From Rhodanobacter sp. (lineage in GTDB: Bacteria; Pseudomonadota; Gammaproteobacteria; Xanthomonadales; Rhodanobacteraceae), in assembly GCA_004298045.1 (NCBI GenBank), contig SCRM01000016.1:62001-126000 (forward strand): 64,000 nucleotides of DNA, given 5' to 3'. Below the pieces are notes generated by a model. It was given only the letters and a program-made list of their open reading frames with translations. It did no database searches and had not been told where the DNA came from. The position numbers and the translations under genes are program-made. Shown here in pieces: positions 1 through 64,000 of this stretch (position 1 is the first letter of the stretch; every line of letters begins with the position of its first letter).

Positions 1-8
1 TCTGAAAC

Positions 9-24
9 GGGGCCAGGTTCACTT
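9..24 (-). repeat. Dispersed TGAACCTG motif, copy 1
   Basis: On the minus strand this reads AAGTGAACCTGGCCCC. The same core with small changes recurs at 13076, 15604 and 15902. Apart from this motif I see nothing in the first 86 bases. Confidence 0.45.
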
Positions 25-86
25 CTACGCCTGCCCGCAACGCCTTGCCGGACGGAAACCGTCGTGGGTGTCGCAGGACCAGCTCC

Positions 87-1013
87 TCACCTGCGGGTCG
101 CACCGACAATCACGTGACCCGAATCGCGCCAGCCCTCGAACCCGCCAGCGAGCGGGCGCACGCGATGAAACCCGTGCTTGCGCAGATCCGCGGCCAACGC
201 CGCGGCGGAAGCCTCATTCGGGCAATCGCAATACACCACCACCTCGCCGCTGGCGCGGCTGGCGGCCTCTTCCATGGTGTTGACGTGGATGGAACCGGGA
301 ATCCAGCCGGTTTCGGCGCGTCGCGCGAGCAGCCGCACGTCCAGCACGACCGGCGGCGCATCGGAGTCGATCAACGCCTGCAGGTCCTGCGGAGAAATGC
401 GCGCAAGGCGCAGCTCGCGCAGGAAAAGGTGGCGCTTCAACCATTTCCAGCCGACGAACACCGCCGCGGCCAGCACGATGACCGCCACGCCATAGCGGCC
501 AAGCGCTGCCAGCGTGTCGAGCGCCTCACGCACGGCGCTGTGGAACAGCGCACCAATCAGCACCCCGACGCCAGACCACAACAGCGCCCCGATACCGTCG
601 AACAGCAAAAACGTGCGCCACCGGATGCGCGCCTCGCCGGCGAGAAGGGTCGCCACGGCCGCAAAGCCGGGCACGAACTTGGCAACCATCAGCGATGGGG
701 CACCCCAGCGGGTGAAGATGCCGCGCGTCATCAGCACGCACGAATCCGGCGACAGCGACACCTTGCACATCAGCCGCAGCAGCCGCACACCCCAGCGCTT
801 TCCGCCCACAAACCAGCTTACGTCGGCGATCAACGCCGCCAGCGTGGCCACCACGACAATCGGCCACAACGGCCCGCCCCCGGCTTGCGCGAACGCCGCC
901 GTGGCCACGATCACCGGATACGCCGGCAACGGCAATCCGCCCTGGTCGACCAAGGTCGTCGCAAAGACAAGCAGCAGGCCGTACACGGCGACAAGGTGCA
1001 GCAGGAAATCCAT
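87..1013 (-). CDS. DedA-family membrane protein with C-terminal rhodanese domain
   Basis: The first 200 or so of 308 residues form a DedA/SNARE-associated type membrane domain, with hydrophobic segments, the early LVDQGGLPLPAYPV stretch and the later VAKFVPGFAAVA stretch. DedA proteins belong to a family linked to lipid-carrier flipping and envelope homeostasis. The last 100 residues look like a rhodanese domain: PPVVLDVR, GWIPGSIHV, then the active-site loop YCDCPNEAS with a cysteine in the catalytic place. The loop is CDCPNE rather than the common CRxGxR, so sulfurtransferase activity is uncertain. I chose ATG 1013 because AGAGG lies six bases upstream and because the open frame upstream of it is not DedA-like. 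The gene is divergent from a second DedA gene at 1243. Confidence 0.85.
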   Translation of the reverse strand: MDFLLHLVAVYGLLLVFATTLVDQGGLPLPAYPVIVATAAFAQAGGGPLWPIVVVATLAALIADVSWFVGGKRWGVRLLRLMCKVSLSPDSCVLMTRGIFTRWGAPSLMVAKFVPGFAAVATLLAGEARIRWRTFLLFDGIGALLWSGVGVLIGALFHSAVREALDTLAALGRYGVAVIVLAAAVFVGWKWLKRHLFLRELRLARISPQDLQALIDSDAPPVVLDVRLLARRAETGWIPGSIHVNTMEEAASRASGEVVVYCDCPNEASAAALAADLRKHGFHRVRPLAGGFEGWRDSGHVIVGATRR

Positions 1014-1242
1014 GCAATACCTCTGGGGCAGTCGGCGATCACCGATGCCGAGAATGCCACTGGCATCCGCGCCAGACCAACGTGCGCCGAACATATCGCC
1101 GCTGCCTTGCCGCGTGGTCGGTGCGGCGCTGCGTTCGGGACAAAGGGGGACAGCGGCAATTGGGCCACCATCGAGGCCGCCGCGATGCCGGTGCGATAAT
1201 GGCGGGCATTTCATCGGGAACAGTGCCGTGCTGGGACAACTC

Positions 1243-1845
1243 ATGGAGGCGATCGCGGGCTTCGTGATCGCCGTGATCTCGCACCTGCACTACTGGGGCG
1301 TGATCCTGATGATGGCGATCGAAAGCGCCTGCATCCCGCTGCCGTCCGAAGTGATCATGCCGTTTGCCGGCTTCCTCGCGTTCAAGGGCGAGCTGAGCCT
1401 GTGGTGGGTCAGCGTGGCCGGCGCCTTCGGCTGCGTGCTCGGCTCATGGATGGCCTACGCGGTGGGTGCGTGGGGCGGTCGGCCGCTGGTGGAACGCTAC
1501 GGCAAGTACCTGCTGCTCTCCAAACACGATCTGGATCTTGCCGACCGCTGGTTTGCCCAGCACGGCGAGCTCACCATCTTCATTGGCCGCCTGCTGCCGG
1601 TGGTGCGCACGTTCATCGCCTTCCCCGCCGGCGTGTCGCGCATGCCGCTGTGGCGCTTCACGCTCTACACCTTCCTCGGTTCGCTGCCGTACTGCTGGTT
1701 GCTCGCCTGGATCGGCGCCCGCCTCGGCCAGCACTGGGACACCCTCGGCACCTGGTTCCACCGCTTCGACACCGCCATCGGCATCGCCATCCTGCTGCTG
1801 GCCGGCACCTACGTGTGGCGGCACGTGCGCAACCTGCGGGGCTGA
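1243..1845 (+). CDS. DedA-family membrane protein
   Basis: This 200-residue integral inner-membrane protein carries the DedA hallmarks: MAIESACIPLPSEVIMPFAG near the N-terminus, then FIGRLLPVVRTFIAFPAGVSRMP with the conserved arginine and glycines, and hydrophobic C-terminal helices. The family is implicated in undecaprenyl phosphate or phospholipid translocation and membrane stress tolerance; the substrate of this member cannot be read from sequence. An in-frame GTG at 1228 with GGGAA upstream would add five residues and is an equally good start. It is divergently arranged with the DedA-rhodanese gene, so two DedA paralogues share one 229-base intergenic promoter region. Confidence 0.88.
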   Translation: MEAIAGFVIAVISHLHYWGVILMMAIESACIPLPSEVIMPFAGFLAFKGELSLWWVSVAGAFGCVLGSWMAYAVGAWGGRPLVERYGKYLLLSKHDLDLADRWFAQHGELTIFIGRLLPVVRTFIAFPAGVSRMPLWRFTLYTFLGSLPYCWLLAWIGARLGQHWDTLGTWFHRFDTAIGIAILLLAGTYVWRHVRNLRG

Positions 1846-1852
1846 AGGGCAC

Positions 1853-1981
1853 TCAGCGCCCGGCCGGTGGCTGGTCGGTGTACACCGCCAACTGGGCGGC
1901 AAAGGCGCGTCGATGGGCCGGTCGTGCTTCGCTGTGGCCGACGCAGGCGGTAAGGTTCGGGTACTCGTCCAGCAGACCCCT
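1853..1981 (-). pseudogene. Remnant of a glutathione S-transferase C-terminus
   Basis: On the minus strand the frame reads LLDEYPNLTACVGHSEARP followed by AHRRAFAAQLAVYTDQPP and a stop at 1853. This matches the usual GST tail (YPNLxAYxxRxxARPAxxRA). Nothing GST-like precedes it: the upstream 120 bases encode unrelated, low-quality sequence. I read it as the 3' stump of a deleted gst gene. It lies in the leader region of the downstream amidase gene. Confidence 0.6.
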
Positions 1982-2107
1982 CGGCCTTGATGTAAACAAC
2001 GGCGCCCGCCGAAAATCAGGATCAAGGCGGGCCAGGGCCGTTTCTGGCGGCAAACAAGAGGTTCCGACGCCTCTACGGGCCGCATCCGCGCCGGATGCCA
2101 CAACAAC

Positions 2108-2127
2108 GCGCCCCCGCTGCGGGGCGC
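2108..2127 (+). promoter_or_regulatory. Stem-loop just upstream of the amidase ribosome binding site
   Basis: GCGCCCC (2108-2114) pairs perfectly with GGGGCGC (2121-2127) across a six-base loop. It ends five bases before the GGGGG ribosome binding site (2132-2136) of the amidase. It could be a decayed terminator or a leader hairpin affecting translation. Confidence 0.35.
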
Positions 2128-2140
2128 ATCAGGGGGAATC

Positions 2141-3949
2141 ATGAAGACTCGTCGCGAATTCCTCACCCAGGTGCCGCTGGGCCTGCTGGGTGCCGTGGTG
2201 GCTGGCAGCACGCTGGCGCAGACCGGGCAGAATCCCGCACCCGGCACGCCGCCGCCCGGTTCGCCGGGGGCGTTCAACACCGCGCCGCCGGTGGGGCCGA
2301 AGCTCAGCACGGCCACTTTCGTCGAGGCGGAGAAGCTGGCGCAGGTGAGCATGAGCGAGGCGCAGCGCGACATGGCGGTGGCCAACTGGCCCACCTCCAT
2401 GGCTGCGCTGCTGGAGCGCCGCACCGGCCCGCGCAAGGTGACGCTGGAAGAAGGGCTGGCCCCGGCCACCACCTGGTCCCCGGCGATGGGCCGCGCGCAT
2501 CTCGGTCCCGCGCAGGATCGCTTCGTGCCATCCAAGGTGGCGGCCGCGCCGCTGCCGGCGAAGGACGAGGACATCGCCTTCGCCTCCGTCGCGCAGCTAG
2601 GTGCGTGGATCCGCGCGCGCAAGCTCACTTCTACCCGCCTGACCAGGATCTACCTCGAGCGCCTGAAGCGCTTCGACCCGCAACTGCGCTGCGTCATCAC
2701 CCTGTGCGAAGAGCACGCGCTGGCGCAGGCCGCGCAGGCCGACAAGGAGATCGCCGCCGGCCACTATCGCGGCCCGTTGCACGGCATCCCATGGGGCGCG
2801 AAGGACCTGCTCGACACCGCCGGCATCGCCACCACCTGGGGCGCCGAGCCGTTCCGCCACCGCGTACCGAAGGACGACGCCGCGGTCACCCGCCAGCTCA
2901 ACGCGGCCGGCGCGGTGCTGGTGGCCAAGCTCAGCCTGGGCGCGCTGGCGCTCAACGACGTCTGGTTCGGCGGCCAGACCATGAACCCGTGGCTGCTCAA
3001 GGAAGGCGCCTCCGGCTCCAGCGCCGGCCCGGCCGCGGCCACGGCAGCCGGCCTGGTGGCGTTCGCCATCGGCAGCGAAACTCAGGGCAGCATCATCAGC
3101 CCGTGCATGCGCTGCGGCACCACCGGCCTGCGCCCCACCTACGGCCGCGTACCGCGCACCGGCGCCATGACCCTGTGCTGGACCATGGACAAGCTCGGCC
3201 CGATCGCCCGCTCGGTGGAGGACACCCTGCTGGTGCTCGACGCCATTCGCGGCACCGACCCCGGCGACAGCGCCAGCGTGGCCACGCACCTGGACTACGA
3301 CGCGGCCGAGTCCATCGAGGGCCTCAAGGTCGGCTACTTCCCCGGCTGGATGCAGGAAGCGCCGGCCACCGACCTGGACCGCGCCGCGCTAACCCAGCTG
3401 CGCGCGCTCGGCCTGGTGCCGACCGCAATGTCCCTGCCCGACTGGCCGTACGACGACCTCAACCTGCTGCTGTTCGCCGAGGCCGCGGCGGCCTTCGAGG
3501 AGCTCACGCTCTCCGGCGCCGCCGACCAGATGCGCATGCAGACCCCGGATGCCTGGCCCAACCTGTTCCGCGAAGCGCGCTTCCTCTCCGCCGTGGACTT
3601 CGTGCAGGCCGACCGCCTGCGCCGCAAGGTGGCAATGGAGATGGAACGCGTGATGGGCGAAGTGGACCTGCTGCTGGTGCCCTCGCTGCGCGACGAGATG
3701 ATGGTGATCTCCAACATGACCGGCCAGCCCTCGCTCACCCTGCGCACCGGCTTCGTGGAAGTGAGTCAGGTGCGCAGCGACTGGGCGCCCGACCCGAAAC
3801 ACCCGCTGCCAAAGCTGAGCAAGCCGCACCGCGTGCCCTATGGCGTCACCCTGATCGGCCGGCTGTTTGCGGAAGGCACGTTGGGTCGCGTCGGGCGGGC
3901 GCTGGAGGCAAGGGTAGCCGTGGCTGGGGAGCGACCGACGGGGTTCTGA
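2141..3949 (+). CDS. Exported amidase-signature hydrolase
   Basis: The 602-residue protein belongs to the amidase signature family (GatA-like fold), which hydrolyses amide bonds through a Ser-cisSer-Lys triad. Visible pieces are Lys221 in PWGAKDLLD, the Gly/Ser loop GASGSSAGPAAATAAG (residues 289-304, cis-Ser near 293) and the nucleophile region GSETQGSIISP with Ser317. The N-terminus MKTRREFLTQ followed by a hydrophobic stretch to about residue 26 (TLAQ) resembles a twin-arginine signal, although the motif is RR without the full consensus. A proline/glycine-rich linker follows. This points to a periplasmic enzyme and not a GatCAB subunit, and no gatB or gatC is nearby. The substrate is unknown. 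GGGGG four bases before the ATG supports the start. Confidence 0.88.
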   Translation: MKTRREFLTQVPLGLLGAVVAGSTLAQTGQNPAPGTPPPGSPGAFNTAPPVGPKLSTATFVEAEKLAQVSMSEAQRDMAVANWPTSMAALLERRTGPRKVTLEEGLAPATTWSPAMGRAHLGPAQDRFVPSKVAAAPLPAKDEDIAFASVAQLGAWIRARKLTSTRLTRIYLERLKRFDPQLRCVITLCEEHALAQAAQADKEIAAGHYRGPLHGIPWGAKDLLDTAGIATTWGAEPFRHRVPKDDAAVTRQLNAAGAVLVAKLSLGALALNDVWFGGQTMNPWLLKEGASGSSAGPAAATAAGLVAFAIGSETQGSIISPCMRCGTTGLRPTYGRVPRTGAMTLCWTMDKLGPIARSVEDTLLVLDAIRGTDPGDSASVATHLDYDAAESIEGLKVGYFPGWMQEAPATDLDRAALTQLRALGLVPTAMSLPDWPYDDLNLLLFAEAAAAFEELTLSGAADQMRMQTPDAWPNLFREARFLSAVDFVQADRLRRKVAMEMERVMGEVDLLLVPSLRDEMMVISNMTGQPSLTLRTGFVEVSQVRSDWAPDPKHPLPKLSKPHRVPYGVTLIGRLFAEGTLGRVGRALEARVAVAGERPTGF

Positions 3950-4201
3950 TTCGCGCGACTGACAGAGGGATCCGGAGGGTAGCCCTGGACGCTTCCATAT
4001 GATCGGCCCCGCAGCGCTCCACAGCGTCGCCGACCTTGTGCGTCCTGTGTGGATCAGGAAACGAACCCGACCCTGCCTCCTGTCACGGGGCATGCCACCC
4101 CACAGAAAGTGCGCCCCGGAGAAGGTCGCATCACGGGCCACGCCAAGACATCAGGCCCGAAGCGGAAGGGAATCACGTGGAACCCGACACTTGCACGACC
4201 G

Positions 4202-5308
4202 TCAGGCAGCAACCCCGCCACCGTACCCGGCAGCAGGCAAGTCCACCGGCACCAGCACCGCGCGATTGCCTCCCTGCGCCTTGGCCGCATACAGCGCGCC
4301 GTCAACCCGCCGCAGCGCGCTATCGAAGTCGTCCGCACCGGCGATCATCGTGGCGCCGAACGAGGCCGTGACCTGGGGCACCGGCGCCACCGGTAGCCGC
4401 GCGACCGCCATCTGCAGGCGCTCCGCCACCAGGTGCAAACCGTCCGCATCGATATCCGGCACGATCACCATGAACTCCTCGCCGCCCCAGCGCGAAATGC
4501 ATTCGTCCGCGCGCAGCAGCGCCTTGCAGCGCGCGGCGACCGCCTGCAGTACCCGGTCGCCGACCGGGTGGCCGTAGGTATCGTTGATCGCCTTGAAATG
4601 ATCCATGTCCAGCATGATCAAGCCTGCAGGGCGGGCATCACCAAGTGCCGCCCTGAGCACGCGCTCGCCCAGGCGGCGGTTATGGATACCGGTGACCGGG
4701 TCGCGATGCAGCATGACTTCCATCCGCGCACGCTCGGAGGTCATCCGCCTGATGGTGCCGACCAGCCCGCGCTGCACCGGCATCAGCACCACCACCATGA
4801 TGCTGACCGGCCCGTACGCCATCAGCAGGTCCATCCCGCGCGGCGCCCACATCTCGAGCGGATGAAGTACCAGGTAGACCAGCACCGGCAGTGCGACCAG
4901 CAGCCAGCAAAGCAGCGCCAGCACAAAGGCTCGGCGGCCGGGGATGAAGATCATCACCATCACCAGCAGTATCACGAACAGCGACGGCACCGGCGGCAGC
5001 ACGTCGATCAGCCGTACGCCGGGCGTCGACACCGCGTGCAGGGTGTAGAACCACGCCGGTGCGATCAACATCAATGCCGCAATGGCGAGCGCCACCTGCA
5101 CGATGGCCTGCAGCCACCATGGGAGCCGGATCAGGGCGATGATCAAACCGCCATATACGACGCCCCCGACGGGCGGCACGATCAGGTCCATCATCTGATG
5201 GACCGGGCTGAGCCGGTGGATCAGCGTGGCGTAGATGCACGCGAACAGCGTCAACCACAACATGACCAAGACGGCGATGCGGACATAGCTGTCGTCGGGC
5301 TTTTGCAT
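4202..5308 (-). CDS. Membrane-bound diguanylate cyclase (GGDEF)
   Basis: This 368-residue protein starts with about six hydrophobic segments (residues 10-190) that anchor it in the inner membrane. A C-terminal GGDEF domain follows, with the fingerprint HRDPVTGIHNRR, LDMDHFKAINDTYGH and the catalytic loop WGGEEF, so it should make cyclic di-GMP. The inhibitory-site position five residues before the loop reads RADE and not RxxD, so product inhibition may be weak. ATG 5308 was chosen because the longer frame upstream encodes no membrane segment and looks non-coding. The sensing part is not a named domain I recognise. It sits alone, convergent with the amidase, with 252 feature-poor bases between them. 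Confidence 0.88.
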   Translation of the reverse strand: MQKPDDSYVRIAVLVMLWLTLFACIYATLIHRLSPVHQMMDLIVPPVGGVVYGGLIIALIRLPWWLQAIVQVALAIAALMLIAPAWFYTLHAVSTPGVRLIDVLPPVPSLFVILLVMVMIFIPGRRAFVLALLCWLLVALPVLVYLVLHPLEMWAPRGMDLLMAYGPVSIMVVVLMPVQRGLVGTIRRMTSERARMEVMLHRDPVTGIHNRRLGERVLRAALGDARPAGLIMLDMDHFKAINDTYGHPVGDRVLQAVAARCKALLRADECISRWGGEEFMVIVPDIDADGLHLVAERLQMAVARLPVAPVPQVTASFGATMIAGADDFDSALRRVDGALYAAKAQGGNRAVLVPVDLPAAGYGGGVAA

Positions 5309-5776
5309 GGGTATCGCCGGGCGCTCACAAGGCTGGGCGGCCAGTGTAGCGCCGTACCCGACAGCGCCCGGCAACCCCCACAGGCTGCCCGGTCGCGCGT
5401 TCGCATGCATCCCGGGCCACCCGCGATTCGATCGCTCCGCCCGAAGCGAGCGGGCGTGTCCCCTGCATGGCCGCCACCGGCGGCCCGACGATTCAAGCGC
5501 CTGCGTAGCAATCCTTGATGGTCGTCATGGTCCGACGCCGCCGGGGCCCGGTATCGGCTCGCCCTTGCTGTCCGCCATGAGGTTGCACATCCTTGGATGG
5601 ATGACGTGCGTGTCCGGCGGGGGCATCGAGCACGTCACGTACCACCCTGGAAACGCCGGCACGGACTCGGCGAGGGCGCGCGTTCCCCGTCCTGCAACAC
5701 GGTCAGTCGCCCAGCCGCTTGGCCGGTGCACGTTGAAGCTCCCGGCGAAGCCGACCTGCCGGCGACCACCAGCGCC
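5309..5776. other. Intergenic stretch without recognised genes
   Basis: These 468 bases separate two minus-strand c-di-GMP genes. They must hold the promoter of the GGDEF gene at 5308 and the 3' end of the GAF-PAS-GGDEF-EAL transcript. I see no convincing coding frame, RNA or terminator. Confidence 0.4.
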
Positions 5777-8023
5777 CTAGGCGCAGACCGCCAATGCCCC
5801 GGCGCCGCCGATGTCGAACGTGTTACTGAATACCAGCGCCGGCAGCGGCTGGCTGAACAGATAGCCTTGCCCTTCCTGGCACCCCATCCCGCAGAGGCGA
5901 TCGCGTTGCCGGTTGCTTTCGACCCCCTCGGCGATGACCTCCAGCTCGAAGCTGCGCGCCATGTCCACGATGGCCCGGACCACCGATGCATCCCGGTTCG
6001 AGTCGTGCACGTGCTTGACGAACGAGCGGTCGATCTTCAGCCGGGTCAGCGGGTATTTCCTCAACAGGCTGAGCGAGGCGTAGCCCGTGCCGAAGTCGTC
6101 GAAGGCGATGCCGATGCCGGCCTCCCGCAGCCCCGCCAGCGTATCGAGGATCAGGTCGTCGTCGTCCAGCACGATGTTTTCCGTCACCTCCAGTTCGAGC
6201 GCCGAGGGCGGCAGGCTGTGGCGTTGCAGCACGGCCTGGACGTCGGCGACCAGATCGTTGAGGCGCAGTTGCGCCGCGAACAGGTTCACCCCCATGCGGA
6301 AGTCCGGGGCGCCATGCGCACGCCAGTAGGCCGCCTGCGCGCAGGCCTCGTCCAGCACCCAGGCGCCGACCGCGGCCGCCAGCGACCCGGTTTCCAGCGC
6401 CGGCAGGAAGGCAGCCGGCGACAACAGGCCCCGCTGCGGATGGAGCCAGCGGATCAAGGCTTCGGCTCCCATCAATGCACCATCGCCCAGCCGGATCTGC
6501 GGCTGGTAGAACAGCACGAATTCGCCTGCCCCCACGGCACGGCACAATTCGGTGCCCAGCAGGCGCCGCGCATTGGCTTCCGCGCGCAAGGCGGGCACGA
6601 ACATGCAGGCCTGCCCTCGCCGCTCCTTCTTCGCCTCGTACAGCGCCAGGTCGGCGTCACCCACCAGCTCCAGCGCCTCCAACCCGTTCTCCGCGGTGAT
6701 CGCGATGCCGCAACTCGCCGACACCCGCACCTCGTTTCCATCCACGACGATGGGCTCTGCGATAGCGTCCACGAACCGCTGCGCCAGCTCCACCGCGCGC
6801 TGCTCGCCGGCAACGCCGACCAGCAGGATCGCAAACTCGTCGCCCCCCATTCTCGCCACCAGGTCTCCCGCACCGATGCACAGCTTCAACCGGCGCGCGA
6901 CTTCGCACAGCAGGCCATCGCCGGCGCCATGCCCCAAGGTGTCGTTCACGTCCTTGAAGCCGTTCAGATCCAGCATCACCACAGCCAATGCGCGTGGCTC
7001 CAGCAAGGCCGACTCCATGCGTCGGTAGAGGCCCATGCGGTTGGGCAAGCCGGTAAGCACGTCGGTGCTGGCCAGGCGGTGCAATTCCTCCTGCTTGAGC
7101 AGGCGCGCCGTACGGTCCTGCAAGTGCGCGTTGAACATCATCCGCCCGTCTTCGTTCCAGCAGAACAGCACGATGCCCAGCAAGAACTCGCTGCCGTCCT
7201 TGCGCAGGCCATGGATGCGCTCGGGTATCGACATGCCATCCACCGAACCGGCACGCACGGCGCGTGCGATCAACGCCTTGATCTCCGCCCGATCCGGCTC
7301 CGACAGCAGCGCATCGACCTGGAGTCCGGCGCCCTCCGACGGGTCGTAGCCGAACAGCACGGCCGCGGAATCGTTCCACGCGACGATTCCGCCGCTCCCG
7401 TCGAACCACGCCACCGCGGTCGGTGAATTGCGGGCGAACGTGTCGAACGGCCGCATGGTGTTGGCCGACAGTTCGATACGGCGCAGTTCCAGACGATCCG
7501 ACGCGATCTTCGCCAACTCACGCAGGTACTGGCAGTCGGCGGCGGAGAAATCATGGTGCGGCCGCTGATCGAGCACGCACAGCGCGCCCAGCGGATACCC
7601 CTGCGGTGACAACAACGGTATCCCCGCGTAGAAGCGCAGCCCCGTCGGCCCCGTCACCAGCGGGTTGTCGTGGAAGCGTTCGTCGAGAGTGGCGTCGGGT
7701 ACCACCATCACCCCGTCCTGGGTGATGGTATGTGCGCAGAACGACACACTCCGCCCCATATCCACGCCTTCGCCGCCGGGCTCGATGCCGGAGCTGGCGG
7801 CGAAGAACACATGATCGCTGCCGATCATGTTGACCGCCGCCATCGGCATCCCCAACGAACGCACGGCAAGCTGGACCACGGGATCCAGGCTGGGCAGCGG
7901 ACGATCCTCACCCAATCCGTAATCGGACAGGGCCTTCAGCCGATCGACTTCTCCGGGCAATGCAGACGGGCATTTCACGACCGTATCTCCGGTATTCAAC
8001 CGGCCGCCAGCAACCTGCGCCAT
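5777..8023 (-). CDS. GAF-PAS-GGDEF-EAL cyclic di-GMP signalling protein
   Basis: The 748-residue soluble protein has four modules: a GAF domain (about residues 25-180), a PAS domain (about 190-310), a GGDEF domain with LTGLPNRMGLYRRM and an intact GGDEF loop, and an EAL domain from about 490. In the EAL domain the key elements EALIRW, the VNLF asparagine, ELEVTEN, DDFGTGYASL, KIDRSFV and EVIAEGVE are all present, so phosphodiesterase activity is likely. The GGDEF loop is canonical but lacks an RxxD inhibitory site. It may synthesise c-di-GMP, or use GTP to activate the EAL domain. No signal peptide or membrane segment is seen. ATG 8023 is preferred because GGGGCGAAG lies upstream; the 22 extra codons of the longer frame look spurious. 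Confidence 0.9.
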   Translation of the reverse strand: MAQVAGGRLNTGDTVVKCPSALPGEVDRLKALSDYGLGEDRPLPSLDPVVQLAVRSLGMPMAAVNMIGSDHVFFAASSGIEPGGEGVDMGRSVSFCAHTITQDGVMVVPDATLDERFHDNPLVTGPTGLRFYAGIPLLSPQGYPLGALCVLDQRPHHDFSAADCQYLRELAKIASDRLELRRIELSANTMRPFDTFARNSPTAVAWFDGSGGIVAWNDSAAVLFGYDPSEGAGLQVDALLSEPDRAEIKALIARAVRAGSVDGMSIPERIHGLRKDGSEFLLGIVLFCWNEDGRMMFNAHLQDRTARLLKQEELHRLASTDVLTGLPNRMGLYRRMESALLEPRALAVVMLDLNGFKDVNDTLGHGAGDGLLCEVARRLKLCIGAGDLVARMGGDEFAILLVGVAGEQRAVELAQRFVDAIAEPIVVDGNEVRVSASCGIAITAENGLEALELVGDADLALYEAKKERRGQACMFVPALRAEANARRLLGTELCRAVGAGEFVLFYQPQIRLGDGALMGAEALIRWLHPQRGLLSPAAFLPALETGSLAAAVGAWVLDEACAQAAYWRAHGAPDFRMGVNLFAAQLRLNDLVADVQAVLQRHSLPPSALELEVTENIVLDDDDLILDTLAGLREAGIGIAFDDFGTGYASLSLLRKYPLTRLKIDRSFVKHVHDSNRDASVVRAIVDMARSFELEVIAEGVESNRQRDRLCGMGCQEGQGYLFSQPLPALVFSNTFDIGGAGALAVCA

Positions 8024-8204
8024 GCTTTTTTCTTCGCCCCAACGACTGCGGCCACACCCCGCCGAACGCGAACGCAACACATGGCGCAAAAGATAAGGTA
8101 GAAGGTATCAGAAACCCTTGCAGTCGTGGGAAACGACGACCGGTCAATCGGCAGGGCAGAGGGAATTAGCACGAACGAGACGTAGGGAATTATCTGAATT
8201 TAAT

Positions 8205-8994
8205 TTCCTCCATCCCCGCTTCGGAGCGTTGCCGGACAAGGTGACTATCGAGTGGGTCACGATGGACATGTACCACGTCTACCGGCAAGTCGCTCGCGAA
8301 ACCCTGCCGCAAGCTCGTATCGTGGTTGATCGGTTCCACATCCAGCGTATGGCGAACGAGATGCTGGAAAAGATGCGCAAGCGGTTTCGCAAGACCTTGC
8401 CGGATCGGCGACGGCTCAAGTTGAAGGGCGAGCGCCATCTTTTGCTCAAGCGCCAGCACGAGCTGACGACGGAAGGCTTTGATCGGATGACGGCGTGGCT
8501 CGCGCTTTTTCCCCAGCCAGGTGAGGCCCATGCGTTGAAGGAGGGGCTCATGGCGATCTGGGACAGTCGGGATCGCGCGGCAGCCGAGCAGGCGTAGCAG
8601 CGCTGGCAGGGCAACCTGCCTTTGGAACTTAACGACAGCCGTGACGAACTGGCACGACGAGATCTTCAACTACTTCGAGAATCCCATGACCAACGCCTAC
8701 ACCGAATCAGCCAACAGCCTGACCCGAGTCATGAATCGCATGGGTCGCGGCTACACCTTCGACGTGATCCGTGCCCGCATGTTGTACGACCCTGCGGCGC
8801 GCAAGAAAGGTGCCGTTGTGCAGCAGAAATCGGTTCCCGTGGAAGAGGTGCCGGCGATGCAGAAGACAACGACACGGTATATGACGGTCGACTCTGTCAG
8901 GACGTCTCGTGTGCGTTATACCCATGAGGTCATCGAATACGGTGCCCTCATCCCTACCTTGGAACGGCTGGCGGACGAAGGGCATTTTGATTGA
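8205..8994 (+). pseudogene. ISL3-family transposase, truncated and broken
   Basis: Two frames together give the C-terminal half of an ISL3-type DDE transposase. The first runs VTMDMYHVYRQVARE, ARIVVDRFHIQRMANE and RRRLKLKGERHLLLK, then stops at TAG 8595-8597. The second frame (from about 8629) continues with TNWHDEIFNYFENPMTNAYT and SLTRVMNRMGRGYTFDVIRA to the natural end at 8994. The N-terminal zinc-finger/HTH half is missing. The join lacks a few family residues, so there is at least a 5' truncation, a nonsense codon and a frameshift with a small deletion. It cannot make active transposase. AT-rich sequence at 8170-8205 marks the left junction. Confidence 0.85.
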
Positions 8995-9095
8995 TGCGTA
9001 GCCACCGTCGATCTTGATCTTGAGGGCGCCGGCGTCACGTTGCGCCAGTAGCTTGGAGGAGTATCCTCACCCGGAAGGGGATGAGGAGGCAGGGG

Positions 9096-9845
9096 ATGAT
9101 GAAGGGATCGTTGACCGGCCTGGTGCTGGCCGTTGCCGTCGTGTGTTGTCCGATCGCGCAAGCACGTTTCTTGACACCGGATCCCGTGCCACCCAAGGCT
9201 GGTGATCTCTTCTCATTCAACCGCTACGCCTACGCGCGCAACAACCCGATTATCAACATTGATCCGAGGGGCATGTATGCGTGCGGCAGCAAGGACAAGG
9301 CAACCTGCACGAGGATCAACGGCTTTGTGAACACGCTTCATTCCGCCATGAGTCACCTCAATCCGCACTCGGCGGCCTATACCCACCTGGACGCCGTGTC
9401 GAAGCACATTGGCACCCTTGGCGACGGCAATGGCGTGACGCTCGCCGCCGGCAGCCTGGCCAAGGACACGGTTGCCCAAGCGAACAGCTCGACGCTCATG
9501 ACCGTAGACGTTAAGCAAGCCGCGGCGATTTCATCGGTGTTCCAGAAGTTCAACCCGACGATGAGCCCGCAGCAGCTGGCCAATGCCTTCGGCGCCGAAG
9601 CCCTAGCCCACGAAGGCCAACACCAGCTGGATTACATGAACCCCAAGATCCGTTATCCAACCGACCGGGCAAGCGAGCACACCACCGAAATGAATGCCTA
9701 TCGCACCGAGATTGGCGTGGCGCGCGGGCTGGGGGTGTCCAACGACCTCTATGCGCCTCGAGCGACGGCGGCGGACATCAACGCGCGCATCGACCAGGCG
9801 GCGAACACCTCCACCGATGCCTTCTGCCAGTCGAACGGATGCTGA
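9096..9845 (+). CDS. Exported Rhs-tail protein with HExxH putative metallopeptidase domain
   Basis: The 249-residue protein begins with a signal peptide (hydrophobic residues 6-20, cleavage near AQA-RF). It then carries the last piece of an Rhs repeat-associated core: RFLTPDP, FSFNRYAYARNNPI and IDPRGMYAC (residues 24-63). The rest is a variable domain with HEGQH at 172-176, fitting the HExxH zinc-protease motif, and a possible third ligand Glu198 in HTTEMNAYRTE. Normally such a tip ends a very long Rhs protein; here it stands alone with its own signal peptide. AGGAGG six bases before ATG 9096 fixes the start; ATG 9099 is also possible. It heads a three-gene operon. Metallopeptidase activity is inferred from motif spacing only. 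Confidence 0.7.
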   Translation: MMKGSLTGLVLAVAVVCCPIAQARFLTPDPVPPKAGDLFSFNRYAYARNNPIINIDPRGMYACGSKDKATCTRINGFVNTLHSAMSHLNPHSAAYTHLDAVSKHIGTLGDGNGVTLAAGSLAKDTVAQANSSTLMTVDVKQAAAISSVFQKFNPTMSPQQLANAFGAEALAHEGQHQLDYMNPKIRYPTDRASEHTTEMNAYRTEIGVARGLGVSNDLYAPRATAADINARIDQAANTSTDAFCQSNGC

Positions 9846-10261
9846 TGCGCAGACTCGCCTGTTTGGTGTTGCTCCTGGCGGCCGGCTGCGGCGTTCGCGC
9901 CACCGAATTGCGCACCGTGACCGTCTGCCAGCTCTACGATCAACGGCAGTCCCCACCCGCCGGTGAGGTTCGATTCCAGGCTCGCGCCTTGATGGGGCCT
10001 CGGCACGGGGCAATCTTCATGGATCCACATTGTCCGCCGGGCACGGCCATTCCCTTTCGTTTCGCAGATCACCTGCCGCCGGGCTCGCAGGCCATGAAGT
10101 TTGACCACGCGCTGACGGGCGACGTCATGGATCTCTCGCTGCGCAGCTTCGACGCCGAAGTTGCCGGCACCTACGCTGCTGCCTCGGCGATCAACCCGCG
10201 TGGGTTGTTCACCGTCGTCCGCGTGGCGTGGTTCCACAAGTCGCCACCGAAATCCCCATGA
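9845..10261 (+). CDS. Small exported hypothetical protein (possible partner of the Rhs-tail protein)
   Basis: I do not recognise this 138-residue protein. It has a basic start and a hydrophobic core (MRRLACLVLLLAAGCGVRA), so it is exported; LAAGC could serve as a weak lipobox. The mature part contains three cysteines or more and reads like a small periplasmic domain (TVTVCQLYDQ, then VRFQARALMG, then DPHCPPGTAIPF). Its ATG overlaps the upstream stop codon (TGATG), which suggests translational coupling with the Rhs-tail protein. An immunity or accessory role is a guess from position. An in-frame ATG at 9839 would add two residues. Confidence 0.65.
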   Translation: MRRLACLVLLLAAGCGVRATELRTVTVCQLYDQRQSPPAGEVRFQARALMGPRHGAIFMDPHCPPGTAIPFRFADHLPPGSQAMKFDHALTGDVMDLSLRSFDAEVAGTYAAASAINPRGLFTVVRVAWFHKSPPKSP

Positions 10262-11298
10262 GGTCCACCACGGGCAGCAGGGCGCATCGGGGGATGCGCT
10301 GGCTGGGTACCCTGGTGTGTCTGGCGATCAGCCCGTGGGCCCACGCCCATCTGCCTGGCAGCATCGCCGTCCACGATGATCCGAATCTCCACATCATCGA
10401 GCAACTGGCGAGCTCACCGGATGGCCGCATCGACTATGCGCAGGTTCAAACGGCCATCGAGCGCGCCGCCAATCCCAGGTTCGACGCCAAGGCCTTCAAC
10501 GCCACGCTGAACCACTGGGCCGCCGTGGTGCGCGCGCGGGTGCCGAAGGACGCGCCACCCACGGCCGTGATGACGGCACTGGGCGAAGTGATCTACGAGT
10601 CCGGCCCGTGGAACGATCACCACCCGTTCTCGTATGACCTGGACGACCCGTTCGGGAAGGTCTACGAGAACAAACTCGTCTCCACTTACCTCCGCACACG
10701 CAAGGGCAACTGCGTGTCGATGCCCACACTGTTGATGATCTTGGGTCAGAAGCTCGGGCTCACCATGACGCTGAGTCAGGCCCCGGAGCACGAATTTGCA
10801 CGGCTCCAGGACGTCAATGGACGTTGGTTCAACATCGAGGGCACCAGCCCGGCCTCGTGGCCCGATTCCAAATACATCAATGAAATGCAGATCACGCCAC
10901 AGCAGATCGCGAGCGGGATTTACATGCGCACCACGACGCCGCACGAGACTGTGGCGGGCATGCTGGAACCCCTGGAGGCGGTCTACGCCCACCAGCGTAC
11001 GCCGGGCGACCTGCTCGGCTTGGCCATGCTGGTCGTAAAGCTGGATCCGAAGAACGCGGGCGGCTACGTCAACGAGGCCAATGCGTTCTTCTTGGAACTC
11101 CAACACCGCTACCTCGACCGACACTTGACCCCTGACAGGTTGCCGCCGGACGAGCGTGCCGACTTCCAAGCACTCTACGATTCCAACACACGAATCCTGA
11201 AACGCGTGGAAGCGATGGGCTGGGCACCTCCGACGAAAGCGGGCGACAAGGCGTATCTGGAGCGCGTCGACAAATACAAAGCAGCTCACGGCGGTTGA
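10258..11298 (+). CDS. Exported transglutaminase-like protein
   Basis: The 346-residue protein has a signal peptide ending near AHA-HL at residue 30. Its core resembles the transglutaminase-like/SirB1-type cysteine fold: Cys152 in RTRKGNCVSMPTLLMILGQ, His178 in APEHEFARL and the following NGRWFNIEG, which would supply Cys, His and Asn/Asp of a papain-like triad. The C-terminal third is helical and TPR-like. The start codon overlaps the stop of the preceding gene (ATGA), so all three genes from 9096 to 11298 are likely translated from one message. The family often acts as amidase, protease or scaffold in the periplasm. The substrate is unknown. Confidence 0.72.
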   Translation: MRSTTGSRAHRGMRWLGTLVCLAISPWAHAHLPGSIAVHDDPNLHIIEQLASSPDGRIDYAQVQTAIERAANPRFDAKAFNATLNHWAAVVRARVPKDAPPTAVMTALGEVIYESGPWNDHHPFSYDLDDPFGKVYENKLVSTYLRTRKGNCVSMPTLLMILGQKLGLTMTLSQAPEHEFARLQDVNGRWFNIEGTSPASWPDSKYINEMQITPQQIASGIYMRTTTPHETVAGMLEPLEAVYAHQRTPGDLLGLAMLVVKLDPKNAGGYVNEANAFFLELQHRYLDRHLTPDRLPPDERADFQALYDSNTRILKRVEAMGWAPPTKAGDKAYLERVDKYKAAHGG

Positions 11299-11639
11299 TC
11301 GTTAGGATTGATCTATCAGTCAAGCTATTTCGCTTCGGATGATCAATCGAATCAATGCGTACGCATCAGATATCCCACGTTCGCCACTGCTGTCTGGCAG
11401 TGATTGGCTGCGTGCTTACTGCCTGCTCCACATGACCGGAGCAACAAGGCGGATCAAACGGGACTTCGTCCCCGTTTCCGGGTCGAAAGCATGCCGGAGC
11501 GATCCGGCGCGCCCTTCATGGAACCTGCCGATTACGCCAACGCGGTCGCCCCCAAACCCCCTGAACTTCCTGCACTGCCTCAAGTCGATGAAAGAGCTTG
11601 CCCGGCGCTCCTGTCCGGGCCATCGACGGGAGACACGCC
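11299..11639. other. Intergenic stretch with inverted repeats
   Basis: No gene is visible in these 341 bases. The left part is AT-richer than its surroundings and holds a perfect 12-base palindrome ATGCGTACGCAT (11355-11366). It also holds GATTGATC near 11307 facing GATCAATC at 11341, a possible operator. The right part leads into the hydrolase pseudogene. Confidence 0.4.
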
Positions 11640-12665
11640 TTGAACAAGACGCACCTGAAAGCGGGTGGCGCCCTTTTGCTGGTCATGATGTTCGGCCAGG
11701 CCCGGGCCACCGAAGCCGGTCACGCCCCCGCGTTGCAGCGCATGCCGGACAGCTATGCGCAGGCGGCACAGCTGATCGACCTCGGCCATGGCCGCCATCT
11801 CAACCTGCGCTGTTCCGGCAGCGGAATACCGACCGTCCTGCTGGAGTCCGGCGCGGTCACCGATTCCCCCGCCTGGTTCAAGGTGCAGCCACTCTTGGCC
11901 GCCCACGTGCGCGTCTGCGCATACGACCGGGCCGGCTTCGGCTTCAGCAGCGAGGGGCCGTTGCCGCGTGACCTCGACGCCGACGTGTCGGACCTGCACG
12001 CGCTGATCCAGCATGCCGGCCTCGCGACCCCGCTGGTGATGGTGGGGCATTCGCTGGGCAGCAACATCGTTCGGCAGTACGCGAACCGCTATCCGGCGGA
12101 CGTGGGCGCAATGGTCCTGCTCGATCCACCCGCGCAGGACATCGGCCGGTTTGCCCCCGGCTGACGGAAGGACGAGGACGCCCTCTCGGTGCAGCGCTTC
12201 GCGTTCATCCACCGGTGCGTGGCGGCTGCCGAAAAGCACGAACTGCCGTCCACCGATCCGGAACTGAGCCACTGCCTCGGCGGAGCCGATCCACGCGCCA
12301 GCGCCAGGCTCAACGCGGTGAACCTGGCCCTGAAGTCGAAGCCGGCGTACTGGCACACCGTGCTGTCGGTACTCCAGACCAATGTCGAGGCGTTCAAGCA
12401 GCCCGTGTCAAAGCAGAAGACGCACGGCTCGACACCCCTGATCGTGCTGTTCGCGGCCAATACCTATGCCGATGCGCTGCCGCGTGACCGCAAGGGACTG
12501 GAAGCAGCACGAGCCCACACGCAGGCGCAGATCGTCGCCACTTCCTCCCGCGGCACGCTGGTACATGTTGCGGATAGCTCGCACGACATCGAGATCGATC
12601 AGCCGGGCGCGGTGGTCAAGGCGGTCGGGCAAGCGCTGAAGATGATGCAGGACGCAGCGAAGTGA
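11640..12665 (+). pseudogene. Exported alpha/beta hydrolase interrupted by an in-frame TGA
   Basis: A TTG start at 11640, with GGGAGA eight bases upstream, gives a signal peptide (NKTHLKAGGALLLVMMFGQARA) and a normal alpha/beta hydrolase. Visible are HLNLRCSGSG, YDRAGFGFSS and the nucleophile elbow GHSLGS. TGA at 12162-12164 follows RFAPG, and the same frame then continues with hydrolase-like sequence to 12665, including the likely catalytic histidine in ADSSHDIEID. Only one codon is changed and the frame is kept, so this is a recent nonsense mutation or a sequencing error. As read, the nucleophile and histidine are on separate polypeptides and the enzyme should be dead. No selenocysteine element was recognised. 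Confidence 0.7.
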
Positions 12666-12859
12666 GGCGCCCACCCGACGGCACCCAAGGCCGCTGCAAG
12701 GCCCGTCCGGTCGACGGCGAAAGCCACGTGGTGCCATGCCTGCGCTAACCCGGTCCGCGCCCACATGAACGACGCCCCTTTCGCCCACACGTGGCCAGGC
12801 CGTGCCATCCACTGCGGCCAACGGGAAGACGCGCTGCTCACGCCCACCCGGCATGCACC

Positions 12860-13081
12860 GCACTTGCCGCCACGACACCGGATCACACCAAGGCCTGTCA
12901 TCGCCTCGCGCATGAGGTCTTGGCCGACGATGACCCCACCATCATCCGCGCCTGCCTCCAGCAACGGCGCACCTCAGGTCACGACGATTTCCGCGCCGCG
13001 GTCGAGGCCAAAACGCAACGCTTTGCCGGTGCGCGGGCGGCGCAACGGCCAGCACACAGCACCGCCGACAGCAGGAAGTGA
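12860..13081 (+). pseudogene. Probable C-terminal remnant of a REP-associated tyrosine transposase
   Basis: The frame ending at 13081 reads TIIRACLQQRRTSGHDDFR then AAVEAKTQRFAGARAAQRP, which resembles the C-terminal tail of Y1/RAYT transposases of gammaproteobacteria (IRxxxxxxxxxGxDxFRxxVExxTxR). The catalytic HUH part and the tyrosine are absent. The stop codon lies inside a dispersed TGAACCTG motif, as is common at the ends of such elements. The identification rests on pattern memory and needs a profile search. Bases 12666-12859 hold nothing I can name. Confidence 0.4.
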
Positions 13082-13095
13082 ACCTGTCCCCGTTC
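13076..13095 (+). repeat. Dispersed TGAACCTG motif, copy 2
   Basis: AAGTGAACCTGTCCCCGTTC overlaps the stop codon of the transposase remnant. It matches copy 1 (minus strand, 9-24) in 15 of 16 shared positions. Confidence 0.45.
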
Positions 13096-13203
13096 AGGGC
13101 GTGCAAGCATGAATCGCCACTGAGCCGCATCGCCCGCATTCACCCGTCATTGAAAGACCGCCATCCAAGCTGGCCCCGGCTTTGTCAGACGGAGGTATCC
13201 GGC

Positions 13204-13701
13204 ATGCGAAACCACGTATTGCCTGCGGCCCTTGCGGCCATCCTGCTGGGTGCAGGCGGCGCCGCCATGGCGCAGGCCGCACCCGCGCAAACGACCACGC
13301 GCACCACGACCACGACCACGACGACCAGCGTCAGCACGTCGGTGGACGCGCTGGATGAAACCGCCATCAGAAGCGACATCACCGGCGCCGGATACCGCGA
13401 GGTGAAGGGTCTCACCTTCAAGGACGGCGTATGGCAGGCCAAGGCACGTGGCGGCAACGACAAGTGGTCCCACATCAAGATCGGTCCGACCACCGGCAAG
13501 GTCTATGAAGCCAACGCGCCGTCCCGGCTCAACGAGAACGAGATCAAGGCCAAGCTGACGGCGCAGGGTTACCGGAACATCGACGGCGTCAAGTTCGACC
13601 GGGGCCTGTGGAAAGCGGGCGCCCGGAATCCGGACGGCAAGAAGGTGGATCTGCTGGCCGACCCCAACGACGGCAGCGTGGTTGCCGTCAACCAGGGCTG
13701 A
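13204..13701 (+). CDS. Periplasmic protein with two PepSY-like repeats
   Basis: The 165-residue protein has a signal peptide (MRNHVLPAALAAILLGAGGAAMAQA). A threonine-rich low-complexity linker (TTTRTTTTTTTTSVSTS) follows, then two tandem PepSY-like units: AIRSDITGAGYREVKGLTF with its partner WSHIKIGPTTGKVYE, and EIKAKLTAQGYRNIDGVKF with KVDLLADPNDGSV. PepSY domains are thought to modulate proteases or bind ligands in the periplasm. GGAGG eight bases before the ATG fixes the start over the longer open frame. It is a stand-alone gene followed by a strong hairpin. Function beyond export and PepSY-like fold is unknown. Confidence 0.8.
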   Translation: MRNHVLPAALAAILLGAGGAAMAQAAPAQTTTRTTTTTTTTSVSTSVDALDETAIRSDITGAGYREVKGLTFKDGVWQAKARGGNDKWSHIKIGPTTGKVYEANAPSRLNENEIKAKLTAQGYRNIDGVKFDRGLWKAGARNPDGKKVDLLADPNDGSVVAVNQG

Positions 13702-13710
13702 CCATCGGGT

Positions 13711-13743
13711 CGTGGCGGCGCCCAGGTACGGGGTGCCGCCACG
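13711..13743 (+). terminator. Hairpin after the PepSY gene
   Basis: CGTGGCGGC (13711-13719) pairs with GCCGCCACG (13735-13743), extended by GCCC/GGGT, with a seven-base loop. No U-run follows directly, so it is a stem-loop 3' end or an imperfect intrinsic terminator. Confidence 0.5.
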
Positions 13744-13877
13744 CCATCATCGCCTAAAAACTGCCCCTGGCACCGATTCCCCCGCGACGCGCCCCCGGCC
13801 GACACCGGAGCCGCGGAGGCGAGTGCGACCTCAGCGGCGCGAGGCGAACCGGAGCCAGGCCCTGCCCGCCGATTCCC

Positions 13878-15512
13878 TCAACTGTCTTCCGCTGAAAACA
13901 CGCACACACCCAACGACCTGCTCTTGGCCCGGTACATGGCGGCGTCCGCGGCGCGCAGGTAGTCATCGGTGGTCGCCAGGCCGGACTCGCTGCTCACCAA
14001 CCCGATGCTCGCGCCGCTGGTCACGGTGTGCCCACCAATCTCGTAGGGCACCTCGAGAGCGGCAGCGATCTGCCTGGCGCGGTCGACTGCTTCAGCGGGG
14101 TCGATGGACTCGAGCAGCACGTTGAACTCATCGCCGCTCATGCGCGCGACAAGGTCGGCCGGCCGCACGCAGGATTCGAGCCGGCGCGCCACTTGCTGCA
14201 ACAACTGGTCGCCAACGTGGTGCCCGAGAGTGTCGTTGACGGCCTTGAACCGGTTGAGGTCCAGCAGCAGCACGGCGAACATCGTGGTCGCACCGCGTGC
14301 CGGCTCGTCATCGCCTTTCGCGGCCTCGTTCCGGTGCAGCGCGATGGCGTGCGCCAGGCGATCGCGGAACAATGGCCGGCCAGGCAGGTTGGTCAGGGCG
14401 TCGTAGTAACTGCCGCGTTCGGCCAGGTCGCTCAACGAGCCCGCCATGCGCACGGCAACGCCATCCTCGAACTGGGCGACCCCGCGCCAGTTGACCCACA
14501 CCAGCCGCCCGGCCCCGTGGAACGCGCGGAAATCCACCGAAAAGTTCGGGCTGTTCCCCGCCAGGTGCCGGCGATAGGCCGCCTGCACGCGCCCGTGGTC
14601 ATCGGGGTCAATCAGCTTTTGGAAAAAGCGCCAGCCGCCGTCATGCACGCGCGGGATGTCGCCCAGCCCGACGATCTCGTGGAAGCGCTCGGACACATGC
14701 AGGACATCCGTCCGCAGGTCCCAGTACCAGATGCCGTCGTTGGATCCGCGGGTGGCGAGCGCATAGCGGTTGTCGGATCGCAGCAGCTCGAGTTCCGTCT
14801 TCTTCTGGCGCGTCACGTCGATCATCAGGCCAATCATGCGGTTCGGCCGCCCCGGCTCGACCACCGCGCGGCACAGGTCGCGCACCCACACGACCCTGCC
14901 GGACTTGGTGATCAACCGGTAACTCATCTCGTATGCATGGCTGTGCGTCGCGTTGTATGCGGCATCGTCGACGGCCAAGGCCTCCACCAGGTCGTCAGGG
15001 TGCACATGTGCCCGCCAGAAGCTTGGATCGGCCCGCCACTCTTCAACGCTGTAGCCGAAAAGCCGCTCGACCTGGGGACTCAGGAAAGTATTGCCCACGC
15101 CAAGCTCGGCCTCCCAGACGACACCATCGATGGTTTCCAGCAGGCGCAGAAAGCGCTGGCGGACCTCCACCAGCACCTGCTCGGTCACCTCGGTGATCTC
15201 GATCAGCACGCCCTGGCGGCTGATTACCCGATCTGCCGCGTCCGTCTCCGGGTGGAGCTGCAGACGCACCCACCGATAGCTCGCATCGGCAAACCGCAGC
15301 CGGAACACCGGCATACCCGAGCGCAAGGTGCCGGTGTCGTCGGGATGCACGAACTCAAGCAGGGGCCGGCCGAGCGCCGTCTCCACCGGATGGCCGGTGA
15401 GCGTATGCCAGGCCGGATTCAGATAAGTGACCTTCCACTGCGCATCCGTCTGCACCACCGCCTCAGGCAGCAGTTGCAGCAGACGTACGGACGGCATGGA
15501 AGCGGCGGACAT
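13878..15512 (-). CDS. PAS-PAS-PAS-GGDEF diguanylate cyclase
   Basis: The 544-residue cytosolic protein has three consecutive PAS/PAC modules: about residues 8-110, 118-245 (FLRLLETIDGVVWEAE, FGYSVEEWRADPSFW) and 248-370. A GGDEF domain follows (YYDALTNLPGRPLFRDRLAHA, LLDLNRFKAVNDTLGH). The loop is SGDEF, still compatible with cyclase activity, and RPAD five residues before it is an intact RxxD inhibitory site, so c-di-GMP feedback is expected. No membrane segment is present. The start ATG has no clear ribosome binding site; ATG 15497 is an alternative. It is convergent with the PepSY gene. Confidence 0.87.
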   Translation of the reverse strand: MSAASMPSVRLLQLLPEAVVQTDAQWKVTYLNPAWHTLTGHPVETALGRPLLEFVHPDDTGTLRSGMPVFRLRFADASYRWVRLQLHPETDAADRVISRQGVLIEITEVTEQVLVEVRQRFLRLLETIDGVVWEAELGVGNTFLSPQVERLFGYSVEEWRADPSFWRAHVHPDDLVEALAVDDAAYNATHSHAYEMSYRLITKSGRVVWVRDLCRAVVEPGRPNRMIGLMIDVTRQKKTELELLRSDNRYALATRGSNDGIWYWDLRTDVLHVSERFHEIVGLGDIPRVHDGGWRFFQKLIDPDDHGRVQAAYRRHLAGNSPNFSVDFRAFHGAGRLVWVNWRGVAQFEDGVAVRMAGSLSDLAERGSYYDALTNLPGRPLFRDRLAHAIALHRNEAAKGDDEPARGATTMFAVLLLDLNRFKAVNDTLGHHVGDQLLQQVARRLESCVRPADLVARMSGDEFNVLLESIDPAEAVDRARQIAAALEVPYEIGGHTVTSGASIGLVSSESGLATTDDYLRAADAAMYRAKSRSLGVCVFSAEDS

Positions 15513-15603
15513 ACGGGGCTATGGTCACCGAAGCCCAATCGCCTAGTCCAGCGCGCCCTTGGCGGCGAGGCGTACAGCTCGATAAGCGCGAGTGAGAGTG
15601 AGG

Positions 15604-15624
15604 AGTGAACCTGGCCTCAGCCCC
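15604..15624 (+). repeat. Dispersed TGAACCTG motif, copy 3
   Basis: AGTGAACCTGGCCTCAGCCCC shares the AGTGAACCTG core with copies 1 and 2 and then diverges. It lies 23 bases before the palindromic repeat at 15647. Confidence 0.4.
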
Positions 15625-15646
15625 ACCCGCACACCGCGGCTTTTCT

Positions 15647-15690
15647 CCCTCTCCCCGCCGGGGAGAGGGCCGGGGTGAGGGGCCGGGCTA
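15647..15690. repeat. Palindromic GC repeat of Xanthomonad type
   Basis: CCCTCTCCCCG (15647-15657) and CGGGGAGAGGG (15659-15669) form a perfect 11-bp inverted repeat around a single base, followed by GCCGGGGTGAGGGG. Repeats of this type are known to be abundant between genes in Xanthomonadales genomes. It could act as a transcript-end hairpin. Confidence 0.6.
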
Positions 15691-15899
15691 GCCGTAGGCT
15701 GGAGACAAGAAGGCTTCAATCAACACCGCACAAGCCCCGGCACCTTCGCCGGAAGAAAAAAGGCAGCCCGAGCATCTACCGACCACAGTTCGGCGACAAC
15801 CTCACATCCCACCGCCCCGCCACGCGCTCCAACCACGCAACGCTAGTTTCGAGCGAACCCCAGACCGGCAGGGGCGCGTCATCGCAGGCAGCTTCAGGA

Positions 15900-18062
15900 T
15901 TAAATGAACCTGATCCCTTTTGTTCGAAAACTGGTTAAGAAATCACGCCTAAGCTGGCTTCCTGTTGGGCAACCGCTCGACGGCGAGCGCCGCCTGGCCC
16001 GCGCTCGCATGTCACGCCAACGTGTGTACTGCGTCTCCTTCGTTGGCGATGGGTCCTCGTAACCCTGCAGCCAGAACCGAAACCAATCAAGGTTCCTTTC
16101 GTACACTGCCAACTTATGCCGCGGCTGAAACTTCTGGTGAGGCTCGTTCGGGAACACGTAGAGGTCAGCCCGATGTTCGCGAATCAGCGGTATCTCGTAG
16201 TCCAACGCATACATGTATTCCTGTTCGGAATGCTGAAAAAGGATTGGCACGTGGATACTGTCCAACTGAAAGGTCGGTGAGATCGCCTTCCAGCGCTTCG
16301 GTGTCTCAGCTAACGATCCCAGCCCCCAGTTCTTTCGCAAGCCCGCAAGGAAGGCTTCGCCCTTCATGCTTCCGATCAAGTCGTAGAGAGGCGACACCAC
16401 CGGGTTGGCGACCGATGCCGCCGCCAGCAAGTCCGATTTCATGACCACCCACATTGTCACTTCCCCACCGAAACTCAGTCCCCCCATCCCCACGCGTTTG
16501 CGATCGATCGCCCCCTTCCTGGACAGCAGGTCGACCACACTCGCTACCGCTGACATCCCATCTCCATAGCGTGCCACTGCGTCTCTCGTGTAACCCGGAC
16601 GCCGGTTGATACACAACGCCGAAATACCGTCCTGTGCCATCGAGGCAAGTGGCCACTCGTCCCCTACCCCACCTCGGATGAAGCCAGGGCAGCTGTAGTA
16701 GGTGACGAATAACGGCGCTGGTCGGCCATCCTCGCGCCGTGCCGGATAGAACTGCCCCGTGTACCACCGTCCTTGTTCGTCCTTCCACCGTAGAAGACGC
16801 ACAGAGACCTTGGTCATGTCGCTGGCGAGCGCCGCATTGGGGTCGAACAGGACATGGCGCCGCCCACTTCCCAGATCGATCCTTTCCAGTCGAGGTGGGC
16901 GGTTGGCCTCTGCCGTCACGCACGCCAAAAACTTGGCCGAGACACCACAGCTTGAAGCCACACGGCGTCCGCCGTTGGCCAATCCCCCGGTTGCTACGAC
17001 GACATCGACCTCACCAGTATCGACATTCCATCGAAGGATCGACTGCCCCAGGCCTTGGCGTGGATCAGTGATGGTAAACAGCACTTCGTCGCGACCAGGG
17101 CGCCACTGAATCTCAGTGATAGCTTTGCCTACGCACAATTCCGACTCGCATTTGACGGCCCTCCTGGCGTGTCCGCCCGGGAGTGCCGACAGCTGCACAC
17201 CAGGGCGGTATTCCTGCCCTTTTCCATTACCAACACGCGTCAGCCAAGCCACTCCGCCGCTTTGGGGGTCGCGCGCGGATTTCCAAGGATCGCCCTCGAC
17301 ACCGGCCTTGGCTGGATCCGATGGTGGTACGGAAGGCACATCCGAACGCTCAAGCGCCCGCTTTGTCCCCGTGGTGAGATCGACCTCCATCCAACGATCT
17401 GGCACATCGGCCAGCAACGGCCCCCGATCGAACCAGTCCCCGCTGAAACGCTGCGTTGCCATGCGCCCCCCGACAAAGCCGGAGCGGAACAATCCTTGGC
17501 CAACCGGTACGGAAGCATCGATATGAACGCCTTGGTCGTATTCGGCCTGCTCCGCCGACCGGACCTCCGCGCGGGTCGCACCGACGCTATACCTGAGGAC
17601 ACGCCCGCCCTGCTCTAGGGCAAAATCGCGCACATCTGCCGCATCATGCGTCAAGGGTTCCGCGCCCGAGCCATCCACCGCCGCACGCCACACGTCAATC
17701 CTTCCGTCGACCAGAGCGCGGAAGTAGATCCAACGATCATCGGGGGACCACACCATCTTCGGAGGCAGCGACTCGCCTGCCGAATCGCGCAGCGGAACGC
17801 CGCCATCGGCGACACGCCTGGGCCAGGGATCATCGAGACCCTGCACATACCAGGCAGTGTCGTAGGTATTGCGCGCCACCGACGCCCGCTCAACCCGGAA
17901 CGCCACGCTGCGCCCATCCGGCGACATCGTCGGACCCGCGATATCGACTACCTCCAGAAGCTGGCGCGGCGAAACAGCAGACGCATGGCAACCAGGCGCA
18001 CAGGCCGCCAGCAGGGCACCCGCAACGAAAAAACGCTGCATGCCGCGCTTCAACACGAACAT
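15900..18062 (-). CDS. Lasso-peptide isopeptidase, AtxE2-type S9 hydrolase
   Basis: The 720-residue exported protein has an N-terminal beta-propeller-like half (SPDGRSVAFRVERASVARNT, then RRVADGGVPLRDSAG and WSPDDRWIYFRALVDGRIDVWRAA in sequence) and a C-terminal alpha/beta hydrolase. The triad is visible as Ser530 in GGLSFGGE, an acid near Glu613/615 in QHSEQEYM and His642 in NEPHQKF, close to the spacing I recall for AtxE2. The family cleaves the isopeptide bond of lasso peptides, releasing a linear peptide for catabolism or signalling. LLAAC in the signal region could be a lipobox. ATG 18062 fits GGGGG upstream. It follows the TonB receptor by 52 bases. The last 30 residues run into repeat sequence and look acquired. 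Confidence 0.82.
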   Translation of the reverse strand: MFVLKRGMQRFFVAGALLAACAPGCHASAVSPRQLLEVVDIAGPTMSPDGRSVAFRVERASVARNTYDTAWYVQGLDDPWPRRVADGGVPLRDSAGESLPPKMVWSPDDRWIYFRALVDGRIDVWRAAVDGSGAEPLTHDAADVRDFALEQGGRVLRYSVGATRAEVRSAEQAEYDQGVHIDASVPVGQGLFRSGFVGGRMATQRFSGDWFDRGPLLADVPDRWMEVDLTTGTKRALERSDVPSVPPSDPAKAGVEGDPWKSARDPQSGGVAWLTRVGNGKGQEYRPGVQLSALPGGHARRAVKCESELCVGKAITEIQWRPGRDEVLFTITDPRQGLGQSILRWNVDTGEVDVVVATGGLANGGRRVASSCGVSAKFLACVTAEANRPPRLERIDLGSGRRHVLFDPNAALASDMTKVSVRLLRWKDEQGRWYTGQFYPARREDGRPAPLFVTYYSCPGFIRGGVGDEWPLASMAQDGISALCINRRPGYTRDAVARYGDGMSAVASVVDLLSRKGAIDRKRVGMGGLSFGGEVTMWVVMKSDLLAAASVANPVVSPLYDLIGSMKGEAFLAGLRKNWGLGSLAETPKRWKAISPTFQLDSIHVPILFQHSEQEYMYALDYEIPLIREHRADLYVFPNEPHQKFQPRHKLAVYERNLDWFRFWLQGYEDPSPTKETQYTRWRDMRARARRRSPSSGCPTGSQLRRDFLTSFRTKGIRFI
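15902..15922 (+). repeat. Dispersed TGAACCTG motif, copy 4
   Basis: AAATGAACCTGATCCCTTTTG overlaps the 3' end of the isopeptidase gene. On the minus strand it encodes the final residues TKGIRFI and the stop, so the reading frame of that gene now ends inside a mobile motif. Confidence 0.45.
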
Positions 18063-18114
18063 GGTTTCCATCCCCCGATCTCGGCGCTATCGGCCCGGCT
18101 CGTCCCGGTGCCCA

Positions 18115-20760
18115 TCACCAATGCTTGGATACGGAGAGGCTCAGGAAGCGACCGACCGCTGAATAGTTGGTCGAGTCGTAAGGCGTATAAGTCAAAGAGG
18201 TAACGACGTACAACGGCGGCGCACGGTTGAACAGATTCTGCGCCGACAACTCCAGTGCCAAGTTTGACCATGCGTCATCGCGCGCACCGGTGTCGTAGCG
18301 AAGCGTGGCGTCGAAGGTGGTAAATGAAGCCCCTTTCCTGCCGTTGGCGACGTTGGTTACTCCGCTTTTGTAGTTTCCGAACAGCGAAGCGGTAAAACCA
18401 CCCTGCTGCCAGACCGCCCCAAGCCTGCTGCTGACCCTCGCCGGGTAGAACAACGTGCCGGCTAGGTCGTAGGGCCTCTGCGCCGCTGTCAAGGATTGTG
18501 TACTGTCCAGCCAGCTGGCTGAACCACGGACCGTCAACTGGCCCAGGCCCAAGCCGACCTGGTACGACCCTGACAGATCGCTCCCTTTGATCCGCTGTCG
18601 GGCCGCATTGAGATACCGCCCATCAATGATTGCTACCACCTTGCCGGCGTCGTAGGGTGAGCCAACGTAGTTGTAGAAGGTGCCGGCGCTTGCAAGCGCC
18701 GCCATTTGCGCGGCCTCGGTCGGGTTGTAATGGACGAAATCCGCGTAGATCGGATTACCGAACACGTCGACGGTATTTATGGGCTTGAGGACGCGCTCTG
18801 TGTAGTCGATATCGAACCACGTCAGCTCCAACTCGAGGCTGGACAACGCCTCCGGATGGAACGCCAGTGAGCCACTCCGTGTTCGAGCCCGCTCAGGACG
18901 AAGGTTTACGTTACCCCCCGCCAGCCACAACGCCGCAGCATCCACGGGATAACCAACGCCGAATGTCGATGCCGGATAGTAGATGGCGGTCCCGGCGGAA
19001 TAGCGCTGCTCGAGCGTGGATGCCTTGAATGACTTCCCCCATGAAGCCTTCAACGAGAAATCGGCGCTGGGCGAGTAGACCACTCCGAACCTGGGCGTGG
19101 TCACCCTTCCATAATCGCCATCTTCCGCACGGACCGCACCTGTCAGCGCAAGCCGCTCGATCCCTCCGACACTTTGCTCCGGTCCCACCAGCGGCAGGTT
19201 CAACTCGGCATAGGCAAAGCGGCTGCTCTCTTCGCCATCGGCCTTGACCGCGTTGCCGCTCAGGTACAGGAAGTCGTTGTACCGATAACCTGCTCCTGCA
19301 GCCAGCCTCGCCTCGCCACCGGGTAACGTGACCAACGGCCCTTCCGCGCCGATCTCGTAAGTCAGGCTTTTGTTCCTATACGTGACGGGGCTGTGCGCGG
19401 TAACCACTCCACTCGCCCTGTTCACCGTCGTGGCAGATACAATGTTCTTTTCTTTCCCCAGCGCACCGCTTAGCGTGAGTGTCCAGTCCCCGGGCAGCCA
19501 TATGTCGAAACTGGGCGCCAGCAGGGTGGTATCGCTCTTTATCTTGGCCGGGCTGTACGTGCTGGCGTACGCCATATCTGTGAGAATGTTCCGCTCGCTC
19601 CTGAGCGCGTCCAGGTGCAGTTCGGTGGAATCTCCCAGCGACTGATGCAAGCTGAGCAAACCGCTGCGAAGATCGTTGCCCTGCCACAGCGTCGAAGGCC
19701 GGTACATCGACTGGGTATAGTCTCGCTGGTCCGAGTAGACCGGATCGTTGGAGGTTTTCTCCCCTGCCACGATGAAGCCGCCGGTGGCCCAAGTCGTTCC
19801 GGCAGTGACGCTGTACTCACGCGTGGTCAGTCCACCCTCGGTGGCACCGCCATATCGCGTGCCCGCCGTCACGCCATCAAAGTCGCGCTTGAGGATCACG
19901 TTGGCCACGCCGCCCACCGCATCGGAGCCATAGATGGCCGACGCACCGTCCGGTACGATTTCGAGGCGCTGCACGGCCTCGACCGGAATTGCGCTGATAT
20001 CGACCGACTGCGCAAAGCCGCCGTACGACATGCGGTGCCCATTGAGCAGGGTGAGAGTCGCATCCGGCCCCAGGCCACGCAGGTTGAGGCCCGAACCCCC
20101 GGTCATGTTCTGGTCGCTGGGTCCACCTTGCGCTGCCCCTGCAGCGACACCCGGGTTCTGACCCCCGGAGAAGTTCTGCGGCACGCTGCGGATCACCTCA
20201 CCAAGGTCCGAGAAACCCTCCTGCTGGATCTGCTTGCTGCTGAGCGTGATGACCGGCGATGGCGTGCTGCCGCCACGGATGCGCGTGCCGGTAACCTGCA
20301 CGCTCGCCATGTTCGTGACGGCTGGCGCCGGGGATGCCGAGCCGGGTGCTGCAGTTGGAGCGGCCTTGGAACCCGTCGCCCTCGCCTGCCCCGCGCCGCG
20401 CCGGATAGCCACGGTCCGGCTGTCGACCAATTCATATTCCAGACCCGACCCGGCGAGCAGCCGGGTCAATGCATCGCGCCAGCCCATGCGGCCCTGGACT
20501 GCCCGCACCGTACGACCCGCGACCAGTTCGGGCGGATAGCGCATCCGCAAGCCGCTTTGCCTGCCCAGCGCATCGAGGGCCGCGGCAAGCTCGCCTGCGG
20601 GAAGATCGAAATCGGTTTTGACCGCCAAGTTGCTCGCCGAAGCGTCGCCCGGTACGACCGCACCGGGCAGTTCCCCCTGCCCCAGAACCGGCAAGGTCGC
20701 GCCGGCGGCAGTGACAAGCAAGGCGATGGAAATGGCGTTGCGTAGCGTACGTGTCTTCAT
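18115..20760 (-). CDS. TonB-dependent receptor with STN domain, putative lasso-peptide transporter
   Basis: The 881-residue outer-membrane protein has a signal peptide (to about residue 28). A secretin/TonB short N-terminal (STN) domain at about 45-122 follows (FDLPAGELAAALDALGRQSG, then VQGRMGWRDALTRLLAGSGL). Then comes a linker, a plug (VQVTGTRIRGG, LNLRGLGPDATLTLLNGHRM, EIVPDGASAIYGSDAVGGVANVI) and a 22-strand barrel ending in an aromatic residue (SVSKHW). Receptors of this type accompany isopeptidase genes in proteobacterial lasso clusters and are thought to import the peptide. An STN domain usually signals to a FecR-type anti-sigma factor, but no FecI/FecR pair is in the window. AGGGGAG upstream supports the ATG. 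It is divergent from the XRE gene at 20972. Confidence 0.88.
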   Translation of the reverse strand: MKTRTLRNAISIALLVTAAGATLPVLGQGELPGAVVPGDASASNLAVKTDFDLPAGELAAALDALGRQSGLRMRYPPELVAGRTVRAVQGRMGWRDALTRLLAGSGLEYELVDSRTVAIRRGAGQARATGSKAAPTAAPGSASPAPAVTNMASVQVTGTRIRGGSTPSPVITLSSKQIQQEGFSDLGEVIRSVPQNFSGGQNPGVAAGAAQGGPSDQNMTGGSGLNLRGLGPDATLTLLNGHRMSYGGFAQSVDISAIPVEAVQRLEIVPDGASAIYGSDAVGGVANVILKRDFDGVTAGTRYGGATEGGLTTREYSVTAGTTWATGGFIVAGEKTSNDPVYSDQRDYTQSMYRPSTLWQGNDLRSGLLSLHQSLGDSTELHLDALRSERNILTDMAYASTYSPAKIKSDTTLLAPSFDIWLPGDWTLTLSGALGKEKNIVSATTVNRASGVVTAHSPVTYRNKSLTYEIGAEGPLVTLPGGEARLAAGAGYRYNDFLYLSGNAVKADGEESSRFAYAELNLPLVGPEQSVGGIERLALTGAVRAEDGDYGRVTTPRFGVVYSPSADFSLKASWGKSFKASTLEQRYSAGTAIYYPASTFGVGYPVDAAALWLAGGNVNLRPERARTRSGSLAFHPEALSSLELELTWFDIDYTERVLKPINTVDVFGNPIYADFVHYNPTEAAQMAALASAGTFYNYVGSPYDAGKVVAIIDGRYLNAARQRIKGSDLSGSYQVGLGLGQLTVRGSASWLDSTQSLTAAQRPYDLAGTLFYPARVSSRLGAVWQQGGFTASLFGNYKSGVTNVANGRKGASFTTFDATLRYDTGARDDAWSNLALELSAQNLFNRAPPLYVVTSLTYTPYDSTNYSAVGRFLSLSVSKHW

Positions 20761-20880
20761 CCGTTACTCCCCTTGGTTTGGTCCTTCTGTCAACACGCAA
20801 TCCGCCCCTACCCCGGATTGGTGAAAGCCCTCAAACGCACCCGTCTTGGGCCAGTTGCACGAACGGCAATAGCCGGCCCG

Positions 20881-20909
20881 TTGCAGCCTCATCGCCACAA
20901 CCGTATGTA
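20881..20909 (+). promoter_or_regulatory. Possible promoter of the first XRE gene
   Basis: TTGCAG (20881-20886) and TATGTA (20904-20909) are spaced by 17 bases and resemble -35 and -10 elements. They lie directly upstream of the phased repeats. The AT-rich stretch could also serve the divergent receptor gene. Confidence 0.35.
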
Positions 20910-20917
20910 TACTATAC

Positions 20918-20955
20918 ACAGTAGATGAATATTCTGTAGATTGCAAGACGGTAGA
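20918..20955 (+). promoter_or_regulatory. Phased triple direct repeat (operator-like) before XRE gene 1
   Basis: Three octamers ACAGTAGA (20918), TCTGTAGA (20933) and ACGGTAGA (20948) start exactly 15 bases apart. The same three octamers in the same order and spacing occur before the second XRE gene at 21424. This strongly suggests a binding site array for one of the two regulators. Confidence 0.65.
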
Positions 20956-20971
20956 GGAAGAGTCTTGGCGT

Positions 20972-21223
20972 ATGTCCGCCAAGTCCTTGCAATCGCTTCC
21001 GTCAAGCAGCCGCGCTTACGTGGCGGCGAACGTTCGTCGGCACCGCAAGGCCATGGGCCTGAGCCAGGAGAAACTTGGGGAGCTTGCGGAGCTGCATCGC
21101 ACCTACGTATCGCAGCTCGAGTGCCGCAGGGCCAACATCTCGATCGACAGTTTGGAACGGATCGCCCTGATTCTGGGCGTGGACACCGCCCAACTGCTTC
21201 GCCCCCCTGAGGAGGAGGCCTAG
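20972..21223 (+). CDS. XRE-family transcriptional regulator 1
   Basis: This 83-residue protein is almost entirely one HTH_3/Cro-C1 domain. NVRRHRKAMGLSQEKLGELA begins it, LHRTYVSQLECRRANISIDS is the recognition and turn region, and LERIALILGVDTAQLLRP ends it. Such solo HTH proteins are DNA-binding repressors or activators, often autoregulated. It is about 60% identical by eye to the second XRE gene 254 bases downstream, so the two are tandem paralogues. It is divergent from the lasso-type receptor gene and may control it. GAGGAAGAG about ten bases upstream is a plausible ribosome binding site. Confidence 0.85.
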   Translation: MSAKSLQSLPSSSRAYVAANVRRHRKAMGLSQEKLGELAELHRTYVSQLECRRANISIDSLERIALILGVDTAQLLRPPEEEA

Positions 21224-21423
21224 CGGCGGCCGAGGGTCGCTACTTGGCGCATCAACGCTTCTGGGAATCAGGGCGGGGGAGCAGGTGAAGGACGTGCACC
21301 ATTCCTGGCAGCGACGCGGCGCACCGGAATTGGGCGCTCAAATGGAGCGACACCAACTTGCGTATGTGGTGCGAAACCCAGGGAATCCGCATCCATCCAG
21401 CCGGCACCGGGTACAGTGTAGAA

Positions 21424-21461
21424 ACAGTAGATTCTTACTCTGTAGAACGTTAGACGGTAGA
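21424..21461 (+). promoter_or_regulatory. Phased triple direct repeat (operator-like) before XRE gene 2
   Basis: ACAGTAGA (21424), TCTGTAGA (21439) and ACGGTAGA (21454) repeat the arrangement found at 20918-20955, again with an exact 15-base period. The spacers between them differ between the two arrays (TTCTTAC and ACGTTAG here). Confidence 0.65.
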
Positions 21462-21476
21462 TGGTCAGGCTGGGGC

Positions 21477-21719
21477 ATGCCTTCGAAGCCCTCACCACGA
21501 TCCCTGCCAAGAGCACGCGCCCGCGCTGCCGCAAATATCCGTCGCCTGCGCACAGCCAAGGGATTGAGCCAAGAACAACTGGCCGAAGCGGCACAGTTCC
21601 ACCGTACCTACGTCTCGCAACTCGAACGCAGCGTCACCAATATCTCCATCGACGGCCTCGAGCGACTGGCTCAGGCGCTGGGAGTAGACATCGTTGAGTT
21701 GCTGCAGCCTTCGGCGTGA
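21477..21719 (+). CDS. XRE-family transcriptional regulator 2
   Basis: The 80-residue protein has one Cro-C1 type helix-turn-helix: NIRRLRTAKGLSQEQLAEAA, then FHRTYVSQLERSVTNISIDG, then LERLAQALGVDIVELLQP. It is a tandem paralogue of the regulator at 20972. The start at ATG 21477 fits GGGG just upstream; the longer open frame would run through the conserved operator repeats and is rejected. Sharing the same operator-like array suggests auto- or cross-regulation of the two paralogues. A REP-like repeat follows 50 bases after the stop. Confidence 0.85.
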   Translation: MPSKPSPRSLPRARARAAANIRRLRTAKGLSQEQLAEAAQFHRTYVSQLERSVTNISIDGLERLAQALGVDIVELLQPSA

Positions 21720-21769
21720 GGGAAGGCTCTAGCCGGACTTGCTTGAGGCCAATTTGCCCAGAGAACGCC

Positions 21770-21854
21770 ATTCCCGCGAAAGCGGGAATCCCGTCTGACC
21801 CAAGCTTTCCGGACAAGACCAAGGACGCTGGATCCCCGCTTTCGTGAGGATGAC
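21770..21854. repeat. REP-like pair of inverted repeats
   Basis: ATTCCCGC (21770-21777) and GCGGGAAT (21782-21789) form a perfect stem with a GAAA loop. About 40 bases later a second, imperfect stem ATCCCCGC...GTGAGGAT (21832-21851) follows. This is the layout of intergenic REP pairs common in high-GC gammaproteobacteria. Confidence 0.55.
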
Positions 21855-22109
21855 TGCGGAATGGTGACCGGCGCAATTCTCGTGCTGCATGGAACGCAGC
21901 GGCGTGTGGTCAATGACAAGACGGGCAACCCCTCTTCGGCGTGGCCCCTCCATGCCAGGCTAGTTGTCGCTTCCATTGATGGCTTATCTTCCGGAAGGCG
22001 GCAGCGAGAGAGACGATAAAGCGATTCGATACACCGCCGAGCAGCGGCAGGCCGCCGTGGCGCAAATGGGGCCTCCGCACGCTGATCAAGCCCGTCGATG
22101 CAGCAGATA

Positions 22110-22300
22110 CACCGGAAGCGAGGGGGCGGCCTAACGGGGTCACCGACGCGCGCGGCGACAAACTGCCCGCCCCAGGCCAGACACCGCTCGACCTTCGCAT
22201 CCGCTCCAGCGTTCCATCTCGCCAGCAGCAGCCGTCCGTAGGTTTTGAAATTGCCGCCGTCGCGATACATGTACTCAAAAATGCTGGCCCGCCCGCGCAT
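22110..22300 (-). pseudogene. Start of a small hypothetical gene, apparently decayed
   Basis: On the minus strand a strong site AAGGAG seven bases before ATG 22300 leads into MRGRASIFEYMYRDGGNFKT and GQFVAARVGDPV. This recalls a family of about 80-residue proteins beginning FxYxYRDxxNxK, whose function I do not know. After about 55 residues the sequence becomes low quality and the open frame runs on through the REP repeat and the opposite XRE gene to 21671. I therefore read it as a frameshifted or truncated gene. Bases 21855-22110 hold nothing else recognisable. Confidence 0.4.
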
Positions 22301-22415
22301 TCCCGTCTCCTTCTTCTGCGCACCAGACGGTAGCGGCGCAACGTCTCACCGATGGCGATTCACGGGTAAGGTCGCGGGCGTTACCCTGGTCGCCGCCCGA
22401 GGGGGAACTGGAACC

Positions 22416-23267
22416 ATGGCGGAACGAACCGATTGGAGCCGTGAGGAAGTCGAGGCCTGCGTCGCAGACTACCTCCGGATGTTGACGCTCGAACTCAACG
22501 GCCAGCGGTACAACAAGACCGACCACGCCAACGCGTTGTTGAAGCTGCTCAACGGCCGCAATCGCGCATCCATCGAATTCAAGCACGCCAACATCAGCGC
22601 CGTGATGGTCGCGCTCGGCTATCCCTACATCGACGGATACAAGCCGCGCAGCAACTACCAGGCGCTACTGATCGACGCCGTCGAGGCGCAACTCGTCACG
22701 AACGGTGAAGTGCAGGTCGCAGTGGAGGCAGCCGTCACCCGACCGGCGACCGCCGTGCCCGTGGCCGATCCACAGAACATCTGGGTACCGACCCCGAGGC
22801 CCACCCACGTCCACGAAGCGCCCGCAAGCTACGTCGCACGTTTCTCTCCCGCCAAGCGCGACTACCTCGCCCAAGAGGCAAGGAACCGCTCGCTCGGCCG
22901 CGCCGGCGAACAGTTCGTCGTGGAGCTGGAAGCCCGCCGCCTGCACGCGGCCGGCAAGAAGAAGCTCGCAAACCGCGTGGAACACGTCGCAAGCACCCAA
23001 GGCGACGGCTTGGGTTACGACGTGCTGTCATTCGAGGACAACGGCCGCGAACGTCTGATCGAGGTGAAGACCACGGCATTCGGCCAGCTCACCCCGTTCT
23101 ACGTCAGCCGAAACGAGCTCGCCCGCTCCAACGCCGACCCCGAAATCTACCGGCTGTACCGGCTATTCGACTTCCGCGACCGCCCGAGACTCTTCCACCT
23201 GCCGGGCGCGATTGATGCGTCGTGCGATCTGGAGCCGGCGTCCTATCTGGCAAGGCTGGCGGGTTGA
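22416..23267 (+). CDS. DUF3883 (NOV-like) protein with a PD-(D/E)xK nuclease signature
   Basis: The 283-residue protein has two parts. The N-terminal 95 residues (REEVEACVADYLRMLTLELN, then KTDHANALLKLLNGRNRASI and FKHANISAVMVALGYPYIDG) form a domain I have seen attached to HNH or DUF3883 modules. The C-terminal part fits DUF3883: GRAGEQFVVELE with Glu165, then QGDGLGYDVLSF with Asp202 and RLIEVKTT with Glu216 and Lys218. That is a restriction-endonuclease-like E/D-ExK site. Such proteins occur near restriction and defence genes. GAGGGGG lies about ten bases upstream of ATG 22416. DNA cleavage is an inference from motif geometry. Confidence 0.75.
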   Translation: MAERTDWSREEVEACVADYLRMLTLELNGQRYNKTDHANALLKLLNGRNRASIEFKHANISAVMVALGYPYIDGYKPRSNYQALLIDAVEAQLVTNGEVQVAVEAAVTRPATAVPVADPQNIWVPTPRPTHVHEAPASYVARFSPAKRDYLAQEARNRSLGRAGEQFVVELEARRLHAAGKKKLANRVEHVASTQGDGLGYDVLSFEDNGRERLIEVKTTAFGQLTPFYVSRNELARSNADPEIYRLYRLFDFRDRPRLFHLPGAIDASCDLEPASYLARLAG

Positions 23268-23292
23268 CCGTCCGTCCCGTTTCCCCGCTACT

Positions 23293-23305
23293 GGGACATT
23301 GTCCC
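23293..23305. repeat. GGGACA-T-TGTCCC palindrome
   Basis: A perfect 6-bp inverted repeat around one base lies between the DUF3883 stop and the IS3 fragment and is followed by CTGACACC. It marks the probable left edge of the inserted or rearranged segment. Confidence 0.35.
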
Positions 23306-23311
23306 TGACAC

Positions 23312-23694
23312 CTTTCTCCAGCCGCCCCTCCGTGAGCGACGACAACCCGTACTCCGAAGCCTTGTTCCGCACGCTCAAGTACAGCCCGGCCTACCCCGGC
23401 AAACCCTTCGCCAGCCTCGACGGAGCCCGGCAGTGGGTGGCGCGCTTCGTCGCTTGGTACAACACCGAACACCGCCACAGCGCCATCCGCTTCGTCACCC
23501 CGGCACAGCGCCACGTCGGCGAAGACAAGGCCATCCTCGCTCGCCGCGCAGATGTCTACGCGAAGGCCAAGAAGACGCATCCCGACCGTTGGCGCGGTCG
23601 ACCTACCCGCAACTGGGAGCCCATCGGCACCGTCTGGCTCAACCCCGACAAACCGGCCGACTCGGCACTCAAACCGCTATCCACCGCCGCATGA
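23312..23694 (+). pseudogene. IS3-family transposase OrfB, 3' fragment
   Basis: The frame to 23694 gives the end of an IS3-type rve integrase: SRPSVSDDNPYSEALFRTLK with the catalytic-glutamate region, YPGKPFASLDGARQWVARFV, then YNTEHRHSAIRFVTPAQRH. The DDE domain start, OrfA and the left end are missing, so it cannot transpose. After the stop, AAGCGGACAACTTTGTTGAC (from about 23697) may be the right inverted repeat of the element. It adjoins the 3' end of the RSH cassette and suggests that mobile DNA helped assemble this region. Confidence 0.8.
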
Positions 23695-23778
23695 AAAAGC
23701 GGACAACTTTGTTGACAAATACCGCGATGAGCCCCTTTTTGTGACATTTTTTTTGCGACTTAATTACCCCTTCGGGGC

Positions 23779-24552
23779 TTAGGCTGGTTTGCGTCTCGAC
23801 CTAGTTCGCGCAGGTGCAGGGGCTGCCAAGGGTGCGCCGGTACCTCTCGGGGATTCATATTGAGACGATGCGCGAAATATCGAATCGACCAGCCTCGTAC
23901 AGCTAGATGTCACTCGTGCCAATACCTTTATCTGCTCGCAACATGTATCAACAGGCGACTTATGAGGATAGTTCATGGTGTGATCGACTTCGCCCCACAG
24001 CTCCTCCGCCAATGTCCTAACCTGTAGTTCGCATGTAACCCGCGTTTGTGAGTTGGGCGCGATCACATAGTGAACACTCGTATACATCGTGGGACTCTCA
24101 ACGGGCTCAATTCCGATGCTTCGAAAGAACTCTCGTGATTCATCATCCCAGGTACGAGCCTTTGGCTCTTCCACGATCTCGTATCGGAACTCCTGAAACA
24201 GATCTCTGAGCGATTTATCTATAGCAACGATCTGACCGCTGTGAAGATGAAGAATCCGCAACCCGGCTAGGTCGTTGATAGTCTCGAACAGGTTCTCCGG
24301 AGTCACTCGAAACTCCGAGCCCTCTGTTTTCGCCTTTAGCGCCTTTCTTGTCAACTTTTCTCGCAAATGGTCGGTGTCTTTGATTCTCCATCGTAGCGAG
24401 TGCACGCAAGCCATCAAAGGAGCATGCCCCTCGATCGCCATGCGCAACTGATCGAGCATCGTTTGAACTAGGTCGCGATTTGAGACATACCGCGCGACAA
24501 TCGCCTCGACCTTTGCGCGCTCTTTGCTATTCAGAGAAGTTAGTGCGGTCAC
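23779..24552 (-). CDS. RelA/SpoT-type nucleotidyltransferase (small alarmone synthetase-like)
   Basis: This 257-residue protein has a single RelA/SpoT synthetase domain and no HD hydrolase, TGS or ACT domain. Visible are basic substrate residues around 52-75 (HSLRWRIKDTDHLREKLTRK), Asp94 and Gly97 in INDLAGLRILHL, Tyr157-His161 in MYTSVHYVI, and Glu175/Gln177/Arg179 in CELQVRTLAEELWGEVDH. The active site therefore looks intact. It may make (p)ppGpp or related nucleotides, or modify tRNA like toxSAS toxins. The C-terminal tail is Pro/Arg-rich. Its GTG start overlaps the ParA stop (GTGA), so it is the last gene of a coupled cassette. GC content is visibly below that of the surrounding genes, suggesting transfer. 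Confidence 0.85.
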   Translation of the reverse strand: MTALTSLNSKERAKVEAIVARYVSNRDLVQTMLDQLRMAIEGHAPLMACVHSLRWRIKDTDHLREKLTRKALKAKTEGSEFRVTPENLFETINDLAGLRILHLHSGQIVAIDKSLRDLFQEFRYEIVEEPKARTWDDESREFFRSIGIEPVESPTMYTSVHYVIAPNSQTRVTCELQVRTLAEELWGEVDHTMNYPHKSPVDTCCEQIKVLARVTSSCTRLVDSIFRASSQYESPRGTGAPLAAPAPARTRSRRKPA

Positions 24553-25550
24553 GACGCCAACTCCTTCACGCGCGCCTCGACCTTATCGGCAAGCTTTTCG
24601 AAGGCTTTCTTTGCCTCTTCTTTCATGTATGGAACCGCACCATCCACAGAAAAAATGGGCTTCCCTTGATCTTGAGCCAGCGATGCCGCAGTAGCGAAGT
24701 CCTTAATCTGACCAAGATTGAAATGGCTTGATGTCCCACGCGCTAGAAGAGGATCGATCTCCCGCAAAACGGCAACAATGTCACTAAAACTTCGCTTCTC
24801 AAGCTCCCTCGCATATGATTGATGTCCACTCGTAAGCTGGCCACCGTACATCCGGAACCGCTGGAGAACATACCCAAGATATCGGGGCCTTCCTAGCAAG
24901 AGAGGAACATCACTTGGTGCGAGGCGGGAAACGATGTCCCAATCCTTGATCCAGTTGGCCACGGTGTGGCCCAACGTCTTCAACGCTCGCGTGGAGAAGA
25001 AGTCACACGCCGCTGGGACGATGAAATAGTCAGAGCCAAGAAGTATTGCGCGATTGAGCGGGCCAATATTCGGCCCCACGTCGAATAGAATATAGTCTGC
25101 ACCAACTTTAGCGGCGCATCGATGGGCCAATACAGAAATGGCTGACGTCTCCGTAAAGCCACGAATCTTGCGTTGCAAGCAATCTATCCAAGACTGCTGA
25201 AGTGCAACTTCAAACTCAGATAGGCGGATATCACCCGCTAAAAGGTAAACGCCTTCGCCGCGCTCAATCGGATCCACGTAATTGAGCCCCCCACCAGACG
25301 CCATAAGGGGACGTACGACAGACCAGATAGTTCGACCGTTCGCCCCCTCTGATTCATCCAGATACTTATCTACAACTTCCGCCTCGACCAAGTATGAGGT
25401 GAGGTTACACTGAGGATCAGAGTCAACAAGTAGCACCTTCCGCCCTCTCGAAGCAAGCGAAAAGGCTAGATTCACGGTTAGCGTCGTCTTTCCTACACCC
25501 CCTTTGTGGTTAAATAAAGTCAAGCTTACAGGTCGAGATTTCACCACCAC
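24549..25550 (-). CDS. ParA/Soj-type AAA ATPase of the RSH cassette
   Basis: The 333-residue protein is a deviant Walker-A ATPase: FNHKGGVGKTTLTVNLAFSL with the signature Lys16 and P-loop Lys21, LLVDSDPQCNLTSYL with the second motif, and YILFDVGPNIGPLNRAILL with Walker B. These ATPases dimerise on ATP and usually bind DNA non-specifically to position plasmids or protein complexes. No ParB or centromere-like repeats lie nearby, so chromosome or plasmid partition is unlikely. Its place between an unrecognised DNA-binding-like protein and an RSH synthetase suggests a sensor or regulator role instead. The GTG start has AGGAG seven bases upstream; two further GTGs follow in frame. It shares the low GC of its neighbours. 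Confidence 0.85.
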   Translation of the reverse strand: MVVKSRPVSLTLFNHKGGVGKTTLTVNLAFSLASRGRKVLLVDSDPQCNLTSYLVEAEVVDKYLDESEGANGRTIWSVVRPLMASGGGLNYVDPIERGEGVYLLAGDIRLSEFEVALQQSWIDCLQRKIRGFTETSAISVLAHRCAAKVGADYILFDVGPNIGPLNRAILLGSDYFIVPAACDFFSTRALKTLGHTVANWIKDWDIVSRLAPSDVPLLLGRPRYLGYVLQRFRMYGGQLTSGHQSYARELEKRSFSDIVAVLREIDPLLARGTSSHFNLGQIKDFATAASLAQDQGKPIFSVDGAVPYMKEEAKKAFEKLADKVEARVKELAS

Positions 25551-25562
25551 AGACCTACTCCT

Positions 25563-26117
25563 TTAGCTGGTCTTTCGCTGCCTCGCCTTACGCGCAGACC
25601 TCTTTGACTTCACACTATTCATGGATGCCTTCGCCGCCTCTCGATCAGGAAGCAGATCTATGTAACGCTCACCCACCGCGCTTAGCTGCTTGTTTCCTTT
25701 CGTGTATGGCACTAAAAACCCTCGCGCCCGAGCGTTATCAACTGCGACGGAAGCATTCGAGAATTTCGGTTGAGCAGCTTCTACATTCAACGAACTAATG
25801 TCGACCGTCTTGAAATGAGGAGTGTCCCTGTAATGGGTGAGGTAGTACGCGAGACATGCCACCCTCTCCACATCAGTTCCTGGCTCCTTGTCTCGCAAGA
25901 ATTCTTTGGGTGACAAAGTTCGATCCACGGTGAACGTCGACGTTAGAGTCGACCCGCTCAGCGGGCTGCTATTGCCACCTCCATCTGATCCACTTGGCCG
26001 ATGATAGGCGGGGACGCCCAGGAACGCACCAACAGACGCTAGTACGCGCCTTTGCGCCTCGTCATCGAGCTGTCTCAACACTGAGACAATCGTCGAAAGA
26101 GCCTCCACATCATCCAT
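25563..26117 (-). CDS. Unrecognised 184-residue protein, first gene of the ParA/RSH cassette
   Basis: I do not recognise a named family. The N-terminus (VEALSTIVSVLRQLDDEAQR, then RVLASVGAFLGV) looks like a short helical pair often seen in DNA-linked accessory proteins. A Ser/Gly-rich linker covers residues 41-60. Residues 68-160 (SPKEFLRDKEPGTDVERVAC, LAYYLTHY, FKTVDISSLNVEA, VDNARARGFLVPY, KQLSAVGERYIDLLPDRE) have the pattern of a winged-helix fold. The tail (KSKRSARKARQRK) is strongly basic. It may be the DNA-binding or target-recognition part of the cassette. GAGGGG five bases before the ATG is a good ribosome binding site. It lies 13 bases before the ParA gene and 49 bases after icmF on the same strand. 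Confidence 0.7.
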   Translation of the reverse strand: MDDVEALSTIVSVLRQLDDEAQRRVLASVGAFLGVPAYHRPSGSDGGGNSSPLSGSTLTSTFTVDRTLSPKEFLRDKEPGTDVERVACLAYYLTHYRDTPHFKTVDISSLNVEAAQPKFSNASVAVDNARARGFLVPYTKGNKQLSAVGERYIDLLPDREAAKASMNSVKSKRSARKARQRKTS

Positions 26118-26166
26118 AACTACCCCTCTGTGCCATGTACTCGGTTAGCCTTGCCGCCAACGAGCA

Positions 26167-29100
26167 TCACATGTTCCGCCGATACTCCCCGCCCACATCG
26201 TACAACGCGTGACTGATCTGCCCCAGCGAGTTGTACTTCACCGCTTCCATCAACTGCTCGAATACGTTCTTGCGCGCGCGTGCCGTGTCCTGCAGGCGCA
26301 GCAGGCTTTCCGGTGCAAGACCGTTGCGGGCCTTGCCGAAGGCGCGGACGTTGTCGATCTGCTGGTGTTTCTCTTCCTCCGTCGAGCGGATCAACTCGAT
26401 CTTGCCGGAGACGGCGCCGCCGTCCTTGCCGAGGAAGGTGTTGACGCCAATGAGCGGCAGGCTGCCATCGTGTTTCTTGCGCTCGTAGTAGAGGCTTTCT
26501 TCCTGGATCTTGCCGCGCTGGTACATGGTGTCCATGGCGCCGAGCACGCCGCCGCGGTCGCTGATGGCTTCGAACTCGCGGTAGACGGCTTCTTCCACCA
26601 GGTCGGTCAACTGCTCCACCACGTAGCTGCCCTGCCACGGGTTTTCGTTGAAGTTGAGGCCGAGTTCCTTGTTGATGATCATCTGGATCGCCACGGCGCG
26701 GCGCACGCTGTCCTCGGTGGGCGTGGTGATGGCTTCGTCGTAGGCGTTGGTGTGCAGGGAGTTGCAGTTGTCGAACAGGGCGTAGAGCGCCTGCAGCGTG
26801 GTGCGGATGTCGTTGAACTGAATCTCCTGCGCGTGCAGGCTGCGGCCGCTGGTCTGGATGTGGTACTTCATCATCTGGCTGCGGCTCGATGCGCCGTAGC
26901 GCTCGCGCATGGCGCGCGCCCAGATGCGGCGGGCGACGCGGCCGATGACGGTGTACTCCGGGTCCATGCCGTTGCTGAAGAAGAAGCTCAGGTTGGGCGC
27001 GAAGTCGTCGATCTGCATGCCGCGCGCAAGGTAGTACTCAACGATGGTGAAGCCATTGCTGAGGGTAAAGGCGAGCTGGCTGATCGGGTTCGCGCCGGCT
27101 TCGGCAATGTGGTAGCCGCTGATCGATACCGAGTAGAAGTTGCGCACCTTGTGGTCGACGAAATACTGCTGGATGTCGCCCATCATGCGCAGCGCGAATT
27201 CGGTGCTGAAGATGCAGGTGTTCTGCGCCTGGTCCTCCTTGAGGATGTCGGCCTGCACGGTGCCGCGCACGGTGGCGAGGGTTTCGGCCTTGATCCTGGC
27301 GTAGGTTTCGGCGTCCACGAGCTGGTCGCCGGTGACGCCAAGCAGCGCGAGGCCCAGGCCGTCGTTGCCTTCCGGCAGCTCGCCGGCGTAGGCCGGGTGG
27401 TCGGCCGGGCGCAGCGCGGCCATCTTGGCCTGCGCTTCGGCCCAGCGCGCGGGGTCGGCCTTGAGGTGCTTCTCGATGTTCTGGTCGATGGCGGTGTTCA
27501 TGAACATCGCCAGGATCATCGGCGCCGGGCCGTTGATCGTCATCGACACGCTGGTTTTGGGTGCGCACAGGTCGAAGCCGGAATAAAGCTTCTTCATGTC
27601 GTCGAGCGTGGCAATGGAGACGCCGGAGTTGCCGACCTTGCCGTAGATGTCCGGGCGCGGCGCCGGGTCTTCGCCATAGAGCGTGACCGAGTCGAACGCG
27701 GTGGAGAGGCGCGCCGCGGCGCCGCCCTGGGAGAGGTAATGGAAGCGGCGGTTGGTGCGCTCGGGCGTGCCTTCGCCGGCGAACATGCGCGTGGGCGCCT
27801 CGCCGCTGCGGCGGTACGGGTACACGCCGCCGGTATACGGGTAATGGCCGGGGAGGTTTTCCTTGCCGAGGAACATGAGCTGGTCGCCCCAGCTCTCGGT
27901 GCGCGGCGCGGCGACCTTCGGGATCTTCTCGTGGCTCAGCGACTCCACGTAGTTCTCGACGCGGATGGTCTTGCCGCGCACCTGGTATTCGTTGACGTCG
28001 CGGGTGACGGCTTCGCGCAAGTTCGGCCATTCGCGCAGTTGGTGCACGGCCTCGCTGGAAAGCTCCTTCACCGCCTCGTTGTAGCGCTGGCGCAGGAGCT
28101 GCAGCGCGCGGTCGGTGCCGGCGTGCAGGTCGTCGCTGTGATAGCGGTCGAGCGCGCGCGGCAGCTTGTCGTCGCCCAGCTCGCGCAGGGATTCGTAATA
28201 GTGCTGTGCGCGGTTGGCGGCGGCGGATTGATGCACCACCGCCGCATTGATGCCGCGCCCCTGCTCCGCGATCTCGGCGAGGTAGCGCACGCGCGCACCG
28301 GGGATGAGCACGGTGGCGCGCGGTTCCTTGATGGTGGTGTCGACCTGCGGGTCGAAATTGCACGACGCCCCGCCGACGCCCGGCACCTTGGCGCGCAGCA
28401 AACGGCACAGGTTCGCGAACATCCACGTCACGCCGGGGTCGTTGAACTGGCTGGCGATGGTGGGATAGACCGGCTCGTCCTCGGCCTTCACCTCGAAGGC
28501 GACGTGGTTGCGTTTCCACTGCTTGCGCACGTCGCGCAGCGCGTCCTCGGCGCCGCGGCGATCGTACTTGTTGAGCACGATGAGGTCGGCAAAGTCGATC
28601 ATGTCGATCTTTTCGAGCTGGCTCGCCGCGCCGTAGTCGCTGGTCATCACGTACATCGCGAAATCGACCAGGTCGACGATCTCGGAATCGCTCTGGCCGA
28701 TGCCGGCGGTTTCCACCAGCACCAAGTCGTAGGCCTGCGCCTTGAGGAACGCGATGCAGTCGCGCAGCACCTCGTTGGTGGCTGCGTGCTGGCGGCGGGT
28801 GGCCATCGAGCGCATGAACACCCGGTGGCTGCGCAGCGCGTTCATGCGGATGCGGTCGCCCAGCAGCGCGCCGCCGGAGCGCCGACGCGTGGGGTCGATG
28901 GCCAGCACCGCGATGCGCATCTCGGGGAACGCCTGCAGAAAGCGCAGCAGGAGCTCGTCCTCCACGCTGGACTTGCCGGCGCCGCCGGTACCGGTGACGC
29001 CTACCACCGGGGTATGCGCGCCGGCCAGTTTCCACTGCTTGCGCAGGCGTTCGAGCCCGGCGGCATCCAGCCGGCCCTGCTCGATGGCGGACAGCATGTG

Positions 29101-29625
29101 GCCGATGGAAATCTCGTCGTCCACGTTCACCGGCGTGGTGGCGGTGTCGGGCACGCGCTGGTCGGCCGCGTGGCGCGCGCGCGTCATCACGTCCTCGATC
29201 ATGTGCACGAGGCCCATGTGCATGCCGTCGTTCGGGTGGTAGATGCGCTCCACGCCGTAGGCTTCGAGCTGGGCGATCTCCTCCGGGGTGATGGTGCCGC
29301 CGCCGCCGCCGAACACGCGGATGTGGCTGGCGCCCTTCTCCTTGAGCATGTCCACCATGTAGCGGAAATACTCCATGTGGCCGCCCTGGTAGGAGCTGAG
29401 CGCGATGGCGTCGGCATCCTCCTGCAGCGCGGCGCGCACCACGTCTTCCACCGAGCGGTTGTGGCCGAGATGGATCACCTCGGCGCCCTGGCTCTGGATG
29501 ATGCGCCGCATGATGTTGATCGCCGCGTCGTGCCCGTCGAACAGGCTGCCGGCGGTGACGAAACGCAATGGCGCGACTTCCGGCTGGACGGCACCGACGG
29601 GGACGTGTTTGGCAGGGGAACTCAT
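26167..29625 (-). CDS. icmF: Fused isobutyryl-CoA mutase IcmF
   Basis: The 1152-residue protein joins three parts. A B12-binding domain carries FDGHDAAINIMRR (residues 29-41). A MeaB-type GTPase chaperone carries TGTGGAGKSS (211-220) and NKYD (352-355). A mutase barrel starts at about 575. It rearranges isobutyryl-CoA and butyryl-CoA with adenosylcobalamin. Two residues separate it from methylmalonyl-CoA mutase: Phe615 in RMFAGEGT, where MCM has Tyr, and Gln801 in EDQAQNTCIF, where MCM has Arg. Both match IcmF. ATG 29625 has GGAG six bases upstream; the longer frame is non-coding. It is divergent from the M48 protease gene and precedes the ParA/RSH cassette on the same strand, probably without functional link. 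Confidence 0.93.
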   Translation of the reverse strand: MSSPAKHVPVGAVQPEVAPLRFVTAGSLFDGHDAAINIMRRIIQSQGAEVIHLGHNRSVEDVVRAALQEDADAIALSSYQGGHMEYFRYMVDMLKEKGASHIRVFGGGGGTITPEEIAQLEAYGVERIYHPNDGMHMGLVHMIEDVMTRARHAADQRVPDTATTPVNVDDEISIGHMLSAIEQGRLDAAGLERLRKQWKLAGAHTPVVGVTGTGGAGKSSVEDELLLRFLQAFPEMRIAVLAIDPTRRRSGGALLGDRIRMNALRSHRVFMRSMATRRQHAATNEVLRDCIAFLKAQAYDLVLVETAGIGQSDSEIVDLVDFAMYVMTSDYGAASQLEKIDMIDFADLIVLNKYDRRGAEDALRDVRKQWKRNHVAFEVKAEDEPVYPTIASQFNDPGVTWMFANLCRLLRAKVPGVGGASCNFDPQVDTTIKEPRATVLIPGARVRYLAEIAEQGRGINAAVVHQSAAANRAQHYYESLRELGDDKLPRALDRYHSDDLHAGTDRALQLLRQRYNEAVKELSSEAVHQLREWPNLREAVTRDVNEYQVRGKTIRVENYVESLSHEKIPKVAAPRTESWGDQLMFLGKENLPGHYPYTGGVYPYRRSGEAPTRMFAGEGTPERTNRRFHYLSQGGAAARLSTAFDSVTLYGEDPAPRPDIYGKVGNSGVSIATLDDMKKLYSGFDLCAPKTSVSMTINGPAPMILAMFMNTAIDQNIEKHLKADPARWAEAQAKMAALRPADHPAYAGELPEGNDGLGLALLGVTGDQLVDAETYARIKAETLATVRGTVQADILKEDQAQNTCIFSTEFALRMMGDIQQYFVDHKVRNFYSVSISGYHIAEAGANPISQLAFTLSNGFTIVEYYLARGMQIDDFAPNLSFFFSNGMDPEYTVIGRVARRIWARAMRERYGASSRSQMMKYHIQTSGRSLHAQEIQFNDIRTTLQALYALFDNCNSLHTNAYDEAITTPTEDSVRRAVAIQMIINKELGLNFNENPWQGSYVVEQLTDLVEEAVYREFEAISDRGGVLGAMDTMYQRGKIQEESLYYERKKHDGSLPLIGVNTFLGKDGGAVSGKIELIRSTEEEKHQQIDNVRAFGKARNGLAPESLLRLQDTARARKNVFEQLMEAVKYNSLGQISHALYDVGGEYRRNM

Positions 29626-29874
29626 GGCAACTCCGACAACTGTGCGATAGCCGGTTGATTCTAGTGGCGAACCGCCTTCGAGGCTTGTTGCGGCGCGGCC
29701 TGGGAGCGTGGGCGACGGCGAAATCCACACCGACGACGCCGGCCCGAAGCTGCTGAGCGTGCTCGATCGCGGTTGATCCGCACTGCAAGAACGGCCCGCA
29801 CCAGGCGGGGGTCGTGCGCCTTCACGAACGTGACGCTATCTTTCGCAGGTCACCGTTCAAGGGAGGAACCTGTC

Positions 29875-30684
29875 ATGCATTACCGCTTGCCGATACTGAT
29901 TTCAGCGGCCCTTGCCCTGTCCGGCTGCGTCACCTCGCCCACCGGCCGGCACCAGTTGATGATGGTGTCCGACGCGCAGATGAGCCAGATGGGCCTCACC
30001 GCGTTCGACTCGATGCGCAAGCAGGGCAAGTTCGTCGACGCGCCGCGCGAACGCGCGTACGCCACCTGCGTTGCCAGTGCGCTGGTCAAGGCACTGCCCC
30101 CGCCGTGGAACACCCAGTCGTGGGAGGTGCAGATCATCGGCGACGACAGCGCCAACGCGTTTGCGCTGCCGGGCGGACGCATCGGCGTGAACCGCGGCAT
30201 GTTCAAGGTGGCCACCGACGAGAACCAGCTCGCCGTGGTGCTTGGCCACGAGCTGTCGCACGTGGTGGCGCGCCACGGTGCGGAGCGCGTGTCGGACAAC
30301 TACGCGGCCCAGGCCGTGGTGCTGGCCGGCTCCGCATACGCCGCCAGCCAGGGTGGCGATGCCGGACGCACGGCGGCCGCGCTCGGGCTGGGCGCCGAAG
30401 TGGGCCTGCTGCTGCCGTTCTCGCGCACGCAGGAAAGCGAAGCGGATGAACTTGGCCTGCGCTACATGGCCAAGGCCGGCTTCGACCCGCGCGCCGGCAC
30501 CGTGCTGTGGCAGAAGATGGCGCAGCAAAGCGGCGGCAAGGTGCCCGCCTTCCTGTCCACGCACCCGTCCTCCGGCAACCGCGCGCAGAAGCTGGCCGCC
30601 GAGGCGCAGCAACTGATGCCGACCTACGAGGCAGCGCGCGCCAGCGGCAATGCACCGAATTGCCGGCCGCCCGCCACGACGTGA
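29875..30684 (+). CDS. M48-family zinc metalloprotease lipoprotein
   Basis: The 269-residue protein starts with a lipoprotein signal (MHYRLPILISAALALSGC), so Cys18 would be lipidated. It then carries an M48 peptidase: NAFALPGGRIGVNRGMF, the zinc motif GHELSHVVARHGAERVS, and the third-ligand region RTQESEADELGLRYMAKAGFDP. It resembles LoiP/YggG-type envelope quality-control proteases. FLSTHPSSGNRAQKL is the usual end of the family domain. GGGAGG about eight bases before the ATG sets the start. A strong terminator follows at 30784, so it is a single-gene unit. Confidence 0.9.
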   Translation: MHYRLPILISAALALSGCVTSPTGRHQLMMVSDAQMSQMGLTAFDSMRKQGKFVDAPRERAYATCVASALVKALPPPWNTQSWEVQIIGDDSANAFALPGGRIGVNRGMFKVATDENQLAVVLGHELSHVVARHGAERVSDNYAAQAVVLAGSAYAASQGGDAGRTAAALGLGAEVGLLLPFSRTQESEADELGLRYMAKAGFDPRAGTVLWQKMAQQSGGKVPAFLSTHPSSGNRAQKLAAEAQQLMPTYEAARASGNAPNCRPPATT

Positions 30685-30783
30685 TACCGGTGCCGATGTC
30701 GGGGTCGTGTTCACTTTTCCGAAGGCCACGGGGAAACCCGGGCACCGTCGGGCAGTGAGCCCGCTCCCATCCGCCACCGACGC

Positions 30784-30815
30784 AAACGGCCCGCGCTCCC
30801 GGGCCGTTTCCTTTT
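30784..30815 (+). terminator. Intrinsic terminator after the M48 protease gene
   Basis: AAACGGCCCG (30784-30793) and CGGGCCGTTT (30800-30809) form a perfect 10-bp stem with a six-base loop, followed by CCTTTTG. It separates the protease gene from recC. Confidence 0.8.
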
Positions 30816-30879
30816 GCGTCGCAGACAGCGAGACTCCGAAGTCGCATCGTTGCCGACAGCCGCAGCCGCGAGAGTTCCC

Positions 30880-33800
30880 GTGACGTCTTCCCCTTTGGCA
30901 AACCGTTCCGCCGACGCCATCCGGCCGGGCCTGATGGTGGTGCATGGCAACCGCCTCGAAGACCTGCGCGACCTGCTGGTGGAGTGGCTGGCGCACGCGC
31001 CGCTGGCGCCGCTCGAAGACGAAGTGATGCTGGTGCAGAGCAACGGCATCGCGCAGTGGCTGAAGCTGGCGCTGGCGCGGCCACGCACGGACCACGGCAT
31101 GGGCATCAGCGCGGCGGTGGACATGCAGTTGCCGGGGCGTTTCCTGTGGCAGGCGTATCGCGCGGTATTGGGCAGCGAGGCGGTGCCGGCCGAATCGCCG
31201 TTCGACAAGTCGCGGCTGACCTGGCGCCTGATGCGCCTGCTGCCCGCGCAGCTCGGCCACGCGGATTTCGCCCTGCTGCAGCATTACCTCGGCGCGAACC
31301 GGGACGCCACCGATCAGCCCGATCCGATCAAGCTGTTCCAGCTTGCGCAGCAGATCGCCGACCTGTTCGACCAGTATCAGGTCTACCGCGCGGACTGGCT
31401 GGAAGACTGGGAACACGGCCGCGACGCACTGCGCGACGATTTGCGCGGCCACCCCGCCCCGCTGCTTGCCGAGCAGCGCTGGCAGCCACGGCTGTGGCGC
31501 GCATTGCTGGACGACGTGGGCGCCACGCAGCGCGACAGCCACCGCGCGGCGGTGCATCGCGCCTTCATGCAACGCGCCGCCGGCCTGACGGAGCGCCCCG
31601 CCGCACTGCCGCGGCGCATCGTGGTGTTCGGCATCTCGTCCCTGCCGCAACAGACGCTGGAAGCGCTCACCGCGCTGGGCCGCGTCGCGCAGGTGTTTCT
31701 GCTGGTGGCCAACCCGTGCCGGCACTACTGGGGCGACATCATCGAAGACCGCGAGCTGCTGCGCGCCGAGCGCCATCGCCACGATGCCAAGCCCGGCATG
31801 CCTGCCGCGCCGCGCTTCGAGGATCTGCACGCGCAGGCCAACCCGCTGCTCGCCGCGTGGGGCAAGCAGGGGCGCGACTACATCCGCCTGCTCGACGCCT
31901 TCGATGTGCCCGCCGCCTATCGCAGTCAGTTCGCGGCGCTGAGCCGCGACATCGACCTGTTTACCGACCCGGGCACCGGCAGCCTGTTGCGCCAGGTGCA
32001 GCAAGCCATCCTCGATCTCGACCCGCTGCCGGCCGACCCCGCGCAACGCCGGGTGCTGCAACCCGACGACGACTCGCTGCGCTTCCACATCGCGCACAAC
32101 CCGCAGCGCGAGGTGGAGATCCTGCACGACAACCTGCTGGCGATGTTCGAAGCGGCGCAGCGCGCGGGCCACCCGCTCTCGCCGCGCGACGTGATGGTGA
32201 TGGTGCCGGACATCCAGACCTACGCCCCGCACATCCAGGCGGTGTTCGGCCGCATTCCGCCGGACGATCCGCGCTACCTGCCGTGCAGCATCGCCGACCG
32301 CCACGGGCGCGGCAGCGCGCCGCTGCTGGTGGCGCTGGAGCAACTGCTGCGCCTGCCCGAGTCGCGCTTTGCGGCCAGCGACATCCTCGACTTGCTCGAT
32401 ACGCCCGCACTGCGCCGCCGCTTCCATCTCGATGACGACGACCTGCCGGTGCTGCGCCGCTGGATCGAGGGCGCCGGCATCCGCTGGGGCCTCGACGGCG
32501 CGCAAAAGGAAACCTTCGGACTGCCGGCGGAAGAGCAGAACACCTGGCGCTTCGGCCTGCGCCGCATGCTGCTGGGCTACGCGGTGGGCGACGGCGAGTC
32601 GCTGGACGGCATCGCGCCCTACGCGGAAATCGGCGGCCTGGACGCCGCGCTGCTCGGCCCGCTCGCCCTGCTGCTGGACCGGCTCGACCACTACCGCCAG
32701 CAGCTCGACCAACCGGCCACACCGGCCGCGTGGAGCGAACGCCTGCGCAACCTGCTCGCCGACTTTTTCGACGCCGGCCGCGACGACGCCGACACCGTGC
32801 TGCTGCAGCGCCTGCACGATGCGCTGGAAGCCTGGGAGCAGGCTTGCGCGGAAGCCAGTCGGGGACCCGCCCGCGGTGCGGCCAGGGGCGCGAAAGCCGC
32901 ATCCGCCCACGCCGCGAAAAACGACCCCGCCCCGCTGTTGCTCCCGCTCGCAGTGGTGCGCGAACACTGGCTGTCCGCGGTCGACGAGAGCCGGCTGTCG
33001 CAACGCTTCCTCGGCGGCGCCGTGAGCTTCGGCACCTTGCTGCCGATGCGCGCCATCCCGTTCCGCGTGGTCTGCCTGCTCGGCATGAACGACGGCGACT
33101 ACCCGCGCCGCACCCAGGCGCCGGACTTCGACCTGATGACGCAACCCGGCCGGCAACGCCCCGGCGACCGCTCGCGCCGCGAGGACGACCGCTACCTGTT
33201 CCTCGAAGCCCTGCTCTCCGCCCGCGACACGCTGTACGTGAGCTGGGTGGGCCGGAGCGCGCGCGACAACAGCGAGCTGCCGCCCTCGGTACTGGTGGGG
33301 CAGTTGCGCGATTACCTCGCCGCAGGGTGGCAAAACGGGGATCAGGGTGGACTTCCGGAAAATGGCGCAGCGAATGGCGCCAACAGCGCGCCAACTGGCC
33401 ACGCCGATCCGCTTCCACTCCTCACCACCCATTACCCGCTGCAGGCCTTCAGCCAACGTTACTTCGACGCCACCAGCGATGCGTGCCTGTTCACCTATGC
33501 CTACGAGTGGCAGCGCGCACGCCAGGCCGCGCCGGCCAGCGACGCCGCGCCGCTGCCGCCGCAGCAACGTGAGACGCCACTGAGCCTCGCCCTGCTGCAA
33601 CGCTTCCTCAAGTCGCCCGCCAAGGTTTTCTACGCCGAGCGCCTCGCCGTGCGTTTTGAAGGCAACGACGAGGCCGATACGGACAACGAGCCCTTCGCAC
33701 TCGATCATCTCGAAACCCATCAGATCATCGATGCCCTGCTGCACACCGTCATCCACGCCGGCGACGCAGCGCTGGCACCAGCCACGCAGCGCCTGTACGG

Positions 33801-34512
33801 GCAAGGCGTTCTACCGCCCGGTACCTTCGCCGAGCTGACGCTGGCGCCAATCGAAGTTGCCGCCACGCGCGTCGCCCTGCGCTGGCAGGCGCTGGACGCG
33901 CACTACCCGCTTGCCGGTGAGAGCCACATGCTGCGTGCCGCAGCGCACGGTCTCGTGGTGGAAGACGCCGCTGACGACTTGCGCGCGAACGACGACGGCC
34001 AGCGTATCCGCCTCGTGGCCACCGCCAGCGCACTGCTGGAAAATAAGAAACCGCGACACGACAAACTAATCGCCTACTGGGTTGCACACCTGCTGGTGAA
34101 CGCCGAGTCGTTGGCTGTCACCACCTGCATCGTGGCACCGGACGCGCTGGTGCAACTGCGCCCAATCGATGCCGACGAAGCAAAGCAGCACCTCGACAGG
34201 CTGCTTGCCGCCTTCGCGGCCGGCATGGCCGCGCCGCTGCCGATCGCGCGCAAGACCGCTTTCGCCTGGCTGCTGACCGAGGTGGCGAATCACAAGCAGC
34301 CTCCCGAGAAGCAGAAGAACCCCTACGCCAGCGCGCGCAAGTGCTACGACCACAACGAGGGCGAGCACGGCCACGGCGAAGTGGACGAGGAGCTCGCCCT
34401 CGCCCGCACGTGGGCCGACTTCGCCGCCCTGCACGACGCCGGCTTTGAACGCTGGCTGCCGTTGTATCGCCCCCTGCTGGACGCCGCTCACGTCATGGAC
34501 GAAAACGCATGA
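30880..34512 (+). CDS. recC: RecBCD subunit RecC
   Basis: The 1210-residue protein is the RecC chain of the RecBCD helicase-nuclease, which holds RecB and RecD, splits the strands and reads Chi. Family landmarks are MVVHGNRLEDLRDLLVEWL at the start, EVMLVQSNGIAQWLKLALA, DLFDQYQVYRADWLEDWE, RIVVFGISSLPQQTLEAL, LACK-type degenerate helicase core with FRVVCLLGMNDGDYPRR and DRYLFLEALLSARDTLYVSW. The start is uncertain: GTG 30880 has GAGAG upstream and best fits the family length. The open frame could begin at TTG 30814, but that lies within the end of the terminator. It overlaps recB by four bases. Confidence 0.92.
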   Translation: MTSSPLANRSADAIRPGLMVVHGNRLEDLRDLLVEWLAHAPLAPLEDEVMLVQSNGIAQWLKLALARPRTDHGMGISAAVDMQLPGRFLWQAYRAVLGSEAVPAESPFDKSRLTWRLMRLLPAQLGHADFALLQHYLGANRDATDQPDPIKLFQLAQQIADLFDQYQVYRADWLEDWEHGRDALRDDLRGHPAPLLAEQRWQPRLWRALLDDVGATQRDSHRAAVHRAFMQRAAGLTERPAALPRRIVVFGISSLPQQTLEALTALGRVAQVFLLVANPCRHYWGDIIEDRELLRAERHRHDAKPGMPAAPRFEDLHAQANPLLAAWGKQGRDYIRLLDAFDVPAAYRSQFAALSRDIDLFTDPGTGSLLRQVQQAILDLDPLPADPAQRRVLQPDDDSLRFHIAHNPQREVEILHDNLLAMFEAAQRAGHPLSPRDVMVMVPDIQTYAPHIQAVFGRIPPDDPRYLPCSIADRHGRGSAPLLVALEQLLRLPESRFAASDILDLLDTPALRRRFHLDDDDLPVLRRWIEGAGIRWGLDGAQKETFGLPAEEQNTWRFGLRRMLLGYAVGDGESLDGIAPYAEIGGLDAALLGPLALLLDRLDHYRQQLDQPATPAAWSERLRNLLADFFDAGRDDADTVLLQRLHDALEAWEQACAEASRGPARGAARGAKAASAHAAKNDPAPLLLPLAVVREHWLSAVDESRLSQRFLGGAVSFGTLLPMRAIPFRVVCLLGMNDGDYPRRTQAPDFDLMTQPGRQRPGDRSRREDDRYLFLEALLSARDTLYVSWVGRSARDNSELPPSVLVGQLRDYLAAGWQNGDQGGLPENGAANGANSAPTGHADPLPLLTTHYPLQAFSQRYFDATSDACLFTYAYEWQRARQAAPASDAAPLPPQQRETPLSLALLQRFLKSPAKVFYAERLAVRFEGNDEADTDNEPFALDHLETHQIIDALLHTVIHAGDAALAPATQRLYGQGVLPPGTFAELTLAPIEVAATRVALRWQALDAHYPLAGESHMLRAAAHGLVVEDAADDLRANDDGQRIRLVATASALLENKKPRHDKLIAYWVAHLLVNAESLAVTTCIVAPDALVQLRPIDADEAKQHLDRLLAAFAAGMAAPLPIARKTAFAWLLTEVANHKQPPEKQKNPYASARKCYDHNEGEHGHGEVDEELALARTWADFAALHDAGFERWLPLYRPLLDAAHVMDENA

Positions 34513-37500
34513 GCGCTGCGCAAGCCCTGAAACCGCTGCGTCTGCCGCTCTCCGGCATCCAGCTCATCGAAGCCAGCGCCGGCACCGGCAAGACCTGGAC
34601 CATCACCGCGCTCTACCTGCGTCTGGTGCTGGGCCATGGCGGCACCACGCCGCTACTGCCCGCGCAGATTTTGGTGATGACCTTCACCAAGGCCGCCACC
34701 GCCGAGTTGCGCGAGCGCATCCGCACGCGCCTGGCCGAAGCCGCCGAGGCTTTCCGTGGCCAGCGCGAAGCCGATGATTTCCTCACCGAACTGATCGCCG
34801 AATATCCCGATGCCAAGCAGCGCGCCTGCGCCGCGTACCAACTGGAACTGGCTGCGCAGTGGATGGACGAGGCCGCGGTGTTCACCATCCACGGCTGGTG
34901 TCAGCGCATGCTCACCCAGCACGCCTTCGCCAGCGGCGAAACGGCCAGCGCAGACGTGGTGGCCGACGAGGCCGCGCTGCTGGCCGAAGCCGTGCGCGAC
35001 TACTGGCGCGGCCACGTGTTTCGGCTGGAGCCCGAAGCAGCCGGGCTGTATGCGCAGTCGTGGGGGACGCCGGCCGATCTGCAAAAGTCAGCCAAGAACG
35101 TGCTCCCCCACGTCGAACACCTGCAACTGGACGGCAAGCCGCTGCCTGCGCTGCACGCGCCCGGCGAGCTGCTGGAAGCGCAGGCCAAAGCGCTGCACGC
35201 CGCCGAGGCGCAGGCGCGCAGCCTCTGGCTCCAGAATGTCGGCAATATCGAAGCCATGCTGCTCAAAGCCTCGCAGACCAAGGTGTTCGATGGCCGCCGA
35301 CTGCAAGCCCGTGGCTTGCCCGGCCACTTCGCCAGCATGCTTGCTTGGGCGCAGGGCGACAGGCTCGACGATGCCACGCTGGGGCGCTTCACGACGACCT
35401 ATCTGGCCGAACGCACCGTGGACGGCAAACAGCCTCCCACGCACGCGGCCTTTGCGGCCATCGATCACCTGCTGGCCGAGCGCCGACAGGCCGCATCGCT
35501 GCCCCCACTGCTGCTCGCCCACGCCGCCCTCTGGGTCGCGCAACGCATGACCGCGGCGCGCCGCCAGCAAGCCCTGCTCGGTTACGACGACATGCTCAAA
35601 CACCTGGACACCGCCCTGCACGGCGATGCCGGCGGCACCCTGGCGAACCTGATCGCCACGCAGTATCCAGTGGCCTTGGTGGACGAGTTCCAGGACACCG
35701 ACCCGCTGCAATGGCGCATCTTCCGCCGCATTTACCACGGCATCGAAGGCAAGGCGCTGCTGCTGATCGGCGACCCCAAGCAGGCCATCTACGGCTTTCG
35801 CGGCGCCGACATCCACACCTACCTCGCCGCACGCGACGCCGCCGCCGAGCCGCACTGGACGATGGGCACCAACCACCGCTCCACCAAGCCGCTAGTGGAT
35901 GCCGTCAACCATGTCTTCGAATTCGCGGATCGGCGCGAGAAAGGTGCCTTCGGCTTCGGCACAAAGCTCTCCTTCATCGCAGTGAACGCCAAGGGGCGCA
36001 AGGAACACCTGCAACTCGACGGCGCCGAGCTACCAGCCATGCAAATGGCCGTCCAGACGTCTACCGACACCTTTGGCGCGGGCGACTATCGCGAGACGCT
36101 TGCCGCCCATGCCGCCGCGCAACTGGTGGACTGGCTTGCCGCCGCGCAGGCGGGCCGCTGCGGCTTCGCGGACGAAGGCGGCGACTTCACGCCGCTCAAG
36201 CCCGGCAACATCGCCATCCTGGTGCGCGACAAGAACGACGCCGCCGCGATGCGCGCTGCGTTGTACGCACGCAACCTCGCCCATGTGTATCTCTCGGACA
36301 AGCAATCGGTCTACGCCAGCGCCGAGGCCGTCGAACTCCAAACCTGGCTCGCCGCCTGCGCCAGCCCCGGCAACGACCGCGCCATGCGCGCCGCGCTAGC
36401 CACGCCCGCGATGGGGCGGAGCCTTGCCGAACTGGATCGGCTGAACACCGACGAGGCGCATTGGGAAAGCTGCAGCGACCACTTCCGCCAGTTGCACGCG
36501 CTGTGGCAGCGCCACGGCGTGCTGTCGATGCTGCACGAGCTGCTGCACCGCTTCGACGTACCCGCGCGCTTGTTGGCCCACGCAAGAGGCGAGCGTGCGC
36601 TCACCAACCTGTTGCAATTGGCCGAACTGCTGCAACAGGCCGCCGCCGAGCTGGATGGCGAACAGGCTTTGATCCGTTTCCTCGCAGCGCAAATCGACAA
36701 CCCTGCCAGTGGCGAGGCCGCCGAGGAACAGATCGTGCGGCTGGAAAGCGAGGCCGCGCTGATCAAGGTGGTGACCATCCACAAGTCCAAGGGCTTGGAA
36801 TACCCGGTGGTGATGCTGCCCTTCGTTTGCGCCTACCTGCAAGCCGACAGCAAGAAACCGCTGTTATGGCACGACGACCAGCACATCGCGCACTTCGACC
36901 TGCGCCCCAGCAACGACGCATGGCAACAGGCCGAGCACGAACGCCTGCAGGAAGATCTGCGCCTGCTCTACGTGGCGCTTACCCGCGCGTGCCATCTGTG
37001 CTGGCTGGGCGTGGCCTGCCTCAAGGATGCCAAGAAGGACGTCCCCGACCTGCACAAATCCGCGTTCGATTACGTACTGGCCGGCGGCGCACACATCAAG
37101 CCCGACGAACTCATGTCGAAGCTCGACGCCCTGACTGCAGGCCAGGGGGCCATCCAATGCATCACGCTGGACGACACCGTCGACACCCGCCGCTACCAGC
37201 CTCACGACGACGCCGGCACGCCGCGCGCCGCCCGCAGCTGCACGCTGCCGCCGCGCGAGCCGTGGTGGATCGCCAGCTACAGCGCGCTGGCCCACGGCAG
37301 CGACACGCCGCACGCTGCACCGGAAACCGCAAGCCAAGCAAACCTGATCGAGACCGCCGCATCCACCGCCGATGAAGACACGGCCGCGCCGCTGCAGGGC
37401 ATTCACGCCTTTCCGCGCGGCGCCGCCGCCGGCAGCTTCCTGCACGAGCTGCTGGAAGGCTGCGCCAACGAAGGCTTTGCCCATGCCGCCGCGCCCTCCG

Positions 37501-38147
37501 ACCGGCTGCGCGAGCTTGTCGCACGCCGCTGCCAGACGCACGGCTGGGCCGCGTGGAGCCAACCGCTGCTGCACTGGCTGGGCGAGCTGCTGCGCACGCC
37601 GCTGGCCCTGCCCGGCGGTGGTGTGATGCCGCTGACGGCACTCACGGCTCCGGCGTCCTGCCGCGCCGAACTGGAGTTCTGGTTCGAGGCGAATCGGCTC
37701 GACGCGCAGGCGCTGGACCGGCTGGTGACGGCGCACACGCTGGACGGCGCGCCGCGCGCCGCGCTGGTGCCGCACAAGGTCAACGGCCTGCTCAAGGGCT
37801 TCATCGACCTCGTGTTCGAGCACGCCGGCCGCTGGTACGTGATCGACTACAAATCCAACTGGCTGGGCCGCGACGCCCACGCCTACACCGCACCGGCCAT
37901 GCGCGATTCCGTGCTGCAAGCCCGCTATGACCTGCAGTACGCGATCTACACGCTGGCGCTGCATCGCCAGCTCAAGGCGCGCCTGCCCGGCTACGACTAC
38001 GCCCGCCACATCGGTGGCGTGCTGTATCTCTACCTGCGCGGCGTGGACGGCGCTGGCCACGGCGTGCACGCCGAGCGCCTGCCGTTCGAGCTGGTGGATG
38101 CGATGGACCGGATGTTCGCCGCCGGGAGCCACAGCCATGTCGATTGA
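34509..38147 (+). CDS. recB: RecBCD subunit RecB, helicase-nuclease
   Basis: The 1212-residue UvrD-like subunit has the P-loop in IEASAGTGKTWTITALYLR, LVMTFTKAATAELRERI, LVDEFQDTDPLQWRIF (DEAD-type motif II), GDPKQAIYGFRGADIHTYL and VVTIHKSKGLEYPVVMLPF, followed by LRLLYVALTRA. The C-terminal nuclease is intact: Asp1100 in FIDLVF, Asp1113 and Lys1115 in VIDYKSNW match the 13-residue spacing of the RecB active site. RecB unwinds 3'-5' and degrades both strands until Chi. The ATG overlaps the recC stop and its own stop overlaps recD by 11 bases, so the three genes are coupled. Confidence 0.94.
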   Translation: MSAAQALKPLRLPLSGIQLIEASAGTGKTWTITALYLRLVLGHGGTTPLLPAQILVMTFTKAATAELRERIRTRLAEAAEAFRGQREADDFLTELIAEYPDAKQRACAAYQLELAAQWMDEAAVFTIHGWCQRMLTQHAFASGETASADVVADEAALLAEAVRDYWRGHVFRLEPEAAGLYAQSWGTPADLQKSAKNVLPHVEHLQLDGKPLPALHAPGELLEAQAKALHAAEAQARSLWLQNVGNIEAMLLKASQTKVFDGRRLQARGLPGHFASMLAWAQGDRLDDATLGRFTTTYLAERTVDGKQPPTHAAFAAIDHLLAERRQAASLPPLLLAHAALWVAQRMTAARRQQALLGYDDMLKHLDTALHGDAGGTLANLIATQYPVALVDEFQDTDPLQWRIFRRIYHGIEGKALLLIGDPKQAIYGFRGADIHTYLAARDAAAEPHWTMGTNHRSTKPLVDAVNHVFEFADRREKGAFGFGTKLSFIAVNAKGRKEHLQLDGAELPAMQMAVQTSTDTFGAGDYRETLAAHAAAQLVDWLAAAQAGRCGFADEGGDFTPLKPGNIAILVRDKNDAAAMRAALYARNLAHVYLSDKQSVYASAEAVELQTWLAACASPGNDRAMRAALATPAMGRSLAELDRLNTDEAHWESCSDHFRQLHALWQRHGVLSMLHELLHRFDVPARLLAHARGERALTNLLQLAELLQQAAAELDGEQALIRFLAAQIDNPASGEAAEEQIVRLESEAALIKVVTIHKSKGLEYPVVMLPFVCAYLQADSKKPLLWHDDQHIAHFDLRPSNDAWQQAEHERLQEDLRLLYVALTRACHLCWLGVACLKDAKKDVPDLHKSAFDYVLAGGAHIKPDELMSKLDALTAGQGAIQCITLDDTVDTRRYQPHDDAGTPRAARSCTLPPREPWWIASYSALAHGSDTPHAAPETASQANLIETAASTADEDTAAPLQGIHAFPRGAAAGSFLHELLEGCANEGFAHAAAPSDRLRELVARRCQTHGWAAWSQPLLHWLGELLRTPLALPGGGVMPLTALTAPASCRAELEFWFEANRLDAQALDRLVTAHTLDGAPRAALVPHKVNGLLKGFIDLVFEHAGRWYVIDYKSNWLGRDAHAYTAPAMRDSVLQARYDLQYAIYTLALHRQLKARLPGYDYARHIGGVLYLYLRGVDGAGHGVHAERLPFELVDAMDRMFAAGSHSHVD

Positions 38148-40083
38148 TATCCTGCTGGCGCGCGGCGTGCAGCAGCAGTACCTGCGTCCGCTGGATCTGG
38201 CGTTCGCGCGTTTCCTCGTCGAACGCGACGCGCAGTTGCCGCCGGTGCTGGCGTGGCTCGCCGCCGTGCTCAGCCGCCAGCTCGCCGATGGCCACCTGTG
38301 CCTCGATCTGGATCTGCTGCCGGCACTGGCGCGGGAGCAGGACTGGCCCGCCGACTGGCAGGCGCTGGTCGACGAAGCGCGTGCCGGCACGCTGCCCGCG
38401 TCGCGCCTGCTCGCGGCCAATGGGGAGGGCGAGCCAGCCGAGGCACCGCTGGTGCTCGACGGCACGCGGCTCTACCTGCGCCGCTACTGGAACCACGAGC
38501 GCGACGTGGCGCGGGGCATCCTCGCCCGTGCGCTGCGCAGCGAGCCGCCTGCCCCGCATTTCGCGGCGGAACTGACGCGCTTGTTCCCCCATGCCGGGCA
38601 TCCCGACTGGCAGCGCATCGCCTGCGCCCTGGCCGCACGCGGCGGCTTCGGCGTGATCACCGGCGGCCCCGGCACCGGCAAGACCACCACCGTGGTGCGC
38701 CTGCTGGGGCTGCTGCAGACCCTGCACCTGCGCGAACACGCGCAACCGCTGCGCATCCGCCTTGCGGCACCTACCGGCAAGGCGGCGGCGCGCCTCAATG
38801 CTTCGATCACCGAGCAGGTCAGGCAACTGGACGTGGACGAAACCGTGCGCGCGGCGATCCCCGCCGAGGTGACGACCGTGCACCGCCTGCTCGGCGCACG
38901 ACCCGACACGCGCCGCTTCCGCCACGACGCCGACAACCCGCTGCACCTCGACATGCTGGTGATCGACGAGGCGTCGATGATCGACCTGGAAATGATGGCC
39001 GCCGTGCTGGCCGCGCTGCCGGTTGCCGCGCGGCTGATCCTGCTCGGCGACAAGGACCAGCTCTCCTCGGTGGAGGCCGGCGCCGTGCTGGGCGATCTCT
39101 GCCGCCGCGCCGAAGCCGGCCACTACGCCGCCACCACCGCGCAATGGATCAAGGCCGCCACCGGCGACGACCTCGCCGCCTTCGTGACGGACGACGCGCA
39201 ACCGCTGGATCAGCGCATCGCGATGCTGCGTACCAGCCACCGCTTCGATGCCGACAGCGGCATCGGCCGCCTCGCCCACGCGGTAAATGCCGGCGAGTGC
39301 GAGGCCGCAACCACCCTCCTCACGACCCCGCCTCCCGATCTCGTGTGGCTGCCCGCAGCGGACGCTGCCGCCTCGGTCGCGCTGGCCATCGACGGCGCCG
39401 CCGGCAATGGCGCGCACGGCTATCGCCACTATCTCGAATGGCTGCGCGCGCACCGTCCCGCCGCCGATGCAGGCGAGGACGCGCACCGCGACTGGGCGCG
39501 CGGCGCCCTGCAGGCGTTCAATCGTTTCCAGTTGCTGTGCGCGCTGCGCCGCGGCCCGCACGGCGTGGACGGTCTGAACCGCCAACTCGCCGCCGCGATG
39601 CACGCCCGCGGGCTGATCGACGGCGATCGCGACTGGTACGAAGGCCGCCCGGTGCTGGTCACGCGCAACGACTACGGCCTCGGCCTGATGAATGGCGATA
39701 TCGGCCTGTGCCTGCACGTGCCCGCTGCCGACGGCGGCGCGCGCCTGGCAGTCGCCTTCCTCGCCACCGCTACGGACCGCGAGGTCGAGGCGCAGTTGCG
39801 TTTCGTCCCGCCGTCCCGGCTCGCCGAGGTGGAAACCGCCTTCGCGCTGACCGTGCACAAGGCCCAGGGCTCCGAGTTCGACCACGTCGCCATGCTGCTG
39901 CCGTCCGCCGCCAGCGCCGTCGCCACCCGCGAACTGCTCTACACCGCCATCACCCGCGCCCGGCGCAGCTTCACCCTGGTCGCCGGTAAAGCCGCTTTGG
40001 ACGCGGGCATCGCCCACCGCACCCAGCGCCACTCGGGGCTGGGCCAACGCCTGCGGGCAAGAGATGGCCAGGAGCACGGTTGA
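38137..40083 (+). CDS. recD: RecBCD subunit RecD
   Basis: The 648-residue SF1B helicase is the 5'-3' motor of RecBCD. It has the P-loop ITGGPGTGKTTTVVRLLGL (Lys182), APTGKAAARLNASI, LVIDEASMIDLEMMAAVL, LGDKDQLSSVEAGAVLGDL, and the late motifs FALTVHKAQGSEFDHV and LLYTAITRARRSF. Length and domain order are normal for the family. ATG 38137 lies inside the recB 3' end, giving an 11-base overlap. The gene ends 31 bases before the terminator of the opposite tRNA cluster. Confidence 0.94.
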   Translation: MSIDILLARGVQQQYLRPLDLAFARFLVERDAQLPPVLAWLAAVLSRQLADGHLCLDLDLLPALAREQDWPADWQALVDEARAGTLPASRLLAANGEGEPAEAPLVLDGTRLYLRRYWNHERDVARGILARALRSEPPAPHFAAELTRLFPHAGHPDWQRIACALAARGGFGVITGGPGTGKTTTVVRLLGLLQTLHLREHAQPLRIRLAAPTGKAAARLNASITEQVRQLDVDETVRAAIPAEVTTVHRLLGARPDTRRFRHDADNPLHLDMLVIDEASMIDLEMMAAVLAALPVAARLILLGDKDQLSSVEAGAVLGDLCRRAEAGHYAATTAQWIKAATGDDLAAFVTDDAQPLDQRIAMLRTSHRFDADSGIGRLAHAVNAGECEAATTLLTTPPPDLVWLPAADAAASVALAIDGAAGNGAHGYRHYLEWLRAHRPAADAGEDAHRDWARGALQAFNRFQLLCALRRGPHGVDGLNRQLAAAMHARGLIDGDRDWYEGRPVLVTRNDYGLGLMNGDIGLCLHVPAADGGARLAVAFLATATDREVEAQLRFVPPSRLAEVETAFALTVHKAQGSEFDHVAMLLPSAASAVATRELLYTAITRARRSFTLVAGKAALDAGIAHRTQRHSGLGQRLRARDGQEHG

Positions 40084-40113
40084 AGAGATGCCGGCACGCG
40101 CTTCCGCGCCAGC

Positions 40114-40135
40114 AAAAAGGCGCCCATGGGCGCCT
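40114..40135 (-). terminator. Intrinsic terminator of the pgsA-tRNA transcript
   Basis: On the minus strand AGGCGCCC and GGGCGCCT (40118-40135) form an 8-bp stem with a two-base centre, followed by TTTTTGC. It lies 17 bases past the tRNA-Cys 3' end, and its palindromic stem may also end recD transcripts. Confidence 0.8.
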
Positions 40136-40151
40136 GAATGCTTGTTTCTGA

Positions 40152-40225
40152 TGGAGGCCAGGGTCGGAATCGAACCGGCGTACGCGGATTTGCAGTCCGC
40201 TGCATGACCACTCTGCCACCTGGCC
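40152..40225 (-). tRNA. tRNA-Cys (GCA)
   Basis: The 74-base sequence folds as a standard cloverleaf with acceptor GGCCAGG/CCTGGCC, encoded CCA, anticodon GCA in the loop context ACTGCAAAT, and the T-loop GGTTCGATTCC. It is the last gene of the uvrC-pgsA-tRNA cluster. Confidence 0.95.
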
Positions 40226-40294
40226 AGATGGCGCAGCCCGATCGGCGGCTGCTGATAAAACAAAACCCCGGCGAGGCGAGGTTTCGCTTGAAAC

Positions 40295-40370
<76 letters not shown>

Positions 40371-40464
40371 GCGAAGAGCTGGCAATGATAACAGCAGATC
40401 GACAAATGTGAAACGCCGCGGCGCGTATCCGCGCCGGCAGCTGCATCCTTTCCAGAGACAACAC

Positions 40465-40484
40465 GGCCCCGGCGAACCGGGGCC
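40465..40484. other. GC hairpin between the two tRNA-Gly genes
   Basis: GGCCCCGG and CCGGGGCC form a perfect 8-bp stem with a CGAA tetraloop. No U-run follows on the minus strand, so it may be an RNA processing or attenuation structure and not a true terminator. Confidence 0.5.
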
Positions 40485-40497
40485 ATGATGATGTGTC

Positions 40498-40573
<76 letters not shown>

Positions 40574-40625
40574 GTAAGGAGCGCGCATTCTAATACGCGA
40601 GCGCGTCGCGTCAAGCCGCGCCGAG

Positions 40626-41231
40626 TCAATCGCCGTGCGTGCCGTGCGGCGGCACCGCCTCGCCGCTCAGGCTCGGCCAGGCGGCGTGCAGGTAGTACAG
40701 GCCCGACCAGATGGTGAGGATGCCGGCAATCACCAGCAGGGCCTCGCCGATGTGGTACAGGCGCAACGCCTCGGCCTCTTTCTCGTGCTGCACGATCAGC
40801 ACCACCAGCGCCACCATTTGCATCACCGTCTTGAACTTGCCGATGAAGGCGACCTTGACCGTGGCGCGCATGCCGATTTCGGCCATCCATTCACGCAGTG
40901 CGGAAATGCTGATTTCACGCCCCACGATGACCGCCGCGGTGACCGCCATCACGATCCCGGACCAGCCCTCCGGATGCGATTCCACCAGCAGGAACAGCGT
41001 CACCGCGACCATCAGCTTGTCGGCCACCGGGTCGAGGAATGCACCGAACGCCGAGGTGAGTTTCAGCCGTCGCGCGAGGAACCCGTCCAGCCAGTCGGTG
41101 AACGCCGCCAGCACGAACACGACCGCCGCAGTGATGTTGTGGCCGGGAAACGGCAGATAGAAGACCGCCACCATGACCGGCAGCAGCAGCACGCGGAACA
41201 GGGTGAGCCAAGTGGGAAGGTTGATGTGCAT
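40626..41231 (-). CDS. pgsA: CDP-diacylglycerol-glycerol-3-phosphate 3-phosphatidyltransferase
   Basis: The 201-residue integral membrane enzyme makes phosphatidylglycerol phosphate, the first step to phosphatidylglycerol and cardiolipin. The CDP-alcohol phosphotransferase motif DxxDGxxARxxxxxxxxGxxxDxxxD is complete in DWLDGFLARR...FGAFLDPVADK. INLPTWLTLFRVLLLPVM is the usual PgsA start and fixes ATG 41231. Several membrane helices follow. It lies 194 bases downstream of uvrC and leads into two tRNA-Gly genes and tRNA-Cys, a conserved arrangement in gammaproteobacteria. Confidence 0.93.
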   Translation of the reverse strand: MHINLPTWLTLFRVLLLPVMVAVFYLPFPGHNITAAVVFVLAAFTDWLDGFLARRLKLTSAFGAFLDPVADKLMVAVTLFLLVESHPEGWSGIVMAVTAAVIVGREISISALREWMAEIGMRATVKVAFIGKFKTVMQMVALVVLIVQHEKEAEALRLYHIGEALLVIAGILTIWSGLYYLHAAWPSLSGEAVPPHGTHGD

Positions 41232-41425
41232 GGATGCGCCTGCGGATTTCGCACAGTGTCGCACGCTGCCGCGCGGCCACCCAACGCGCACCGTTCACGC
41301 TGCACGGCGCGGGGTTCGTGACGCGGCGTCGGCTGGCGGCGGTGCAGTCGATCAGCCATCGAAATCGAAGGCACCCAACCGCCTTCGTTTCCGCAATGCT
41401 CAGCGCCCCCGCATGGCGCCGGCCA

Positions 41426-43252
41426 TCAACCGTGCAGCGCGGCGTAGATGCGCTCGGCGATGCCGCGGTCGACGCCCTTGACCTGCATGAGTTCCTCCAC
41501 CCCGGCCGCGGTCACGCCCTGCAAGCCGCCAAAGGCGCGCAGCAGCGCCGACCGCCGGTGCGCGCCAACGCCTTGCACGTCTTCCAGCACGCTGCGCTCG
41601 CGCGCCTTTTCACGCCGGTGACGATGGCCCTCGATCGCGAAGCGGTGCGATTCATCGCGCACGGCGGCCACCAGGTGCAAGGCGGGCGAGGTCGGGCCGG
41701 GGTGAATCTCGCGGCCTTGGTCCACCAGGATCAAGGTCTCCTCGCCCGGCCGCCGCGCCGGGCCTTTTGCCACGCCGACAACGTGGATATCGCTGACGCC
41801 GAGCTCGTTCAGCACATCGAGCGCCTGCGCCACCTGTCCGCACCCGCCGTCGATCAGCAGCACGTCAGGCTTGATGCCCTCGCCTTCGGCCACCCTGCGG
41901 AAACGGCGGGTCAGCGCCTGATGCATCGCCGCGTAATCGTCGCCTGGCGTGATGCCGTCGATGTTGAAACGGCGATAGTGGGATTTCTCGGCACCTTCCT
42001 GTCCGAACACCACGCACGAGGCCACGGTGAGCTCGCCGTGGGTGTGGCTGATGTCGAAACACTCGATCCGATGCGGCGGCTCGGGCAGCTCAAGCAGCTT
42101 GCGCAGATCCTCGAAGCGCGTGCCGAGCGTCTGCCGGCTGGCCAGGCGCTGGGTCAGTGCAGCTTGCGCATTGCGCTCGGCCATCTGCAGGAACTGCGCG
42201 CGCTCGCTGCGCACCCGGCTCTTGATCTCCACCGCATGCCCCGCGTGCTGGGACAAGGCCTCGGCCAGCACCGCCTCGTCTTCCAGCTCGTTGCCAACCA
42301 CCAACTCACGCGGTACCGGGCGGTCGAGGTAGTACTGCGCAATGAACTGCGCCAGAAGATCGCCGGGCTCGGCATCCAGCGGCAGGCGCGGAAAATAATC
42401 GCGCGTGCCCAAACTGATGCCGTCGCGGAAATACAGCACACTGACGCAGGCCAGCCCCGACTCGATGCGGCATGCGATCACGTCCATGTCGGCGCTCGCG
42501 CCCTGCACGTGGTGCTGCGCCTGCAACTGGCGCAGGCCGGCGATCTGGTCGCGCAGCTTGGCCGCACGCTCGAACTCCAGCGCCTTGCTGGCCACCACCA
42601 TCGCCGCCACCAGCTCGTCGATCACCGCGCTGCTGCGGCCGTCGAGAAACATTTCCACGTGGCGTACGTCGCGCGCGTAGTCGTCCTTGTTGATCAGCGC
42701 CACGCATGGCGCGCTGCAGCGACCGATCTGGTACAGCAGGCACGGCCGCGTGCGGTTGCGGAAAAAGCTGTCTTCGCAAGTGCGGATCTTGAACAGCTTC
42801 TGCAGCAGGCTGATGCTCTCACGCACCGCGTGCACGCTGGGGAACGGGCCGAAATAACGCCCCGGCAGGTTCTTCGCGCCGCGATGCAGCGCGATGCGCG
42901 GAAACTCGTCGGCGGTGGAAAGGTAGATGTACGGGTAGCTCTTGTCGTCGCGCAGCAGGATGTTGTAGCGCGGCTTGAGTGATTTGATGAGCTGCGACTC
43001 AAGCAGCAGCGCCTCACTCTCGGTGCGCGTCAGCGTGATCTCGGCGTGCGCGATCTGCGCCACCATCGCCGCAATCCGGGCTTCCTTGCGTGGCTTGAGG
43101 AAATAATTGCTGACACGCTTCTTGAGGTTTGCCGCCTTGCCGACGTACAGCAGCTCGCCAGCAGCATCGAAGTAGCGGTAGACGCCGGGCGAAGTGGTCA
43201 GCGTGCGGACGAACGCCTTGCCATCGAACGGGGGCGGGTTATCAACGGGCAT
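41426..43252 (-). CDS. uvrC: Excinuclease ABC subunit C
   Basis: The 608-residue UvrC makes both incisions in nucleotide excision repair. The N-terminal GIY-YIG domain is seen in SPGVYRYFDAAGELLYVGKA and VSNYF. A UvrB-interacting segment lies at EFERAAKLRDQIAGLRQLQ. The UvrC endonuclease/RNase H-like half includes IECFDISHTHGE, VLLIDGGCGQVAQA and DESHRFAIEGHR. Two helix-hairpin-helix motifs close the protein (VQGVGAHRRSALLRAFG, MQVKGVDRGIAERIYAALHG). The cysteines of the middle segment (CEDSFFRNRTRPCLLYQIGRC) are the usual ones. The length is normal. No clear ribosome binding site precedes ATG 43252. Confidence 0.95.
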   Translation of the reverse strand: MPVDNPPPFDGKAFVRTLTTSPGVYRYFDAAGELLYVGKAANLKKRVSNYFLKPRKEARIAAMVAQIAHAEITLTRTESEALLLESQLIKSLKPRYNILLRDDKSYPYIYLSTADEFPRIALHRGAKNLPGRYFGPFPSVHAVRESISLLQKLFKIRTCEDSFFRNRTRPCLLYQIGRCSAPCVALINKDDYARDVRHVEMFLDGRSSAVIDELVAAMVVASKALEFERAAKLRDQIAGLRQLQAQHHVQGASADMDVIACRIESGLACVSVLYFRDGISLGTRDYFPRLPLDAEPGDLLAQFIAQYYLDRPVPRELVVGNELEDEAVLAEALSQHAGHAVEIKSRVRSERAQFLQMAERNAQAALTQRLASRQTLGTRFEDLRKLLELPEPPHRIECFDISHTHGELTVASCVVFGQEGAEKSHYRRFNIDGITPGDDYAAMHQALTRRFRRVAEGEGIKPDVLLIDGGCGQVAQALDVLNELGVSDIHVVGVAKGPARRPGEETLILVDQGREIHPGPTSPALHLVAAVRDESHRFAIEGHRHRREKARERSVLEDVQGVGAHRRSALLRAFGGLQGVTAAGVEELMQVKGVDRGIAERIYAALHG

Positions 43253-43317
43253 GGCGTCATTGTAGAAGCCACGGCCGTGACGGCAGGCGACGCAGGTCAG
43301 CGGAAATCCGCGGAACG

Positions 43318-43388
43318 ATTGTGGGCCGGGCTTCAGCTCGATGAAGCATTTGGCGAAAAGCTCGCTGGGCTGAAGCCCGCCCCACGAG
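43318..43388. repeat. REP-like inverted pair (BIME-type)
   Basis: TTGTGGGCCGGGCTTCAGCTC (from 43319) and, inverted, GGGCTGAAGCCCGCCCCACGA (to 43387) are arms of about 20 bases separated by roughly 28 bases. The GGGCTTCAGC core is a recurrent intergenic REP type in Xanthomonadales and Pseudomonadales. It fills the gap between the phosphatase gene and uvrC. Confidence 0.6.
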
Positions 43389-43391
43389 AAG

Positions 43392-43853
43392 CTACTTTTG
43401 CAGGCGCTGGATGAGACCTGCCACGCCGCGCTCAGCCAGCCCTACCACGGCGGCAAAATCGGCCTCGCCGCCGTACCACGGGTCGGGGAAAGCGGTCGGC
43501 GGAGCGATCCCCGTCCACTCAAGAAACAACGCCGTGTGCGCAAGCTGCGCCGGCGAACTGGCCAGTTTGCGCAGCTCGGCGAGGTTGTCGTGATCCATCG
43601 CCAACAGCCAGTCGAAATCGTCGTAGTCGCACGCACGCAACTGGCGCGCACGGTGGGCGGAAAGGTCATGGCCCGCGGCACGCGCTGCCGCCACCATGCG
43701 CGGATCGGCGCCCTCGCCGGCGTGCCAGCCGGCAGTGCCGCACGAGGCCACGGTCACATCGAGGCAACAGGCCGCAATCCGCTCACGGGCGATGCCTTCC
43801 GCCAGCGGCGAGCGGCAGATGTTGCCAAGACAGACGAACAAAATGCGTTGCAT
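43392..43853 (-). CDS. Low-molecular-weight protein-tyrosine phosphatase
   Basis: The 153-residue protein has the LMW-PTP active-site loop VCLGNICRSPLAEG, with Cys8 and Arg14, and the general acid Asp124 in FPDPWYGG. WLLAMDHDNLAEL matches the family middle region. Such enzymes remove phosphate from tyrosine, often opposing a BY-kinase in capsule or exopolysaccharide control, although none is in view. AGGAG lies about five bases before the ATG, inside the kdsB stop region. Only two bases separate it from kdsB, so the two are co-transcribed. Confidence 0.92.
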   Translation of the reverse strand: MQRILFVCLGNICRSPLAEGIARERIAACCLDVTVASCGTAGWHAGEGADPRMVAAARAAGHDLSAHRARQLRACDYDDFDWLLAMDHDNLAELRKLASSPAQLAHTALFLEWTGIAPPTAFPDPWYGGEADFAAVVGLAERGVAGLIQRLQK

Positions 43854-43855
43854 GC

Positions 43856-44626
43856 CTACTCCTGATCGCGGAACCAACGCTCGGCACGCACCAGATCGGC
43901 CTCGGTGTCGATGCCCGGCGGAAACGGCTCGGGCGTGAGCCGCACCGCGATAGCGAACCCGTGTTCCAACACCCGCAGTTGTTCGAGCGATTCCGCCCGT
44001 TCGAGTGGCGTGCGCGCCAGCCGGGTGTAGCTGGCGAGAAAACCGGCGCGATACGCATAGATGCCGATATGGCGCAGGTACGGCACGCCATCCGGCACCG
44101 CATCGTGGCCACGTGCAAACGCATCGCGGGCCCATGGCAACGGCGCGCGGCTGAAATACAGCGCCCGCCCGTTGGTCGCACGCACCAGCTTCACCACGTT
44201 GGGGTCGAAGATTTCTTCCGCATCGGTGATCGGCGTGGCCAGCGTCGCCATCGGCGCGTCGTCTTCGGCCAGCGCACGCGCCACCTCGCGGATGCCGGCC
44301 GCCGGCGCGAACGGCTCGTCGCCCTGCAGGTTCACCACGATGGTGTCGTCCGGCCAGCCACGCTGCGTCGCGCACTCAGCCAGGCGATCGCTGCCGGAGG
44401 CGTGATCGGCGCGGGTCATGCACACGCGCACACCTTGCCCGTCCAGCGCCGCGGCAATGCGCGCGTCGTCGACGGCAACCACGACCTCGCTGGCGCCCGC
44501 CTGCAGTGCCCGCTGGGCAACGCGCACCACCATCGGCACGCCGGCAATCTCGCGCAACGGTTTCGCCGGCAAGCGGGTCGAACCGTAACGCGCCGGGATC
44601 GCCACGACAAAAGCTGGATCGGACAT
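43856..44626 (-). CDS. kdsB: 3-deoxy-manno-octulosonate cytidylyltransferase
   Basis: The 256-residue KdsB activates Kdo with CTP for lipopolysaccharide inner-core synthesis in the cytosol. Signature elements are [49 protein letters not shown] and HIGIYAYR, ending with [10 protein letters not shown]. Length and motifs are normal. It lies 51 bases downstream of aroA on the same strand and two bases before the phosphatase gene, probably as part of the serC-pheA-aroA transcript. Confidence 0.95.
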
Positions 44627-44677
44627 GGAAGCCTCGCTGTGAGGCTTCGAAGCGTAACGGTTTCCGGTGCCCGTCGC

Positions 44678-45991
44678 CTACGCAACCACGGCCAGCGCAA
44701 ACCCGCAGCCGTTCGCCAGCTCGAGAAAACCGGGAAACGAAGTGGCCACGTGCGCGCAGCCGTGGATGCGTACCGGGGCGCGCGCGATCAGCCCGGCCAC
44801 CGCAAAACTCATTGCGATGCGGTGGTCGAGATGGGTTTCGACTGCGCCGCCGCCGGCCAGCACGCCGCCGTCGATGATCGCGCCGTCCGGCGTCTCCTCG
44901 ACGTGCGCGCCAAGCGCGCGCAATCCTGTCGCCATGCTGTCGATGCGGTCGGATTCCTTTACCCGCAACTCGGCCGCGCCGCGCACCACGGTGCGCCCCT
45001 GCGCCACCGCGGCGGCCACGAACAGGGCCGGAAATTCGTCGATCATGTCCGGCACCAGGACTTCCGGCAGCGCCACGCCGTGCAGCGGCGCATGCCGCAC
45101 GACGAGGTCTCCCACCGGTTCGCCGCCACTGGCGCGAGCGTGCTCGACGCGAATGTCGGCGCCCATCAGGCGCAAGGCTTCCAGCAGGCCGATGCGACGC
45201 GGATTGAGACCCACGCCCGGCAGGCGCAGCTCGGAGCCCGGCACGATGCTCGCCGCCACCAGGAAAAACGCCGCGGAGGAAAAATCTGCCGGCACTTCGA
45301 CATCGGTCGCCTGCAGCGCGTGACCGCCAGAAAGCCGCGCGCGCCCGGGCTCAAACGTGATCGGCCAGCCGAACGCGTGCAGCATGCGTTCGGTGTAATC
45401 GCGCGTGGGGTGCGGCTCGGTGATTTCGGTCTCGCCCCCCGCATACAGGCCGGCCAGCAACAAGGCAGATTTGACCTGTGCGCTCGCCACCGGCAGCGCG
45501 TAGCGGATACCGTGCAGCCGCTGGCCCCCATGGATGGCCAACGGCGGCAGGCCGGCACGGGTATCAATGCATGCGCCCATCGCCGTCAATGGATCGGTGA
45601 TGCGCCGCATCGGCCGCTTGGACAACGAGGCGTCGCCCACCAGCGTGCTGTCGAACGCCTGCCCGGCAAGCAGGCCGGCAAGCAAACGCATGCCGGTGCC
45701 GGCGTTGCCGCAATCGAGCGGTTCCGTGCTGCCGCGCAAGCCATGCAGGCCGACGCCATGCACGAGGCGCTCGCCCTCCGCCGGCGCGTCGATGCGCACA
45801 CCAAGCTGGCGCAATACCGCCGCAGTTGCCCGCGTGTCGCCGCCCTCGAGAAAACCGTGGATGCGCGAGCTGCCTTCGGCCAGCGCCGCAATCATCAGTG
45901 CGCGATGGGATACCGACTTGTCGCCCGGCACGCGTACCTCGCCGCGCAGCGGGCCGGCCGCGCGGCTCGACCAATCCAGCACTGCGCTCAC
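44678..45991 (-). CDS. aroA: 3-phosphoshikimate 1-carboxyvinyltransferase (EPSP synthase)
   Basis: The 437-residue enzyme joins PEP to shikimate-3-phosphate in the shikimate pathway. Clear motifs are VPGDKSVSHRALMIAAL, LDCGNAGTGMRLLAGLLAG, SAQVKSALLLAGLYAGG, VPADFSSAAFFLVAAS, RVKESDRIDSMATGLRALG and DHRIAMSFAVAGL. The G-N-A-G-T loop is the usual class with alanine. I chose GTG 45991 because it overlaps the pheA stop (GTGA) and gives the standard length; the longer frame runs out of phase through pheA. Translation is probably coupled to pheA. Confidence 0.93.
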   Translation of the reverse strand: MSAVLDWSSRAAGPLRGEVRVPGDKSVSHRALMIAALAEGSSRIHGFLEGGDTRATAAVLRQLGVRIDAPAEGERLVHGVGLHGLRGSTEPLDCGNAGTGMRLLAGLLAGQAFDSTLVGDASLSKRPMRRITDPLTAMGACIDTRAGLPPLAIHGGQRLHGIRYALPVASAQVKSALLLAGLYAGGETEITEPHPTRDYTERMLHAFGWPITFEPGRARLSGGHALQATDVEVPADFSSAAFFLVAASIVPGSELRLPGVGLNPRRIGLLEALRLMGADIRVEHARASGGEPVGDLVVRHAPLHGVALPEVLVPDMIDEFPALFVAAAVAQGRTVVRGAAELRVKESDRIDSMATGLRALGAHVEETPDGAIIDGGVLAGGGAVETHLDHRIAMSFAVAGLIARAPVRIHGCAHVATSFPGFLELANGCGFALAVVA

Positions 45992-47076
45992 GGCAACGCC
46001 ACCGGGTAGGCGCCGAGCACGCGCAGCTGCGCCACCGAGCCCTCGATCTCCTTGATCGATGCCTGCACCGCGTCGTCCTGCACGTGGCCGGAGATGTCGA
46101 TGAAAAACGCGTACTGCCACTTGCCGGTGTGCGCCGGGCGCGACTCGATGCGGTTCATGCTGACACCATGCCGCGCAAACGGGCTGAGCACGTCGTAGAG
46201 CGCGCCCGGCTTGTCGTTGACGGTGACCAGCAGCGAGGTGCGGTCGTTGCCGGACGGCGGAAACAGATCGCGACCGATGACGAGGAAACGCGTGGTGTTG
46301 TCGGCGCGGTCCTCCACTCCTTCGGCGACGGTCTTGATGCGGTACACCTTGCCGGCCGACTCGCCGGCAATCGCCGCCGCGGTGTCATCGTGGCAGGCGA
46401 TGCGCGCGGCCTCGGCGTTGCTGGCCACGGCGAAGCACTCCGTGTTCGGCAGGTTCACGCGCAACCAGGTCTTGCACTGCTGCAGCGACTGCGCGTGCGC
46501 ATACACGCGGTGCACGTCCTCCAGCCGGCCGCTTTGCGAAAGCAGGCACTGGTGCACGCGCAGCTCGATCTCGCCGCAGATGGTGGCCTTGGAGGTGAGG
46601 AACATGTCCAGCGTCATCTGGATCATGCCCTGCCCCGAGTTCTCCACCGGCACCACGCCGAAATCGGCGTGTTCGTTGGCGACCTCCTGGAACACCTCCT
46701 CGATGCTGCCCAGCGGCAAGCCGTAGGCCGCGTGTCCGAAGTGCTTGCGCACCGCCTGCTCGCTGAAAGTGCCCTCCGGACCGAGGTAGCCGATCTTCAG
46801 CGGGTCCTCCTGCGCCAGGCACGAGGACATGATTTCGCGGAACAACCGCACCACTTCGGTGTCCGACAGCGGGCCGTGGTTGCGATCGACCACCATGCGC
46901 AGCACGTGCGCCTCGCGCTCCGGGCGGTAGTAGTCGATCGCCGAGAGCCCTTCGCCCTTCACCTTGGCCACCTCGCGCGCCCAGTTGGCGCGCTCGGAAA
47001 TCAGCTCCTGGATCTGGCGATCAATGCTGTCGATGCGTGTGCGCACGTCGGCCAGTGAGGTCTTGCTGTCGGTCAT
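45988..47076 (-). CDS. pheA: Bifunctional chorismate mutase / prephenate dehydratase (P-protein)
   Basis: The 362-residue P-protein carries an AroQ chorismate mutase domain (residues 5-95, VRTRIDSIDRQIQELISERA, then YYRPEREAHVL). A prephenate dehydratase domain follows (YLGPEGTFSEQAVRKHFG, FGVVPVENSGQGMI, the TRF motif in NTTRFLVIGRD). A C-terminal ACT domain comes last (GALYDVLSPFARHGVSMNRI with ESRP). It converts chorismate to phenylpyruvate for phenylalanine, with feedback through ACT. It lies 57 bases after serC and overlaps aroA, the standard serC-pheA-aroA order. Confidence 0.95.
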   Translation of the reverse strand: MTDSKTSLADVRTRIDSIDRQIQELISERANWAREVAKVKGEGLSAIDYYRPEREAHVLRMVVDRNHGPLSDTEVVRLFREIMSSCLAQEDPLKIGYLGPEGTFSEQAVRKHFGHAAYGLPLGSIEEVFQEVANEHADFGVVPVENSGQGMIQMTLDMFLTSKATICGEIELRVHQCLLSQSGRLEDVHRVYAHAQSLQQCKTWLRVNLPNTECFAVASNAEAARIACHDDTAAAIAGESAGKVYRIKTVAEGVEDRADNTTRFLVIGRDLFPPSGNDRTSLLVTVNDKPGALYDVLSPFARHGVSMNRIESRPAHTGKWQYAFFIDISGHVQDDAVQASIKEIEGSVAQLRVLGAYPVALP

Positions 47077-47133
47077 GGCGTTGATATGGACGGATGGAAG
47101 GCCAAATGGCGCGAACGATGATGCCGGAAAAAC

Positions 47134-48219
47134 TCAGCCGTGTCGCGTCCTGAAATCCTGCATGAACGCGACCAGCGCATCGACCGCCGCCAGCGGCACC
47201 GCGTTGTACAGCGATGCGCGCAGGCCGCCGAGCGCCTTGTGGCCCTTGAGTGCGATCAGCCCTGCCGCCTCGGCCTCGGCAACGAACACCGGATCGAGCG
47301 CGGCGTCGTGCACGCCGAAGCGGACATTCATGCGTGAGCGTGCGGTCGGCTCGACGTCGTTGCGGTAATAGCCGCCGGAGCCGTCGATCGCGGCGTACAG
47401 GCGCTGTGCCTTGGCGCGATTGCGCTCGGCGATCGCCGTGAGGCCGCCCTGAGCCCGCATCCACTGGAACGTCAGCCCGGCCACGTACCAGCCCCAGGTG
47501 TTCGGCGTGTTGAGCATGGAGTTCGCAGCCGCGTGGTCGGCGTAATGCAGGATGTGCGCCAGCGGCCGCGTCGGGCGGTCGAGCAAGTCGCGGCGCACGA
47601 TCATCAGCACCAGCCCGGACGGGCCGATGTTTTTCTGCGCTCCGGCGTAGATCAGACCGAACCGGCGCACGTCGAGCGGCTGCGAAAAGATGTCGGAGGA
47701 CATGTCGGCCACCAGCGGCACCGCGCCGGTATCCGGAATGCTCGGCCACTCGATGCCGTGGATGGTTTCGTTGGTGGTCAGGTGCACGTAGGCGGCATGC
47801 GGATCGAGCTGCCAGGTGTCGCGCGCCGGCAGACCGCGGTAGCCATCGTGGTTGCTGTCGGCGGCCACATGCACGTTGACGTACGGCGCTGCCTCACGCG
47901 CCGCCTTGGCGCCCCAGTGGCCGTTGATGATGTAGTCGGCGCTGGCGCCGGGTGCGGCGAGATTCATCGGAATCTGCGCGAAGTGCTGGGTGGCACCGCC
48001 TTGCAGGAACAGCACAGCGTAGTCGCCGGGAATGTCCGCCAGCGCACGCACATCGTCTTCGACCCGTTCCGCCATGGCGATGAAGCGCTTGCCGCGGTGC
48101 GACTGCTCCATGATCGACATGCCGCTGCCGTCCCAATCGAGCAATTCGCGCTGCGCGCGCTCGAGCACTTCCCGCGGCAGTGCCGCCGGGCCCGCACTGA
48201 AATTCCACACCTGGCTCAC
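47134..48219 (-). CDS. serC: Phosphoserine aminotransferase
   Basis: The 361-residue class V PLP aminotransferase makes phosphoserine (and in pyridoxine synthesis phosphohydroxythreonine). NFSAGPAALPREVLERAQ is the typical start, FLQGGATQHFAQIPMNL holds phosphate-binding residues, and the PLP lysine is in IYAGAQKNIGPSGL. The start is GTG 48219 with GAGGG eight bases upstream, consistent with the normal family N-terminus. It heads the minus-strand run serC-pheA-aroA-kdsB-phosphatase. Confidence 0.95.
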   Translation of the reverse strand: MSQVWNFSAGPAALPREVLERAQRELLDWDGSGMSIMEQSHRGKRFIAMAERVEDDVRALADIPGDYAVLFLQGGATQHFAQIPMNLAAPGASADYIINGHWGAKAAREAAPYVNVHVAADSNHDGYRGLPARDTWQLDPHAAYVHLTTNETIHGIEWPSIPDTGAVPLVADMSSDIFSQPLDVRRFGLIYAGAQKNIGPSGLVLMIVRRDLLDRPTRPLAHILHYADHAAANSMLNTPNTWGWYVAGLTFQWMRAQGGLTAIAERNRAKAQRLYAAIDGSGGYYRNDVEPTARSRMNVRFGVHDAALDPVFVAEAEAAGLIALKGHKALGGLRASLYNAVPLAAVDALVAFMQDFRTRHG

Positions 48220-48296
48220 CGGTCGACCCTCGTGGTTGCGATTCGCCGCATTATGCCGCGTCGCAGCATGGCGCCGTCAATGCCGCACGGAAACGG

Positions 48297-49061
48297 TCAG
48301 AAACGCCACCACAGCGCCCAGCCGATGGCGAGCGCCAACAGCACGGCGGTAACGATCAACCAGCCCAGCTCGCCATGTGGCCCAGCTGCCTCCACCACCG
48401 CCGGAGCCGGTACCGGTGGGGGCGGCGGTACCGGCTCCAACCGCATGCCCGGCGCATCCAGCACAAACCGGTGTGACCCCAGGCTGAGCTGATCGCCCGG
48501 CTGCAGGATCGCGTGATTCACGGCAATGCCATTGACCCGCAGCGGGTAGTTCACCGAGCCCGTGGTGGCATCCAGCACCAGCTGCCCCGCTTGCCAACCC
48601 AGCTTGAAGCCGGCGCTCTCGCCTTGCGGCAAGTCCAGCGGCCAACGGCCAAACGCGCCCAACTCGATGCCGTTGCCCACCGGCAGAACGCGTCCGGAAT
48701 AGGTGCCGGCACGCGCGCGCAAGGCAACGCTGTCACGCGCCGCCGGCACACAGGTTGGTGCCGATCGATCCACCGGACACGCATCGGCGCACAGGCGCAT
48801 GCGGCAATCGCCGACGCTGAGCATGTCGCCCGCGCGCAGCAAGGCGCGTTCGCGCACTGGCCGCGCATTGACGTACACGCGCAGCGCCCCCGGCAACACC
48901 TGCAATACCCAGCCACGGCGATCCTGTTCGATGCGCAGGTGCTGCGGCGCCGCCTGCGTGGTGGCCAGCACCAGGTCGTTGTCCGCCGCGCTGCCTACCC
49001 GCAACAGTGTGCCCGTCCACAGGAAATCATCGCGGGCGGAATGGGGAAACTCGATGCGCAT
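48297..49061 (-). CDS. Membrane protein with two FHA-like domains
   Basis: The 254-residue protein has two forkhead-associated-like segments. The first lies at residues 17-95 (LLRVGSAADNDLVLATTQAA, then LRVYVNARPVRERALLRAGD). The second is at about 150-215 (GWQAGQLVLDATTGSVNYPL, then VNGIAVNHAILQPGDQLSLG). A proline stretch (PPPPPVPAPA) and one C-terminal membrane helix (LGWLIVTAVLLALAIGWALW) follow. FHA domains bind phosphothreonine. The first repeat keeps the GR/GS-x-x-x-N-D pattern in part; the second looks degenerate. With a cytosolic head on a C-terminal anchor it could recruit phosphoproteins to the membrane. ATG 49061 is preferred because the upstream frame lies on the opposite gene. 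Confidence 0.75.
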   Translation of the reverse strand: MRIEFPHSARDDFLWTGTLLRVGSAADNDLVLATTQAAPQHLRIEQDRRGWVLQVLPGALRVYVNARPVRERALLRAGDMLSVGDCRMRLCADACPVDRSAPTCVPAARDSVALRARAGTYSGRVLPVGNGIELGAFGRWPLDLPQGESAGFKLGWQAGQLVLDATTGSVNYPLRVNGIAVNHAILQPGDQLSLGSHRFVLDAPGMRLEPVPPPPPVPAPAVVEAAGPHGELGWLIVTAVLLALAIGWALWWRF

Positions 49062-49154
49062 TGCGGTACCAGTCCGTTGACCGCGGAACTCTAACATGCA
49101 CCGGTCACGCCACTGCCCGCGACGCTTTATGATGCGCGTTTTGCGCGAGCAGTC

Positions 49155-49433
49155 ATGCCCACCATCGCCATCCATCGTCCGCACCGCCTGCCGCTGGCAC
49201 AAGCCCGCGCCGTCGTCGACGACGTGGCCGCGCGGATGCGGGAAAAATTCGGGCTGGCCGGTGGCTGGCAAGGCGACACGCTGCATTTCTCGCGCCCCGG
49301 CCTGAACGGCCAGATCGCACTCAGCGCCGACGCGGTCGACGTGCACGCCGAGCTGGGTCTGCTGCTCGCGCCATTGAAAGCCCTGGTGGAAGCCGAAATC
49401 CGCCGCAAGCTGGACGAACGCTTCGGCGGCTGA
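49155..49433 (+). CDS. Polyhydroxyalkanoic acid system (PHA granule-type) family protein
   Basis: The 92-residue protein matches the small PHA_gran_rgn family. It starts IAIHRPHRLPLAQARAVVDD, then has GGWQGDTLHFSRPGLNGQIA and a tail LLLAPLKALVEAEIRRKLDE. Members are found in bacteria with and without PHA storage, and their biochemical role is not established. No PHA synthase gene lies in the window. It is divergent from the FHA gene and convergent with the small membrane-protein gene, with a hairpin between. Confidence 0.82.
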   Translation: MPTIAIHRPHRLPLAQARAVVDDVAARMREKFGLAGGWQGDTLHFSRPGLNGQIALSADAVDVHAELGLLLAPLKALVEAEIRRKLDERFGG

Positions 49434-49454
49434 ACCCAACGGGCGGGCGCAATC

Positions 49455-49475
49455 GAAGCGGGGGAACCCGCTTTC
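49455..49475. terminator. Bidirectional hairpin between convergent genes
   Basis: GAAGCGGG (49455-49462) and CCCGCTTTC (49467-49475) enclose a GGAA loop and end both convergent genes. T- and A-richness is modest, so strength is uncertain. Confidence 0.5.
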
Positions 49476-49561
49476 ACCTCCGCCCCCGCAGTGGGCGAAT
49501 GCCGGCCTATCGTCAATCGCACGGCGCGGGCACCCGTCCGGTGCATTCCCGCCTTTGGGTT

Positions 49562-49828
49562 TCAGGGCGCGGAGGCTTCGCGGCGCTTGCGCACGTTGCG
49601 CGCGATGCCGTAGATGCCGATTGCCATCCACGCCACTTCAAGAAAGAACGCCGGCCAGTTGTGCGCGCCAAACACCAGCGACAGCATCACGCCAAACGCG
49701 CCGAGCACGTTCATCAGTTGATAGAAAAGTCCGTTGCCGTGCAGCCGGTTTGCCTGCAGCAGAAAAAACGCCAGCACCACCAGCACCACGCCCACGTACC
49801 CGGTCAGGTCGTACCACGTAAAAGTCAT
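49562..49828 (-). CDS. Small inner-membrane protein (CBU_0592-like)
   Basis: The 88-residue protein is mostly three hydrophobic helices: YVGVVLVVLAFFLLQANRL, FYQLMNVLGAFGVMLSLVF, then FFLEVAWMAIGIYGIARNV. It ends with a basic tail. This pattern (GxxGxxLxxxAYxLLxxxxxxxxxxxYxxxNxxGAxxL) is that of a widespread small membrane family without known function. Its ATG overlaps the rlmB stop (ATGA), so it is the third gene of the rnr-rlmB transcript. Confidence 0.8.
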   Translation of the reverse strand: MTFTWYDLTGYVGVVLVVLAFFLLQANRLHGNGLFYQLMNVLGAFGVMLSLVFGAHNWPAFFLEVAWMAIGIYGIARNVRKRREASAP

Positions 49829-50571
49829 CGCTGCCCACTCCGTTGCCGCAACGCCTCGAACAATACAATGCCGGTGGCGACGGAAACGTTGAGGCTTTCC
49901 ATCGTACCGGGCATGGGAATCCTGGCGAGGAAATCGCAGGTTTCGCGCGTCAGCCGGCGCAAGCCCTCGCCCTCGCTGCCCATCACCAGCGCCACTGGCC
50001 CGGTGAGGTCGGTCTGGTAGATCGTCTGGTCGGTTTCACCGGCCAGTCCGGTGACCCACACCCCGGCATCCTTCAGCGTGCGCAGGGCGCGCGCCAGATT
50101 GGTGACGGCCACCAGTGGCACCTGGTCGGCTCCTCCGGCAGAGGCACGGCGCACCACCGGAGTAAGCCCTACCGCACGATCCTTGGGCACGATCACGCAC
50201 GTGACCTTGGCCGCGGCCGCGCTGCGCAGGCAGGCACCGAGGTTGTGCGGGTCGGTAACGCCATCGAGCACCAGCACCAGGGCGCTGGCGCCAGCCTGCG
50301 CGAGGAGCTCGGGCAGCTCATTGTCACCCGCCAGCGCCGGTGCTTCGTACAACACGGCAATGCCTTGATGCCGCGCCTCGCCAGCGAGCTTTTCCAACTG
50401 CTCGCGCGGGCGATGGTGCACCGGAATCCTGAGCGCCTTGGCGCGCTCGGCCAGCTCGTGCACCCGCGGATTGCGCTGGCCGTTTTCCACCAGCAGCTCG
50501 CGCACGCGCGTGGCGTCGTTGTTCAATGCACCGTCGACCGGGTTGATGCCGACGATCCAGGATTCACTCAT
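49825..50571 (-). CDS. rlmB: 23S rRNA (guanosine-2'-O-)-methyltransferase RlmB
   Basis: The 248-residue SpoU-class methyltransferase modifies G2251 of 23S rRNA in the peptidyl-transferase P-loop. The knotted catalytic domain shows LVLDGVTDPHNLGACLRSAA (motif 1), ALVMGSEGEGLRRLT (motif 2) and IPMPGTMESLNVSVATGIVL (motif 3). The N-terminal substrate-binding domain begins IVGINPVDGAL. Its ATG overlaps the rnr stop (ATGA), the common rnr-rlmB arrangement. Confidence 0.95.
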   Translation of the reverse strand: MSESWIVGINPVDGALNNDATRVRELLVENGQRNPRVHELAERAKALRIPVHHRPREQLEKLAGEARHQGIAVLYEAPALAGDNELPELLAQAGASALVLVLDGVTDPHNLGACLRSAAAAKVTCVIVPKDRAVGLTPVVRRASAGGADQVPLVAVTNLARALRTLKDAGVWVTGLAGETDQTIYQTDLTGPVALVMGSEGEGLRRLTRETCDFLARIPMPGTMESLNVSVATGIVLFEALRQRSGQR

Positions 50572-53180
50572 GACTTGCCCTTGGGTTTGCGTGTACGGCC
50601 CTTGCGTGGCGGCCTGGGTGCCGGGCTCGCCGGGGCAGCGGGTGCCTTCGCGCCGCGCCTGGCTCCCGGCTTGGTCGCCGGCTTTGCCGGGTTGCGTACG
50701 CTCGCCTTGGATGGTTTGGCAGCGAGCGGCGGATTATCGCGCACTGGCGGCAACGTCGGCAGCGCAGGCCGGTCCTCGCGGCGGCCAAACAGGCGGCCAA
50801 CGGCCTTGGCCGCGCGCCCAAGCAAGCCGGGATCCTCGCGTTTCGGCAGCGAATAGCGTTCGCCGGTTGCAGCGTAGTCGAACGCCTTGCCGCCAGCGGG
50901 CGCCGTGCGCGGCTTCGACGCCGCCAGGCGAAAATCGATCTTGCGATCTTCCAGGCTGGCGCGCAGCACCTGCACGCGCAGGTGGTCGCCGAGGCGGAAC
51001 TGCGCGCCGGTATGTTCGCCTTTCAGCAGATGCCGCTGCGGATCGAAGTGGTAGTAATCGTTGCGCAACTGGCTGATGTGGATGAGGCCGGACACCTTCG
51101 ACTCGTCCAGCTCCACGAACAGCCCGAACGAGGTGACGCCGGTGACCACGCCGTCGAACTCCTCGCCCACGTGCTTGGCCATCCACGCGCACTTGTAGCG
51201 CTCGTCCACGTCGCGCTCGGCCTCTTCCGCCCGGCGCTCGCGCTGCGAGCAGTGCACCGCCATCTGCGCCATTTTTGCCGCGGTGTAGTCGTAGTCGGCG
51301 GGCTTGCCGCCACCGAGCGCGTAGCGGATCGCGCGGTGCACGAGCAGATCGGGGTAACGCCGGATCGGCGAGGTGAAATGTGCGTACGCCTTGAGCGCCA
51401 GGCCGAAGTGCCCGCGGTTGTCCGGCTGGTAGGCGGCCATGCTCTGCGCGCGCAGCAGCACGCTCTGGATCAGCTCGCGCTCCGGACGGTCGGCAACCAT
51501 GCGCAGCACTTCGGAGAAATCCGCCGGCGTCACCTCGGTGAGCGGCGGCAGGCGCAGCTTGAATTCACGCAAAAACTGCTGCAGCTCCTCGTACTTTTCC
51601 GCCGGCGGCGGCTCGTGCGCGCGGAACAGCGCCGGGATCTTTTTCTTTTCCAGGTACAGCGCGGCCTGCACGTTGGCCGCGATCATGCATTCCTCGATCA
51701 GCTTGTGCGCATCGTTGCGTTCGGTAACGCCGGCCGATTCCACCTCGCCGCGCTGGTCGAGGCGAAACTTCACCTCCGGCGTCTCGAAGTCGATCGCGCC
51801 ACGCTGGCGCCGCTGCGCCGCCATGGCGCGGTACAGCGCGTGCAGGTGCTCGAGCTGCGGCAGCACATCGGCCAGCTCGGCGCGCGCGTCGGCATCGTGC
51901 AGGCCGATGGCCTGCCACACCCGGTCATAGGTGAGCCGCGCGTGCGAACGCATCAGGCCGGCGCTGAACTTCGACTTCAGTACCTCGCCCTCGGCCGACA
52001 CCGCCATGTCGCACACCATGCACAGGCGGTCGACTTTCGGGTTCAGCGAACAGATCCCGTTGGAGAGCGTCTCCGGCAGCATCGGCACCACGAAGCCGGG
52101 GAAATAGGTGGACGTGCTGCGCTCGAAGGCCTCGTCGTCCAGCGTGCCGCCGACCGGCACGTAGTGCGACACGTCGGCGATCGCCACCACCAGCCGCCAG
52201 CCGCCGCCACGCCGCGGCGCGGCATACACCGCGTCATCGAAGTCACGCGCGTCGGCGCCGTCGATGGTGACCAGCGGCAGCTTGCGCAGGTCGAGGCGGT
52301 CGGCGTGCTCGCCGGCGCTGACCGTGGTCTCCACCTGCGCGGCGGCGCGCAGCACCTCGGTAGGCCATTCGTGCGGCAGGTCGTGGCTGGCGATCGTCAT
52401 CTCCACCAGCAGCGAGGGTTCGAGCCGCTCGCCAAGCACCGCGCGGATCACGCCGAGCGGGCCGCGCTTGGGCGTCGGCGGCTCGGTGATCTCGGCCACC
52501 ACGATCTGCCCGGCGCGGGCATCGAGCGTGGCATCCGGTGCAATCATGATGTCCTGGTGCAGGCGGCGGTCGTCCGGCGTCACCAGCGTCACGCCGTTTT
52601 CGATCACCACCCGCCCGACCAGCCGCGGCGAGCGCCGTTGCAACACCTCGGCCACCGCGCCCTCACGGCGGCCACGGCGGTCGATGCCAACCACGCTGGC
52701 CAGCACGCGGTCACCGTGCAGCACGCCGCGCATCTGCTGCGGGGACAGGTAAAGGTCATCTCCGCCCTCGTCCGGGCGCAAGAAACCGTAGCCCTCGGCG
52801 TTGGCGAGCACCACGCCGGGGATGAGGTCGAGCTTGCGGATCGGCGCGTAACCACCGCGTCGGCCGAGCAAAAGCTGGCCATCGCGCACCATCGCGCCCA
52901 GCCGCTTGTGCAACGCATACAGGTCGCGCGAGTCGCTCAGCCCCAGCGCCTCGGCAACGCGTGCCTCGGTCAACAGCTCACCGCGCGCCTCGAGCAGGGC
53001 GAGAATTGCCTCGCGACTGGGGATGGGATGCTCGTAGAGGCGCGCTTCGCGCTCCGCCTGCGGATCGCGCGGGGGCGCCGCGGGTCGCGTCGGCGCGGCC
53101 TCGCGTGAATGGGTGTCCGCGGCATGTCGCCCGGCTGCACGACGGCGCGGATGGCCGTCTCCTTGTTTCTTTTTGGTCAC
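50568..53180 (-). CDS. rnr: Ribonuclease R
   Basis: The 870-residue 3'-5' exoribonuclease degrades structured RNA. It has an N-terminal winged-helix segment, cold-shock domains (GFLRPDEGGDDLYLSPQQMR), and the RNB catalytic domain with the aspartates in IDGADARDFDDAVYA. An S1 domain (FDGVVTGVTSFGLFVELDE) and a long Lys/Pro/Ala-rich tail (RKGRTRKPKGKS) follow. I set the start at GTG 53180 because VTKKKQGDGHPRRR resembles a typical basic start and AAGG lies upstream. The extra 25 codons of the longer frame lack support. It is divergent from tRNA-Leu. Confidence 0.93.
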   Translation of the reverse strand: MTKKKQGDGHPRRRAAGRHAADTHSREAAPTRPAAPPRDPQAEREARLYEHPIPSREAILALLEARGELLTEARVAEALGLSDSRDLYALHKRLGAMVRDGQLLLGRRGGYAPIRKLDLIPGVVLANAEGYGFLRPDEGGDDLYLSPQQMRGVLHGDRVLASVVGIDRRGRREGAVAEVLQRRSPRLVGRVVIENGVTLVTPDDRRLHQDIMIAPDATLDARAGQIVVAEITEPPTPKRGPLGVIRAVLGERLEPSLLVEMTIASHDLPHEWPTEVLRAAAQVETTVSAGEHADRLDLRKLPLVTIDGADARDFDDAVYAAPRRGGGWRLVVAIADVSHYVPVGGTLDDEAFERSTSTYFPGFVVPMLPETLSNGICSLNPKVDRLCMVCDMAVSAEGEVLKSKFSAGLMRSHARLTYDRVWQAIGLHDADARAELADVLPQLEHLHALYRAMAAQRRQRGAIDFETPEVKFRLDQRGEVESAGVTERNDAHKLIEECMIAANVQAALYLEKKKIPALFRAHEPPPAEKYEELQQFLREFKLRLPPLTEVTPADFSEVLRMVADRPERELIQSVLLRAQSMAAYQPDNRGHFGLALKAYAHFTSPIRRYPDLLVHRAIRYALGGGKPADYDYTAAKMAQMAVHCSQRERRAEEAERDVDERYKCAWMAKHVGEEFDGVVTGVTSFGLFVELDESKVSGLIHISQLRNDYYHFDPQRHLLKGEHTGAQFRLGDHLRVQVLRASLEDRKIDFRLAASKPRTAPAGGKAFDYAATGERYSLPKREDPGLLGRAAKAVGRLFGRREDRPALPTLPPVRDNPPLAAKPSKASVRNPAKPATKPGARRGAKAPAAPASPAPRPPRKGRTRKPKGKS

Positions 53181-53314
53181 GAAAATACCTTGTGGGGAAA
53201 ACCGGCACGCCGGTGGCGTGCGGCGGGGAAACGATGAGCCGCCGAAGGTTGACAAGACCCGGACGGCTCCCTACTCTACGCGGCTCGCGCTGCCGGCAAC
53301 GACAGGCGACACCT

Positions 53315-53401
53315 GCCCAGGTGGCGGAATTGGTAGACGCACTAGCTTCAGGTGCTAGCGGTGGCAACATCGTGGAGGTTCGAGTCCTCTCCTGGGCACC
53401 A
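53315..53401 (+). tRNA. tRNA-Leu (CAG)
   Basis: The 87-base type II tRNA has acceptor GCCCAGG/CCTGGGC, anticodon loop TTCAGGT (CAG), a long variable arm (GGTGGCAACATCGTG), T-arm GAGGTTCGAGTCCTC and encoded CCA. Confidence 0.95.
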
Positions 53402-53408
53402 ATTGTAA

Positions 53409-53443
53409 ACGAAGGCCGCCTCCCGAGGCGGCCTTCGTTTTTT
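53409..53443 (+). terminator. Intrinsic terminator after tRNA-Leu
   Basis: ACGAAGGCCGCCTC and GAGGCGGCCTTCGT form a perfect 14-bp stem around CC, followed by a run of T residues. It is one of the strongest terminators in the window. Confidence 0.92.
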
Positions 53444-53544
53444 CCGCCGCGGGAGCGGGCTTGGCGCGGAAACACCGCCCGCAAACGTCATGCCACAGCG
53501 CAGCACGCCCACCGCTGCGCATAAATTTGCACGGCAATCTTGCG

Positions 53545-53568
53545 TTGCAAATGAGAATCGGTTGCATA
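53545..53568 (+). promoter_or_regulatory. Fur-box-like site before the siderophore receptor operon
   Basis: GCAAATGAGAATCGGTTGCAT resembles the Xanthomonad Fur site, with the ATGAGAATC half-site intact and the second half weaker. It lies 40 to 60 bases upstream of the receptor start, where iron-loaded Fur would block transcription. Confidence 0.6.
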
Positions 53569-53606
53569 TATCCTCGCCCGCCGATCCCCTCACTGCCTGC
53601 CTGCGC

Positions 53607-55751
53607 ATGTTCGACGTCATTCACCCCCTTCGCAAACACCTGCCCTACCCGCTGCTCGCCGCCAGCCTGTTGCTTGCCTTGCACGCCAACGCGCAACCTG
53701 CCGATGCGGCGGCTGCGGACGCCGGCGCCAATGCCACCGACCTCGGCCCGGTGCTGGTTGTCGCCCAACGCAACGAGCGCACCAGTAACGGTGCCACCAA
53801 CCTCGATCTCGCCATCAAGGACACGCCGCAGTCGATCAGCGTGGTGACCGATGAGCAGATGCGCGAGTTCGGCGCCGATAGCGTCAACGACGCCCTGCGC
53901 TTGGCCACTGGCGTGCAGGTGGACGAGTGGGAGACCAACCGCACCAGCTACAGCGCGCGCGGCTTCGACATCCTCAACACCCAGATCGACGGCGCGGGCC
54001 TGCCCAACAATTGGGGCATCGCCACTGGCACTACCGACAGCTTCGGCTACCAAAAGGTGGAAGTGATCCGCGGCGCCAACGGCTTGCTCACTGGTGTGGG
54101 CAACGCCGCCGGCACCATCAACTACGTGCGCAAGCGCCCGACCAACGACCGGCAAGGCATGGTCGGCGTGAGCCACGGCTCGTGGGGCACGACCCGGGTG
54201 GAGGCCGATTACTCCACGCCCTTCACCGCCAGTGGCAGCTGGGCCGGGCGCATGGTGGCCGCGCACGAGGACGGCGACAGTTACCTGCGCGACAACCACA
54301 ACCGCCGCAGTTACCTCTACGGCGTGGTCGATGGCCAGGTCGGCGACAACGGCAGCCTGACCGTGGGTTACTCCCACCAGCGCGCCAAGTCCGACGGCAT
54401 CATGTGGGGCGCACTCACCTTCATGGACAGCAACGGCAACCAGATCGAATGGCCGACCAACGCGTCCACCACCCAGGACTGGACCTACTGGAACACTACC
54501 GACCAGACCGGTTTTGCCGAATACGTGCAGCAGCTGGGCCACATCTGGCAGCTGAAACTTGCCTACAACTACCGCCACTCCAGCGGCGACGAAAGGATGT
54601 TCTACGCGTACGACGCGTTCGGCACCGGGTTGCAACCCGGTACCGGGCTGGGGTTGGTCGGCTATCCGTGGGGCGGCATCGACAGCGCTACCGCGCACCT
54701 GGGCTCCGCCACGCTGGACGGCCATTTCCAGTGGCTCGGCCGCGACCAGGAAGTCATGCTGGGCGCGAGCCTCGCCAAGATCTCGTCCACCGGCCGCGAG
54801 CTGAGCGCAGACACCAGCTCCCCCGCCTGGGGCGCGTTGCCGGCGTTTCCGTACAGCCCGCACGCCATCCCCGAACCCGACTGGAGCGCGCCCGCGATCT
54901 ACTCGGTGCTGAACCAGCGGCTCAAGCGCGCCTTTGCCACCAGCCGGATCGCCGCAAGCGATCGCCTCAAAGTCATCGTTGGTCTGGATTACGCACAGTA
55001 CCGCCGCGACGGCAACTCGTATGCGCTCGCCTTCAACCAGACCACCAGCCACACCAGCCCCTACGGCGGCATCACCTACGACTTCAACGAGCGCCTGCTG
55101 GGTTACGTCAGCTATTCGGACATCTACCAGCCGCAGGATCAGGTCGATGCCAATGACCGCTACCTCGATGCCAGCAAGGGCAGAAACTACGAGATCGGTC
55201 TCAAGGCCGACTGGCTGGACCAGCGCCTGCTGACCACGCTGGCCGTGTTCAAGGCCGACCAGGGCGGGCTGGCCACACCCACCGGTCAGTACAACCAGTA
55301 CGGCCAGTCCATCTATGCGCCGGTGGATGTGCAATCCAAGGGCGTTGAGCTCGAAGCCACCGGCAAGCTCAGCGATCATGTCAACCTGGTGCTGGGTTAC
55401 ACCGCGCTCAAGCTCACCGGCGCCGACGGCGATGCGACGTATCGCTGGGTGCCGCGGCGCACCGCCAACCTGCTGCTGAGCGTGCGCCTGCCCGCTCACC
55501 GCGCCGTGTCCCTCGGCGTCGGCGGGCATTGGCAAAGCGCCATCTCCAACGTGGAAAGCAGCGGCTTCACCGTACGCCAGGGCAGCTACGCCGTACTCAA
55601 CGGTTTTGCCGCCTGGGATTTCCGGCCCAACGCCACGCTGCGCCTCAACGTGCGCAACCTCGGCAACGAGAAATACATCAACACCCTGCGCTACAGCGGC
55701 TACTACGGCGCGCCGCGCCATTACACGCTGAGCCTGGACTGGCGGTTCTGA
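53607..55751 (+). CDS. TonB-dependent siderophore receptor
   Basis: The 714-residue outer-membrane receptor has a signal peptide (LLAASLLLALHANA), a plug domain (IKDTPQSISVVTDEQMREFG, then GFDILNTQIDGAGLPNNWGI and KVEVIRGANGLLTGVGNAAG with TINYVRKRP) and a beta-barrel. The barrel ends in a C-terminal phenylalanine (YTLSLDWRF). The plug pattern is that of FhuE/FpvA-type ferric-siderophore receptors. ATG 53607 starts directly before the signal peptide; the longer frame covers the promoter and Fur-box region. The gene leads an operon with two small membrane proteins and a PepSY membrane protein. Confidence 0.9.
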   Translation: MFDVIHPLRKHLPYPLLAASLLLALHANAQPADAAAADAGANATDLGPVLVVAQRNERTSNGATNLDLAIKDTPQSISVVTDEQMREFGADSVNDALRLATGVQVDEWETNRTSYSARGFDILNTQIDGAGLPNNWGIATGTTDSFGYQKVEVIRGANGLLTGVGNAAGTINYVRKRPTNDRQGMVGVSHGSWGTTRVEADYSTPFTASGSWAGRMVAAHEDGDSYLRDNHNRRSYLYGVVDGQVGDNGSLTVGYSHQRAKSDGIMWGALTFMDSNGNQIEWPTNASTTQDWTYWNTTDQTGFAEYVQQLGHIWQLKLAYNYRHSSGDERMFYAYDAFGTGLQPGTGLGLVGYPWGGIDSATAHLGSATLDGHFQWLGRDQEVMLGASLAKISSTGRELSADTSSPAWGALPAFPYSPHAIPEPDWSAPAIYSVLNQRLKRAFATSRIAASDRLKVIVGLDYAQYRRDGNSYALAFNQTTSHTSPYGGITYDFNERLLGYVSYSDIYQPQDQVDANDRYLDASKGRNYEIGLKADWLDQRLLTTLAVFKADQGGLATPTGQYNQYGQSIYAPVDVQSKGVELEATGKLSDHVNLVLGYTALKLTGADGDATYRWVPRRTANLLLSVRLPAHRAVSLGVGGHWQSAISNVESSGFTVRQGSYAVLNGFAAWDFRPNATLRLNVRNLGNEKYINTLRYSGYYGAPRHYTLSLDWRF

Positions 55752-55764
55752 GCCGGTTGCCGAC

Positions 55765-56043
55765 ATGACTGCTCTTTACTTGATCTTTTCAATGCTGGCG
55801 GCACTGGGTTTTTATCTCGCCAGTGCCCACCAGCAGCTGTGGCCGGTGGCCATGGTGCAAGGGCGGCGGTTGCGCATCGTCGCGTGGGCCCTGGCCGCGC
55901 TGGCGACGGCGGCCGCGATCGCCGCCTTGGGGCCATGGGCCGGCGCGTTTGCCGCGCTGACCACAATCATGCTGGCACTGGTGCTGCTGCCGCACCTGGG
56001 CGCCTGGCGCCAGCTGCAACAGGAGCGCCGCCATGTGGGCTAG
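55765..56043 (+). CDS. Small membrane protein of iron-uptake operon (DUF3325-like)
   Basis: This 92-residue protein has three hydrophobic helices (LYLIFSMLAALGFYLASAHQ, then LRIVAWALAALATAAAIAAL and FAALTTIMLALVLLPHLGA). It resembles the DUF3325 proteins found downstream of siderophore receptors, often beside a PepSY reductase-like protein. The function is unproven. It lies 13 bases after the receptor and overlaps the next gene by 11 bases. Confidence 0.75.
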   Translation: MTALYLIFSMLAALGFYLASAHQQLWPVAMVQGRRLRIVAWALAALATAAAIAALGPWAGAFAALTTIMLALVLLPHLGAWRQLQQERRHVG

Positions 56044-56305
56044 GTATCTTGCCGCCGCCGTGCTTGGCCTGCCGCTCACCGTGGGTCTGGTCGGCTTAGC
56101 CGCGCTGGCGTGGCCGGGCAACCAGGAAACCACCGCACTGCCGTGGATCATGCTGACGTTTCCGCTGTGGATCACGGCGATGACGCTGGCGTTCGTGTTC
56201 AAAAGCGCCCGGCGCGCCTGGCTGTGGCTGGGCGGCGCGACGGCACTGAGTTTTGCTTTGCTTTATGGGCTCAAGGCACTGGGCTGGATCGGAGTGCAAG
56301 CATGA
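56033..56305 (+). CDS. Small membrane protein of iron-uptake operon
   Basis: The 90-residue protein contains three hydrophobic segments (YLAAAVLGLPLTVGLVGLAA, then WIMLTFPLWITAMTLAFVF, then LGGATALSFALLYGLKALG). It looks like the small iron-uptake membrane protein (DUF3649-type) usually found between the receptor and the PepSY protein. Its stop overlaps the next start (ATGA). No catalytic motif is visible. Confidence 0.7.
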   Translation: MWARYLAAAVLGLPLTVGLVGLAALAWPGNQETTALPWIMLTFPLWITAMTLAFVFKSARRAWLWLGGATALSFALLYGLKALGWIGVQA

Positions 56306-57837
56306 AAGCCGACACCACGCGCCGCTTTCTGGCGCTGCACACCTGGATGGGCCTGTTGGCCGGCATGGCGCTGTTCGTCGCGTTCTACGCCGGTGCCATC
56401 ACGGTATTCAGCCACGAAATCGCCGACTGGAACCGCAGCGGCGCGGCGGCCGTTGCGCCCGCCAACCCGGTGGCGCGCACGCAAACGCTGCTTGACGACT
56501 TGTTGAAAAAGCACCCGGAAGCCGCCAGCAGCGTGTACCTCGCGCTGCCCGGCGAACACGGGCCGCAACCGTCGGCGTACTGGATTGCCCCCGGCGCCGA
56601 CACCGCGCGGCGCTTTGCCCTGGACGACGGCAAGGCGCTGCACGAAGACGCCTTCGGCCAGCGCTTCATCGAGTACATCTACGACCTGCATTTCACCGCC
56701 GGCCTGCCCAAGCCCTTCGGCACCTATTTCTTTGGCGCGGTCTGCCTGCTGTACGGCCTGGCGCTGGTCAGCGGTGTGGTGATCTACGCCCCGATCCTGG
56801 TCAGGAACCTGTTTGCACTGCGGCTGGGCAAAAACCTCAAGCGCCTGTGGCAGGACAGCCACAACGCGGTCGGCGTGCTGTCGCTGCCGTTCCATGTGGT
56901 TTTTGCCTGGAGCGGCGCGGTGCTGGCGCTGGGCCTGATGGTGTTTGTGCCATTCCAGCGCGCGGTCTACGACGGCAAGCTGCTGCAGCTGACAGAACAG
57001 GACTTCTACGGCGCGCCGCAGCTGGCCGCGGCCCACGTCCCCAAACCCACGCTACCGCTGGACACCTTGCTGCAACGCGGGCAGGCAGCCCTGCCGGCGA
57101 TGACGATCGAAGGCATCTGGCTGGTCAACGCGGGCGACGCCAACGCGCGCGCCACCATCTACGGCGAGCTTTCGCAACGCCGGCTCAGCCAGATGGCAAC
57201 GGTGACGCTGGATGCCGGCACCGGCGCCGTGGTGGCCACCGTGGCGCCCAAGACGATGACGCCGGGCATGGTCTTCATGCGCGGCCTGCAGGCGCTGCAC
57301 TTCGGCAACTTCGGCCACAACACGGTGAAATGGCTGTACTTCGTGCTCGGCCTCGCCGGTGCGTTTTTGTTCTACAGCGGCAACCTGTTGTGGATCGAGA
57401 CCCGGCGCAAACGACGCCAGGCGGAGCAACCGCTGCGCACGCGGGTCATGGCGGCGCTCACTCTGGGCATCTGCCTGGGCTGCGTGGCCGGCGTCTCGGC
57501 GGTGTTCATCGCCGGCGCGCTGGTGCCAGCGGCCGCGGCGGCACCGGTCTACCTCAGCGTGTTTTTTGCCAGCGTGCTGTGGGCCGGCCTGCGCCAGCCC
57601 ACCCATGCCGGGCACGAGCTGCTGTGGCTGTGTGCGCTGCTGACCGCGGCGATCCCGCTCGCGGGCTGGGTCGGCTCCGGCGAGCACCTGTTCGCGGCGG
57701 CCTGGCACGGGCACTGGCACCGTTTCTTCGTCGACGCCGTGGCGCTGCTGCTCGCCTGCGTCTATGGGCGCATGGCGCGCGCCACCCTGCACCGCGGCCG
57801 CACCGGCGAGCCGAACAGCGTCTGGGCGCTGCGCTGA
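56302..57837 (+). CDS. PepSY-associated membrane protein, putative ferric-siderophore reductase
   Basis: The 511-residue inner-membrane protein has the PepSY_TM layout. A first helix (RFLALHTWMGLLAGMALFVA, then FYAGAITVF) is followed by a periplasmic part. A central helix pair flanks the PepSY domain (DLHFTAGLPKPFGTYFFGAV, then GLALVSGVVIYAP), and C-terminal helices end the protein. Histidines near the helix ends (LHTWMG, LHFTAG, QDSHNAVGVL) could bind heme or metal. In FoxB/FsrB-type systems such proteins reduce ferric siderophores. The operon position after the receptor supports this, but the reaction is inferred. Confidence 0.82.
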   Translation: MKADTTRRFLALHTWMGLLAGMALFVAFYAGAITVFSHEIADWNRSGAAAVAPANPVARTQTLLDDLLKKHPEAASSVYLALPGEHGPQPSAYWIAPGADTARRFALDDGKALHEDAFGQRFIEYIYDLHFTAGLPKPFGTYFFGAVCLLYGLALVSGVVIYAPILVRNLFALRLGKNLKRLWQDSHNAVGVLSLPFHVVFAWSGAVLALGLMVFVPFQRAVYDGKLLQLTEQDFYGAPQLAAAHVPKPTLPLDTLLQRGQAALPAMTIEGIWLVNAGDANARATIYGELSQRRLSQMATVTLDAGTGAVVATVAPKTMTPGMVFMRGLQALHFGNFGHNTVKWLYFVLGLAGAFLFYSGNLLWIETRRKRRQAEQPLRTRVMAALTLGICLGCVAGVSAVFIAGALVPAAAAAPVYLSVFFASVLWAGLRQPTHAGHELLWLCALLTAAIPLAGWVGSGEHLFAAAWHGHWHRFFVDAVALLLACVYGRMARATLHRGRTGEPNSVWALR

Positions 57838-57902
57838 AAGCAAATCGGCGGTGGCCAGCTCCGGTTCTGCCGCCACCGCAGCCTGTATAATCGGCCGGCA
57901 AA

Positions 57903-58090
57903 ACGCAGGGTGGGAGAAGCGGAGGCGCGATCGGCGCCCCGCTGCCGAAGGCGCAACGCCCGTAATCGCTCAGGCCCCATACCATCCTGCGCATCGCACT
58001 CTGGAGAGACCGGTTCGATCCGGCGCCGAAGGGGCACGAGACGCGCTCGCGTTTCCAAACTCTCAGGCAAAAGGACAGAGGGGCGCCCGC
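57903..58090 (+). ncRNA. Tandem glycine riboswitch before gcvP
   Basis: Two aptamers lie in tandem in the leader of gcvP. The first spans about 57906-57990 (GGGAGAAGC, GCCGAAGGCGCAACGCC, CGCTCAGGC) and is closed by a GU-containing helix CAGGGTGG/CCATCCTG. The second spans about 57998-58084 (TGGAGAGACCG, GCCGAAGGGGCACGAG, ACTCTCAGGCAAAAGGACAGAG) and is the near-consensus one. Glycine binding normally turns on the cleavage system. The start codon follows 35 bases later. Confidence 0.88.
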
Positions 58091-58124
58091 GTGCGGCACG
58101 TACGCAAGCCTTTGGACGCCTGTC

Positions 58125-60992
58125 ATGAGTCAGCACTCCCCCTCCCTGCGTGAGCTGGAAAACCACGACGATTTCATCGGTCGCCACATCGGCCCGGACG
58201 ACGCTGAAATCACGCACATGCTGCACGCCATCGGATACGACTCGCTCGAAGCGATGACGGATGCGATCGTGCCGGCCAACATCAAATCCACGGCACCGCT
58301 AGCGCTTGCACCGGCGATGACCGAGGTCGACGCGCTAGCGAAGATCCGCGCCGTCGCCGACAAGAACCAGGTGTTCCGCAGCTTCATCGGCCAAGGCTAT
58401 TACGGCACCCATACGCCGAACGTCATCCTGCGCAGCGTTCTCGAGAACCCGGCCTGGTACACCGCCTACACCCCCTATCAGGCGGAAATCTCGCAAGGCC
58501 GCATGGAAGCGCTGCTGAACTTCCAGACCATGTGCAGCGACCTGACCGGCATGGAGATCGCCAACTCCTCGCTGCTGGACGAAGCCACCGCCGCGGCCGA
58601 GGCGATGACGCTGGCCAAGCGCTCGTCCAAATCCAAGAGCAACGTCTTTTTCGTGTCGCGCAACGTGCACCCGCAAACGCTGGAAGTGCTGCACACGCGC
58701 GCCGAGCCGATGGGTATCCAGATCCACGTCGGACCCGATGCGGAAGCCGCCACGGTGGACAGCTTCGGCATCCTGCTGCAATACCCCGACACCTTCGGCG
58801 GCATTCACGACTACCGTGCGCTGGCCGAGGCTGCGCACGCACGCCACGCCCTGGTGGCAGTCGCCACCGACTTGCTCGCACTTACCTTGATCGCGCCGCC
58901 TGGCGACTGGGGTGCGGACATCGTGGTCGGCAACACCCAGCGCTTCGGCGTGCCGTTCGGCTTCGGCGGCCCGCATGCCGCGTTCATGGCCTGCCGCGAC
59001 GCCTACAAGCGGCACATGCCGGGGCGCCTGATCGGGGTGTCGATCGACACCGAGGGCAACCCGGCGTACCGCCTCGCGCTGCAAACGCGCGAGCAGCACA
59101 TCCGCCGCGAAAAGGCCACCTCCAACATCTGCACCGCGCAGGTGCTGCTGGCGGTGATGGCCTCGATGTACGCGGTGTGGCATGGCCCCAAGGGCCTCAC
59201 CCGCATTGCGCGCCGCACGCATCGCTTCGCCGCAATCCTTGCCGCCGCGCTGCGCAAGGCCGGCGCCAACGTGGATGCGGATTTCTTCGACACCCTGCAC
59301 GTCACCGGCGTCGACGCCAACGTGATCCACGCCAAGGCGGAAGCCGCGCACATCAACCTGCGCCATCTCGACGCCACCAGCCTTGGCATCAGCCTGGACG
59401 AAACCACCACGCGCGAGGACGTGGTGGCGATCGCCGCGCTGTTCGGCGCCCGGGTCGACGACATCGACGCGCTCGACGCTGCCACGCCGGACGCGCTGCC
59501 GGGGGCGCTGGTGCGCCACGGCGGCTTCCTCGGGCACCCGGTGTTCAATACCTACCACAGCGAGCACGACCTGCTGCGTTACCTGCGCACGCTGTCGGAC
59601 AAGGATCTCGCGCTCGACCGCACCATGATTCCGCTCGGCTCGTGCACGATGAAGCTCAACGCCACGGCGGAGATGATCCCGATCACCTGGCCCGAGTTCG
59701 CCAACATCCACCCGCTGGCACCGACTGCGCAGACCAAGGGTTACGCCGAGCTGATCGACGGGCTGGAAAAGATGCTGGTGGAAATCACCGGCTACGACGC
59801 CGTGAGCCTGCAGCCGAACGCCGGCGCGCAGGGCGAATACACCGGCCTGCTGGCGATCCGCGCATATCACCACTCGCGCGGCGAGGATCACCGCGACGTG
59901 TGCCTGATCCCGGAATCCGCGCATGGCACCAACCCCGCCTCGGCGAACATGTGCGGCATGCGCGTGGTGGTGACCAAGTGCGACGCCAACGGCAACGTCG
60001 ACCTGGGCGACATCCGCGCGCAGGCGGAGAAGTACTCCGCCAACCTCGCCGCGATCATGCTCACCTACCCGTCCACCCACGGCGTGTTCGAGGAGGACGT
60101 GGTCGAGATCTGCCGCATCGTCCACCAGCACGGCGGGCAGGTGTACACCGACGGCGCCAACATGAACGCGCTGGTCGGGCTGGCCAAACCCGGCAAGTGG
60201 GGTTCGGACGTATCGCACCTGAACCTGCACAAGACTTTCTGCATCCCGCACGGCGGTGGCGGCCCCGGCGTCGGTCCGTGCGCGGTGAAAGCACACCTGG
60301 CGCCGTTCCTGCCGCGCACGCTCGGCGGCAAGGGTGCGGTGGGCATGGTGGCGGCGGCCAGCTACGGCTCGGCGTCGATCCTGCCGATCTCGTGGATGTA
60401 CATCGCGCTGATGGGCCAGCAAGGGCTGCGCCGTGCCACCCAGGTGGCACTGCTCAACGCCAACTACGTCGCCAAACGCCTGGCGCCGCACTACCCCACG
60501 CTGTACACCGGCCGCAATGCCCTGGTGGCGCACGAGTGCATCCTCGACCTGCGCCCGCTCAAGGAAACCAGCGGCATCAGCGCCGAGGACGTCGCCAAGC
60601 GCCTGATCGACTTCGGCTTCCACGCGCCGACGCTCTCCTTCCCGGTCGCCGGCACGCTGATGGTCGAGCCGACCGAAAGCGAATCGCAGGTGGAGCTGGA
60701 TCGCTTCATCGACGCGATGATCCAGATCCGCGAGGAGATCCGCGCGGTCGAGGACGGCCGACTGGATCACGAGGACAACCCGCTGCACAACGCGCCGCAC
60801 ACGGCGGCGGTGGCCAGCGCCAGCGAGTGGAAACACGCCTACCCGCGCGAGTTGGCGGTGTTTCCGCTGGCCTCGCTCAAGCACCAAAAGTACTGGCCAC
60901 CGGTGGCGCGCGTGGACAACGTCTACGGCGACAAGCACGTGGTGTGCACTTGCCCGCCGGTCGACACCTACCGCGAGACGAGCGAAGCCTGA
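58125..60992 (+). CDS. gcvP: Glycine dehydrogenase (decarboxylating), P-protein
   Basis: The 955-residue homodimeric P-protein decarboxylates glycine and passes the aminomethyl group to GcvH lipoate. Landmarks are [20 protein letters not shown] at the start, [20 protein letters not shown], the paired PLP fold and the PLP lysine Lys703 in [20 protein letters not shown]. The late region ([20 protein letters not shown]) is typical. The length is that of the fused single-chain type. Translation starts 35 bases after a glycine riboswitch. gcvH and gcvT are not in the window. Confidence 0.96.
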
Positions 60993-61364
60993 GCGGCATC
61001 TGCTGCCGTCGCCGGGTACGCCCCGGCGACGGCGCAACGCCTTAAGCGCTGCCAGCAGTGTGGGCACCGGCGTGGTGCCAGGGCGCGGACAGCCGACCGC
61101 CAACACGGTCCCACTCGCCTCCTCCGCGGCTGATGTATCACCCCCGGCAGCCCCAGACGGTTGGGGGCGGTCAGGCTGACACCGCGTCGTGGTTTCTTTC
61201 GAACACGATGTACCTGTACTGCGTCCTGGCAACTTCCGATCACATCCCGCGCGGCTGTGTCCGCGTCCGTCCAGAAGTGCGGACGCCCCGTGACGCAGTG
61301 CCTGTCCGCTTGGTTTCTGTCGCCCACGCGCCTACGCTCAGAGCCCTTCCCATCGAGACCCGCC
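60993..61364. other. Intergenic stretch after gcvP
   Basis: GCCGTCGCCGGG (61005-61016) and CCCGGCGACGGC (61022-61033) form a perfect 12-bp stem with a five-base loop and no U-run, the likely 3' end of gcvP. The remaining 330 bases to the MBL gene hold no recognised feature besides its promoter. Confidence 0.55.
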
Positions 61365-62285
61365 ATGAGCGACCCCGCAGGCATCCACGTCATCGACACC
61401 GGTTTTGTGCGCCCGCGTTTCGATGCGGCCTATCTCATCGTCGAGCACGGCCACGCCGCGTTCGTCGACTGCGGCACGAACCATTCAATACCGCGCCTGC
61501 TGGCGGCACTCGACGCGCAGGCGCTCAAGCCGGAAAACGTGGATTGGCTGATCCTCACCCACGTGCATCTGGATCACGCGGGCGGCGCCGGCGCACTGAT
61601 GGCCAAGCTGCCGAACGCACGCCTGGTGGTGCACCCGCGCGGCGCGCGGCACATGATCGATCCGTCCCGGTTGTGGGCCAGCGCCAGCGCCGTGTACGGC
61701 GAGGACGTGATGGAAAAAACCTACGGTCGCCTGCTGCCGATTCCGGCCGAGCGCGTGGTCGAAGCGCACGACGGCCATGTCGTCGACCTCGCCGGTCGTT
61801 CGCTCGTGTGCCTGGAAACGCCGGGGCACGCGAAACATCACAACGCGATCCACGACGTACGCAGCAACGTGTGCTTCACCGGCGATGTGTTCGGCCTCTC
61901 CTACCGTGATTTCGACACCGCGGCCGGCGCCTTCATCCTGCCCACGACCTCGCCGGTGCAGTTCGACCCCGACGCCTTGCACGCCTCCATCCGCCGGCTG
62001 GTGGCGCTCAAGCCGGCCGGGCTATACCTCACCCACTTCGGCCGTGTGGATGACATCGCGCGCCTCGCCGACGACCTGCACGCGCAGATCGATGCCATGG
62101 TGACCATCGCCAAAACCCACCGCGACGATCCCGATCGCCACGCCGCGATCAAGCAGGCCCTGACCGATCTCTATGCCGGCCGCGCGGCACAACACGGCTG
62201 GACGCACGGCCGTGACGCGCTCACCGAACTCCTGTCGATGGATATCGAGCTCAACGCGCAAGGGTTGGGGGTGTGGCTGGGTTAG
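61365..62285 (+). CDS. MBL-fold metallo-hydrolase
   Basis: The 306-residue protein has the metallo-beta-lactamase fold: THVHLDHAGG is the HxHxDH metal motif, TPGHAKHH supplies the next histidine, and FTGDVFGLSY the bridging aspartate. The final histidine is in YLTHFGRVDD. GTNHSIPRLLAAL near the start is the usual first strand. The 50 C-terminal residues (DALTELLSMDIELNAQGLGV) form a family-specific helical tail. The substrate is unknown and could be a thioester or lactone; the fold alone does not say. It is a stand-alone gene. Confidence 0.85.
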   Translation: MSDPAGIHVIDTGFVRPRFDAAYLIVEHGHAAFVDCGTNHSIPRLLAALDAQALKPENVDWLILTHVHLDHAGGAGALMAKLPNARLVVHPRGARHMIDPSRLWASASAVYGEDVMEKTYGRLLPIPAERVVEAHDGHVVDLAGRSLVCLETPGHAKHHNAIHDVRSNVCFTGDVFGLSYRDFDTAAGAFILPTTSPVQFDPDALHASIRRLVALKPAGLYLTHFGRVDDIARLADDLHAQIDAMVTIAKTHRDDPDRHAAIKQALTDLYAGRAAQHGWTHGRDALTELLSMDIELNAQGLGVWLG

Positions 62286-62289
62286 GAGC

Positions 62290-62316
62290 GGGATTGGGGA
62301 TATGGGATTGGGGATT
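62290..62316. repeat. Short tandem GGGATTGGGGAT repeat
   Basis: Two copies, GGGATTGGGGAT (62290) and GGGATTGGGGATT (62304), stand just after the MBL gene. The GGGATTGGGG unit is a common short intergenic repeat in Xanthomonadales. Bases 62317-62472 show nothing else. Confidence 0.5.
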
Positions 62317-62472
62317 CGGTCGGGCGGCACCACGCGATCTGCTCGAAATCGGCGGGACCAGATGACCTCGAAAGCAGGGCACGTCGGGATAAGTCGCGAT
62401 TGGGCCAGGGTTCGGGATTCGGCCGGATTGAGCCAGGCCGTGTGATCCGGTGGAACACCCAGAACGCCAAGG

Positions 62473-62670
62473 TTAAGCAGCGTGCAGCTCTTCGCGCGTC
62501 CGCTTGGATGCGTGGTTTGGCCCACGGCGCCGCAAAAAGATGCGAGCCCAAAACCAGAGCTCGAACACCGCACCGCCCGTGAAGAGCCACAAGGCGCCGC
62601 TGACCAAGCTGATGCTGTAGAGGGCAAGTGCGATGACGAGGATTGAAGCTGTAAAGAGATAGTGCTTCAT
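62473..62670 (-). CDS. Small membrane protein of unknown function
   Basis: The 65-residue protein carries two hydrophobic helices (YLFTASILVIALALYSISLV, then LWLFTGGAVFELWFWARIF) and a basic C-terminal tail (LRRRGPNHASKRTREELHAA). I do not recognise a named family. GGAGGG six bases before the ATG is a strong ribosome binding site, supporting this short start over the longer frame to 62706. It is isolated; no operon partner is visible. Confidence 0.65.
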   Translation of the reverse strand: MKHYLFTASILVIALALYSISLVSGALWLFTGGAVFELWFWARIFLRRRGPNHASKRTREELHAA

Positions 62671-62881
62671 GTGCCCTCCGAAGCGAGCTTTTGGCGGCGT
62701 GCCCACAAGTACCTTGAGCCAGAGCTACGCCAAGCGAAGTGCGGAACAAAGTGCAGCCATGTACTTCAAGTACTTGCGGGTCGAGGTCCAACACTGGCCG
62801 AAGCCGGTCGCGGTCGTTGACGAAGCCGAGGTGCCCGCCTTTACGAATCCCGCAACCCGCATCCCAAATTCCAGCTCTCGC

Positions 62882-63814
62882 CTACCCTGCCGTGTGTGAG
62901 CGTCGGGATTCGTAGGCCTTGAGATGGGCATAGACCAGGCGCAGCAGTGGCGTATCGACGCCATGCGCGGTGCCGCGCGCGAGAAGGTCGCCGATCACGT
63001 GGTCGGCTTCGATGCGGCCACCGTTCTCGAGGTCGCGCATCATCGAGGCCGTGAACCCCGAGCCGGCTTCGGTCAGCATCGTCGCAGCACGCGTGATTAC
63101 CTTGGCTGCCGGCTCGTACCCACATGCGGCGGCAACGCGGCGGCAATCGTCGAGCAGGGCCAGCGTAGCCTCGCGGCCGCCAGGCGCGGCGACGATATCG
63201 CCGACTGGCGCGCGCATCAGACAGGTGCTGCCGGCGAGGCTGGCGAGGAACACCCACTTGTCCCACATGTCCTGCACGATATGGCTGCTCGCGCGGCCGT
63301 CGAAATTGGCATCGGCCATGGCCTGTGCCAACTCGCACACGCGCGGCGACTCGCTACCATCGCGCTCGCCGAAGCCAAGGATGTGGATGCGGTTCAAGTG
63401 GTGCACGGTGCCATCGGCCGCCAGCGTCGCCGCAATCGCGCACTGCCCGCCCAGCACTCGCTGGGCGCCAAACCGCGCATCGAGTTGATCAAGCTGATGC
63501 ATGCCGTTCAGCACCGGCAGCACCGCGCTGTGCTCGCCCATCGCCGGCGCCATGTCAGCAATCGCCTGCGCCAGGCCCCACGCTTTGCAGCTCAGCAGCA
63601 CGATGTCGAATGGCGCACGTAGCGCCTCGGCGGTGACGGTCGGCGGCGCGGGCAGCTCGGCGTTGCCCAGCTCGCTGCGGATACGCAGGCCATCGCGCGC
63701 CAGCTGCTGCGCGCGTCGCGCGTGCACCAGAAACGTCACGTCACAGCCCGCCTGCAGCAGGCGCCCGCCGAAATATCCACCGGTTGCCCCGGCTCCCACC
63801 ACCAAAATGCGCAT
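62882..63814 (-). CDS. panE: 2-dehydropantoate 2-reductase family protein
   Basis: The 310-residue NADP-binding protein matches ketopantoate reductase. The Rossmann motif GAGATGGYFGGRLLQAG lies at residues 7-23. LLSCKAWGLAQAI and LPVLNGMHQLDQLDARFG follow. The C-terminal domain carries the catalytic lysine in IVQDMWDKWVFLASLAGSTC and the late DLENGGRIEADHVIGDLLARG. PanE makes pantoate for coenzyme A, although family members also reduce other 2-keto acids, so the symbol is tentative. AAGGAG six bases before ATG 63814 fixes the start. The 186 bases beyond hold no gene I recognise. Confidence 0.85.
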   Translation of the reverse strand: MRILVVGAGATGGYFGGRLLQAGCDVTFLVHARRAQQLARDGLRIRSELGNAELPAPPTVTAEALRAPFDIVLLSCKAWGLAQAIADMAPAMGEHSAVLPVLNGMHQLDQLDARFGAQRVLGGQCAIAATLAADGTVHHLNRIHILGFGERDGSESPRVCELAQAMADANFDGRASSHIVQDMWDKWVFLASLAGSTCLMRAPVGDIVAAPGGREATLALLDDCRRVAAACGYEPAAKVITRAATMLTEAGSGFTASMMRDLENGGRIEADHVIGDLLARGTAHGVDTPLLRLVYAHLKAYESRRSHTAG

Positions 63815-64000
63815 GCCTGATCTCCTTGCGGCTTGCTGACGCCTGGCCGAGAAGCCTAAACGCTTGGATCGGGGAAACCAAACGGCAGCGCTGGAGGCCT
63901 CGTCAGCCGGCAAGTTTCTCTAGATCAGTGAATGGGCGATACGCCTGTGCGGGCACAGTGCTTGGGGTATGACGCTCTGCATCGACGCGAGGCCGCAACG

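Follow-up and report, generated by a model that had tools for sequence, protein, structure and literature searches.

Why do two short arrays of the same box stand directly in front of two genes for small XRE-type regulators, beside the receptor gene of a lasso peptide locus, and which proteins would read them? The window, meaning the whole stretch of 64,000 nucleotides from Rhodanobacter sp. that was analysed here (contig SCRM01000016.1, positions 62,001 to 126,000), had previously been described in a first-pass annotation as carrying the octamers ACAGTAGA, TCTGTAGA and ACGGTAGA twice, in one order and with an exact 15-base step. We found the octamers exactly so, on the plus strand at 20918/20933/20948 and at 21424/21439/21454. 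When up to 2 mismatches were allowed, GTAGA-N10-GTAGA-N10-GTAGA matched the window twice, both times exactly, as compared with no match in 100 dinucleotide shuffles. The scan for further arrays that the annotation had proposed was run on the own genome (3.26 Mb in 22 contigs) and returned three successive exact CNGTAGA boxes at these two places only, and a refined two-unit pattern was likewise confined to the two arrays at zero mismatches. Array 1 consists of three tandem 15-bp putative operator units (20921..20964, plus strand; unit starts 20921, 20936 and 20951), each GTAGANNNNNANNC, and lies 5' of XRE1 (20972..21223, plus strand), which encodes a controller-protein-like HTH regulator of 83 aa. 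Array 2, also of three such units (21427..21470, plus strand; unit starts 21427, 21442 and 21457), precedes XRE2 (21477..21719, plus strand), encoding a regulator of the same kind with 80 aa and 55% identity to the XRE1 protein (alignment A1). The last GTAGA is separated from the ATG by 16 bases for XRE1 and 15 bases for XRE2. An extra GTAGA at 21418..21422 (plus strand), 9 bp 5' of the first box of array 2, is off the 15-bp phase.

Array 1 begins 158 bp ahead of the start codon of a divergently oriented gene for a TonB-dependent receptor with plug, barrel and STN domains (18115..20760, minus strand), which is followed by a gene for a lasso peptide isopeptidase of the Atxe2 family (15900..18071, minus strand; NF033523, 655 bits at a cut-off of 400). 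Lasso clusters of the astexin kind comprise a precursor A, a protease B, a cyclase C, an isopeptidase and a TonB receptor. No match to Transglut_core3, the family of lasso protein B, was obtained in the own genome (95.9% complete), and none to lasso B or C within the window, whereas each of the two was found in 57 of the 67 other isopeptidase loci described below. Neither B nor C was present in 11 of 68 sources (the 67 loci plus the window, many of the loci lying in partial DNA), ten of which are other loci. The window thus carries the uptake part of a lasso cluster but not the part for synthesis, i.e., an orphan uptake module. Restriction-modification genes were also absent from the window, the neighbours being the TonB receptor, the isopeptidase and, 3' of XRE2, a protein with a NO VEIN C-terminal domain (NOV_C; 22245-23264) that matches the candidate defence family PDC-S36 with an E value of 3e-113. 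Between XRE2 and this gene, at 21766-21860, there is an inverted-repeat element composed of CCCGCGAAAGCGGG and a related CCCGCTTTCGTGAGG copy, which resembles a dispersed repeat.

We searched for the arrays in relatives by two routes. The family search covered 233 genomes with at most one mismatch; among the matches listed, 12 genomes had exact matches, of which 10 carry this kind of array (G085 and G135 were left out). Among the same listed matches, seven relatives have exact triples in pairs, about 320-540 bp from each other, and two relatives have a single one. All arrays of at least three boxes in the stretches around the family-search matches are located immediately 5' of an XRE gene, and the TonB receptor and isopeptidase adjoin the array in eight of nine relatives' loci, the ninth (L044 of genome G195) having neither. 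In those eight loci, the lasso B gene lies beyond the receptor and isopeptidase, on their far side. The second route started from an alignment of the isopeptidase and scanned one genome per species from 84,980 species, which gave 67 loci. Relatives of the XRE proteins (tblastn, E 1e-6) were found in nine of these loci, and all nine have arrays of at least three exact boxes; no such array was seen in the 58 isopeptidase loci without these XRE genes, where four loci have stray two-box pairs. The nine loci were reached via the isopeptidase and hence were not picked by the box. Five were already known and four are new, all four from Lysobacteraceae and three of them from Luteimonas. Altogether, 26 arrays, each directly 5' of an XRE gene, were collected from 14 distinct loci in Rhodanobacteraceae and Lysobacteraceae. 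The TonB receptor and an Atxe2-type isopeptidase adjoin 13 of the 14 loci. In 12 of the 14, two XRE genes have arrays, as compared with one gene in L038 and in L044.

Wider samples were also scanned. An exact triple was present in 17 of 398 genomes of an order-wide sample, seven of which have this kind of array; the other ten matches are simple or coding repeats as judged by sequence alone. In a class-wide sample, 3 of 369 genomes matched, namely that of the window and two with simple tandem repeats whose spacers are nearly identical (G759 and G848). A pattern scan of viral contigs gave at least 120 matching stretches. Within the lasso loci themselves, eight stretches 5' of lasso B (L046-L053) contained no pair of exact boxes and only scattered single sites with one mismatch. 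No arrays were seen at lasso precursor promoters, a statement that covers L046 and L053 at best, where the only precursors were recognised. Locus L043 has a reversed two-box pair facing the TonB gene, each box being one mismatch from the unit, which was left out of the counts.

To define the repeat, the 26 arrays from the 14 loci were aligned on their last box, and the last three units were pooled to give 78 units. The conserved unit is GTAGANNNNNANNC, repeated every 15 bp in the 26 arrays. The invariance of GTAGA and the 2.00 bits of information in the boxes simply follow from the selection of arrays by GTAGA. A at position 11 (77/78 units) and C at position 14 (78/78) were used nowhere in finding the arrays, and both also follow the last box, after which no further GTAGA comes, showing that the unit is GTAGANNNNNANNC. 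The octamer regarded as the unit by the first-pass annotation is therefore too short: the conserved unit is longer and extends into what had been taken as the spacer. Information in the spacers of the three units amounts to 1.09, 1.41 and 1.44 bits, as compared with 0.22-0.35 bits in the 45 bases 5' of the first unit, and the conservation within the second of four units is due to a -10-like TATAnT at positions 8-13. The opposite pattern, in which octamers vary and spacers are kept, was not found in the aligned relatives; the spacers are partly conserved too. The base ahead of the box is fixed by its place, the second box being preceded by A and the third by T in all 26 arrays, which accounts for the related octamers that had been seen in a single order. 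Three exact boxes occur in 14 arrays and four in the remaining 12, the fourth lying 15 bp further upstream, and the last box stands 15-17 bases from the ATG in every array. The place of the fourth box is degenerate in both window arrays; in array 1, it is occupied by TGTATACTATACACA (20906..20920, plus strand). The absence of a fourth exact box from array 2 is nothing special, because 6 of 14 X2 arrays, those preceding the second gene, lack one.

The proteins encoded behind the arrays resemble the controller (C) proteins of restriction-modification systems. The PADLOC Control_protein model PDLC03665 matches all 26 XRE proteins (18/18 rows of alignment A1 and 8/8 from Lysobacteraceae), with E values of 1.4e-20 and 4.1e-17 for the window pair, and it was the best match in all ten tables viewed (the window pair and the eight from Lysobacteraceae). 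Since PADLOC-DB contains few general XRE families, a best match there says little alone, and controls were run. One HTH_3 regulator, the only valid control, was matched by no Control_protein model; two further intended XRE controls matched no HTH family and so are not valid as controls. An AlphaFold model of the XRE protein had a pLDDT of 86.7, and the solved fold nearest to it was that of NHTF from Neisseria, with C.BclI, C.AhdI, SinR, ClgR and C.Esp1396I then among the best. R35, T36 and R46 are the base-contacting residues of C.Esp1396I, of which T36 is described as essential (PMC4041747). The residue equivalent to T36 is invariant in the 26 XRE proteins; the R35 place has R in 22 of them (HRTY) and P in four (HPTY), namely X1 of L037, L039, L040 and L043, and at the place of R46 there is T or A. 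We consider it probable that the arrays are C-box-type operators in tandem and that the two small regulators XRE1 and XRE2 are relatives of the restriction-modification C proteins. The XRE proteins are predicted, and likely, to bind the arrays.

The classic C-protein system has a protein of about 80 aa with a single HTH and two operators, OL and OR. C-box operators are described with a central GT between them (PMC4824078). When a C-box is laid on the unit, GT falls on positions 1-2, GACT on 4-7, tat on 8-10 and AGTC on 11-14, and GT, GA, A and C coincide with the invariant bases. Positions 6-14 matched the C-box consensus at 4.54 of 9, the next best register reaching 3.38; permuted consensus sequences gave a mean of 2.3, and 2 of 2000 attained 4.54. 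The match differs by unit, with 6.58 of 9 in the second and only 3.50 and 3.54 in the last two, and the TATA of the -10 may contribute to that of the second. The palindrome is worn, GA and A..C being the sole invariant bases within GACT and AGTC.

The annotation had also called the 15-base step unusual for a repressor array, which was not supported: two true C genes show a 15-bp step by eye. These came from a search of plasmid records with the XRE2 protein, which returned 37 records, of which 14 were fetched. The relatives in Saccharobesus and Dyadobacter precede a restriction enzyme gene with a methyltransferase gene nearby and therefore look like true C genes; upstream of them stand ACTTATAGTCTGTAGACTGATAGTC and ATCTTTAGTATGTAGATCGATAGTTAGC, in each of which a pair of C-boxes at a 15-bp step, on either side of a GTAGA, can be recognised by eye. 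The upstream DNA of a Methylibium relative looks alike by eye. A blind lag test was weak. Of the 14 plasmid relatives, only three had 15 as their best lag, one of them (L284) probably through chance; for the two true C genes, shuffling gave frequencies of 0.033 and 0.063. The likeness to C-boxes thus rests on the match to the known consensus and not on the lag statistic. Two adjacent dimers of C.Esp1396I are described in contact on the operator pair (PMC4041747), and for C.Csp231I the operators are given as about 18 bp apart (PMC3115060), so the operator spacing varies among C proteins. By analogy, the 15-bp step is probably an ordinary spacing of neighbouring C-protein dimers. Five rhizobial plasmid relatives (L277, L279, L283, L287 and L289) lie beside TraM and an autoinducer-binding regulator and have AATACTC-like repeats 15 bp apart, and AATACTC-like repeats at 15 bp also occur at a Phyllobacterium relative.

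Two other accounts of the arrays deal with the repeats as such. One makes them a plain tandem repeat of a 15-mer, or the by-product of a promoter-gene unit having been duplicated recently, as two similar promoter-gene units in tandem might suggest at first sight. We regard it as scarcely credible. A single branch separates the X1 and X2 proteins in both families, with 86/94 support (86% of bootstrap trees) in a tree of XRE proteins where strong support is found on only 5 of 23 inner branches. Because the X1/X2 split spans two families and both retain the array, recent copying does not explain the arrays, and the earlier proposal that selection rather than recent duplication preserves the boxes stands; judged from the tree, the arrays seem older than the divergence of the two XRE genes. 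The spacers, moreover, vary from unit to unit, whereas those of the genuine 15-mer tandem repeats in G759 and G848 are almost identical. The other account treats the boxes as direct-repeat sites for single subunits instead of dimer operators, as has been put forward for HsdC of mycoplasmas, the 15-bp step reflecting head-to-tail packing. GTAGA is indeed repeated in a single orientation, each unit is weak in its second half, and HsdC, a C protein, is reported to bind the direct repeats (GTGTTAN5)2, with (AACGAATN12)3 in acholeplasmas (PMC5282649). Against such packing, A11 and C14 sit at the second half of the C-box and persist beyond the last box, where no GTAGA follows, unit B frequently shows AGA-N7-TCT, and the two true C genes have near-palindromes at an equal step. 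We thus hold single-subunit sites to be unlikely and keep to dimer operators in what follows.

Each 15-bp unit would take up one dimer of XRE1 or XRE2, with GTAGA on one side and A..C on the other, and adjoining dimers would touch as in the tetramers of C proteins. The position of the units relative to the promoter points to the likely effect. In array 1, a -10-like hexamer AATATT, assigned by consensus match, lies in the first unit (20928..20933, plus strand), and the relatives mostly have AATAAT, TATATT or TATAAT at this place. The -10-like hexamers in the second of four units agree with TATAAT at 4.75 and 4.86 of 6 bases on average, and the rightward -35 is poor (2.67 and 2.21 of 6). The corresponding -10 place of array 2 (21434..21439, plus strand) reads CTTACT, where 11 of 14 X2 arrays have TATANT; Luteimonas abyssi has CTTAAT at the -10 place of its X2 array. 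The XRE1 branch (0.31) is longer than those of near relatives. One may guess that the arrays of the window became worn after the lasso synthesis genes had been lost. Should this -10 in the second of four units be genuine, four units would reach from about -34 to +25 and so take in the -35 place and the -10 as well as the start and the leader; once filled, they would shut the XRE promoters, resulting in cooperative negative auto- and cross-regulation. Because the sites cover the likely promoter, we infer cooperative autoregulation, with repression as its probable sign. Cross-regulation between XRE1 and XRE2 is likely in view of the one unit common to both arrays and the recognition helix shared by most of the proteins. 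Array 1 may in addition govern how strongly the divergent genes for the TonB receptor and the isopeptidase are expressed. A leftward promoter-like pair, TCTACA-18-TATAGT, assigned by consensus match, points from array 1 toward the TonB gene (20911..20940, minus strand). Similar leftward hexamers are found in the array 2 relatives, which have no such target (mean 4.42 versus 4.00 matches), so control of the receptor by array 1 is only plausible.

A repressive mode is not the sole precedent among C proteins, and the neighbourhood invites a different reading of the pair altogether. Like C.Esp1396I, the regulators could act as activators of their own promoters at low dose and as repressors at high dose, which would make a switch instead of simple repression. 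The poor rightward -35, with box 1 at the -35 place, would suit this mode, and C.Esp1396I is described as activating from its distal operator by recruiting sigma (PMC4041747). Provided that the -10 in the second of four units is genuine, however, the sites here lie on the promoter and downstream of it, not upstream, and we take such a dual switch to be conceivable but doubtful. C.Kpn2I is described as blocking elongation from a site inside its own gene (PMC6237814). By analogy, activation as with C.Esp1396I or an elongation block as with C.Kpn2I is possible at the XRE arrays. The XRE pair might, on the other hand, belong to a neighbouring defence island and stand beside the lasso receptor by chance. 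In addition to the PDC-S36 (NOV_C) gene downstream in the window, L039 (3458-7791) has a Type III methyltransferase 3' of XRE2, along with a weak match for Type III restriction, and L037 (13762-17727) has PDC-M55 proteins there, downstream defence genes having been tested in three relatives. The downstream genes, however, vary by locus, while the TonB receptor and isopeptidase adjoin the XRE genes in 9 of 10 array-found loci, with L044 as the exception, a count that omits the four loci found through the isopeptidase. Chance placement beside the receptor is therefore quite improbable in our judgement, and the XRE locus may border a defence hot spot.

With repression by C-protein-like dimers as the preferred reading, the locus can be set beside known systems. 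C proteins of the C.PvuII and C.Esp1396I kind share with it the small single-domain HTH fold, the control-protein profile, the (here putative) tandem operators before the own gene and the central GT, and the 15-bp step is that of the two C genes found among the plasmid relatives. Unlike classic C-boxes with their two operators, the arrays have three to four exact boxes, their sites run over and past the likely promoter, and the palindrome is worn. In contrast to C-protein systems, there are mostly two paralogues in tandem, adjoining a lasso receptor, and the window has no restriction-modification genes. HsdC of Mollicutes is likewise a C-protein relative with direct repeats in its own promoter, in three copies in acholeplasmas, but its repeats are GTGTTA at 11 bp or AACGAAT at 19 bp, and in M. 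gallisepticum it belongs to a Type I restriction system, as described in PMC5282649. RptR is reported to repress its own promoter through three direct repeats overlapping the -10, which resembles the arrangement here; it differs in its TAGCTA motif in 9-bp repeats, its own fold without a close structural match and its location in a Type I restriction-modification island (PMC12255303). Other lasso loci have the same pair of TonB receptor and isopeptidase with other regulators, either FecI/FecR or a single divergent XRE. Of 18 other loci, from which 20 proteins were tested, five (L084, L087, L127, L130 and L140) proved to have FecR or ECF sigma genes, and a different single XRE gene lies upstream of the TonB gene in 30 of 67 loci (31 have a match, that of L115 being far off). 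All eight single XRE genes inspected stand behind what is by eye an ordinary palindrome, for example CTACGTTTAACGTAG and GCTACATTTAATGTAGC. Another Control_protein model, PDLC03667, is the best match for seven of these eight (L085, L108, L113, L116, L133, L135 and L142), and C-protein-like regulators may accordingly prove common at lasso receptor/isopeptidase loci.

Among these loci, XRE pairs with direct-repeat arrays form a class of their own. What is new here is the presence of three or four operators instead of two, the paralogues in a row and the lasso-receptor setting. The conservation of the arrays and their resemblance to C-protein sites suggest that this type of switch was taken over for the uptake of a peptide. 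A bolder version, to which we give little credence, is that controller proteins were taken over as a co-inherited pair with C-box arrays of three to four operators and now run a cell-fate-like switch of lasso uptake. Two cross-binding regulators would then set the receptor and isopeptidase either on or off in each cell, and some strains like this one would have kept the switch after losing the peptide synthesis genes, living off the peptides of their neighbours. Our literature search, for which subscription papers were mostly out of range, found nothing linking lasso peptide TonB/isopeptidase loci to XRE or helix-turn-helix regulators, and the regulation of proteobacterial lasso receptor/isopeptidase loci seems scarcely described. 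The arrays name the likely regulators together with their sites, making this regulation testable with two small proteins and two short DNAs. They also offer an example of a restriction-modification-type regulator in a different setting and a natural operator series, with two operators in classic systems and three and four here, for following how cooperativity rises with the number of sites. Apart from the arrays, two more lasso isopeptidases were noticed about 5 kb apart on another contig of genome G168 (G168:C54:281-2239 and 7055-8968).
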